The notes beneath the pieces were generated by a model, which saw nothing but the letters and a program-made list of their open reading frames with translations, was not told the origin of the DNA and made no database searches. The position numbers and the translations under genes are program-made. From Deltaproteobacteria bacterium (lineage in GTDB: Bacteria; Desulfobacterota; Desulfobacteria; Desulfobacterales; JAFDCJ01), in contig JAJRVC010000326.1 of assembly GCA_024277475.1 (NCBI GenBank), positions 1-39,346 of the forward strand: 39,346 nucleotides of DNA, read 5' to 3'. This document shows positions 1-39,346 of the stretch, one piece after another (within the stretch, counting starts at the first letter, position 1; each line of letters begins with the position of its first letter).

Positions 1-3
1 CAT
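1..3 (-). CDS. Start codon of a divergent gene running off the left edge
   Basis: On the minus strand an AGGAGG ribosome binding site (positions 16-11) lies seven bases before an ATG at 3-1. This is a near-ideal translation start, so a gene very probably begins here and continues left of the window. Nothing of its product is visible. It is divergent from the BREX fragment and lies where the rest of the methyltransferase should be. It could be a regulator, a toxin-antitoxin gene or a mobile-element gene. Confidence 0.55.
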
Positions 4-16
4 TTTTTCACCTCCT

Positions 17-48
17 AAAGTTATATTGATCTGGCCTAATATAACTTT
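17..48. promoter_or_regulatory. Perfect inverted repeat, candidate operator
   Basis: AAAGTTATATT (17-27) is the exact reverse complement of AATATAACTTT (38-48), with a ten-base spacer. It abuts the AGGAGG of the leftward gene, so it lies in that gene's promoter or leader. The size and symmetry fit a dimeric repressor site and are too AT-rich for an intrinsic terminator. The binding protein is unknown; autoregulation by the leftward gene is an inference. Confidence 0.5.
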
Positions 49-118
49 TAGAACGTGAAATGTCCAGCCATAATATTTATAATTTTATCAGTCACTTTCG
101 ATTGCTTAAAGTGCCACC

Positions 119-1129
119 TTGAAAGTGATGGCCTATAAATCTAATGGTGGTCTTGAAAAACGTTTTTTGAAAAAGGCCGAAACAGAAGAAGGTGTCTGGG
201 ATTGTATAAAAACACATTTAAATAACTTGCCTGTTGTCAAACCCAAGGGGGGGCAACTCGAATTCATTACCGAACGTGATCCCCGCATTTTGTATGACCG
301 TACTGTGGCCGTTTACGTTCGCCATAGCATACCAGTTCCGTTGTCATCGCCTGAATTTCAAGCCGGTCTGGCAGACAAATTCCCTGAACGAGACGGCATG
401 TATTTCCTTCCAGATCAGGCCGCTGAGTATGATAAAAAGCGTATAAAAATGGAAGGATTGGGCCAGAGGGCCATTTGGGTGGAAGATGAACGCAGTGCTG
501 CAGACTGGCTTCGTAGTTTCTTAAAAAATAAACCATCCAAGTATCAAGAAATACAGCCTGAGTTTTTCGAAAAACTTAATGAGGCCTGGAAAAAATGGGA
601 AACGCGGCCAGAGCTTCGGTCATTATTAGACCAATATTTCCTTTGCTACGACGGACAGGAAAATGTGCCGCCCCAGATCCATAGCTACTTGTCAACCAAC
701 TTTAAAGAGCTGCGTAAACTTCCGGCCGATAGTCCCTTGCTGCGCTCTAAGGCCAAGGACCGCTGGTATGTGCCCGATCCTCGTAAAAACGCAGATGTTG
801 AAAAACTCAGGGAAAAGAGGCTGCTTGAGGAGTTCTGGATCTACTTACCGCCGGGATATGATGTTGAGGCAATTAAAAGGCGTATGCAAAGTGGCCAGGA
901 AATGCTTCCCGGTATGGAATCACCGCCGCCAAAAGTTCCAAGAGGCAAGCGCCTTAAGCTTGTGCGGACCGAGGCGGTCAGGGTGGGTTTCAAGCAATGT
1001 TACCAATTTAAAGATTACCAGACCATCATTGCGGTCGCCCATTATATACCGGAAAATGTCGTCAATGGAGACGATCAGCTTCAGATGATATATGACTCAG
1101 CAGTGACCCGCTCAGGCCTGGAGATTTAG
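119..1129 (+). pseudogene. C-terminal fragment of BREX type 3 DNA methyltransferase PglXI
   Basis: The 336-residue product resembles only the C-terminal third of the long adenine methyltransferases (PglXI) of BREX type 3 systems, where the enzyme marks host DNA. Recognisable stretches are ERDPRILYDRTVAVYV, FPERDGMYFLPDQ, QIHSYLSTNFKELRKLP and KAKDRWYVPDP. The N-terminal catalytic part, with the SAM-binding and NPPY-type motifs, is absent. The frame is closed by TAA at 107-109, and the bases before it do not look coding. The only start options are TTG 119 or ATG 128, and neither has a convincing ribosome binding site. The gene is followed after 14 bases by brxHII. It is most likely a 5'-truncated remnant left by a rearrangement; a stand-alone domain protein is possible. 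The family call comes from remembered sequence patterns, not a search. Confidence 0.75.
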
Positions 1130-1143
1130 CACCATTCGATGAA

Positions 1144-3960
1144 ATGGAAAAAACAGAATTAAAAATGTCGCAAACCCCCTGGGCCTGGTCAAAGTCCTAT
1201 CGAGAGCAGGTAAGAGTTATTGAAAGAATCGAGCTTTGGGGCGCTTTGAATTACCGGATTTGGCTTCCAGGCCATGACACAGTGGTTTTAGTGCCATCTT
1301 CTGATATAGCCGCCGGCGGATCAATTGACTTTCAAGGGAAAGAAGATCAAACTGAGCTTTCTTACATCAAATTTCTGCTGATGGCGGCCAAATTGGCTAA
1401 TCTGTTGACCGAAGATGTCCTGCTGGCGCCGATTGATTCCACCGTCATCCCTCTTCCCCACCAAATCAAGGCCTTGCGAAAGGCCATTTCAAGAGACCGG
1501 GTCCGTTTTTTACTGGCGGATGAAGTCGGGCTGGGCAAAACCATTGAAGCCGGTCTGATCATGAGAGAAATGAAGCTGCGGGGGTTGGTTAAAAGAATCC
1601 TGGTGGTATCACCAAAAGGGTTAATCATGCAGTGGATTGCCGAAATGAAGACCCATTTCGACGAAGAGTTCCGCTATTATGCACCCGCCGATTTCACATC
1701 CTACCGTCGTATTGCCGGAAAAGACAATATTTGGACGACATCCGACCAGATTATATGTTCTCTGGATTCGGTCAAACCGGTTGAATCCCGAAAGGGATGG
1801 ACCGATGAAAAGCTTGCACAATTTAATAAAGACCGATTCCAGGACCTGATCAGTGCCGGCTGGGATTTGATCATTGTGGATGAATCCCACCGGCTGGGAG
1901 GCAGTTCGGATCAGGTTGCCCGTCATCAGCTCGGCAAAGGACTTGCAGAGGCTGCGCCTTACCTGTTGCTGCTTTCGGCCACCCCCCATCAAGGCAAATC
2001 CGACGCTTTTCATCGATTGCTGACTCTGATAGACAAGACGGCTTTCCCCGATCCTTCTAGCATTACCCGGGAACGGATACTTCCTTATGTAATTCGAACG
2101 GAAAAGCGCCAGGCGATCGATGCGGACGGTAAAGCCTTGTTCAAACCCCGAGTTACCAAGCTGATAGGAATTCCGTGGAAACCTGTCCACCTGATGCAGC
2201 GCCGGCTGTATGATGCTGTAACAGAATATGTTCGAAAAGGCTATAACCAGGCCATTAAAGAAAAAAAAGGGTATATCGGTTTCTTAATGATTCTGATGCA
2301 GCGACTGGTTACTTCCAGCACCCGGGCAATTTCGACGACACTTGAACGCCGGTTGGAAGTTTTGCACCAACCGCAGGAACAGATGAGTCTTTTCCCGTCG
2401 ATTTTTGAAAATGAGTGGGCCGACTCAGACGGACAGGAGCAGCTCGAATCTGTTTTAGGTGTCCGTTTAAAAGCTCAGAAAAATGAGAGGGCCGAGGTTA
2501 AGCTATTGCTTGATGCCGCCAAACAGGTGGAAGCTCGCGGACCGGATGCCAAGGCTGAAATCTTATTGGAATGGATCTACAAACTACAGAAAGAAGAAGC
2601 AGAGCTTGAGCTGAAACTACTCATTTTCACTGAATTTGTGCCGACCCAAGAGATGCTGGCTGAATTTTTGACAGCCCGCGGGTTTTCCGTTGTCTGCCTG
2701 AATGGCAGCATGGATATGGATCAACGGAAACGAGTACAGACGCTTTTTTCCAGAGACGTTCGAATACTCATATCCACCGATGCCGGCGGCGAGGGCTTGA
2801 ATCTTCAGTTCTGCCATGTTGTCATCAATTACGATATCCCCTGGAACCCCATGCGGTTGGAGCAGCGTATCGGACGTGTAGATCGAATCGGCCAGGAAAA
2901 AATCGTACGGGCAATCAATTTTATCATCGAAGATACCATCGAATATCGGGTGCGTGAGGTTTTGGAAGAAAAACTTGCAACTATCTTGGATGAGTTCGGT
3001 GTCGATAAAACCAGCGATGTTCTGGATTCTGCAGAAACCGATCATCTTTTTGAAAATCTTTATATTGAAACGTTGAGAAATCCGGAATCGCTTGACGCCG
3101 AAGCACAGCGACTGATTAATACAATTAGAGAAGAAGCTGATCAGGCGAAAAACAAAAACACTCTTTTCCGTGATAACCTTGACCTTAAGCCGGATGATGC
3201 CCAGCAAGTTCGCCATTACCCATTGGCCGACTGGATAGAATGCATGACAATAAATTATCTGGATGCCTTTGGCGGCTCTATGAAACAAAAGGATGAGTGC
3301 TTTGAAATAAAATGGTCAAATGAAAATGAGCCTCAGTTAGTAGTTTTCCCTGGTAATTCACATCAGGCACCTGATGGTGTCGAAATTTTGTGCCTTGAGA
3401 ACCCTCGAATCCGGGAAATGCTGTCAAAATGGCGCCGATTTTCTGCCGGCCGGCCAATTTTAAAGGTTGAAGCAAAAGATATTCCTGAAACTATTCAGGG
3501 CTACTGGTCATTGTGGCAGATTCGAATGAATACCATGGATAGCCAGCATCAAAGAATAATGCCTCTTTTTGTGCATGATGACGGACGTAACCTTCAGCCA
3601 ACGGCGAAATATGTTTGGGATCATTTGAATTCAGGAAACTGGCAAATAACCGGTGAAACTTCTGAAAATGAATCGGTTCAAATCTATCAGAGATGCAAAC
3701 AATTCGCTGTCGAACAGGGCGGCGCCATTTATCACGAAATGCGACAAAAACATCTTAATCAGCTTGAACTGGAGCAGGAGAAGGCCGAACACAGCTTCAA
3801 ATCGCGCAGACAGATTCTGAATAAGGTCGGTCTTGATCAGGTTAAGGCCTATCGCCTCAGGCAACTCAGGAAAGAAGAGGAAGCGTGGCGATCTGAAAAT
3901 AAAAGGAAGCTGCAGGTAACGCCGGAACTATTTGCATTGATTGTTCTAAGGATAAATTAA
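1144..3960 (+). CDS. brxHII: BREX type 3 SNF2-like helicase BrxHII
   Basis: This 938-residue SNF2/DEAD-like helicase is expected to act on DNA within the BREX phage-exclusion machinery. Motif I DEVGLGKTIEAGL lies near residues 126-138, motif II VDESHR near 245, and motif III LLSATPHQG near 277. The C-terminal helicase lobe spans roughly 490-590, with STDAGGEGLNLQ and the arginine-finger motif RIGRVDRIGQ. The N-terminal region (about 1-110) has the WAWSKSYREQVRVIER type of start seen in this family. The C-terminal 150 residues are charged and probably coiled. The likely start is ATG 1144, although ATG 1168 is also possible. It sits 14 bases after the methyltransferase fragment and 4 bases before pglZ, matching the BREX type 3 order pglXI-brxHII-pglZ-brxA. 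All key motifs look intact. DISARM DrmD helicases are similar, but the PglZ neighbour favours BREX. Confidence 0.85.
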   Translation: MEKTELKMSQTPWAWSKSYREQVRVIERIELWGALNYRIWLPGHDTVVLVPSSDIAAGGSIDFQGKEDQTELSYIKFLLMAAKLANLLTEDVLLAPIDSTVIPLPHQIKALRKAISRDRVRFLLADEVGLGKTIEAGLIMREMKLRGLVKRILVVSPKGLIMQWIAEMKTHFDEEFRYYAPADFTSYRRIAGKDNIWTTSDQIICSLDSVKPVESRKGWTDEKLAQFNKDRFQDLISAGWDLIIVDESHRLGGSSDQVARHQLGKGLAEAAPYLLLLSATPHQGKSDAFHRLLTLIDKTAFPDPSSITRERILPYVIRTEKRQAIDADGKALFKPRVTKLIGIPWKPVHLMQRRLYDAVTEYVRKGYNQAIKEKKGYIGFLMILMQRLVTSSTRAISTTLERRLEVLHQPQEQMSLFPSIFENEWADSDGQEQLESVLGVRLKAQKNERAEVKLLLDAAKQVEARGPDAKAEILLEWIYKLQKEEAELELKLLIFTEFVPTQEMLAEFLTARGFSVVCLNGSMDMDQRKRVQTLFSRDVRILISTDAGGEGLNLQFCHVVINYDIPWNPMRLEQRIGRVDRIGQEKIVRAINFIIEDTIEYRVREVLEEKLATILDEFGVDKTSDVLDSAETDHLFENLYIETLRNPESLDAEAQRLINTIREEADQAKNKNTLFRDNLDLKPDDAQQVRHYPLADWIECMTINYLDAFGGSMKQKDECFEIKWSNENEPQLVVFPGNSHQAPDGVEILCLENPRIREMLSKWRRFSAGRPILKVEAKDIPETIQGYWSLWQIRMNTMDSQHQRIMPLFVHDDGRNLQPTAKYVWDHLNSGNWQITGETSENESVQIYQRCKQFAVEQGGAIYHEMRQKHLNQLELEQEKAEHSFKSRRQILNKVGLDQVKAYRLRQLRKEEEAWRSENKRKLQVTPELFALIVLRIN

Positions 3961-3964
3961 TATC

Positions 3965-5983
3965 ATGAAGGACTGGCGGGAAGACATACTAAAGTATTTT
4001 GTCAACGGCATCTCCCGAAAGACGGTGGTAGCGGATCCCGATGAACTTTTTCGGGATGAAGGTCTTTTTACGGAAATCAGCCGACGTGGTTTTTCACTGC
4101 TCCATTTTGAAGACTCCGTTTCTTTTCGATTCACTTACGAATCTGAATTCAGAGAGGCTTGGAATAAGGGTGAAGATAAGGAGCTGGTTGTTATCGTTAA
4201 ACCGGATACTGCTGAATTTGATATGCTGCCCGCAGATTTGCTCCAAAACGCCCGCAAGCTTACTTTTTATCTAAAAGATATTTTCCAGAATCTGTCCTAC
4301 GATGTCATTTCAAAGCTGAACAAGAGTTGTCTTGATCAACTTTACAAGGCATACAATCAATATGCCAATCAGGCAATGGGTCAGCCTTTAACTATCGAAT
4401 TTATTCTTAAACATGTCTTTGGTATTGCACCGGAAGTTATAAAAAAGAACAGCGATCTGATGCGGATGCTTATTAAGCGTCATTACAACAAACTAAAAAT
4501 ACCGAGGATACTGGACCGGCATCTTCTTTTGACAATAGAAAAAACAGGCCTCTTTAAGGACTGGCCGTTAAATTATATCTTGCCGGATCGAACAGCCTTC
4601 TGGGAATTTTTACAAGAACGGTGGCAAATTTTTGCGGCCGGCCAATCCGGGGTAAAAGCGAATAGGGTTGCTGATAAAAGGGATTTAAAGTACCCGGGCG
4701 AAACAAACATCCCCTTTGATCATGACGACATTCGTGGCCATATCGAGAAGCTGTTTGAGGAAGGCATCTTGATGCCGATTGAAGGAAATTCCAAAATCGG
4801 TTCATCGATACCCTGGATAAAGGTGGGGATAAAAGGAAAAACGTCTGGCCAGGTTAAAAGTCAATTTAAAGATTTTTTAGCGGGCCTTCAAAATGAAATC
4901 CCCGGAGCGGATGCTGCAGCCCATTTTGATTGGTTTAAACTTGCGATGCGCTATGCTCAGCTTCGATACATGTGGTATCAAAACTTTCATGATTTAAAGG
5001 AAAATTTTAACGAGGATTTCAATGAACTCTCAGACAAGCTGAATATTTGCTTTCAGTCATGGGCGGTTGAAAACTTTCAGGGGTTATACAACTATCCTTC
5101 GGTAAGTCCTGTCATGGTTCACCACATACCGGGCTATCTTGCACACAAATTAACTGAACCGGATATTTCCAGAATCGCCTTTTTGTTAATAGACGGTCTT
5201 GCCCTCGATCAATGGCTTTTGCTTAAAAATATTTTGATGAAGGATGTAGAAAAAATATCAATACATGACAACGCTCTGATGGCCTGGATCCCTACAATTA
5301 CGCCGGTGTCAAGACAAGCCGCCTTTTCCGGAAAAATTCCCCGTTATTTTACAGACACGATCTATAGAACTGATAGAGACGAATATTTGTGGCGCCAGTT
5401 CTGGTCGGACAGAAATTTCAGACCCGACGAAATCAATTTTTTAAAAGTTAACGGCGATAGAGGCGATCAAGAGAAACTGGACAAAGTGCTCGCATATCAA
5501 ACTCGTGTATTGGGATGTACCATTTACAAGGTTGATCAAATAATGCATGGTGTCCAAGTCGGAAATGTCGGAATGTGGAACCAGGTTAAGACATGGGCTG
5601 AACAGGGATTTATCAAATCTTTTATTGAAAGGCTGATAGCGGAAAATTTTTATATATGCATATCCTCCGATCATGGCAACATCGAGGCAAAAGGCATCGG
5701 AGCTACTAATGATGGCGTTCTCTGCGATACTAAAGGGGAGCGCTGCAGAATATACTCGGATTTAAGACTTCGAGATGAACGGCATAAGCATCTTCAGGAC
5801 ACGCTTTGCTGGGATCATCAGGGTCTTCCAAAAGACTATTACTGTCTGCTTTCGCCACAGGGAAAATCTTTCAGCCCAAAAGATAAAACGGTTGTTTGCC
5901 ATGGTGGAATCAGCATAGATGAAGTCATGGTCCCTTTCATTGAAATAAGCCAGCAGCGAGCAAGTTACGGGCATGATAAATAA
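3965..5983 (+). CDS. pglZ: BREX PglZ alkaline-phosphatase-fold protein
   Basis: PglZ is the signature BREX component. It has an alkaline-phosphatase-superfamily domain and is required for phage exclusion, although its exact substrate is unsettled. In this 672-residue protein the C-terminal PglZ domain begins near residue 390. AFLLIDGLALDQW (about 404-416) supplies the first metal-binding Asp, TPVSRQAAFSG the nucleophile region, ISSDHGN (about 565) the Asp-His pair, and CHGGISIDEVMVPF (about 645) the last His. The N-terminal 390 residues carry the less conserved helical region usual in the family. The gene lies 4 bases after brxHII and overlaps brxA by 11 bases, so all three are translated from one message. 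The length and metal ligands look complete. The start is ATG 3965, closely coupled to the brxHII stop. Confidence 0.88.
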   Translation: MKDWREDILKYFVNGISRKTVVADPDELFRDEGLFTEISRRGFSLLHFEDSVSFRFTYESEFREAWNKGEDKELVVIVKPDTAEFDMLPADLLQNARKLTFYLKDIFQNLSYDVISKLNKSCLDQLYKAYNQYANQAMGQPLTIEFILKHVFGIAPEVIKKNSDLMRMLIKRHYNKLKIPRILDRHLLLTIEKTGLFKDWPLNYILPDRTAFWEFLQERWQIFAAGQSGVKANRVADKRDLKYPGETNIPFDHDDIRGHIEKLFEEGILMPIEGNSKIGSSIPWIKVGIKGKTSGQVKSQFKDFLAGLQNEIPGADAAAHFDWFKLAMRYAQLRYMWYQNFHDLKENFNEDFNELSDKLNICFQSWAVENFQGLYNYPSVSPVMVHHIPGYLAHKLTEPDISRIAFLLIDGLALDQWLLLKNILMKDVEKISIHDNALMAWIPTITPVSRQAAFSGKIPRYFTDTIYRTDRDEYLWRQFWSDRNFRPDEINFLKVNGDRGDQEKLDKVLAYQTRVLGCTIYKVDQIMHGVQVGNVGMWNQVKTWAEQGFIKSFIERLIAENFYICISSDHGNIEAKGIGATNDGVLCDTKGERCRIYSDLRLRDERHKHLQDTLCWDHQGLPKDYYCLLSPQGKSFSPKDKTVVCHGGISIDEVMVPFIEISQQRASYGHDK

Positions 5984-6716
5984 AAAAATGGATATCGGCT
6001 TCAATCGGAAAGTTAAAGCCGACTGGCTGAAAGAGACTTTACAATTAACAGCATCCGGAGTCACAAGGGATGAGATCGAACCGATTTTAAAAAATGAAAT
6101 TGCCAAAGTAAATCCCGGCAAAGAGACAATCCGCAAAGTGTTTATTTATCTTAATCGTGTATGGATTGATCCGCCGGACTATTGCAAGAGATTGCGGGAC
6201 GGTGGTCTTGAAATATTTTCTAAAAAGCCCAATGCCGACACTGCTTTCCTTCTAATCTGGGGGATGTGCATCGCATCCTATCCTTTCATTGGCTGCGTTG
6301 CAGAAGCCACGGGCAGGCTTCTTCGTCTGCAAGGTGAGGTACAGGCTGTTCAAGTAAATCAGCGGCTCAGAGAAAAATATGGCGACAGGCATTTTGTTCA
6401 TAGATCGGTGCGCTACAACCTGAGCACTTTTTTAGATTTAGGTGCCTTAAAGCAAGGAGCCCAAAAGGGTGTTTATGTTAAGGGAAAGGTGTATCGACCA
6501 AAGAGCGATATGGAAATTTCGTGGCTAATCGAGGCTGTTTTACATACCCAAACCAATAGTAATCTGCCTTTCACACGCTTAATACAACATGGATCACTCT
6601 TTCCATTCAACATAACTGATCTATCAGTAACCTCTTTGAAAAAGAATCCCAGGATCGAAATTTTTCGGCACGGGCTGAATGAAGAATTGATTGGTATTAG
6701 TGATAAAGGGACGTAA
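5973..6716 (+). CDS. brxA: BrxA-like DUF1819 protein, end of the BREX operon
   Basis: The 247-residue product matches the BrxA (DUF1819) pattern, a small DNA-binding BREX protein. It has the central segment FIGCVAEATGRLLRLQGEVQ followed by a winged-helix-like stretch with VNQRLREKYGDR and VRYNLSTFLDLGAL. The short hydrophobic run FLLIWGMCIASYPF near residue 90 is typical of the family and has led to membrane-protein annotations. The start may be ATG 5973 or ATG 5988; both overlap or abut the pglZ stop. The last-gene position after pglZ is exactly that of brxA in BREX type 3. No further BREX gene follows; the downstream region is a hairpin element. The family call is good and the biochemical role is inferred from homologues. 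Confidence 0.75.
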   Translation: MINKKMDIGFNRKVKADWLKETLQLTASGVTRDEIEPILKNEIAKVNPGKETIRKVFIYLNRVWIDPPDYCKRLRDGGLEIFSKKPNADTAFLLIWGMCIASYPFIGCVAEATGRLLRLQGEVQAVQVNQRLREKYGDRHFVHRSVRYNLSTFLDLGALKQGAQKGVYVKGKVYRPKSDMEISWLIEAVLHTQTNSNLPFTRLIQHGSLFPFNITDLSVTSLKKNPRIEIFRHGLNEELIGISDKGT

Positions 6717-6785
6717 ATTAGAGATTTAAGGCAGATGGCCATTGATAATTTGTCTGTATTCGAGAAAACAGTTACCAAAGAAAAG

Positions 6786-6837
6786 ACAGAGGGGTCGCCC
6801 ATTCTTGACATGAAGTGAAGAATGAAGGCCCCTCTGT
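6786..6837. repeat. Two-arm hairpin, REP-like element
   Basis: Outer arms ACAGAGGGG (6786-6794) and CCCCTCTGT (6829-6837) pair perfectly. Inner arms CATTCTT (6800-6806) and AAGAATG (6818-6824) also pair, separated by small internal loops. It could act as a transcription terminator for the BREX operon, but no U-run follows. The motif GGGGTCGCCCATTCTT recurs in slightly changed form at 24346-24360, so a dispersed REP-type element is more likely. Confidence 0.55.
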
Positions 6838-6878
6838 TCTCCCAAATAGGATTCGCAAACAATTTCCAAAGTTAAAGT

Positions 6879-7121
6879 TTGGTTACTTCAATCCACCGAA
6901 GGAAAATTTTGGGAAGAAATAAAAATGACCCTCGGTCCTCCGCTATTGCCGCCATGCCCGAAATGGCCATCCTTTTGGCCAAGAAACTCCTGCGTCATGC
7001 CATGGATTTAGACCTCAATGAGACGCTGGAAGAGGGATCCAGAGTTTTCCTGAATTGCAAAAAAGAACACAGCCTTTATGTCGCCGTCACCCGGGTCATG
7101 GAACAGATGCGGGGGAAATAG
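6879..7121 (+). pseudogene. Possible C-terminal remnant of an enoyl-CoA hydratase
   Basis: The 80-residue frame has a tail, AILLAKKLLRHAMDLDLNET and the following acidic helix to MEQMRGK, that resembles the last helices of enoyl-CoA hydratase/isomerase proteins. The first 25 residues look non-coding. Its position beside an acyl-CoA synthetase-containing transporter operon makes a lost beta-oxidation gene plausible. The similarity is short and weak, and a random frame cannot be excluded. Confidence 0.3.
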
Positions 7122-7148
7122 GCGCCTGTTACGAATCCTGAAAAAAAA

Positions 7149-8345
7149 TCAGAGATCCTTGGGACTGCGCCAACCGGTCAGAGGCACCAGACGCTTCTTT
7201 TCCACATCGGCCTTAAAAAGCTTCATCTTTTTTGCCGGCGCGTGGCTTTCGGGTGTATAGGTTACCGGCGGAAAGATGCCGCCGGTATCAAAATCCCGAA
7301 GGGTTTCCAGGGCATTTTTCAGAGTGTCGGGGGTCAGATCTTTACCGGCTCTTTTTATACCTTCAGCAAAAAGCATGGAGACGCCGAGTCCGCCGATATA
7401 CAAACTGGTCAGCTTGGGTTTGCGGTTGTATTTTTCGGCGATCTCGCGAACCAGCTTGATCCCGGGCGTGTCGTCGGTCCAGCTTCCCACAAATCCGGCC
7501 CCGATGTAGTTCTTGGCTGCCGGGCCGCAGGCTTTCACCAGAAGATCGTCCGTGGCCCAGTTAAAACCGAAAACCTGGGGCCAGTAGTTGTATTTTTCAG
7601 CAGTTTTCAAAAATGAGATGATGGGCGGCAGCACATCGCAGGTGATCACGATGTTGGCGCCCGCGTGCTGCAGCGCCAGCACCTGGCTGGAGGCATCCAC
7701 CGCGCCGGTGGGCAACACCAGTTCGGCCACGACGGGAAGATTGTACTTGGCAGCCCGTTTTTTAACAGCGTCGAGACCCTTTTTGCCGTATTCCTTTTTG
7801 GTATAGACCACGCCGATCCTCTTGTCTTTCATCTTGAGGTCATCGTTGATGTAATCCACGATCACCTGGTATTGCCATTCATAAAGTGCTCCAAGAGCAA
7901 AAATATAAGGGTTCAAAGGATCGAAAAACTCCAGGGCCATGGCGTTGGGGATATTGACCATCTTGTAACGTTTGATGTTTTTCATGTTGGCGATGGTTTG
8001 ATTGGTGCCCCCCGTGGTCATAACGGTCAGGACCTTATCCCTGGCGATGAGCTTTTTGACCGCAGCCACAGATTTGGGCGCCTGAAACCCATCATCTTCC
8101 CAGAGCACCTTTATTTTGCGGCCGTTAATGCCGCCTTTTTCATTGATGTAATTCATGTAGTCGATCATGGCGTTCCCCTGAGGAATGCCGAGAGCCGCCA
8201 CCGGGCCGGTCTTGACCAGCACAAAACCCAGCTCGACCGAGTCGTCTGTGACACCCCGGCCGGAGGCCGGCGCCAACCCGGTGGTGAGAAGAAATGCCAT
8301 ACAAACCAATGCCGTCATTCCTGCCAATCTACTTTTGTTTCTCAT
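7149..8345 (-). CDS. livK: Branched-chain-amino-acid-type ABC transporter substrate-binding protein
   Basis: This 398-residue periplasmic binding protein (Peripla_BP_6 family) captures the ligand for the Liv-type ABC importer encoded upstream. A cleavable signal peptide is visible: basic MRNKSR, a hydrophobic core near residues 8-24, then an Ala/Ser-rich cleavage region. Family hallmarks include VELGFVLVKTGPVAALGIPQ at the mature N-terminus, GGTNQTIANM, and a long type 1 periplasmic fold through about residue 390. The start ATG 8345 has a GGGAGG ribosome binding site at 8358-8353. It is the last gene of the leftward operon tetR-livF-livG-acyl-CoA synthetase-livH-livM-livK. The ligand is not evident from sequence. 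With a CoA ligase in the operon, a carboxylic acid (fatty, branched or aromatic) is at least as likely as an amino acid. Confidence 0.88.
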   Translation of the reverse strand: MRNKSRLAGMTALVCMAFLLTTGLAPASGRGVTDDSVELGFVLVKTGPVAALGIPQGNAMIDYMNYINEKGGINGRKIKVLWEDDGFQAPKSVAAVKKLIARDKVLTVMTTGGTNQTIANMKNIKRYKMVNIPNAMALEFFDPLNPYIFALGALYEWQYQVIVDYINDDLKMKDKRIGVVYTKKEYGKKGLDAVKKRAAKYNLPVVAELVLPTGAVDASSQVLALQHAGANIVITCDVLPPIISFLKTAEKYNYWPQVFGFNWATDDLLVKACGPAAKNYIGAGFVGSWTDDTPGIKLVREIAEKYNRKPKLTSLYIGGLGVSMLFAEGIKRAGKDLTPDTLKNALETLRDFDTGGIFPPVTYTPESHAPAKKMKLFKADVEKKRLVPLTGWRSPKDL

Positions 8346-8415
8346 ACATTTTCCTCCCTTTGTTTAGGCGCCAGGGTTTTTTCAAAAAAGAAACCTCTGA
8401 CGAGTTTAAAAGCTG

Positions 8416-9468
8416 TTAGTATGTAAAAGGCCAGTTTTTAAATCCAACCTTTATCTTTTGCCATATGGCGTTCAGGCCACCGGGTTCGAAAATCAAAAAC
8501 AGCATGATCAAAAGCCCGAATACCGCAATATTCCATTCTTCATCGTAACGGCCCTGCATGGCGGGGATCAGCGACTCAATGGCCTGCGCCAGAAGCTTTA
8601 TGCCTTCAGGTACCGTCACAATAAAAACCGCACCAAAAATGGAACCGAGGATGCTGCCCAGCCCCCCGATGATGATCATGGCCAGGTACTCAACAGAGGA
8701 CAACAGGGTAAAGTGTTCAGGGTGAATATGTCCCATGACATAGGCGTACATGCCCCCCGCCACACCGGCGAAAAAGGAGCTTAAGGCAAAGGCCGTAACC
8801 TTATATCCCGTGAGGTTGACCCCCATGACTTCCGCTGCAATGTCCCGATCTCTCACCGCGATGAATGCCCGGCCGACCCGCGTGCGGATAATATTCTTGG
8901 CCGCGATGATCATCAGGGCCGTAATGCATAGGAGGAAGTAATACATGCTTTCGTCCGTATCCAGGGCGTGACCTAACACGTTGACTTCGGGCATGTACAT
9001 GCCCCGCTCGCCGCCGGTCAGCCCTTTCCAGGTGATGAGCACATACTCCACCATGACGCCGAAAGACATGGTGGCCATGGCAAGATAGAGGCCCTTAAGT
9101 CTGAGGCAGGGGATTCCCAACAGAATTCCGACAGCGGCGCTGACCAGGCCCCCGGTGGGGAGCGTGATCCAAAAAGGCATTCCAAGACCTTCTCCCAGCA
9201 GGGCGGCAGTGTAGGCGCCGATAGCCAGAAAAGCAGCATGACCCAGAGAAATCTGGCCTGTAAACCCGGTGAGGATATTGAGCCCAACGGCGGCCACTAT
9301 GGCAATAGAAGAGAGATTCACCATATAGACGATGTAGGTATCCGTAATATAAGGCAGAATGAGCAAGCCCAGGATAAACAAGCCCATCCAGCACTTGCTC
9401 CAGATGGTGTTCAGCAGTTTAATGTCCTCATGGTAGCTTTCGCAAAACGTCTTGCTGCGAATCGGCAT
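8416..9468 (-). CDS. livM: ABC transporter permease, LivM type
   Basis: This 350-residue inner-membrane permease forms one half of the translocation channel of a branched-chain-amino-acid-type importer. About nine or ten hydrophobic segments are visible. The family signature near residues 62-90 reads GLNILTGFTGQISLGHAAFL, and the cytoplasmic EAA-like loop near 205-235 includes RAFIAVRDRDIAAEVMGVN. GGLGSILGSIFGAVF marks the late membrane region. It starts five bases after the livH stop and lies 70 bases before livK, so it is in the same transcript. No strong ribosome binding site is visible at ATG 9468, which suggests translational coupling to livH. Length and motifs are normal for LivM. Confidence 0.9.
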   Translation of the reverse strand: MPIRSKTFCESYHEDIKLLNTIWSKCWMGLFILGLLILPYITDTYIVYMVNLSSIAIVAAVGLNILTGFTGQISLGHAAFLAIGAYTAALLGEGLGMPFWITLPTGGLVSAAVGILLGIPCLRLKGLYLAMATMSFGVMVEYVLITWKGLTGGERGMYMPEVNVLGHALDTDESMYYFLLCITALMIIAAKNIIRTRVGRAFIAVRDRDIAAEVMGVNLTGYKVTAFALSSFFAGVAGGMYAYVMGHIHPEHFTLLSSVEYLAMIIIGGLGSILGSIFGAVFIVTVPEGIKLLAQAIESLIPAMQGRYDEEWNIAVFGLLIMLFLIFEPGGLNAIWQKIKVGFKNWPFTY

Positions 9469-9473
9469 AATTG

Positions 9474-10355
9474 TTAGACCCTTTCCACTTCTTTGGTTCC
9501 GAATAGCCCGTAGGGCTTTATCATCAATACCAGAAACAACACGGCAAAGGGCGTCACATCCTTGATTCCGCCCCCCACGATCTGGTCCAGATATCCACCG
9601 GCCAGGTTTTCCAGAATGCCGATGGCGAGCCCTCCGATAATGGCGCCGGGAATGCTCTCGAGCCCTCCCAGAATCACGGCAGGAAAGGCACTGATGGCCA
9701 CAAAAGCCAGACCCACGTTGAGCACCATGACGTTTGCCAAGCCCACGCCGGCAAGTCCCGCCACTACGAAAGAGATCCCCCAGGTTAACGCGTACACCCT
9801 TTTTATGCTGATCCCCATGAGGGTGGCGGTGTCCTGATCATTGGCCGTGGCTCTCATGCCTAAGCCCAGACGGGCGAATTTGAAAAAGAAGAAAAAAAGG
9901 AGCATGAGTGAAAAGGAGATGATCATGCTCCAGAGATGATTATGACTCAACACAATGCCCGCCACATGGAGAGGTTCCACGGGAAAAGGACTGGGAAAGA
10001 CATAATTGTGGTGTCCGAAGATGATTCCGGCCATGGAGCGCAGGAAGATGCTAAGGCCGATGGTAACCATGACCACGGAAAAGACCGGTTCTCCCAACAG
10101 GGGCCGGATCACCAGACGTTCTGTGACGCCTCCCAGCAGGGCCGACGCAACCAGGGTGAGGGGTACGGCCAGCCAGAAAGGGACCCCGAAGCCGGTGACC
10201 AGATAATAGGCAATAAAGGCCGCCACCATGATCACCTCTCCCTGGGCAAAGTTGAGGACGCCGGTCCCCTTGTAAATGAGCACGAACCCCATGGCAATGA
10301 GCGCATAGAGGCTGCCCACGGCTATTCCGCTTATGACAAGTTCCAGGAAATACAT
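9474..10355 (-). CDS. livH: ABC transporter permease, LivH type
   Basis: This 293-residue inner-membrane permease pairs with LivM. The N-terminal LivH pattern GSLYALIAMGFVLIYKGTGV, followed by LNFAQGEVIMV, is clear. The loop RATANDQDTATLMGISIKRV near residues 180-200 is the ATPase-coupling region, and AVILGGLESIPGAIIGG lies near 228-245. Eight or so membrane segments are seen. ATG 10355 has an AGGAGG ribosome binding site six bases upstream. A gap of about 116 bases separates it from the acyl-CoA synthetase gene, without an obvious terminator. The gene is complete and unremarkable for the family. Confidence 0.9.
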   Translation of the reverse strand: MYFLELVISGIAVGSLYALIAMGFVLIYKGTGVLNFAQGEVIMVAAFIAYYLVTGFGVPFWLAVPLTLVASALLGGVTERLVIRPLLGEPVFSVVMVTIGLSIFLRSMAGIIFGHHNYVFPSPFPVEPLHVAGIVLSHNHLWSMIISFSLMLLFFFFFKFARLGLGMRATANDQDTATLMGISIKRVYALTWGISFVVAGLAGVGLANVMVLNVGLAFVAISAFPAVILGGLESIPGAIIGGLAIGILENLAGGYLDQIVGGGIKDVTPFAVLFLVLMIKPYGLFGTKEVERV

Positions 10356-10471
10356 GCACGCCTCCTCAAATAGGGTTTCCCCATGTTTTGGGTCTTCGAG
10401 ATTTTTTTTAACAGGCTTTGTTCATAACACAAAGGTGGCCAAGGGATGAGGCCGAAATAATATCTCCGTCC

Positions 10472-12292
10472 CTAATACATCGAGTCAATGATCTGTTTGA
10501 ATTTCTTTTCCACGGTGGAACGGCGTACCTTCATGGTGGCCGTCACTTCGTCGTCATCCTGGTCAAGCTCCTTGGTGAGGATGGCGAATTTTCTGATTTT
10601 TTCCACTCGTGCCAGTTGTTCGTTGACCGCATCCACTTCCCCCTGAATGAGCTTATTGACCTCATGGTTTTCAGCCAGGCTCTTATAGGTGGTGTAAGCA
10701 ATGCGGTTTTCCTGGGCCCAGTCGGAAACATTGTCCAGCTCAAGTTGAATCAGAGCTGAGAGATATGGACGACCGTCGCCCACCACAATGCCTTCCTTGA
10801 TGAATGAGCTGAATTTCAGTTTGTTCTCAATTTCGCTGGGGGCGATGTTTTTTCCATAGGCGTTGATGATCAGGTCTTTCTTGCGATCCACGATCTTAAG
10901 CTGACCTTCATCAGTGAATTCGCCCACATCCCCGGTCATGAGCCAACCCTCCTCGTTATAAGAGGCGGCGGTTTGTTCGGGATTGCCGTAGTAGCCCTCG
11001 AAAACGGAATCACCCCTGAGCATGATCTCGCCGTCGTCGGCTAGTTTGATCTCAATTCCCGGGATTGCCTCGCCCACCTCCCCGGCGCGAATCTTGTGAT
11101 TGATGGGAATGACGCTGATTCCTGCGCATTCGGTCATCCCGAAGCACTCCCGCACCCGTACGCCGATGCCATGATAAAAACGCAATAGTTCTTTGGACAT
11201 TGGGGCGGCGCCGCTCACAAAGATGCGTCCGTTTAAAAGGCCCATGGAATTCTTCAAGGCCCTGAAAAGGAGCAGGTAGCCCAGTCCGTAAAGAATCCGC
11301 CAGAAAAAGGGAATCTGCTTTCCCGAAAGCCTGAGGGCTGCCACTTTTCCCCCGATGGGCATCACGGCGTTATACACCCAACGCTTGAAAAAAAAGGAGT
11401 CTTTTATCTTAATGGCGATGTTGGAATGCATTTTTTCCCATATACGGGGAACCGACAGAAAAGCGGTGGGGGAAATCTCCCGCAGGTCTTCCTGCAGGGT
11501 GGCGACGCTTTCCGCGAAATTCACGGTACACCCTGCCCACATGGGAAAAATCAGGGAAAAACTCCGTTCAGCAATGTGGCAAAGGGGGAGTGCCGAGACC
11601 AAGGAGTCTTTCTGATTGAAGGGGATCACTTGGCTGAGCCCCTGGATCATGGCCGTCATATTGCGGTGGGTGATCATGGCGCCCTTAGGTTTGCCCGTGG
11701 TGCCGGAAGTGTAGACCATGACCCCCACATCGTCCGGCTCAACAGCCTCCACCATACGTTCGAACGCTTCCGGATCTTTCCTGTGGCGGACGATTCCTAG
11801 CTTTTCCACCTCCTCAAAGCTGATGATCATGGGGTCTTTATAGTTTCTGAGCCCTTTCATGTCTATGACGATAATATGCTTCAGGCGCGGGAGGCGGACT
11901 TTGATCTCAAAAATTTTGTCCACCTGTTCCTGATCTTTGCAGACCACCATGGAGGAATCGGAGTTTTCCAGCACATAGAAGCATTGTTCAGCCACATTGG
12001 TGGGGTAGACCCCGATGGAAATGGCGCGGCAGGCTTGGACTGCGATGTCCGCATAGAGCCATTCCCGGCAATTATCTCCTAAGATGGAAACCTTGCCTTC
12101 CTCATCTTCAAGACCCAGTTCCTTAAGCCCCAGCGCGAAGTTGCGCACATGTTCCCAATACTGGTTCCAACTGACCTTTTGCCAGATCCCCAGGTCCTTT
12201 TCGCGCAGGGCCGTCCGGTCTCCATAGCGCAGGTGATTGTTTTTAAGGAGTTTGGGGATTGTCAGTTTACCGACGGCTGTTTCTTGCTTCAT
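10472..12292 (-). CDS. Long-chain-type acyl-CoA synthetase (AMP-forming)
   Basis: This 606-residue AMP-forming ligase activates a carboxylic acid to its CoA thioester through an acyl-adenylate. The AMP-binding P-loop VYTSGTTGKPKGAMITHRN lies near residues 192-210. ECFGMTECAG (about 381-390) carries the second core motif, TGDVGEF (about 451) the ATP-ribose Asp, and DRKKDLIINAYGKNIAPSEI (about 466-485) the hinge and C-terminal domain. Length and motifs fit the FadD15/long-chain group; the true chain length or ring specificity cannot be read. It is sandwiched between livG, two bases away, and livH, so import and activation of the same acid is the natural inference. The pairing with Liv transporters is recurrent in proteobacteria that use fatty or aromatic acids. 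Confidence 0.88.
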   Translation of the reverse strand: MKQETAVGKLTIPKLLKNNHLRYGDRTALREKDLGIWQKVSWNQYWEHVRNFALGLKELGLEDEEGKVSILGDNCREWLYADIAVQACRAISIGVYPTNVAEQCFYVLENSDSSMVVCKDQEQVDKIFEIKVRLPRLKHIIVIDMKGLRNYKDPMIISFEEVEKLGIVRHRKDPEAFERMVEAVEPDDVGVMVYTSGTTGKPKGAMITHRNMTAMIQGLSQVIPFNQKDSLVSALPLCHIAERSFSLIFPMWAGCTVNFAESVATLQEDLREISPTAFLSVPRIWEKMHSNIAIKIKDSFFFKRWVYNAVMPIGGKVAALRLSGKQIPFFWRILYGLGYLLLFRALKNSMGLLNGRIFVSGAAPMSKELLRFYHGIGVRVRECFGMTECAGISVIPINHKIRAGEVGEAIPGIEIKLADDGEIMLRGDSVFEGYYGNPEQTAASYNEEGWLMTGDVGEFTDEGQLKIVDRKKDLIINAYGKNIAPSEIENKLKFSSFIKEGIVVGDGRPYLSALIQLELDNVSDWAQENRIAYTTYKSLAENHEVNKLIQGEVDAVNEQLARVEKIRKFAILTKELDQDDDEVTATMKVRRSTVEKKFKQIIDSMY

Positions 12293-12294
12293 GG

Positions 12295-13062
12295 CTATTG
12301 GTCGCCCTCTCCCAGGTATGCTTCAATGACTTTCGGGTCTGCCTGAACCTGGGCCGGCGTGCCGTCGGCGATCAACACACCGAAATCCAGCACCGTTACC
12401 CGGTCTGCAATGTCCATGACCACGCCCATATCGTGTTCAACCATCAAAATGGTCGTGCCCAGTTCTTCCTTGATATCCAGAACGAAGCGGGCAATATCTT
12501 CGGTTTCCTCCACATTCATGCCGGCTACCGGCTCATCCAGAAGCAGCAGTTTTGGATTATTGGCCAGGGCCCGGCCCATTTCCACCCGTTTCTGGATGCC
12601 GTAAGGCAGAGAACCTACCGGCTTCTTTCTGACTTTTTCGATTTCCAGAAAATCGATGATCTCTTCCACTTTCAGCCGATGAGCGGTTTCTTCCGTCAAC
12701 GCACGGCCGTAGAATAGAGCGCCGGTCAGAATGCCCGTTCGCATGTGAAGGTGTCGCCCCAGGAGCAGGTTGTCGATCACGGTCATGTGTTGAAACAGCT
12801 CGATGTTCTGAAAGGTGCGGGCCACGCCTAGACCCGCGATGCGGTGAGGCTTCATTTTGTTCAAAACATGCCCCTCAAACAAGGCCTCCCCGGATGTGGG
12901 CCGATAGATGCCGCTAATCACATTGAACAAAGATGTCTTTCCAGCGCCGTTGGGGCCGATCAAGGCGTGAATATGCCCCCGCTCAACTTCAAAGGCTACA
13001 TCGGACAAAGCGGCGATTCCACCGAACCGGATGGCGACGTCATTTATTTCCAACTGGGCCAT
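12295..13062 (-). CDS. livG: ABC transporter ATPase, LivG type
   Basis: This 255-residue ATP-binding subunit powers the Liv-type importer. Walker A GPNGAGKTSLFNVISG lies near residues 36-51, the LivG variant of the signature, LPYGIQKRVEMGRAL, near 157, and Walker B LLLLDEPVAGMN near 180, followed by the switch His in MVEHDMGVV. The motif ARTFQNIELFQHMTV near residue 86 is the usual Q-loop region of LivG. It begins ten bases after the livF stop and ends two bases before the acyl-CoA synthetase, indicating one transcript and probable translational coupling. It is full length for the family. Confidence 0.92.
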   Translation of the reverse strand: MAQLEINDVAIRFGGIAALSDVAFEVERGHIHALIGPNGAGKTSLFNVISGIYRPTSGEALFEGHVLNKMKPHRIAGLGVARTFQNIELFQHMTVIDNLLLGRHLHMRTGILTGALFYGRALTEETAHRLKVEEIIDFLEIEKVRKKPVGSLPYGIQKRVEMGRALANNPKLLLLDEPVAGMNVEETEDIARFVLDIKEELGTTILMVEHDMGVVMDIADRVTVLDFGVLIADGTPAQVQADPKVIEAYLGEGDQ

Positions 13063-13072
13063 GTTGATACCC

Positions 13073-13879
13073 CTAAGACAACCAGCGTTTTCGTCGTTTG
13101 TAGTGTTTTACCTGGGCGTAGTTTTTGCGCTCCTTCTGGTCGGTTACGCCCAGGTAGAATTCCTGCACATCCTCATTTTCTTTGAGCTGCCGGCAGGGAC
13201 CGTCCAGCACAATGCGGCCGTTTTCCATGATGTACCCATAAGAGGCGAAATTGAGCGCCAGATTGGCATTCTGCTCCACCAGCAAAAGGGTGGTATTCTG
13301 TTCCTGGTTTATCCGTTTCAGTATTTCAAAGATGCTCTTCACCACCAGCGGCGCCAGGCCCAGGGAAGGTTCATCCAGCATAATGAGACTCGGTTGCGAC
13401 ATGAGTGCCCGGCCCACTGCCACCATCTGTTGCTCGCCTCCCGACAGGTAAACCGCCCGCTGATTGCGCCTTCCCCTGAGAATCGGGAAATAGTCCAGGA
13501 CCATTTCCAGGTCTTTTCTCACCTGGCTGCGGTCAGAGCGAGTGAAAGCCCCCACCACAAGGTTTTCCACCACCGAGAGATCGGAGAATATGCGACGACC
13601 CTCGGGAACCATGGAAATCCCATTCCGGACGATCCGGTCCGGGTCATCATCCTGGATCTTTTTTCCGTCGAAGGATATGGTTCCGCCTTCCAGGTCGCCA
13701 TTCTGTAGCCTGAGAACTCCGCTGATGGCCTTCAGCGTTGTGGTCTTCCCCGCGCCGTTGGCCCCCAAAAGGGCCACGATGTCCCCTTTTGGCACAGACA
13801 GAGATATGCCCTTCAACACCAGGATTACGTCGTTGTAAACAACCTCGATGTTATTGACTTCAAGCATCCTTCGCTCCAT
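13073..13879 (-). CDS. livF: ABC transporter ATPase, LivF type
   Basis: This is the second ATPase of the importer. Walker A GANGAGKTTTLKAISG lies near residues 38-53, the signature LSGGEQQMVAVGRAL near 145, and Walker B LIMLDEPSLGLAP near 165, followed by LLLVEQNANLAL with the switch region. The C-terminus carries an extra basic tail ending KHYKRRKRWLS, slightly longer than many LivF proteins. The start at 13879 gives 268 residues. ATG 13867 is better placed behind a GGAG and would remove four residues. It is the first transporter gene after tetR, 73 bases downstream, and so probably shares the tetR promoter. Confidence 0.92.
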   Translation of the reverse strand: MERRMLEVNNIEVVYNDVILVLKGISLSVPKGDIVALLGANGAGKTTTLKAISGVLRLQNGDLEGGTISFDGKKIQDDDPDRIVRNGISMVPEGRRIFSDLSVVENLVVGAFTRSDRSQVRKDLEMVLDYFPILRGRRNQRAVYLSGGEQQMVAVGRALMSQPSLIMLDEPSLGLAPLVVKSIFEILKRINQEQNTTLLLVEQNANLALNFASYGYIMENGRIVLDGPCRQLKENEDVQEFYLGVTDQKERKNYAQVKHYKRRKRWLS

Positions 13880-13952
13880 TTTTTATGGTGGTGTGTCCGG
13901 CGCTGCCGACACGGAAACGGGCCATGGGGCAACCCATGTAAAAAGGAAAGGC

Positions 13953-14579
13953 TTATTCCCTCTTCATCCCTATGCCGTGAAATAAAAGCTGTCTAAAGGT
14001 CTTAACGAAAACCGGCCCCTCAAGCACATCCGTGCTGCGCTGCCACTGCAGAAGAACCCCGTCGTGAAAGGCGATGATGGTGTAAGCCACAGTATGGGTG
14101 TCCAAAGCGGGGTCAATGACGCCCTGAAGTTTGCCCTCTTTCACAATGCGGCGCAGAAAACGGGCGTGTTTAAAATAGATGCGCCTGAATTCCGAATCAA
14201 ACTGATCATGGCCCGCTCCTGAAAACTCCGCTGAAATGATCGTGGTCAACAGGCAGAGCTCACGGTTTTTTTCAGCAAAAATGGCGGAAAAATTGAGATA
14301 GTGGTGAAGTTTATCCAAAGCGTTGCCTTTAACGTCCTGGACCTCTGCGATGAGTTGATCCAGAAATTCCATCTCAAATTTCTTAGTGAGGGTCAGCAAC
14401 AAGTCTTCCTTGCTGGAAAAATGAGCATATAGCGCCCCTTTGGTAAGGCCGATGGCTTTGGCAATGGCGGCAATGGAAGTGCCATGGTATCCATGAGCCA
14501 CAAACAAGCGGGCGGTCGCCGTAAGGATTCGGGCCACGGTTTCCCGACTTTGAATGGCTTTTGCGGTTAGGGGCGACAA
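13953..14579 (-). CDS. TetR-family transcriptional regulator
   Basis: This 208-residue regulator has the N-terminal TetR helix-turn-helix at about residues 14-60: ARILTATARLFVAHGYHGTS, then IAAIAKAIGLTKGALYAHF. The C-terminal ligand domain is variable, as usual. It starts at TTG 14579 with AAGGAA upstream and is the first gene of the leftward liv/acyl-CoA synthetase operon. Its own promoter has an inverted repeat over the -10 box, which fits autorepression and ligand-controlled expression of the transport genes. By analogy with TetR regulators of fatty-acid and aromatic-acid genes, the inducer may be the acyl-CoA made by the operon's ligase; this is an inference. Confidence 0.88.
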   Translation of the reverse strand: MSPLTAKAIQSRETVARILTATARLFVAHGYHGTSIAAIAKAIGLTKGALYAHFSSKEDLLLTLTKKFEMEFLDQLIAEVQDVKGNALDKLHHYLNFSAIFAEKNRELCLLTTIISAEFSGAGHDQFDSEFRRIYFKHARFLRRIVKEGKLQGVIDPALDTHTVAYTIIAFHDGVLLQWQRSTDVLEGPVFVKTFRQLLFHGIGMKRE

Positions 14580-14623
14580 CAGTATCTTCCTTCACGAAAT
14601 TGAGTTTATGTTACATACCGAGC

Positions 14624-14664
14624 GTTTAGGATCTAAACTACAGCCTGTTTCACTTTTCTGTCAA
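14624..14664 (-). promoter_or_regulatory. Promoter with overlapping operator for the tetR-liv operon
   Basis: On the minus strand TTGACA (14664-14659) is followed after 18 bases by TAGTTT (14640-14635). GTTTAG (14624-14629) and CTAAAC (14633-14638) form an inverted repeat with a three-base spacer that overlaps the -10 box. This is the expected place for a TetR repressor site. The -35 match is perfect and the -10 only moderate. Confidence 0.5.
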
Positions 14665-14786
14665 CAATTTTTTTTTGATGGTCCTGAAAAAAATTATCGG
14701 AACTATAAACAAAAAAAGGCTGCGGTGTAACCGGATCTGTCACACCGGTCTGACAATATTTTCTCTAAAAAATAGCAGGAGATATT

Positions 14787-15207
14787 ATGAATATCGATCA
14801 GCTCAGAGCAAGATTTTCTGATGAGAACACTTTCCGAAAATTTTTTGAGTCCATCATTTGGCGCAATGGGCGCCGTTGTCTCCATTGTGATTACGAAAAA
14901 TCCTATTTCCTTTCAGGGGCGAGTTCGCGGCCCGGATTATACGAGTGCGGTTGGCGCAAACGGCAATTTATCGTAACCACGCATACGCCGATGCATAGTA
15001 CTAAGCTGCCGCTGTGGAAATGGCTGCAGTGTATGTAATTTTTGGTTCGTTCCAGCAAAGGCGTATCTTCCGTATTCATGGGCAAGTGGATCAGCGTTTC
15101 GCGAACCACCGCCTGGAAAATGGGCCATGCTATTCGCGAATGATGAACCCGGGTCCTGACGGACAGCCGTCTTTGAGTGGTATTGTCGAGCTGGAAGCCA
15201 AGGCAGG
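14787..15207 (+). pseudogene. IS1595-type (ISXO2-like) transposase remnant
   Basis: The first 83 residues resemble the N-terminus of IS1595-family transposases. They include a degenerate zinc ribbon, RCLHCDYEKSYFL with RPGLYECGWRKRQF, and TKLPLWKWLQCM. TAA at 15036-15038 interrupts the frame, but homologous sequence continues in frame as FLVRSSKGVSSVFMGKWISV and TAWKMGHAIRE. After a frameshift it continues as MMNPGPDGQPSLSGIVELEA, the start of the DDE catalytic region. Similarity then stops abruptly at an agmatinase fragment. The original ATG has an AGGAGA ribosome binding site. The element is dead: stop, frameshift and loss of the catalytic core. The inverted ends of the IS were not identified. 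Confidence 0.7.
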
Positions 15208-15406
15208 TTTAGAAGCATTTGTCGGTATTCCGACTTTCATGCGCCAGCCCGCCAATCGGAATTTGGACAATATTGATGTAGCAATTGTGGGTTTTGATCT
15301 GGCGGAAGTCAGTCCGCCCTATGATTCGCCTGGCGAAATCACGTCGATTCTGGCGGCCAACCTGGCGTTTGAATTTTTATCATTGCTGGCGCTGAAGAAG
15401 CCATAA
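15208..15406 (+). pseudogene. Internally deleted agmatinase/ureohydrolase remnant
   Basis: The frame encodes FVGIPTFMRQPANRNLDNID, then VAIVG, which resembles the N-terminal region of agmatinase-type ureohydrolases. It passes directly into FDLAEVSPPYDSPGEITSIL and AANLAFEFLSLLA, which resembles the extreme C-terminus of the same family. The whole metal-binding core, more than 200 residues including the manganese-binding Asp/His motifs, is missing. The junction near 15290 falls at a shared Gly-x-Asp-like sequence, consistent with deletion between short homologies. It is fused in frame behind the transposase remnant. It cannot be an active enzyme. Confidence 0.6.
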
Positions 15407-15784
15407 CGCCACAATAATTACTTTTTGCGTGCTCACAAGTGATTCTCCCACAAAGCGTACAAAAGGTTCCAGATTATCTTTATCCGCTTCGGCAAGTCGC
15501 CTGCGCCTTTCGTTTCTGATAACAGCAGGGGGCAACCTTTTTTTTATGAAAATCAGATTCATAAGCAGCCGAGCCCCCCTGCTGTTACCATCATCAAACG
15601 GATGAATTCTTACCATGTTCTAATGGGCGACCGCTCCTGTTATCAGCCCATGTTCTTTGTCAACATTCTCATTTATCCACGATATCAGTTTTTCCATTTC
15701 CGTCGTTAAATGCAGGGGGTCAGTATATTCATGAATTGTGCCGTCAAGCTGAATAACTGTGTTGGGAGTTTTATTATTTATAAG
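15380..15784 (-). pseudogene. Fic-domain protein remnant with an internal stop
   Basis: Read leftward, this encodes PNTVIQLDGTIHEYTDPLHL, a linker, then GLITGAVAH, a TAG stop (15622-15620), and NMVRIHPFDDGNSRGARLLM, the Fic catalytic motif HPFxDGNxR. Fic proteins usually transfer AMP to protein hydroxyls. The TAG replaces what is normally an aromatic or hydrophobic codon just before the motif, so the active-site part cannot be made from the upstream start. The N-terminal half is missing; the frame runs into the end of the neighbouring glycosyltransferase. A few residues also seem deleted in RNERRRRLAEADKDN. Its 3' end overlaps the agmatinase remnant on the other strand. Confidence 0.7.
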
Positions 15785-16866
15785 GTCGCCAGCTGTTCAA
15801 GCACTCTGTCATACCTGCCGGCACCATTTTCCCATAAAAAGGACGTCATTTTCTGTGCCAACCTTACCTGAATTTTTTCATACCTCTTATAATCTGAAAT
15901 TATTATAAAAAGCTTTTCAATAAGATCCTGTCTGCTTTTGTACAAAAAGAGTTCGTGAAACTCTTCAGGGAGTATTTCGGGATATGAAAGCCTGTCAGGC
16001 AAGAGGGGGACACACCCCATTATCATTGCTTCTATCACGGACATGCCGAAATTCTCCTGTATTGCGGTGCTGATAACAACGGCTCCCCGTTTAAGCCATC
16101 TTTCATACTCCTTTCTTGAAGAGACATACCCAAACTGGAGTATTTTATCGCTAAACTTTTTTTTTGCTTTTTTAAACTCCGGGGGTATCATGCCAAAATT
16201 CTCACCCATAATTGCCAGATGAAAATCAAGCTCCCTATCGTTCAGCTCTTCAAGCACACTGAAAAATATTTCATAATTCTTGTCAAACCCCCACCTGTGG
16301 TTCCAGATAATAAGAGGGGGATCGGTCTGCTTTTCAGCATCAATACCCTTGCTAATTTGCAATGTTATGCCCGGGTAAAGTACTTCCGCTTTTTTGCGGA
16401 TTTTATCTTTAATTCCATTGGGCCCGTAGTCGCGTCCCCTTTTCAAAAAATTCGGTATAGCGTTTAAAAAGGCATCCTTATGCATTTTTGAATTGAATAC
16501 GACCCTGTCGGCTACAAGCGCAGTCGTGATGTTTATTATCCCGAGCTGAAAGGCTCCTTTGTCTCCGGGCGGCTGGGGATAGGTCATCTGGTTTTCATGG
16601 AAATATGCCAGGACAGGCGGACAATGTGTACCTACAAGCGCTTTGAAGTCAGACAGGTTGAAAAGATCGGTTACAATAATACCATCATACTTTTCAAGCG
16701 GGGGTATGTTATCGGCAATATGAAGCGCGGCGCCAAGCATACGCCAGCGCCAGTTTTCCCCGGGCATGGTCATAATATCAATATTATGCGAGGAATATGC
16801 AGACAGTCCGTTTACAAATAGTGAATGCGAGCCCTGACAAAATGTTTCTATAAAAAGATAATTCAG
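15778..16866 (-). CDS. tRNA-queuosine alpha-mannosyltransferase homologue (DUF3524/GTDC1 type)
   Basis: The product resembles the GT4-like family that mannosylates queuosine in tRNA-Asp. Family features are FIETFCQGSHSLFVNGL at the N-terminus, MPGENWRWRMLGAAL, YFHENQMTYPQP, ADRVVFNSKMHKDAFL, VLYPGI, and the C-terminal nucleotide-sugar motif FGMSVIEAMIMGCVPLLPDR followed by LSYPEILP. I place the start at CTG 16866, where GGAGG lies six bases upstream and which gives 362 residues with the N-terminus expected for the family. An upstream GTG at 16926 would add 20 residues, but it lies inside an intergenic repeat and has no ribosome binding site. The gene overlaps the end of a Fic remnant and has no operon partner. 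A general glycosyltransferase role cannot be excluded. Confidence 0.72.
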   Translation of the reverse strand: MNYLFIETFCQGSHSLFVNGLSAYSSHNIDIMTMPGENWRWRMLGAALHIADNIPPLEKYDGIIVTDLFNLSDFKALVGTHCPPVLAYFHENQMTYPQPPGDKGAFQLGIINITTALVADRVVFNSKMHKDAFLNAIPNFLKRGRDYGPNGIKDKIRKKAEVLYPGITLQISKGIDAEKQTDPPLIIWNHRWGFDKNYEIFFSVLEELNDRELDFHLAIMGENFGMIPPEFKKAKKKFSDKILQFGYVSSRKEYERWLKRGAVVISTAIQENFGMSVIEAMIMGCVPLLPDRLSYPEILPEEFHELFLYKSRQDLIEKLFIIISDYKRYEKIQVRLAQKMTSFLWENGAGRYDRVLEQLATL

Positions 16867-16920
16867 AATTGTCCTCCAAGTCCTGACCCGGATAAACCGG
16901 AAATAACAAATTACATAATA

Positions 16921-17048
16921 GTTCACCGCAGACGCAAAGGACGCTGAGGGTAAATTTTTATTGATTTCCGCCCTTCATGTACACTGAGGTTTCTATCGGA
17001 TCAACAGACAGGAAAATCCTTCTTCCCTTTGCGTTCTCTGCGGTGAAC
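16921..17048. repeat. Imperfect inverted repeat, intergenic palindromic element
   Basis: GTTCACCGCAGACGCAAAGG (16921-16940) is matched in reverse complement at 17026-17048, where three extra bases are inserted. About 85 bases separate the arms. The same style of sequence (GCAGAG/CTCTGC palindromes) is seen at 29346-29409. It supplies the spurious GTG start upstream of the glycosyltransferase. Confidence 0.6.
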
Positions 17049-17104
17049 TGTTACCAATTTTTCAAACAATCATGCCGATGATTGTCACTTCGATTGACCG
17101 GGTT

Positions 17105-18331
17105 CTATAGTTTACTATCATAGATTTCGGGATAAAGTTTTTTAGCGCATTCGGGACAAATACTGTGGCTGAATTTCGCATCCGTATGATTGCGAATATA
17201 GATTTCAAGCCGCTCCCAGGAACCTTTATCATCTTTAATCTTATTGCATGACGCACAGATCGGCAACAAGCCTTGCAGCGTCTTTACCTGGGAGAGGGCC
17301 CGATGGAGTCTCTGAATCAGCGATTCTCGTTCTTTTTCGGCTTCTTTTCGATCCGTAATCTCGGAAAACACACCGTCGGCATAATTTAGGCCTTTTTCCT
17401 GATCGGTGGCGATGGCTTTGTCATGCAGCCAGATCCATTGTCCATCTTTTTTTTTGATCCGGTATTCGACATCGAAAGTGCCCTTTTTACTGAAAAGTGA
17501 TTCCCAGAATTTTTTTACGTGGTTGAAATCATCAGGATGTATTCTTTCAAACAGAAAGTTTGGGCCGATCCGATATATTTCCTCCGGCGTATACCCACAA
17601 ATTTTATAAACATTTGGGCTGATATACAGGATTTTACCTTTGGAATCCGCCCTCCAGGCGATGTCGGGGATGTTGGTGACGAGGGAGCGGTATTTCCGCT
17701 CACTTTCGGTTAACGCATTTCGTGTCCTTTGAAAATATATCAGCAGAAGACCGGTGGCCAGCATCATCGCACAATACCCGCCGATCAAGTAACCCCAGGG
17801 AGCGAATTCGGTGATATTACGCAAATACGGATAATCGAGTTTGTGGATTCCCCAGATAACAAATACGCATCCGGTGAAATATTTGCCCAGTCCTTCAACT
17901 TTATTGGATCGCAGAACCACCGATCCGGCCCAGATATAGACAATACCTAAAAACGTAAACACGGGAAAGGCCTGCAGAAGAAATGAAAAATTAAACAGTG
18001 ACGAGATCACTATCCATACAGCCGCCACAATGAAGGCGACGGTCCAATTTCCGGAAATTTTCTTTTCCAGAAAAATAGCCGTGCCCTTTAACAGCAAAAG
18101 ACCGCTGAGAAAAGAGGCGCTGGAGTCGATGAAGACAAACACGGTCGATTTATCAGTGACATACATCCAGGCTGTTAGCGGGGATAAAAAAAAATATACG
18201 ATCCAGGATGCCGCCCAAAATCCAAGATAACGTTCACGATCCTGGAAAAAGAAATAAATATAGACGATTGTCAAAAAAAGCGGCACACTCGCCGCGACCA
18301 TCAGGGCTGGTAGCGTCCAGGACATAGTCAA
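17105..18331 (-). CDS. Membrane PAS-domain sensor with cysteine-rich C-terminal tail
   Basis: The 408-residue protein has six or seven hydrophobic segments in its first 205 residues, then a PAS domain (about 213-335) with RSLVTNIPDIAWRADSKGKI and the PAC-type end WIWLHDKAIATDQEKGLNYA. A short coiled coil follows, then a tail ICASCNKIKDDKGSWERLEI with HSICPECAKKLYP. The two CxxC pairs could bind zinc or another metal. No histidine kinase, GGDEF or other output domain follows. This tail is common at the ends of PAS proteins and response regulators in deltaproteobacteria, where its role is not established. The start is ATG 18331. The first 29 codons and upstream region are duplicated in decayed form at 19824-19958. 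The signal sensed is unknown. Confidence 0.8.
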   Translation of the reverse strand: MTMSWTLPALMVAASVPLFLTIVYIYFFFQDRERYLGFWAASWIVYFFLSPLTAWMYVTDKSTVFVFIDSSASFLSGLLLLKGTAIFLEKKISGNWTVAFIVAAVWIVISSLFNFSFLLQAFPVFTFLGIVYIWAGSVVLRSNKVEGLGKYFTGCVFVIWGIHKLDYPYLRNITEFAPWGYLIGGYCAMMLATGLLLIYFQRTRNALTESERKYRSLVTNIPDIAWRADSKGKILYISPNVYKICGYTPEEIYRIGPNFLFERIHPDDFNHVKKFWESLFSKKGTFDVEYRIKKKDGQWIWLHDKAIATDQEKGLNYADGVFSEITDRKEAEKERESLIQRLHRALSQVKTLQGLLPICASCNKIKDDKGSWERLEIYIRNHTDAKFSHSICPECAKKLYPEIYDSKL

Positions 18332-18377
18332 CTTCCTAGGTTAACTGTGATATTATTTAAAAACTATTAAGGTTGAT
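18242..18377 (-). repeat. Direct repeat copy A: 5' end and leader of the PAS sensor gene
   Basis: This segment covers the first codons of the PAS sensor and its upstream leader. It aligns over about 135 bases with 19824-19958 in the same orientation, with scattered substitutions and identical runs such as GTCAAAAAAAGCGGCACACT. The two copies flank the DUF4143 ATPase gene. Confidence 0.75.
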
Positions 18378-18417
18378 GTGGCCGCAAAAAGGCACCAAAA
18401 TAAAATTTTATACTTAA
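18371..18417 (-). repeat. Dispersed intergenic repeat, copy 1
   Basis: The minus strand here reads TTAAGTATAAAATTTTAT, then GGTGCCTTTTTGCGGCCAC. A close relative is found on the plus strand at 29033-29078, downstream of glpD. Both are non-coding. Its function is unknown. Confidence 0.55.
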
Positions 18418-18496
18418 TTATTTCAGTTTTCAGATTGACTTGACGGGTTCTAAGCAAAAGGTGGTTGCTCATTTAAACAAATGATGATTGCCCGTC

Positions 18497-19720
18497 TCAC
18501 TGATTTTCCGCTAACAGCCTATTTTCGGCCAACAACCCGGCAAAGTGGTCAAAAGGAAATACATCAATGCCGTCATAAGTCCGCATTACAGGCCCATGGG
18601 GATAGACGACAATCCTGCGCTGCAGGCCTTTGAGATCGGTGATCGCGCGTAAGCCTTTGCACCATTTTTCTGAGAACGCCCTACCCGATTTTGCTTCTAC
18701 TGCGACAAACTCCCGATTTCGATGCAGCAAAAAATCAACTTCGGTTTCGATGCCACCGGCAGGTGCCCAGTAATACATATCATCGAAAATATGACGGTAA
18801 TCCTTATATGCCCTGAGTAGCTGAGCCACCAAGCCTTCAAACAAGGGCCCTTTTTCTTCAGGGATTAGTTCTCCCTGGGAGCGTTTAATCGCCCGCACCA
18901 GGCCGGGATCACACCAGTACCACTTGGGAAGCTTTCGTTCCCGTACCCTCATTTTAGCCTCGTAACCGGGAAGACGGAAACAGAGTAGGGTCTCCTCAAG
19001 AATGTCGAGATACCCTGCCACGGTCGTTCTGGCAACACCTGCTTCTCTGGCAATATTGCTCACATTCAGAGCTTGGCCTTGATAAAGGGCAGCAATCGGC
19101 AGGAAGCGGGCAAATCCGGCCAGGTTTCGCACCAGAGCTTCGGTCTGAATTTCTTCCTTCAGATACAACTGTGCATAGGCTGCCAGTGTTTCCGATTTTT
19201 CAACCGAGTCCCAGACGATGGGCAGCAATCCAAATCGAAGCACTTCGTCGACGTCGAGTGGCTCGTTAAGTTCTTCCGGCACAAAGGGATGCATAGAACG
19301 GTTTAATGCACGCCCGGCAAGCAGGTTGACACCGGCCCTTTTGAGTTTGCGGGCGCTTGACCCGCACAGTACAAATTTAAGCTGCTTTTTTTCGATATAC
19401 CTATGTACCTCATTCAACAGTGCCGGCAACCGTTGCACTTCATCGATGACTACCCATCTACCAGCGGGGATAGCACGCAGCTGGTTTGCCAAAAGTCCGG
19501 GATTGGCCAGCAGGCCTTGATAAGTGGCTTCGGACAATAAATCGATTACGTGGGCGTCGGGAAAGAGAGCTCGCAACCAGGTGCTTTTCCCAGTGCCCCG
19601 CGGTCCAAGAAGAAAAAAGCTTTGTGAAGGTGGTTTGAGAATTCTTTTCAGCATTTTAGACAACCATGTCGTCATTTTTCGTCGCAATTTGACGTCATCA
19701 TAGTCAAAAATCAGTGTCAA
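18497..19720 (-). CDS. AAA-type ATPase with DUF4143 C-terminal domain
   Basis: This P-loop ATPase belongs to the AAA_14 plus DUF4143 group, a widespread family of unknown role sometimes called archaeal-type ATPases. Walker A FFLLGPRGTGKSTWL lies near residues 36-50, Walker B RWVVIDEVQRLPALLNEVHR near 88-108, and sensor-1-like FVLCGSSARKL near 115. A winged-helix linker, NIAREAGVARTTVAGYLDIL, lies near 225. The nuclease-like C-terminal motif ETEVDFLLHRNREFVAVEAK ends the DUF4143 domain (E-x-D plus E-x-K). The listed start at TTG 19720 is unlikely; ATG 19675 or ATG 19654 gives the usual family N-terminus. It stands alone between two copies of the PAS-sensor 5' region. Confidence 0.8.
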   Translation of the reverse strand: MTLIFDYDDVKLRRKMTTWLSKMLKRILKPPSQSFFLLGPRGTGKSTWLRALFPDAHVIDLLSEATYQGLLANPGLLANQLRAIPAGRWVVIDEVQRLPALLNEVHRYIEKKQLKFVLCGSSARKLKRAGVNLLAGRALNRSMHPFVPEELNEPLDVDEVLRFGLLPIVWDSVEKSETLAAYAQLYLKEEIQTEALVRNLAGFARFLPIAALYQGQALNVSNIAREAGVARTTVAGYLDILEETLLCFRLPGYEAKMRVRERKLPKWYWCDPGLVRAIKRSQGELIPEEKGPLFEGLVAQLLRAYKDYRHIFDDMYYWAPAGGIETEVDFLLHRNREFVAVEAKSGRAFSEKWCKGLRAITDLKGLQRRIVVYPHGPVMRTYDGIDVFPFDHFAGLLAENRLLAENQ

Positions 19721-19823
19721 GTCAATCTAAAAATAGCAAATCTCCATTACGAACCCTTTCATCTCTTTTCCGGATAATCCCTTAGAGCTTTTCCTTCCAA
19801 ATTCAAGCTTTGACACTTTGATT

Positions 19824-19958
19824 CTGGAAAAAGAAATCAATATAGACGAATGTCAAAAAAAGCGGCACACTCATTCCGGTCATCAGAGCTGGTAGCGTCC
19901 GAGACGAACTTAGTTTCCGAGTTTAATTGCGACATTATTTAAAAATTATCAAGGCTGA
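19824..19958 (-). pseudogene. Decayed second copy of the PAS sensor 5' end
   Basis: The minus strand matches the first ~29 codons and leader of the PAS sensor at 18242-18377. In the same frame it reads RTLPALMTGMSVPLFLTFVY, where the intact gene has TLPALMVAASVPLFLTIVY. The ATG of the intact gene is TCT here, and the gene breaks off after FFFQ. It is a truncated paralogue remnant, followed downstream (leftward) by the DUF4143 ATPase gene. Confidence 0.7.
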
Positions 19959-19970
19959 AGGAGTAACATT

Positions 19971-20639
19971 TCAAAATTTCAGATCTCTTAAAAATTCATG
20001 CGCAGGAAGCATACTCAAAGGGCCCTTCGCTTTTTTTTGTCTCAGGTTATGGACAATCTGAACCGGTTTTGCAGTTTTCAAAAAATTATGAAAACGAGAC
20101 AGGGATGGAGAAAAACTGTCGTCGCCTGATTTTACTTCAATCATCATTAACGGCTTGTTATCAATAACCGGAAGGAAATCCACTTCATTTTTTTCCTTGT
20201 CCCTGAGATAATGAAGAGCAACCCTCCTTCCGGTTGTATCTTCAATAAAATGAAGCTCCCGCAAGAGTGCACAGGCAACCGTATTTTCCAGTTTGGCACC
20301 CAGATGCCCATCAACGGCACCTGTATCATATAAATAATATTTCGATTCTTTTAACAGGCTGCGCGCTATATTTTTATGATAGGGGCGAACAGGAAAAATT
20401 ATATACAAGTTTTCAAGAATTTGAAGCCAGTGCTTCACCGTATGAACAGAGACCTGAAGATCATTCGATAACGATGAAAATGAAGTTGTCGACCCCACAC
20501 GTGCTCTTATCAGATCGATCAGTATTTCAATGGATTTTATATCCCTGACTCTTTCCAGGTCTAAAAGATCTTCCCGAATGATTGTATCCGTATGGGTTCT
20601 TCGCCACCCTATTAATTCCTTCTGAGAGTTATATGTCAC
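19971..20639 (-). pseudogene. DUF4143 protein lacking its ATPase half
   Basis: The 222-residue product matches the DUF4143 half of AAA_14/DUF4143 proteins. It includes WRRTHTDTIIREDLLDLERV, the winged-helix region LSNDLQVSVHTVKHWLQILE, RPYHKNIARSLLKESKYYLY, and the nuclease-like end KNEVDFLPVIDNKPLMMIEV. The usual N-terminal 150 residues with Walker A and B are missing; upstream of GTG 20639 there is no P-loop in any frame I could see. It is not a recent copy of the 18497-19720 gene, since the linker and C-terminal sequences differ substantially. It is probably a 5'-truncated remnant; a stand-alone domain protein is less likely. Confidence 0.65.
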
Positions 20640-21039
20640 GGACGCTTATCACTCACTATCGATTGAAGGGTATCGCGTCAGCCCTGAACGGGTTTTTATA
20701 TCAGCGATGCCCATAAATAAAAGGTGGCATAGGCCTGCCGGTTTTGCCGGCGGTCTGAAAATCTGCGGAAATCGTCGAAGGTTGGTTTTTCGCTTAAACC
20801 CAGCTGCTTCTTGACGGCGTTTTGCAGTCCGAATTCTGCGGCAAAGGTGCTCTGGCGGAGCAGGAGGGCGAACAATAAATCTTCGTTGTTTTGACACCGA
20901 TTAAATTTTTATTTCTCATTCGGCAATTCCGGTTAACGTTAAAATATCTTGAAATTACAACCATTATTTCTTAATGTCAAATAGTGTCCTTAACTCTGAA
21001 CGTTGAACCCTGAACCTGTGAACGGTTACGAGAAAAATT
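20640..21039. other. Intergenic region upstream of prmA
   Basis: This 400-base stretch holds a start-less leftward coding-like fragment (20696-20908). Just before prmA, at about 20995-21028, it has a short TGAACCCTGAACC-type intergenic motif, also found in related form at about 29220-29250. No promoter could be assigned with confidence. Confidence 0.5.
20696..20908 (-). pseudogene. Unidentified C-terminal protein fragment
   Basis: A leftward open frame without a start codon encodes NEDLLFALLLRQSTFAAEFG, then LQNAVKKQLGLSEKPTFDDF, and ends in AYATFYLWASLI before TAA. Its composition looks like genuine protein, and the frame is closed upstream by TAA at 20911-20909. I do not recognise the family. 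It is probably the tail of a gene lost by deletion. Confidence 0.3.
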
Positions 21040-21963
21040 ATGAAATGGATTGAAACAAAAATTGTCTTTGATCATCCGAATAAGGATCTGGCCGTCGACC
21101 TGATTTCCGATGTCTTTTACGATTTCGGGCTGCAGGGAGTTGTTGTTGAAGATCCTCGTATCGAACCCGGGGAAGGATGGGCGGAAGATGCTGTCGGACG
21201 TCCCGATCGTTATACGGTGACCGGGTATTTTCCTGGCGATAACCGGATCGGGAAGCGATTCAAAATTTTTGAAAACAAACTGTTGCAATTAAAAGAAAAA
21301 CTCGGCCTGATTTACAGGATGAGTTACAAAGAACTTGATTAAGAGGACTGGGCTCACTCGTGGAAAAAATATTTTTGGCCCCAAAAGATCGGCCGCAATA
21401 TGGTGGTCAAGCCGACCTGGCGGGATTACCGGGCCGATACGGGCGAGGTAGTCATCGAGTTGGATCCCGGCATGGCCTTCGGGACCGGAACACACCCGAC
21501 CACGGCCCTGTGTATCTCCATGGTTGAAAATTACCTAAAAAAAGGTGATTTGTTTTTAGATATCGGCACCGGTTCCGGCATTTTGATGATTGCAGCCGCC
21601 AAGCTGGGGGCCGATAAAATTCGCGGGGTTGATCATGACGAAACAGCGGTGCCTATTGCCGTTGATAATTTAAGGCGAAATGGTATTGAAGCGCAGCAGT
21701 TTTTTGTAAACTGTGCCAATCTTGCGGAAGGAATCAAAGAGAGGTATGATATCGTTGTCGCCAATATCCTCAGCCAGGTAATTTTGGATCTGCTAAATGA
21801 CATCAGGAGCGTGTTGAAGGCCGGCGGAATTTTTATCTGTTCAGGAATCGTCGATAAGAACGAAAAGCAGGTTGTCGCTGCAATGAAAAATATCGGCTTT
21901 GAAATTCTTGAAATTAGTACACAAGACGAGTGGGTGGCAATTGCAGGGCGACTGACGGCATAG
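21040..21963 (+). pseudogene. prmA: Ribosomal protein L11 methyltransferase PrmA interrupted by TAA
   Basis: PrmA trimethylates ribosomal protein L11. The 308-codon frame is uninterrupted except for one TAA at 21340-21342. Residues 1-100 form the L11-recognition domain. After the stop, in the same frame, come EDWAHSWKKYF, VVKPTWRDY, and the methyltransferase motif FLDIGTGSGILMIAAAKLGA with GVDHDE and NILSQVI. The family usually has Glu-Glu-Asp-Trp here, so TAA probably replaces GAA by one base change. ATG 21400 could restart a 187-residue catalytic half, but no good ribosome binding site precedes it. Either the gene is inactivated, or the base is a sequencing or assembly error. L11 methylation is dispensable in E. 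coli, so loss is tolerable. Confidence 0.85.
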
Positions 21964-22075
21964 GGCATGGGGAATTCGGAAGTTGGAAGTTGGAATGCGG
22001 AAGATAAGAAAAAGCGTAGGACAAAAGGAATTCTATCGATTTTAATAGAACTGACTGAGCGAAGCGACATCCACA

Positions 22076-22103
22076 ATTCGTCATTCGTCATTCGTCATTC
22101 GTC
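22076..22103. repeat. Four tandem ATTCGTC heptamers
   Basis: ATTCGTC is repeated four times without spacing, just upstream of the response regulator gene. It is too short and has no spacers, so it is not a CRISPR array. Similar CGTCATTCGT-like runs are common intergenic sequence in deltaproteobacteria. It lies within the leader of the two-component operon. Confidence 0.7.
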
Positions 22104-22134
22104 AATTCCGGCTTGTCCGGGTTGGGAGGATACG

Positions 22135-22815
22135 ATGAGAATTTTACTGGTGGAAGATGACAGTAAAATTGCTTCTTTCATTGTTAGAGGATTTAAAGCC
22201 GAAGGCTTTGCCGTGGATCATGCCGCTGACGGGGAAGATGGTTTGCACCTGGCATTGACCGAACCCTATGATGCTGCCATCATCGACCTCATGCTACCCA
22301 AGCTGGATGGCTTATCACTCATTGAGAAAATGCGGCGGGAGAAGATCAAGACCCCGGTGATTATTCTGAGTGCCAGGGGATCTGTTGACGATCGCGTCAA
22401 GGGGCTGCAAACCGGTGGCGATGATTACCTGACCAAACCGTTTGCCTTTTCCGAACTGCTGGCCAGGGTCCAGGCCTTGATTCGACGCAGCAGCGATGTA
22501 TCAGAGCCGACCAAACTGATGGTGGGAGATGTCAGCATAAATCTTATTACACGGGAAGTCGTCCGGTCCGGTAAGACCATCGAGTTGCAGCCGTTGGAAT
22601 TTTCATTGCTTGAATACTTAATGCGCAATACCGGACGTGTTGTTTCTAAAACCATGATCATGGAACATGTCTGGGATTATTATTTTGATCCACAGACTAA
22701 TGTGGTGGAATCCCGGATCTACAAGCTACGGGAAAAAATTGATAAGGGGTTTTCCAACAAGCTGATCCACACGGTGCGCGGGGTGGGCTATGTCTTTAAA
22801 GAAAAATCCGCTTAA
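22135..22815 (+). CDS. OmpR/PhoB-family response regulator
   Basis: This 226-residue DNA-binding response regulator begins MRILLVEDDSKIASFIVRGF. The acidic pocket VEDD and the phosphoacceptor Asp51 in IIDLMLPKLDG are present, with the conserved Lys in YLTKPFAF. The C-terminal winged helix ends VWDYYFDPQTNVVESRIYKL and RGVGYVFKE. The start is ATG 22135 with GGAGGA at 22125-22130; an upstream in-frame start at 21967 would prepend repeat-derived sequence. It overlaps the histidine kinase gene by 26 bases, so the two form an operon and a cognate pair. It most resembles the CusR/QseB-like group. The target genes are unknown. Confidence 0.92.
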   Translation: MRILLVEDDSKIASFIVRGFKAEGFAVDHAADGEDGLHLALTEPYDAAIIDLMLPKLDGLSLIEKMRREKIKTPVIILSARGSVDDRVKGLQTGGDDYLTKPFAFSELLARVQALIRRSSDVSEPTKLMVGDVSINLITREVVRSGKTIELQPLEFSLLEYLMRNTGRVVSKTMIMEHVWDYYFDPQTNVVESRIYKLREKIDKGFSNKLIHTVRGVGYVFKEKSA

Positions 22816-24226
22816 AATTCGTCATACCCTGGCATTCCGGTTAACCCTCTGGTATGCAGGAATATTTATGCTTTCCGCATGTGTGGCATTTTTTTTCTTT
22901 TATCTGTTGATCACTTCCGTCATACGGCAACAGACCGATCAGGGTCTTTCAAGCGAGGTCAGAACTTTTTCTTCGATCCTGTCGACACAGGGCACCCAGG
23001 CAGTTAAACGCCAGGCATTTCTTGAGGCCCAGGCTGCAGGAGAGAAAAAGATTTTTTTCCGCCTGCTTTATAATACCGGCCAGGTGTTTTCTTCTTCCAA
23101 TATGTCTTACTGGCGCGATATCGGGATAAATAAGAGTGCCGTCAACCATTTGCTGAGCAATGGGGTACCATTTTTCGACACAATCAGTATCCCGGATCGT
23201 AAGCACGAGATACGCGTTCTTTACGCAATTATCGGACCCGGCATGATGTTGCAGCTGGGGCAATCCATGGAGAACCATACGCGCATCATCGAAATCTTTC
23301 GCAGGGTTTTTATCATCACCATGGCCATCCTGTTTGTTTTGGCTGTTGTGGTCGGTTGGTTTATGGCCAGACGGGCACTGGTGGGAGTTGAAACGGTGAC
23401 ACAGACTGCGCGCAGAATATCAGACGGCAGTCTTGAAAAGCGGGTTCCGGTAAAAAAGGGAATGGACGAAATCGATCAACTGGCGCTTACTTTTAATCAG
23501 ATGCTGGACCGGATCCAGAAATTGGTGACCGGGATCAAGGAAATGAGTGACAACATTGCCCACGACCTCAAAAGTCCGATTACCCGGATTCGCGGGATCG
23601 CCGAAATCTCCCTGACCGCCGATTCTTCGTTAAAGGACTACGAAAGTATGGCGGCCAGCACCATCGAAGAATGTGACCGGCTTTTGGAAATGATTAACAC
23701 CATGCTGATGATTTCAAAGACCGAAGCCGGCGTCGACCAGCTTGATTGCCGCAAGATGGATATTGCCGGTCTTGTTCGTGATGCCTGCGATTTGTTTCAA
23801 TCTTCGGCCGAAGATAAAGACCTTAAACTGGTTTGTAATACACCCGAAAAATTCAGCATCTATGGCGATATGCGCCTGATTCAAAGGATGATTGCAAACC
23901 TGCTTGATAATGCCATCAAATACACACCGTCAAACGGATCCATTCATGTCGGCATACAGTCTACAGATAATCAGGCGGCTCAGATATCGGTAAAAGATAC
24001 GGGCATCGGAATTTTACGGCAAGACCTTGCCCACATCTTTGAACGCTTTTATCGCTGCGATCCCAGCCGGTCTCAGACCGGCACCGGACTGGGCCTCAGT
24101 TTTGCGCGGGCCGTTGCGCGAGCCCACAACGGGGATATTACCGTTACCAGTATTCCAAACAAAGGGAGTACGTTTACCGTCACCCTGCCAATAATGCCTG
24201 GCCCGGAATTGAAGGTTGAAGGTTGA
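22790..24226 (+). CDS. Membrane sensor histidine kinase, partner of the OmpR-type regulator
   Basis: The 478-residue sensor kinase has a transmembrane helix at about 14-38, a periplasmic sensor region of about 130 residues, and a second transmembrane helix at about 172-195 (VFIITMAILFVLAVVVGWFM). HAMP follows (about 196-250), then HisKA with the phosphoacceptor His258 in DNIAHDLKSPITRIRG. The ATPase domain has the N box LLDNAIKYTPSNGS, the G1 box VKDTGIGI and the G2 box GTGLGLSFARAV. It overlaps the response regulator and has no other operon partner. The domain order is that of heavy-metal-sensor-like kinases, but no metal-binding motif is evident in the periplasmic part. The signal is unknown. 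Confidence 0.9.
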   Translation: MSLKKNPLKIRHTLAFRLTLWYAGIFMLSACVAFFFFYLLITSVIRQQTDQGLSSEVRTFSSILSTQGTQAVKRQAFLEAQAAGEKKIFFRLLYNTGQVFSSSNMSYWRDIGINKSAVNHLLSNGVPFFDTISIPDRKHEIRVLYAIIGPGMMLQLGQSMENHTRIIEIFRRVFIITMAILFVLAVVVGWFMARRALVGVETVTQTARRISDGSLEKRVPVKKGMDEIDQLALTFNQMLDRIQKLVTGIKEMSDNIAHDLKSPITRIRGIAEISLTADSSLKDYESMAASTIEECDRLLEMINTMLMISKTEAGVDQLDCRKMDIAGLVRDACDLFQSSAEDKDLKLVCNTPEKFSIYGDMRLIQRMIANLLDNAIKYTPSNGSIHVGIQSTDNQAAQISVKDTGIGILRQDLAHIFERFYRCDPSRSQTGTGLGLSFARAVARAHNGDITVTSIPNKGSTFTVTLPIMPGPELKVEG

Positions 24227-24345
24227 AGATTTGTGGTATTGCTTCTCTCTGTCTTTTCTATTTAAATCGAGAGGAGCCCTTCCCTGCGCTCAGAGCCGGT
24301 CTGATTTTATTTTTTAGCAGCTAAGAGAAAAAAGAGAAAAACAAA

Positions 24346-24360
24346 GGGGTCACCCATCTT
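24346..24360. repeat. REP-like motif, second copy
   Basis: GGGGTCACCCATCTT resembles GGGGTCGCCCATTCTT in the hairpin at 6791-6806. It lies in the 245-base gap between the histidine kinase and the dihydrouridine synthase. No clear pairing partner was found here, so it may be half of an element. Confidence 0.35.
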
Positions 24361-24471
24361 AACTCTTAAATATTGATAAAAGCGAAGGCAGTTGGGGATT
24401 TACGCTTCGCTACAACCCCGCGAGCGGGATCACTGTTACGCTACGATCGGCTACGCTCGTCCGGGTTTAAT

Positions 24472-25431
24472 TTATTCCTTCCACTGTGCCTCTTCTGTAA
24501 AGAACCGATCGACAATTTCCATATAGCGATGCAGCTTTTGGGTTCTATGAATTTTTTTTTCGATCTTGCGGCTGTTTTGAAATGACTGTGAAAAATAGGT
24601 CCAAAACCCTTTCATCCGGTTCAACAAGTGGCCGGGACCGGAGAATCTCTGCCGGTACTGTTCGAACAGCTCTTCGTAAAACCACCGGAATTTTTCAACT
24701 TTGTGGATGATGTCATCGTGGCCGGCTTTGATGACGGCCGGCAAAAACGGGTTTGTTACGGCTCCCCGGCCGATCATCCAGCCGTCTATGTCTTTAAAGC
24801 GATCGAAGAGATTCCGGAAGGTTGTCAGATCAGTAATGTCACCGTTGTAGACGACCCGGTGAGCGGATTGCTCCAGACACCGTTCAAATGTATCCAGGTC
24901 TGTCCTGCCGTCGTACATCTGTTTGCCGGTTCTGGGGTGAATGATAATTTCTTCCAAAGGGTATCGGTTAAAAATCGGCATCAGCTCAAAAATTTCATTG
25001 ATTTTCCTGCGACCCAACCGGGTCTTGATAGAAAGCCGGTTGGGGATGGACGAAACGGTTTTTTCCAGAAAGGCGTCTATTTTTTCCGGATAGGGCAGCA
25101 ATCCGGAACCGCGCTGCTTTTTGGCAACCATGGGAAAGGGGCATCCCAGATTCCAATTTACCGATGTATAGCCCAGATCAAAAAGACATCCGGCAAGGGT
25201 TATAAAATCAGCGGAGTGATTGCTGATTATCTGGGGCACTATGGGAAGGGTTGAGTTGTTTTCAGGCAGGACATCTTTGAAGTGAGAAGGCTTGAAGCGG
25301 TCCGCCGTCACCGTTGGAATAAACGGCGCGAGCGCTCCGTCAAAGCCGTCAAAATGCCCGGCAAATGTGTTGCGATAGATGTAATCGGTAAAACCACGCA
25401 AAGGCGCAAGGTAAAGTTTGATTTTTTTCAT
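24472..25431 (-). CDS. tRNA-dihydrouridine synthase family protein
   Basis: This 319-residue FMN-dependent enzyme reduces uridine to dihydrouridine in tRNA D-loops. The N-terminal LAPLRGFTDYIYRNTFAGHF is the FMN-binding start of the TIM barrel. The catalytic Cys lies in SVNWNLGCPFPMVAKKQRGS near residue 98. LSIKTRLGRRK and IIHPRTGKQMYDG follow, then VVYNGDITD and MIGRGAVTNPFL for phosphate binding. The C-terminal helical tRNA-recognition domain is present. It could be DusC-like, but the target position cannot be read from the sequence. It lies leftward, 31 bases downstream of the OmpA-domain gene and possibly co-transcribed with it. It appears complete. Confidence 0.88.
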   Translation of the reverse strand: MKKIKLYLAPLRGFTDYIYRNTFAGHFDGFDGALAPFIPTVTADRFKPSHFKDVLPENNSTLPIVPQIISNHSADFITLAGCLFDLGYTSVNWNLGCPFPMVAKKQRGSGLLPYPEKIDAFLEKTVSSIPNRLSIKTRLGRRKINEIFELMPIFNRYPLEEIIIHPRTGKQMYDGRTDLDTFERCLEQSAHRVVYNGDITDLTTFRNLFDRFKDIDGWMIGRGAVTNPFLPAVIKAGHDDIIHKVEKFRWFYEELFEQYRQRFSGPGHLLNRMKGFWTYFSQSFQNSRKIEKKIHRTQKLHRYMEIVDRFFTEEAQWKE

Positions 25432-25462
25432 CTAAACGAGTTTAATTACGTCGGCCCGTCGA

Positions 25463-27130
25463 TCAGTGCAAAGGAGCCAGGATTATTTCCACGCGACGGT
25501 TCTGTTGTTGCCCTGCAGGATCGGCATTATCAGCTATGGGTCGATGCATGGAGTAACCGGTGGCGGATAAAATTTGTGGATTCACTCCTATCTTACGCAA
25601 TGTTCGCGCTACCGCCGCCGAACGCGCGACTGACAGACCCAGGTTATCAATATAAATATCTCTGATTTTCGGCCCTAATGGCTGGTTGTCAGTGTGGCCT
25701 TCCACCGATATTTGAATCCCCTCAACCTTTTTTAATTCCTCTGCAAGATTTTTTAACACTCGTTTGCCATTGGGAGAAATAATCGTTTGGCCCGGGGCAA
25801 ATAGAATTTTGTTCAATAAACGAATATTCAGTTTATCTTCCAACGTGCTGATGTTTAATTCTTTTTCTTGAATTTGTTTGTCTAATCGTATTTTGAGTTC
25901 CTCGTAGGACTTGTTGAGGGCCAAAAGCTTTTTTTCCTTTGAGACCGCCTCGTAAGCGACAGTGTCAAGCTGGATCCTGGAAATCCCCAGTTGATTATTC
26001 AAATCCTGCGTTTCCCGGTTAAGTTTCTCCTTTTCCTCTGCCAGATTGTCAATTTGGCTGACCAGAACCTGATGGTCTTGCGCCATTTTCTCAAGTTTCT
26101 CATCTCTGGCGGTCACTTCCTGGTACAACTCTTCAATTTGGTTTTTAGAGGCCTGCAATTGTCGGTTGAGATCAGCTGATTTTTGGATGAGTACCGTTCG
26201 GTTGCCTTCCAGCATGAGGATTGTCTTTTGCAGCTCCTGGTTCTCATCGTGTGATGTTTGTGCTTCGCGCACTTTTTGTGCGAGCAGGTTTTCCAGATTC
26301 TGAATCCTACCCTGAAGTACCGTTTGGGTTGTTTTCAGCTTTTGGTTGTGCTCCTGGGATGATTGAACCTCGGTTACTTTTTGTGCGAGCTGATTTTCCA
26401 GGCTTTGCACTTTTTTCCGAAGTTCCGTTTGAGTCGTTCTCAGTTGCTGGTTTTCCTCCCGGGCTGTTTGAGCCTCAGCTACTTTTTGCGCGAGTTGATT
26501 TTCCAGGGTCTGCACCTTATCCCGCAGCGCCGTTTGGGCTATCTTCAGCTGCTGGTTTTCTTGGTGGGCTATTTGAGCTTCGGCTACTTTGCGTGCGAGT
26601 TGGTTTTCCAGGGTCTGCACCTTATCCCGCAGCGCCGTTTGGGCTATCTTCAGCTGCTGGTTTTCTTGGTAGGCTGTTTGAGCTTCGGTTACTTTTTGCA
26701 CGCGCTGATTTTCCAGGGTCTGCACTTTTCCTCGAAGATCCGTTTCAACCGTCTTCAGTTGTTGGTTCTCATCGCGAAATATCTGCAGCTCGCGATTACT
26801 TTGCGACAGCAGGTTTTCCAAGCCCTCGATCTTTTTTTGAAAATCAGCCTCGTCCGTTTCCTTTTCTTTTCTGATTTTCTCGATGGACTTCTCCAATTCC
26901 ATATTTTTTTTCTGAAGTTTTTCCACGAGCCGAATTTTAGCGGTAAGATCGGACTTATGACCGGCCTTAATTTCTTCTGAAGCCGTTTTCAACCGGGTGA
27001 TTTCGTTTGTAAGACCCTGATTCTCATTTAAAATATCCTTAAGTGGACCCTGATGCAGATAAAAGGTATAGCCGATGACCGCCACCAGGGCGATGGTCAA
27101 TAGGATGATTACCGGTTTGGTCACTTTCAT
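25463..27130 (-). CDS. Envelope protein with long coiled coil and OmpA/MotB-like C-terminal domain
   Basis: The 555-residue product has an N-terminal hydrophobic anchor (about 7-26: VIILLTIALVAVIGYTFYL). A coiled coil of some 390 residues follows, then an OmpA-type peptidoglycan-binding domain (about 430-550) with GQTIISPNGKRVLKNLA, VEGHTDNQPLGP, LSVARSAAVARTL and NRRVEIIL. Within the coiled coil, about five 35-residue units (five heptads each) repeat around ENQQLKIAQTALRDKVQTLE. The DNA repeats at 105-base spacing, for example near 26499 and 26604, are nearly identical. The protein probably spans the periplasm from the inner membrane to peptidoglycan; the anchor could alternatively be an uncleaved signal. 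No MotA neighbour is present, so a flagellar stator role is unlikely. Confidence 0.85.
   Translation of the reverse strand: MKVTKPVIILLTIALVAVIGYTFYLHQGPLKDILNENQGLTNEITRLKTASEEIKAGHKSDLTAKIRLVEKLQKKNMELEKSIEKIRKEKETDEADFQKKIEGLENLLSQSNRELQIFRDENQQLKTVETDLRGKVQTLENQRVQKVTEAQTAYQENQQLKIAQTALRDKVQTLENQLARKVAEAQIAHQENQQLKIAQTALRDKVQTLENQLAQKVAEAQTAREENQQLRTTQTELRKKVQSLENQLAQKVTEVQSSQEHNQKLKTTQTVLQGRIQNLENLLAQKVREAQTSHDENQELQKTILMLEGNRTVLIQKSADLNRQLQASKNQIEELYQEVTARDEKLEKMAQDHQVLVSQIDNLAEEKEKLNRETQDLNNQLGISRIQLDTVAYEAVSKEKKLLALNKSYEELKIRLDKQIQEKELNISTLEDKLNIRLLNKILFAPGQTIISPNGKRVLKNLAEELKKVEGIQISVEGHTDNQPLGPKIRDIYIDNLGLSVARSAAVARTLRKIGVNPQILSATGYSMHRPIADNADPAGQQQNRRVEIILAPLH
26260..26740 (-). repeat. 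105-bp in-frame tandem repeats in the coiled-coil gene
   Basis: Units of 105 bases encode 35 residues each. The clearest pair begins near 26499 and 26604 and shares about 65 unbroken bases. Flanking units are more diverged, which indicates successive duplication with the most recent copies in the middle. Copy-number variation between strains is likely. Confidence 0.75.
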
Positions 27131-27321
27131 GGATTAGCGCTCCTCCTTTTCATGTTCTTAAAAAACAGCTCCCAGGCCGATGTGGCTGTATTTTATTGAT
27201 GTTACCAGATGAAAAAAATCAGTCAACCTTTTGTGTCCGCCGGGGGAGTTTGGAAGATGGATGCATGCCTCTGAACTATCTCTTCAGTTTCTGTAAACCT
27301 TGAAATTGTTTATCCGACCCG

Positions 27322-27350
27322 TTGACAACCATTTCATAAGAAATTATGTT
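27322..27350 (+). promoter_or_regulatory. Predicted sigma-70 promoter of glpD
   Basis: TTGACA (27322-27327) and TATGTT (27345-27350) are separated by the optimal 17 bases and lie 20 bases before the glpD start. The transcript leader would be only about 12 bases long. Confidence 0.55.
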
Positions 27351-27369
27351 CTGAATTGGGGTATATGAC

Positions 27370-28935
27370 ATGAATCGCGAAGAAATGATAAGTAGAACTC
27401 TGGATAAAACCCAACCGTGGGATATCCTGGTTATCGGGGGTGGTGCCACCGGTGTCGGCATTGCGGTTGATGCCGCTTCACGTGGTTACGATTCGCTGTT
27501 GGTCGAACAAAGCGATTTTGGCAAAGGAACTTCCTCTCGCAGCACTAAACTTGTGCATGGGGGGGTTCGTTATCTCCAGCAAGGGAATATTGCCCTTGTT
27601 ATGGAGGCCTTGAAAGAACGCGGTATTCTGCGGGAAAATGCACCTCATTTGGTTCATGATCTTGCTTTTGTCGTTCCAAACTACGACTGGTGGGAGGCAC
27701 CTTTCTACGGCATCGGACTCAAGGTGTACGATTTGCTGGCCGGCCGATACGGATTCGGACCCTCGAAAATTCTCTCAACCAAGGAGACAATCAAGCGGAT
27801 TCCAACCCTAAGGACCGATGGCTTGCGCGGTGGTGTTATTTACTATGACGGCCAGTTCGACGATGCTCGGCTTCTCATCAACCTCGTTCGGACAGCTGCA
27901 GATCAGGGTGCAACTCTGCTCAATTACACCCGCGTTATCGCGCTTACCAAAGACGGCAGCGGGTATATAGACGGGGCAGTCTTCGAGGATGTTGAGACCG
28001 GCACAGAACAGACGGTGAAGGCCAGAGTTGTCATTAACGCGACCGGCCCGTTTACCGATAATGTTCGCCGAATGGACGAGCCCGAAGTATCACCCCTAAT
28101 TTTACCCAGTCAGGGCGTTCATCTCATTTTCGACAAATCCTTCCTGCCGGGAAATTCCGCTATCATGGTTCCGCACACCAAAGACGGCCGGGTGATGTTT
28201 GCGGTGCCCTATCTCGGCGTCACGCTTGTGGGCACCACCGACACGCCAATTGCCGAAGCCTCTCTCGAACCTCGTCCGTTGCCCGAGGAAATTGATTTTA
28301 TTCTGGAAACAGCAGGAGAGTATCTGCAAAAAGCCCCTTCACGGGACGATATTCTGAGTGTCTTCGCCGGCATTCGCCCGCTTGTCAAAGAAAGCGACAA
28401 TGAGAATACCGCTTCAATATCCCGCGATCACACCATTCTGATTTCAAACTCAGGCCTGCTCACCATTGCAGGAGGCAAGTGGACCACTTATCGACAGATG
28501 GCAGAGGTTTGTGTCAACCATGCCGCCACACTTGCAGGTCTCGAATCCATTCCTTGCGTTACCAAGCGGCTCAATATCCACGGTTATCACAAGAGCCCGC
28601 AGAAGTTTGGCAGCCTCGCGCTCTACGGCTCCGACGCGCCGGCTATCCAAGATCTTTTGCGTTCAAATGCCTCGCGCAAAGAGCGCCTTCATCCGGATCT
28701 TCCTGTCCTGGCCGGTGAGGTCTTATGGTCGACCCGGTTTGAAGCGGCGCGGACTGTGGATGATTTTCTGGCCCGACGAACACGTTGTCTTTTTCTCAAC
28801 GCAAAGGCGGCGATGCAAGCGGCACCTAAAGTGGCATCGCTAATGGCCGAAGAACTTGAGAAGACCCGGCAATGGGAAGATGAGCAGGTGAAATCCTTTC
28901 GGCGTATGGGCGAGAGATACCTTCCCGGTATCTAA
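27370..28935 (+). CDS. glpD: FAD-dependent glycerol-3-phosphate dehydrogenase
   Basis: GlpD oxidises sn-glycerol 3-phosphate to dihydroxyacetone phosphate and passes electrons to quinone at the membrane. The 521-residue protein opens with the dinucleotide-binding motif DILVIGGGATGVGIAVDAAS and continues with SSRSTKLVHGGVRYLQQGN, the classic GlpD substrate/FAD segment. INATGPFTDNVRR, GVTLVGTTDTPI, FAGIRPLV and TIAGGKWTTYRQMAE follow, all family landmarks. The C-terminal DAO_C domain (about 400-510) is present. It stands alone with its own promoter, facing the cyd genes, and could feed electrons to the quinol pool that cytochrome bd oxidises. No glpF or glpK is in the window. Confidence 0.93.
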   Translation: MNREEMISRTLDKTQPWDILVIGGGATGVGIAVDAASRGYDSLLVEQSDFGKGTSSRSTKLVHGGVRYLQQGNIALVMEALKERGILRENAPHLVHDLAFVVPNYDWWEAPFYGIGLKVYDLLAGRYGFGPSKILSTKETIKRIPTLRTDGLRGGVIYYDGQFDDARLLINLVRTAADQGATLLNYTRVIALTKDGSGYIDGAVFEDVETGTEQTVKARVVINATGPFTDNVRRMDEPEVSPLILPSQGVHLIFDKSFLPGNSAIMVPHTKDGRVMFAVPYLGVTLVGTTDTPIAEASLEPRPLPEEIDFILETAGEYLQKAPSRDDILSVFAGIRPLVKESDNENTASISRDHTILISNSGLLTIAGGKWTTYRQMAEVCVNHAATLAGLESIPCVTKRLNIHGYHKSPQKFGSLALYGSDAPAIQDLLRSNASRKERLHPDLPVLAGEVLWSTRFEAARTVDDFLARRTRCLFLNAKAAMQAAPKVASLMAEELEKTRQWEDEQVKSFRRMGERYLPGI

Positions 28936-29032
28936 GGGACGCGAATTAAATAAAGAGTTCTATTTCAGAAAAATAACAATCTCGTAAAAAATCAAAATCC
29001 TTGAATTTTGGTCTCATAACTTATTGAAATTA

Positions 29033-29078
29033 TTAAGGTATAAATTTTAGCGTTGTGCCTTTTGCGGCCATATCAAAA
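29033..29078 (+). repeat. Dispersed intergenic repeat, copy 2
   Basis: This matches, with substitutions, the minus strand of 18371-18417. The shared features are TTAAGGTATAAATTTTA followed by TGTGCCTTTTGCGGCCA. It lies downstream of glpD and immediately beyond the cydX stop. Confidence 0.55.
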
Positions 29079-29082
29079 ATAA

Positions 29083-29193
29083 TCAGGAATCTTTTTCCGA
29101 TCCCAGCATCTCTTCGGTTTCCATCCACATCACGTTGATGATGCCGAAGGCGCAGGCAAGTAAAACTCCCAGGATCCATGCAAAGTACCACAT
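29083..29193 (-). CDS. cydX: Cytochrome bd oxidase small subunit CydX
   Basis: This short gene encodes 36 residues starting MWYFAWILGVLLACAFGIIN, then VMWMETEEMLGSEKDS. The MWYFAWILG start, a single membrane helix and a conserved Glu after the tryptophan are diagnostic of CydX/YbgT, a subunit needed for stability and activity of cytochrome bd. A GAGGT ribosome binding site lies upstream of ATG 29193. It follows cydB in the same orientation but about 250 bases away, with a large inverted repeat between, whereas cydX usually adjoins cydB. It may still be reached by read-through from the cydAB transcript. Confidence 0.88.
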   Translation of the reverse strand: MWYFAWILGVLLACAFGIINVMWMETEEMLGSEKDS

Positions 29194-29345
29194 AGTAAAA
29201 ACCTCTAATATAGGTTGAGCGGTTCAGGGTTCACCGTTCCGGGTTGAAAAAACCGTAAGCGTTCACGATTTCAGCTGATATTATTTGGGGTTGGTTCTAA
29301 TTTCGGCCATCATAAATTTGCTTAATTGTAAGTATTTTCTTGTTA

Positions 29346-29409
29346 TCTCGCAGAGCCCACAGAAATCACAGAGCTTTTTTTTTGATTTTTCTCTGTGGGC
29401 TCTGCGAGA
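29346..29409. repeat. Perfect 18-bp inverted repeat between cydB and cydX
   Basis: TCTCGCAGAGCCCACAGA (29346-29363) is exactly reverse-complemented at 29392-29409, with a 28-base loop containing a T-run. It could form a strong hairpin in the cydAB message. No U-run follows the stem in the leftward direction, so a dispersed palindromic element is more likely than a classical terminator. Confidence 0.7.
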
Positions 29410-29446
29410 GATCTAATGGCTCAAGTTATGGCCGTGCCCCATTATT

Positions 29447-30589
29447 TTAATAGGCCGTATGGGTTTCTTCACTTATCTGCTTTTCGGTTACCTTCCCCCG
29501 CATAACCCGATACACCCAGCTGGTGTAAACCAAAATAATGGGTAGAAAAACGACCACCGCAATAAACATTACATTCAGGGTTAAATGACTGGATGTTGCA
29601 TCAAAGGCGGTCAGGCTGCTGTTAGGGTTTGTACTTGAGGGAATGACAAAGGGAAACATGGCAAAACCGGCGGTTAAAATCACACCGGCCAGGGCTGATC
29701 CGCTGCAAACAAACGCCAGTCCCGCCCGGTTGATGCCGGACAGCACAAGTGCCAGAATTCCACCGGCAAAAGCCAGGGCCGGAGCCAGCACCATCCAGGG
29801 ATAAATCGAGTAATTTTGCATCAGTGCCCCTGCCACCATTTCCACTTTTTTGGCCATCGGGCTAAAGACTGTTCCGGGATCCGGACTGGCTATTATGCGA
29901 TACCCCTCGATACCGAATGCCTGCCATATTCCGGCAATGGTGAACGCAACCATAAATACGATACTAAAAATCCGCACCGCTTTTTTAGCACGGTCCTTGA
30001 TATCGTCTTCGGTGCGCATTTGCAGATAAACCGCGCCGTGCATCACGAGCATGGACAGGCTCACAATACCGGCCAGAAGAGCAAACGGATTCAGCAGCCC
30101 CCAGAAACTGCCGGTATAATAGAAACGCATGAATTCATCGTAGTGAAAGGGCACTCCCTGTAATAAATTACCGAAAGCCACGCCGAAAATCAGAGCCGGT
30201 ACCATGCCACCGACAAACAGACCCCAGTCCCAGGCAGTGCGCCAACGAGGATCCGGGATTTTACTGCGATATTCGAATCCGATCGGCCGGAAAAAAGGAG
30301 CAAACAGCACCAACAGCAAGGCCCAGTAAAATCCCGAAAAAGCAGCTGCATAAGCCAGGGGCCAGGCCGCAAACAAGGCCCCGCCGGCGGTAATAAACCA
30401 GACCTGGTTGCCTTCCCAGGTCGGTCCAATGACATTTAGCAGCACCCGCCGCTGTTTGTCATTGCGTGCTACAAACGGCAGAAGGGTACCGATGCCCAAG
30501 TCAAAGCCGTCCATCAGTGCAAAACCAATCAGTAATACACCGACAAGAAGCCACCAAATTATTTTAAGAGTTAAATAATCAAATAACAT
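29447..30589 (-). CDS. cydB: Cytochrome bd quinol oxidase subunit II
   Basis: CydB is the second core subunit of the bd-type oxidase that reduces oxygen to water. The 380-residue product has eight to nine membrane segments. Family stretches are [55 protein letters not shown] and [12 protein letters not shown], with [17 protein letters not shown] near residue 320. The length matches E. coli-type CydB (about 379). It lies about 100 bases after cydA in the same orientation, with a short leader before ATG 30589. The subunit looks complete. Confidence 0.93.
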
Positions 30590-30690
30590 GATCCGTTCTC
30601 CCTGACTTTAACACACCGAAGGCAGTAATTTAACTTTACGGATAAATAATCCAGGCGAACCCGGTAAAAACCGGATAAAAGCAATTCCGT

Positions 30691-32259
30691 TCAACCGGCC
30701 GCCATTGCGCCTTCTTCAAAGTGATACCGTCCGGTATGCAGGCTGCTAGGCCCCAAGCGGACGAATTTTAGCATCAGATACACTTCCACCACCAGAAAAA
30801 CAGTGTACAGGGCAACCAGGGCGGCCAGGCTGCCGATGATGTCTCCCATGCCCAGCGTCGATGATGACACGAAGGTGGGCAAAATCTCACCGATTGTCCA
30901 GGGTTGACGCCCGTATTCGGCCACCAGCCAACCCAGCTCCAGGGCAATCCAGGGAGCCGGCAGGCTGAACAGAAGCAATTTTAAAAACCATCGCTTTTGA
31001 TCGAACACGCGTTTGGCGCAGAAATAAAAGCTGAGTGCAATCAGAGCCAGCATGTAAAAGCCCAATCCCACCATGATGCGAAACATCCAGAACATAGCCG
31101 CCACGTTGGGAATGGTGTCCAGAGCAGCCTGGTTAATCTGGCTATCGGTGGCATCCACCACCCGGGGTGTGTAGCGCTTCAACAGCAGGCCGTAGCCCAG
31201 ATTTTCCTTATTGTTGTTAAACTGCGTCAGATTGCTATCCGAGCGATCGCCGTTGCGTATTTTCTCCAAATTTTCATAGGCCACCATACCGCTGCGAATT
31301 CGTTGCCGGCCTTCGGCTATTAAATCCTTTATTCCCGGTACCGGTTTATCGATGGATCGGGTAACGATGATTCCGCCCAGCCAGGGTATTTTGATCTCGG
31401 CTTCGGTTTTCTGCTTTTCCTGATTCGGGAAGCCGAACAGGGTGAATGCGCTGGGCGGCGGTACGGTTTCCCACTCCGCTTCCATGGCGGCCAGCTTTAC
31501 TTCCTGAACCTTGCCGACCTGATAACCTGTTTCATCGCCCAACACAATAACAGATAGAATGGATGCCAGGCCAAAGCCGGCTGCTACGGCAAAAGAGCGT
31601 CGTGCAAAGGCGATATCCCGACCTTTTAGCAGATACCATGAGCTGATGGCCAAAACGAAAAAGGACGCGGTCACATACCCGGCGCCGACGGTGTGCACAA
31701 ATTTCACCTGGGCGACCGGATTAAAAAACAATTCTTTAAAACTGGTCAGTTCCATGCGCATGGTTTCGAAGTTGAACGCCGCCCCCACCGGGTTCTGCAT
31801 CCAGGCATTGGCAATCAGGATCCAGAGGGCGGAAAGATTGGAACCCAATGCCACCAGGAATGTGACCATCAAATGAGCCCGTTTGCTGAGACGATCCCAG
31901 CCGAAGAAAAAAAGCCCCACAAAAGTTGATTCCAGGAAAAAGGCCATCAACCCCTCGATGGCCAGCGGAGCACCGAAAATATCGCCAACATACTGGGAGT
32001 AATAGGCCCAGTTGGTGCCGAACTGAAACTCCAGGGTAATTCCGGTGGTCACCCCGATGGCGAAGTTAATTCCGAACAGCTTGCCCCAGAAGCGGGTCAT
32101 GTCCTTGTAAATCTCTTTTCCGGTCATGACATAGACAGATTCCATGATAAACAGGATCCAGGCCAGCCCCAGAGTCAGCGGGACAAAAATGAAGTGATAC
32201 AGTGTCGTAAAAGCAAATTGCCAGCGGGACAGTTCGACGAATCCTTCAGTAGGTAGCAT
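30691..32259 (-). CDS. cydA: Cytochrome bd quinol oxidase subunit I
   Basis: CydA carries the three haems and the quinol site. In this 522-residue protein the haem b595 ligand His22 lies in [20 protein letters not shown]. The haem b558 ligands are the His in [13 protein letters not shown] near residue 187 and the Met in [13 protein letters not shown] near 390. [13 protein letters not shown] is also conserved. The quinol-binding Q loop starts [20 protein letters not shown]. It is the long E. coli-like form, extending to about residue 380, rather than the short Bacillus-like form. ATG 32259 has AAGGAG upstream. The gene is divergent from cydD across 114 bases, so regulatory sites are probably shared. 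Confidence 0.95.
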
Positions 32260-32373
32260 TTTACGGCTCCTTGTTCATTTAAACTTGAATGCTGTGAACG
32301 TTTTGATATAAAAGTTAATAATTGCCGAACAGGCGGAAGAATTAAAGAAATATCTATTATATTCATACCGTAC

Positions 32374-34161
32374 TTGTCAAACAGATTTCAAATGAAAGTT
32401 GAGAAAAAATTATCCAACAAAACAGCCCTTCGCTGGTTGTTTAAACGTGTCGGTGCGGCTCGCACCTTGATCCTGCTTGCGGTGGGCCTGGGTCTCGGCG
32501 GCGGAGTGCTGCTCATTTTTCAAGCTCGGTTTCTATCCCATATCATCCAGGGCGCATTTTTACAAAATTGTTCCGTTGACAGGCTCCTGCCACTTTTTGC
32601 AATGCTTGTGGGTATTGTCATCTTGCGGGCTATTTTCGGCTGGGCGCGGGAAGTGTGCGGCTTTTATGCCGGTGCACAAATCCGGCAGGAAGTCCGGATG
32701 GCACTGATAGAGCACATCTTTTCCCTGGGTCCTTCCTACACGAGCGGCCAAAGTACCGGCGCACTGGCCAGCACCGCACTGGAGCATGTGGAGGGATTAC
32801 AAGATTTTTATGCATTTTATTTACCTCAACTTGCGTTGGCGGTGATGATTCCCGCTGCGATTCTGGCGTTTATATTTCCATACAGCTGGGCGGCCGGGAC
32901 CCTTCTGCTGGTAACTGCTCCGTTAGTCCCCTTGTTCATGATCCTGGTGGGTATGGGGGCTGAAAGTATCAGTCAGCGCCATTTCCAGGCCATGGCGCGC
33001 ATGAGCGCCTATTTTTTAGACGTGCTGCAGGTACTGCCCACCCTGAAACTGTTTGACCGCAGCAAGGGCGTGGAAAAAACCGTTGCGGAGGTATCAAAAA
33101 ATTATCGCATAAAAACTATGGCCGTCCTGCGGGTGGCGTTCTTATCCTCGGCGGTTCTGGAGTTTTTCAGCTCGGTCTCCATCGCTCTGGTGGCAATTTA
33201 TCTGGGGATGAGCTATCTCGGCTACTTTTCCTTCGGGCTCTATGGAGAACCGCTGAGTTTGGACGCTGGATTTTTTATTCTTCTGCTGGCACCGGATTTT
33301 TATCTCCCGTTACGGGAGCTGGGCACCCACTATCATGCCCGGGCCGAAGCCGTGGGAGCCGCTGAAGAAATTTTAAAAATATTATCGATCCCCCGGCAGG
33401 ATACACAGCGCGCTTTAACCGCCTATGTAAAAACGGATGGTATCCACATTCAATGCCAGGATGTATATCTGGCCTATGATAACGGCAGACTTCCCGCATT
33501 GCGGGGGGCTAGTTTCGATCTCAAGACCGGGGAACAGGTGATGCTGGTCGGAGCCAGCGGGGCAGGCAAAACTACGATACTCAATTTATTGCTGGGTTTT
33601 TTGCAGCCGGACACAGGGCAAATCCTGGTCAATGAAACCCCATTGGCCGATTTAACACCCGACAGCTGGCGCGAAAATATCGCCTGGGTTGGACAACATC
33701 CTGTTTTGTTTCATGGATCTATAAAAGAAAATATTCTTCTGGGACGACCGGAAGCATCCGTTGATGAAATTGAACAGGCTGCACACCAAACCGGGGTGCT
33801 CGATTTTTCGGCACATCTGCCTGGGGGGCTTGATACGCTGGTGGGAGAACAAGGGCTGGGGCTTTCTCGCGGGCAGGCCCAACGGGTGGCATTGGCACGT
33901 GCGTTTGTCAAAGATGCACCCATTTTATTGCTGGATGAACCGACCGCCGGCCTGGATGTCGAAAATGAAACACTGGTCATCAGGGCCTTAAAGGAATTTT
34001 CCCAGGGACGAACCGTGCTGATGCTGACCCATCGGCTGGCAAATATTAAACAGGCGGATCGCATTCTGGTTTTGGAAAATGGCTCTGTTGTCGAGCAGGG
34101 AACTTATTTAGAGTTAATGGCCGAAGGCGGGGTTTTTCACGGACTTGTCAATAGGTCTTAA
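32374..34161 (+). CDS. cydD: Cysteine/glutathione-type ABC exporter subunit CydD
   Basis: CydD and CydC form the heterodimeric ABC transporter required for cytochrome bd assembly; it is known for thiol export and haem binding. The 595-residue protein has six membrane helices (to about 330) and an ATPase domain. Walker A is GASGAGKTTILNLLLG near residue 393, and a signature variant LSRGQAQRVALARAF lies near 505. Walker B is ILLLDEPTAGLD, and the switch His lies in MLTHRLANIKQ. The start may be TTG 32374 or ATG 32392. It is divergent from cydA and followed by cydC, the usual partner. LSRGQ instead of LSGGQ is tolerated in this subunit family. Confidence 0.92.
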   Translation: MSNRFQMKVEKKLSNKTALRWLFKRVGAARTLILLAVGLGLGGGVLLIFQARFLSHIIQGAFLQNCSVDRLLPLFAMLVGIVILRAIFGWAREVCGFYAGAQIRQEVRMALIEHIFSLGPSYTSGQSTGALASTALEHVEGLQDFYAFYLPQLALAVMIPAAILAFIFPYSWAAGTLLLVTAPLVPLFMILVGMGAESISQRHFQAMARMSAYFLDVLQVLPTLKLFDRSKGVEKTVAEVSKNYRIKTMAVLRVAFLSSAVLEFFSSVSIALVAIYLGMSYLGYFSFGLYGEPLSLDAGFFILLLAPDFYLPLRELGTHYHARAEAVGAAEEILKILSIPRQDTQRALTAYVKTDGIHIQCQDVYLAYDNGRLPALRGASFDLKTGEQVMLVGASGAGKTTILNLLLGFLQPDTGQILVNETPLADLTPDSWRENIAWVGQHPVLFHGSIKENILLGRPEASVDEIEQAAHQTGVLDFSAHLPGGLDTLVGEQGLGLSRGQAQRVALARAFVKDAPILLLDEPTAGLDVENETLVIRALKEFSQGRTVLMLTHRLANIKQADRILVLENGSVVEQGTYLELMAEGGVFHGLVNRS

Positions 34162-34290
34162 AAAAAATGAAAATTGAATAATTACAGATATTGTTGATTG
34201 GTTAAGTGCTTGCAAATATAGATAGAATTCCACAAATATTTAATATTCAATCTGCAATATTCATTTTTTTAGGGTTGGGAGGTAAAGACT

Positions 34291-36039
34291 GTGTTTAAAG
34301 GTTGGCGGGAGCTAGTGCCTTTTATTCGACTGTTTCGCGGTCATTTAAAATGGATGGTCCTGGGCACACTGTCCGGACTGCTGGCGGTGGTTTCGGCGGT
34401 GGGACTCCTGGCCTTATCGGGCTGGTTTATATCCGCTGCCGCGTATGCCGGTTTGACAGTGGCAACTGCGCAGCTGTTTAATTTTTTTCATCCCGGCATC
34501 GGGGTTCGATTGTTTGCCATCGGTCGTACTCTGGCACGATACGCTGAGAGGATCGTGACCCATGATGCCACATTCAGGATATTGCAAAGCCTGAGAAGCT
34601 GGTTTTACTTCCATCTGGAACCACTGGCACCATCCCGTTTGATGAATTTTCGCAGCGGTGACATATTAAACCGGATCGTGGCGGACATCGATGCCCTGGA
34701 CAATCTCTATTTGCGGGTGCTCTCCCCCAGTGTGATTGCCCTGATCATGTCGGTTCTAGTGGTGGGTTTCCTGTGGCAGTTTGATCCGGTTATCTCAATG
34801 GTGACAGCACTGTTTTTGTCTATGGCAGGATTTTGTGTGCCGCTGATAGCGTTACGGCTTGGCGGGGAATACGGACAGAAACTGGCCCGGCACCTCTCAG
34901 ACCTGCGAATCCGTATTGTCGACGGCTTGCAGGGAATGCCTGAGTTGTTGGTCTTCGGCGCACATCATCGTTACCTTGATGAGGTAAGGCAAAGCAATCG
35001 GGCATTGCTGAAAAGCCAGTTGCGAATGAGCCAAATCCGGGGACTGTCCCAGGCACTGATTACACTGCTTTCCGGGCTTGCCGTTTCGGCAACACTTTAT
35101 CTGGCAGTCACTCTGGTGAATCGTGATGCGCTGGATGGCGCGGGCCTGGCCCTGGTTACGCTAGCTGTCCTGGCATCATTTGAAGCTGTTTTGCCCCTGC
35201 CGGCAGCTTACCAATATCTCGGGCGTACGCGCGAGGCCGGCCGCCGGCTGCTGGAAATCGTACATTCGAAACCCCTGGTAGTTTTCCCCGATCGATCCGT
35301 CACCCGCCCCCGGCATTTCGGCATAAGATTTGAAAATGTTTGTTTCCGATATAATCAAAATGCCGGTTTGATTTTACGGGATGTTGATTTTCGAATACAC
35401 CCGGGCCGGCGAGTCGCAGTGATCGGAGAAACCGGATCGGGGAAATCGACCCTGATTCATCTGCTGGTACGTTTCAGGGATCCTGTTGCCGGATGTATCC
35501 GCCTGGGCGGTGTGGATGTTCGCAATTTCGGTGAGTCAGACCTGCGCCGTCATATCTCAGTCGTCACCCAGCAACCTCACATGTTTAATGCCACCCTGAG
35601 AGAGAACCTGTTGATGGCCCGGCCCGACGCCGGCGACGATGAATTGCTCAACGCTCTTAACTCCGCTCAATTATTGGATTTTGTAACCGCCCTGCCCGAC
35701 GGTCTGGACACCTGGATTGGAGAGGCTGCCAAGCTTCTATCCGGAGGGCAGGCCCGCCGGGTGGCCGTTGCCCGGGCCATCCTGCATAATGCTCCGCTAT
35801 GGGTGCTGGATGAACCCACCGAAGGATTGGACACGATTACAGAAAGAAAAATGATGGGAGCATTGAAAGAATTGACGGCCGGACAAACCCTGCTGCTGGT
35901 TACCCATCGGCTGGTTGATCTTCACTGGATGGACGAAATTGTCGTACTTGACAGAGGCCGGGTGGTGGCCCGGGGAACCCATGCGGATCTGTTAAAAGAT
36001 AATAAGCGCTATGCCGCCCTTCATATGAAGATTTTATAA
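34291..36039 (+). CDS. cydC: Cysteine/glutathione-type ABC exporter subunit CydC
   Basis: The partner of CydD has 582 residues with six membrane helices (about 20-320) and an ATPase domain. Walker A GETGSGKSTLIHLLV lies near residue 378, a canonical signature LSGGQARRVAVARAI near 492, Walker B LWVLDEPTEGLD near 512 and the switch His in LLVTHRLVDLH. The N-terminal GLLAVVSAVGLLALSGWFIS is typical of CydC. It starts at GTG 34291 behind GGGAGG, 129 bases after cydD; the gap contains an AT-rich imperfect repeat. Both subunits look functional, so cytochrome bd assembly should be supported. Confidence 0.92.
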   Translation: MFKGWRELVPFIRLFRGHLKWMVLGTLSGLLAVVSAVGLLALSGWFISAAAYAGLTVATAQLFNFFHPGIGVRLFAIGRTLARYAERIVTHDATFRILQSLRSWFYFHLEPLAPSRLMNFRSGDILNRIVADIDALDNLYLRVLSPSVIALIMSVLVVGFLWQFDPVISMVTALFLSMAGFCVPLIALRLGGEYGQKLARHLSDLRIRIVDGLQGMPELLVFGAHHRYLDEVRQSNRALLKSQLRMSQIRGLSQALITLLSGLAVSATLYLAVTLVNRDALDGAGLALVTLAVLASFEAVLPLPAAYQYLGRTREAGRRLLEIVHSKPLVVFPDRSVTRPRHFGIRFENVCFRYNQNAGLILRDVDFRIHPGRRVAVIGETGSGKSTLIHLLVRFRDPVAGCIRLGGVDVRNFGESDLRRHISVVTQQPHMFNATLRENLLMARPDAGDDELLNALNSAQLLDFVTALPDGLDTWIGEAAKLLSGGQARRVAVARAILHNAPLWVLDEPTEGLDTITERKMMGALKELTAGQTLLLVTHRLVDLHWMDEIVVLDRGRVVARGTHADLLKDNKRYAALHMKIL

Positions 36040-36476
36040 CATACTATAAAAACAGGTTGTTTTTTAGATATTACCGGGCGTATTGCAGCCTTTTCGGAGC
36101 CTAAGTGTCGGGTGTCAGGTTTCAGGCCAGCTCTCGCTTTTTACTACTGAAACCTCGTGTGAAACTACACAGTGTTGGAACAGTGAATTGATTGAACGTC
36201 GAACATCGAATATTGATGACGCTACGCTTAATCGATTTTAGACAAGCGAACCGCAGAATATCGAATGTCGAAGGAAGGAAACGCTTCGCCAAATCTTTTT
36301 TAAAACAGACAAAATACATTCATTCGACGTTGGACGTTCGATGTTCGACGTTCATCAGTTTTTTTCTCGATCAGACCGGCCGTTTTTTGGGCCGGCGCCT
36401 GGGCTGACACCTGAGTGTCAATGTCCAATTTTGATCCTATCTCAGGTTGCTCCGGCCAATCAATCTTGGGTCATCC
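36040..36476. other. Repeat-rich gap between cydC and cysK
   Basis: This 437-base gap separates convergent cydC and cysK. It contains a CAGGTTTCAG/CTGAAACCT inverted motif near 36116-36155 and the large inverted repeat at 36193-36354. No coding or RNA gene is recognised. No classic terminator with a U-run was found. Confidence 0.55.
36193..36354. repeat. Inverted repeat with 18-bp perfect arms
   Basis: TGAACGTCGAACATCGAA (36193-36210) is exactly reverse-complemented at 36337-36354. The 126-base interior carries further related units such as GAATATCGAATGTCGAA. The composition resembles the GAACGTCGAACATCGAA intergenic families known in deltaproteobacteria. It could be a small non-autonomous element. 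Confidence 0.7.
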
Positions 36477-37406
36477 TCAATTGTCAGTTTTAAACAGCTC
36501 CGTGCTGATATAGCGTTCCCCGGTGCTGGGTATAATGACCACGATGGTTTTACCGGTACCTTCCGGGCGTCGGGCGACTTCAAGGGCGGCCCGGATCGCG
36601 GCCCCGGAAGAGATGCCGCATAAAATTCCCTCCAGTTTGGCTGCTTTGCGTGCGGTTTCAAAGGCATCGTCGTCGGAGACCGTCACCACATCGTCGATGA
36701 TGGACTGATCCAGCACTTCCGGAATGAACCCGGCGCCGATGCCCTGGATCTTATGGGGCCCTTTCGAACCGCCGGACAGAACCGGAGAATTGGCCGGTTC
36801 CACGGCGATGGCTTTAAATGAAGGCTTTCTGGGTTTGATAACCTGGGCGACACCCGTTATGGTTCCTCCGGTGCCGACACCGGAGACCAGAATGTCGACC
36901 TGGCCTTCGGTATCTCGCCAGATTTCCTCGGCCGTTGTTTCCCGGTGGACTTTCGGATTTGCAGGATTGGAAAACTGGTCCGGCATGTAGGCTTTTTCCT
37001 CCGACTCAAGGATTTCCCGGGCCTTGCTGATGGAGCCATTCATGCCTTCAGCACCCGGCGTCAATATCAGTTCCGCCCCCAGATGTTTGAGCAGACTTCG
37101 TCTTTCGGCGCTCATGGTATCGGGCATGGTCAGGCAAAGACGATAATTTTTGGCGGCGCAGATAAATGCCAATGCAATGCCGGTATTACCACTGGTGGGT
37201 TCCACAATCAAAGTTTGGGCATCGATCAGGCCTTCGACTTCCGCGGCTTCGATCATTGATGCCGCGATGCGGTCTTTGACACTGCCCAGGGGGTTGAAAA
37301 ACTCGAGTTTTGCAAATATTTTTGCATCAATGCCTTCACTTATTCGGTTAAGTCGGACCAGCGGTGTCGACCCGATGGTACTGCTGATAATGGAATGAAA
37401 TTTCAT
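36477..37406 (-). CDS. cysK: Cysteine synthase A (O-acetylserine sulfhydrylase)
   Basis: CysK makes L-cysteine from O-acetylserine and sulfide with pyridoxal phosphate. The 309-residue protein starts [20 protein letters not shown]. The PLP lysine lies in [15 protein letters not shown] near residue 43, the substrate loop is [13 protein letters not shown], the PLP phosphate site is [13 protein letters not shown] near 177, and [12 protein letters not shown] lies near 262. The start is ATG 37406 with AGGAGG at 37418-37413; the longer frame to 37442 lacks one. It follows cysE in the same orientation, about 195 bases downstream, so the two consecutive steps of cysteine synthesis are linked. All catalytic motifs are present. 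Confidence 0.95.
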
Positions 37407-37601
37407 GGCTGACCTCCTGTTGGCATACGTGTAGGCGTTCAAGGGTTCAAAGTTTCAGGGGGAATCAAGGTTGTATTCTCGTCTCTTTGTTTGGTATTTA
37501 TGATTTGCTATTTGAAATTTTTTAATTGCTGAAACCTGAATCCGCCGGCGGAACACCTTCAGTCTTTTACATCATGTAGTCAGAAAAAACAGACTAAGGG
37601 C

Positions 37602-38594
37602 CTATATCATCGCATCAAACATTTCCAAAGCGGATTTTTTATTTTTTGATTTGTAAGTTAATTGCGGGGATTCCAGAATAACCATCGTATCAGGCGGAAC
37701 TGATTGGGTCATCCAGACGTTACCGCCGATTACCGAGCGGGCACCAATGACCGTGTCTCCACCAAGAATCGTCGCTCCTGCATAGAGGATAACGTCGTCT
37801 TCGATGGTGGGGTGACGTTTTTTTCCTCGAAATTGATTTCCCGAATTCTTCGGTATTGAAAGCGCACCCAGAGTTACGCTTTGATAGATTCGGACGTTTT
37901 TTCCGATATTAGTGGTTTCTCCGATGACTACGCCGGTGCCGTGATCGATGACAAAACTTTCATCGATTTTGGCTCCGGGATGGATATCGATGCCGGTAAC
38001 ACTATGGGCATACTCGGTCATGATTCGGGGAAGCAGCGGTACGCCATATTCAAAAAGTTTATGGGCTACCCGGTAAACGGCCGTGGCATAGATGCCTGGA
38101 TAACTGAAAATGATCTCGTCATAACTTTTGGCAGCAGGATCTCCTTCATAGGAAGCCGCCACGTCGGTGGCCAGTATTTTGCGAATGGACGGGATCTGTT
38201 CCAGAAGGTTGAGCGCAAATCGGTGGCCCTGCTCATCACATTCACCGCAGGGCTGATCATATCTGAAGCAGTCGTGCCGGATGCTGAGGCCAATCTGTTC
38301 CGAGAGCATGTCAAAAAGGATGGTTACGGATTTGCCCACACTGTATTTCAAATTCACAGGATCAAGCGTTCCCCTGGTGAAATACCCCGGAAAAAGAATT
38401 TCTCTTAACCGGTCGATAATTTCGATGACGCATTCTCGGGATGGAATCGGTTCATAATCGACATGGGTATAGCATTCCCCGTCATTGCAGCTATCAATGA
38501 TTTTTTCGGCAATCCGGGGAAGTTGACTTCTGAGATCGGACAGATTGTGTGCGTCGATTTTACATGAATCCGACGTTTTACCCCGCTCGATCAT
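37602..38594 (-). CDS. cysE: Serine O-acetyltransferase
   Basis: CysE acetylates L-serine to O-acetylserine, the CysK substrate. The 330-residue form has a long helical N-terminal region (about 1-170) and a left-handed beta-helix acetyltransferase domain. Its motifs are DIHPGAKIDESFVIDHGTGV, VIGETTNIGKNVRIYQSVTL, RHPTIEDDVILYAGATILGG and IGGNVWMTQSVPPDT. The C-terminus ends DAMI. A terminal Ile is the residue that inserts into the CysK active site in the cysteine synthase complex, so complex formation is plausible. I place the start at ATG 38594, where GGAG lies 11 bases upstream; the longer frame to 38651 has no ribosome binding site. A sigma-70 promoter is visible at 38732-38705. Confidence 0.93.
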   Translation of the reverse strand: MIERGKTSDSCKIDAHNLSDLRSQLPRIAEKIIDSCNDGECYTHVDYEPIPSRECVIEIIDRLREILFPGYFTRGTLDPVNLKYSVGKSVTILFDMLSEQIGLSIRHDCFRYDQPCGECDEQGHRFALNLLEQIPSIRKILATDVAASYEGDPAAKSYDEIIFSYPGIYATAVYRVAHKLFEYGVPLLPRIMTEYAHSVTGIDIHPGAKIDESFVIDHGTGVVIGETTNIGKNVRIYQSVTLGALSIPKNSGNQFRGKKRHPTIEDDVILYAGATILGGDTVIGARSVIGGNVWMTQSVPPDTMVILESPQLTYKSKNKKSALEMFDAMI

Positions 38595-38704
38595 ATTGAC
38601 AAGATCTCCTTCTATAAAAATCAGCATACGAACGGTTTTTTCAGTTACCATTCACAGATCCGCATTATTAGAACTTGGCGGTTTTTATCTCATTCAATAA
38701 ATCA

Positions 38705-38732
38705 AACATAACCCTAAAAATTTTTCTGTCAA
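38705..38732 (-). promoter_or_regulatory. Predicted sigma-70 promoter of cysE
   Basis: On the minus strand TTGACA (38732-38727) and TATGTT (38710-38705) are 16 bases apart. Transcription would start near 38698, giving a leader of about 100 bases before ATG 38594. Confidence 0.5.
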
Positions 38733-38919
38733 CAAAACCATCCTGCCCGGTAGAGGCTATATGCCTTTATCTTGTTCCAGATTTCGTAATTTACTATGAA
38801 AACAGCTCTTTTTTCAGACACTATTTATGCCTATTAGCGCTAAATTGAGGGATTAAAGAATAAAATCCATAAGTAGATAGAATTCCTCTTAAATTACCAT
38901 AAAAAAATAAATTTTTTTC

Positions 38920-38948
38920 TTGACAGGAAATCAGCCTGAGTATATTTC
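38920..38948 (+). promoter_or_regulatory. Candidate promoter of the Rrf2-type regulator gene
   Basis: TTGACA (38920-38925) is followed by TATATT after 15 bases (38941-38946) or TATTTC after 17 bases (38943-38948). It is a perfect -35 with a weak or suboptimally spaced -10. Such promoters are often controlled by the Rrf2 protein itself. Confidence 0.4.
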
Positions 38949-39038
38949 ATACTTAATAGATATAGAATATTTAAATCTGAAACTACCAGGCCACTTAAAA
39001 AACGGCAGTTTTGGTAAATCCTGAGGAAACGGGGTCCA

Positions 39039-39346
39039 ATGAAGCTATCAACTCGAAGCCGCTACGGCGCAAGAATTCTGGTGGATCTAGCCCGTAATAG
39101 TCATCAAGGACCGGTTCAAATAGGTGAAATCTCCAAACGCCAGGATATCTCGGTAAAATATCTCGAACAACTTATTCGACCCTTAAAACAAGCCAAATTG
39201 GTCGACAGTGTACGAGGTCCCAAAGGGGGTCACCTGCTGGCTAAAAAGCCGGAAGAGATTACCCTGGGCCAAATTGTCCGGTTATTTGAGGGGCAAAGTG
39301 AACTGGTTGAATGTATCAGCAATCCCGCGAAATGTTCCATGTCCGA
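39039..39346 (+). CDS. Rrf2/IscR-family transcriptional regulator (cut by the right edge)
   Basis: The 102 visible residues begin MKLSTRSRYGARILVDLARN. The winged helix-turn-helix includes GEISKRQDISVKYLEQLIRP and LVDSVRGPKGGHLLA, the Rrf2 signature. Cys92 and Cys99 (ECISNPAKCSMS) fall where IscR-type members hold an iron-sulfur cluster; the third Cys would lie beyond the window. The start is ATG 39039, with TGAGGAAAC about ten bases upstream. It is divergent from cysE-cysK, so control of cysteine synthesis or of Fe-S genes to the right is likely. Whether it is IscR-like (Fe-S) or CymR-like (sulfur) is not settled. Confidence 0.88.
   Translation, partial: MKLSTRSRYGARILVDLARNSHQGPVQIGEISKRQDISVKYLEQLIRPLKQAKLVDSVRGPKGGHLLAKKPEEITLGQIVRLFEGQSELVECISNPAKCSMS

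Follow-up and report, generated by a model that had tools for sequence, protein, structure and literature searches.

What does it mean when a BREX locus shows only the last third of its methyltransferase gene: is the system broken, has the assembly misled us, or is this a variant that manages without methylation? The question is raised by the window analysed here, which is the whole 39,346-bp assembled contig, so that base 1 of the window is also the end of the contig. This is concluded from P0001, the fragment's entry in the database, whose contig has the same length. A fragment of pglXI stands next to this end, and closely behind it come a helicase gene, pglZ and brxA (Table 1). A reading of the same DNA made from the sequence alone had proposed that an insertion or an inversion broke the locus, leaving it either dead or acting without methylation. 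BREX type 3 is described as remaining 'less explored' (PMC12839542).

The locus and its methyltransferase fragment

The assignment to BREX type 3 holds. PglZ scores 694.9 bits against the NCBIfam model NF033449 (BREX_PglZ_3), far above the cut-off of 250, and the PADLOC profiles for PglXI, BrxHI/BrxHII and BrxA are matched as well. The helicase, PglZ and BrxA genes had been called intact, and each of them indeed spans nearly its whole profile. The helicase reaches 1360.8 bits over residues 9-938 against PDLC02500 (profile positions 3-929 of 933), a model that is also the best PADLOC match for the helicases of two of the related loci discussed below, L007 and L032. For BrxA the E-value against PDLC02444 is 3e-56 (profile positions 1-244 of 251).

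Of the methyltransferase only the C-terminal third is present, as the sequence-only reading had it. The open reading frame at 119-1129 is bounded on its upstream side by an in-frame stop (TAA, 107-109), and its product matches the PADLOC PglXI profile with an E-value of 2e-121, the best stretch aligning protein residues 3-242 to profile positions 618-856 of 919. A complete PglXI methyltransferase is thus absent from the window, and the remainder would fall past the contig end. In locus L002, which has a PglXI homologue of 951 residues, the fragment corresponds to residues 618-951. The homologue carries GFCGTGMTG at 143 and DPPFG at 500, the established cofactor and catalytic motifs of DNA methyltransferases; both lie upstream of the part present in the window. 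Two stretches of the L002 protein match the Pfam family PF01555, the better one at 103-158, and a Pfam search of the fragment gave no match.

It had further been claimed that the locus had lost the catalytic half of the methyltransferase. Such a loss, and that of brxF and brxC, does not follow from the contig: these parts would lie past base 1, and they are unseen because the contig ends there, an absence from view only.

In the type 3 methyltransferase the C-terminal 280-300 residues are described as a segment that comprises three HTH-like domains (PMC12839542), and the fragment amounts to roughly this segment. Its predicted structure is mostly helical (mean pLDDT 85.4, pTM 0.56), and a structure comparison of the predicted model returned weak matches only, with winged-helix proteins among them.

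Table 1. Features at the left end of the window.
Feature	Position	Strand	Basis
Start codon of a divergent ORF (ATG, read 3..1), running off the contig	1..3	-	Ribosome site AGGAGG, 16..11
Operator- or hairpin-like inverted repeat, perfect over 10 bp (arms 17-26, 39-48)	17..48		Sequence
CACTTT/AAAGTG in three copies (93, 108, 122), up to the junction; possible element end	93..127		Sequence
C-terminal third of pglXI, 336 aa, TTG start	119..1129	+	ORF call, PADLOC profile, alignment
brxHII helicase, 938 aa, full length	1144..3960	+	PDLC02500 (BrxHI/BrxHII)
pglZ, 672 aa, full length	3965..5983	+	Profile 1-664 of 666; NF033449
brxA, 247 aa, full length	5973..6716	+	PDLC02444

PglXI in related loci

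Whether the 336-residue protein is a conserved gene of its own can be judged from its relatives. A scan of genome contigs gave 547 loci, of which the best 80 were kept; 75 of these were assessable, after the exclusion of five cut by contig edges (L004, L011, L048, L061 and L077). In 70 of the 75, PglXI is a single ORF of 883-1058 aa. The other five have shorter ORFs, of 816 aa in both L001 and L003, 721 aa in L008, 620 aa in L032 and 792 aa in L041, and in L001, L003 and L041 there is a frame change near residue 115. An ORF that starts at the boundary seen in the window occurs in none of the 75 assessable loci.

Fragment-length proteins give the same picture. The 120 matches listed, the window's own included, have starts scattered between positions 364 and 712 of full-length PglXI, and six of them start at an internal methionine at 712. 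This search was limited to proteins of 0.55-1.75 times 336 aa and excluded full-length proteins by design, so the spread of lengths among its matches is no evidence of split genes. A conserved stand-alone gene for the C-terminal part of PglXI is thereby rejected for the 75 loci and the matches listed.

The complementary search, with the N-terminal part, gave 7997 matches. Among the 120 listed the median length is 951 aa, with 3 proteins shorter than 700 aa and 10 shorter than 900 aa, and none of the seven ends inspected (the three short proteins and four others) coincides with the junction. For instance, P0131 ends 60 residues past the start of DPPFG, P0219 stops at DPPFGSN, and P0222 extends beyond the junction.

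A few unusual arrangements of PglXI were also seen. Two full-length copies occur in one BREX-3 locus in L034 (8126-13680), where they stand in tandem, and in L075 (5151-14337), where they flank pglZ and brxA. At the contig edges of L048 (1-1069) and L061 (1-1344) there are PglXI ORFs that lack the middle of the protein, DPPFG included, and stay in frame. Their gaps correspond to about residues 242-609 and 281-577 of P0121, and the second part begins near the block TTPTAVKQDLVISAYKPNGG. P0119, which looks like a chimera, has an unrelated N part (residues 1-170) that gives way to PglXI at AAYKPNGG, near the point where the window has its junction.

The left flank

In the window, homology to PglXI starts at about base 131, at AYKSNGG, and the homologues extend upstream of this point as VKQDLVISAYKPNGG. 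The 118 bases that precede the fragment show no relation to pglXI. The fragment had been said to adjoin a divergent gene; of this only the start codon is present, on the minus strand behind an AGGAGG, and the rest of it lies off the contig.

The flank is also structured. None of the 290 other 135-bp tiles of the window has a perfect 10-bp inverted repeat, and the folding z-score of the 118 bases is -3.98. The CACTTT/AAAGTG copies form the sole such cluster of that hexamer in the window, and a cluster of it arose in 1 of 20,000 simulations. In a control that accepts any hexamer found three times in 45 bp, 10 of 290 tiles and 95 of 1500 simulations qualified; clusters of some hexamer are not rare, and the repeats alone therefore prove nothing. 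As a layout in the sequence, the flank resembles the end of an inserted mobile element whose gene points in the direction opposite to the fragment.

Searches for the identity of the flank gave little. It has no match in plasmid, E. coli and phage collections, none at an E-value of 0.001 in 297 genomes of one phylum (that of L063, a Desulfobacterales MAG), and chance-level matches only in 18 genomes of one order. The acyl-CoA synthetase encoded on the contig finds its best match among 247 genomes of the phylum at 67% identity, so the host probably belongs there. Used as a pattern, the flank gave one chance-like match among 247 genomes and one among 395 (L106 and L152); by eye, the genes surrounding these two are not transposases, and in the scan of 395 genomes a control pattern read backwards matched four genomes against one for the pattern itself. 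No transposase was seen by eye among the ORFs listed for its matches in viral contigs. No target-site duplication is visible, the other end of an element being outside the contig.

The layout of the repeats suggested IS21 as a lead. This identity is unconfirmed: none of 45 IS21-type loci had such an end, in a set where the ORF was picked by length over the middle of the locus and some loci are unusable for that reason (for example L137, with 0 aa). In one of them, L118, AAAGTG stands twice ahead of the ORF, with different flanking letters. Further, a promoter reading from the flank into the BREX genes did not stand out, as the two strands of bases 1-1200 hold three promoter-like sites (one on the minus strand), against 1.8 (sd 1.3) expected, which is not significant.

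Comparison with known loci

For a complete locus we use L007, from an Opitutaceae MAG, where the order is brxF, brxC, two ORFs, pglXI, helicase, pglZ and brxA. The pglXI part, helicase, pglZ and brxA of the window follow in the same order and with the same tight spacing; the differences are that the window has only the last third of pglXI and that brxF and brxC would be past its contig end. The two ORFs between brxC and pglXI in L007 (4305-6164 and 6223-8142) encode 619 and 639 aa and have no PADLOC match at an E-value of 1e-5.

The closest parallel to a break in pglXI is L032, from Achromobacter pulmonis ANB-1. Here pglXI lies in three pieces (5613-10924), and the inserts carry a DDE_Tnp_1 transposase ORF and an HTH_Tnp_1 and rve transposase pair. 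Downstream of it the helicase, PglZ and BrxA are of full length, just as they are behind the broken pglXI of the window. However, in L032 the inserts and all pieces of the gene are visible, whereas in the window the foreign DNA can be followed for 118 bases.

In other BREX types it is also the methyltransferase gene that is affected. A homopolymer tract in brxX and phase variation of PglX in types I and II are described in PMC6326788 and PMC9122589; in the window, in contrast, the cause of the break is out of view. For type I BREX of E. coli, PMC6326788 reports that a brxX deletion leaves neither defence nor methylation. PMC10117892 deals with type 1 BREX carried by Acinetobacter plasmids.

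How the fragment may have arisen

The gene is truncated, it is flanked by unrelated DNA at a contig end, and the genes downstream of it are of full length. The explanation that we favour, with somewhat better than an even chance of being right, is that an ordinary BREX locus of type 3, of which the window holds the 3' half, has its pglXI interrupted and inactivated by foreign DNA that would most likely be one end of an insertion sequence. The foreign DNA would enter near codon 620 of about 950, and the gene of the putative insertion sequence would read away from the fragment. The assembly would then halt 118 bases into the foreign DNA; in short-read assemblies repeated elements are frequent stopping points. 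The 5' part of pglXI would lie on the far side of the inserted element. Such a break would part the methyltransferase core from the C-terminal DNA-binding part, so that no active methyltransferase would come from this copy. If type 3 behaves as type I BREX does, self DNA would go unmarked and phage would not be blocked. We infer that the flank belongs to a mobile element and that the defence is off; the BREX-3 locus as a whole is probably interrupted and inactive.

That unrelated DNA abuts a fragment of a gene which is normally one ORF agrees with the earlier proposal of a broken locus, but from the contig alone an insertion, an inversion and an assembly chimera look the same. The chimera is the main rival, and the joins in P0119, L048 and L061, which may be errors or real events, make it a serious one. 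According to this explanation the organism has an unbroken pglXI, and the first 118-130 bases of the contig derive from a different molecule. The join lies at most 131 bases from the contig end, artificial-looking joins occur near the same block in the three cases just named (those of L048 and L061 in frame at contig edges), and the GC of bases 1-250 is 0.348, below every other 250-base step up to 12,000. The features of the flank are, however, ordered, with a ribosome site and start codon, an inverted repeat, and repeats that run up to the junction, and the flank and PglXI share no long identical stretch at the join. With the hexamer control weighed in, we regard a chimera as rather unlikely.

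After a site-specific inversion or cassette exchange, the DNA on the left would be an inverted operon front or an inverted alternative pglXI front, and the divergent ATG would be its start codon or that of a recombinase. The gene in the flank does point leftward, which would suit a recombinase or a brxF side that has been inverted. The phase variation of pglX in other BREX types (PMC9122589, PMC6326788) and the second full-length PglXI copies of L034 and L075 also point this way. However, an inversion that places the BREX promoter at the junction was not borne out when the flank was compared with 34 brxF upstream regions, where the best E-value was 0.76, a weak comparison since all the regions are from distant relatives. 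Further, apart from contig-edge and broken cases, a truncated pglXI cassette occurs in none of the best 80 of 547 loci. All in all we hold this to be quite improbable.

The more far-reaching proposal, that the remaining genes act without methylation, fares worst. It would require that the insertion created a derivative in which the PglXI segment, cut at a domain boundary, is a DNA-binding protein of its own and cooperates with the three proteins encoded downstream. The sole points in its favour are where the break falls and how the fragment is predicted to fold. On the other side, a separate gene was found in none of the 75 assessable loci, the starts of the fragments scatter, no clear ribosome site is seen by eye before 119 or 128, and brxX is needed for defence and methylation in type I BREX (PMC6326788). 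We therefore consider it very improbable indeed.

If the insertion is real, the locus is one more BREX system broken in its methyltransferase gene, here of type 3. Its importance would rise only with evidence that the severed DNA-binding piece is functional. The case is also a warning that a defence locus at a contig end should be named a variant only once its missing side is in view.

Other observations in the window

Two further genes of the contig deserve mention. The gene prmA, for the ribosomal protein L11 methyltransferase (21040-21963, plus strand), contains an in-frame TAA at 21340-21342 that divides it into ORFs of 100 and 187 aa. On the minus strand, at 19971-20639, a DUF4143 ORF encodes 222 aa and has no AAA half to go with it, and beside it is, at 18497-19720, an AAA_14-DUF4143 protein with both halves.
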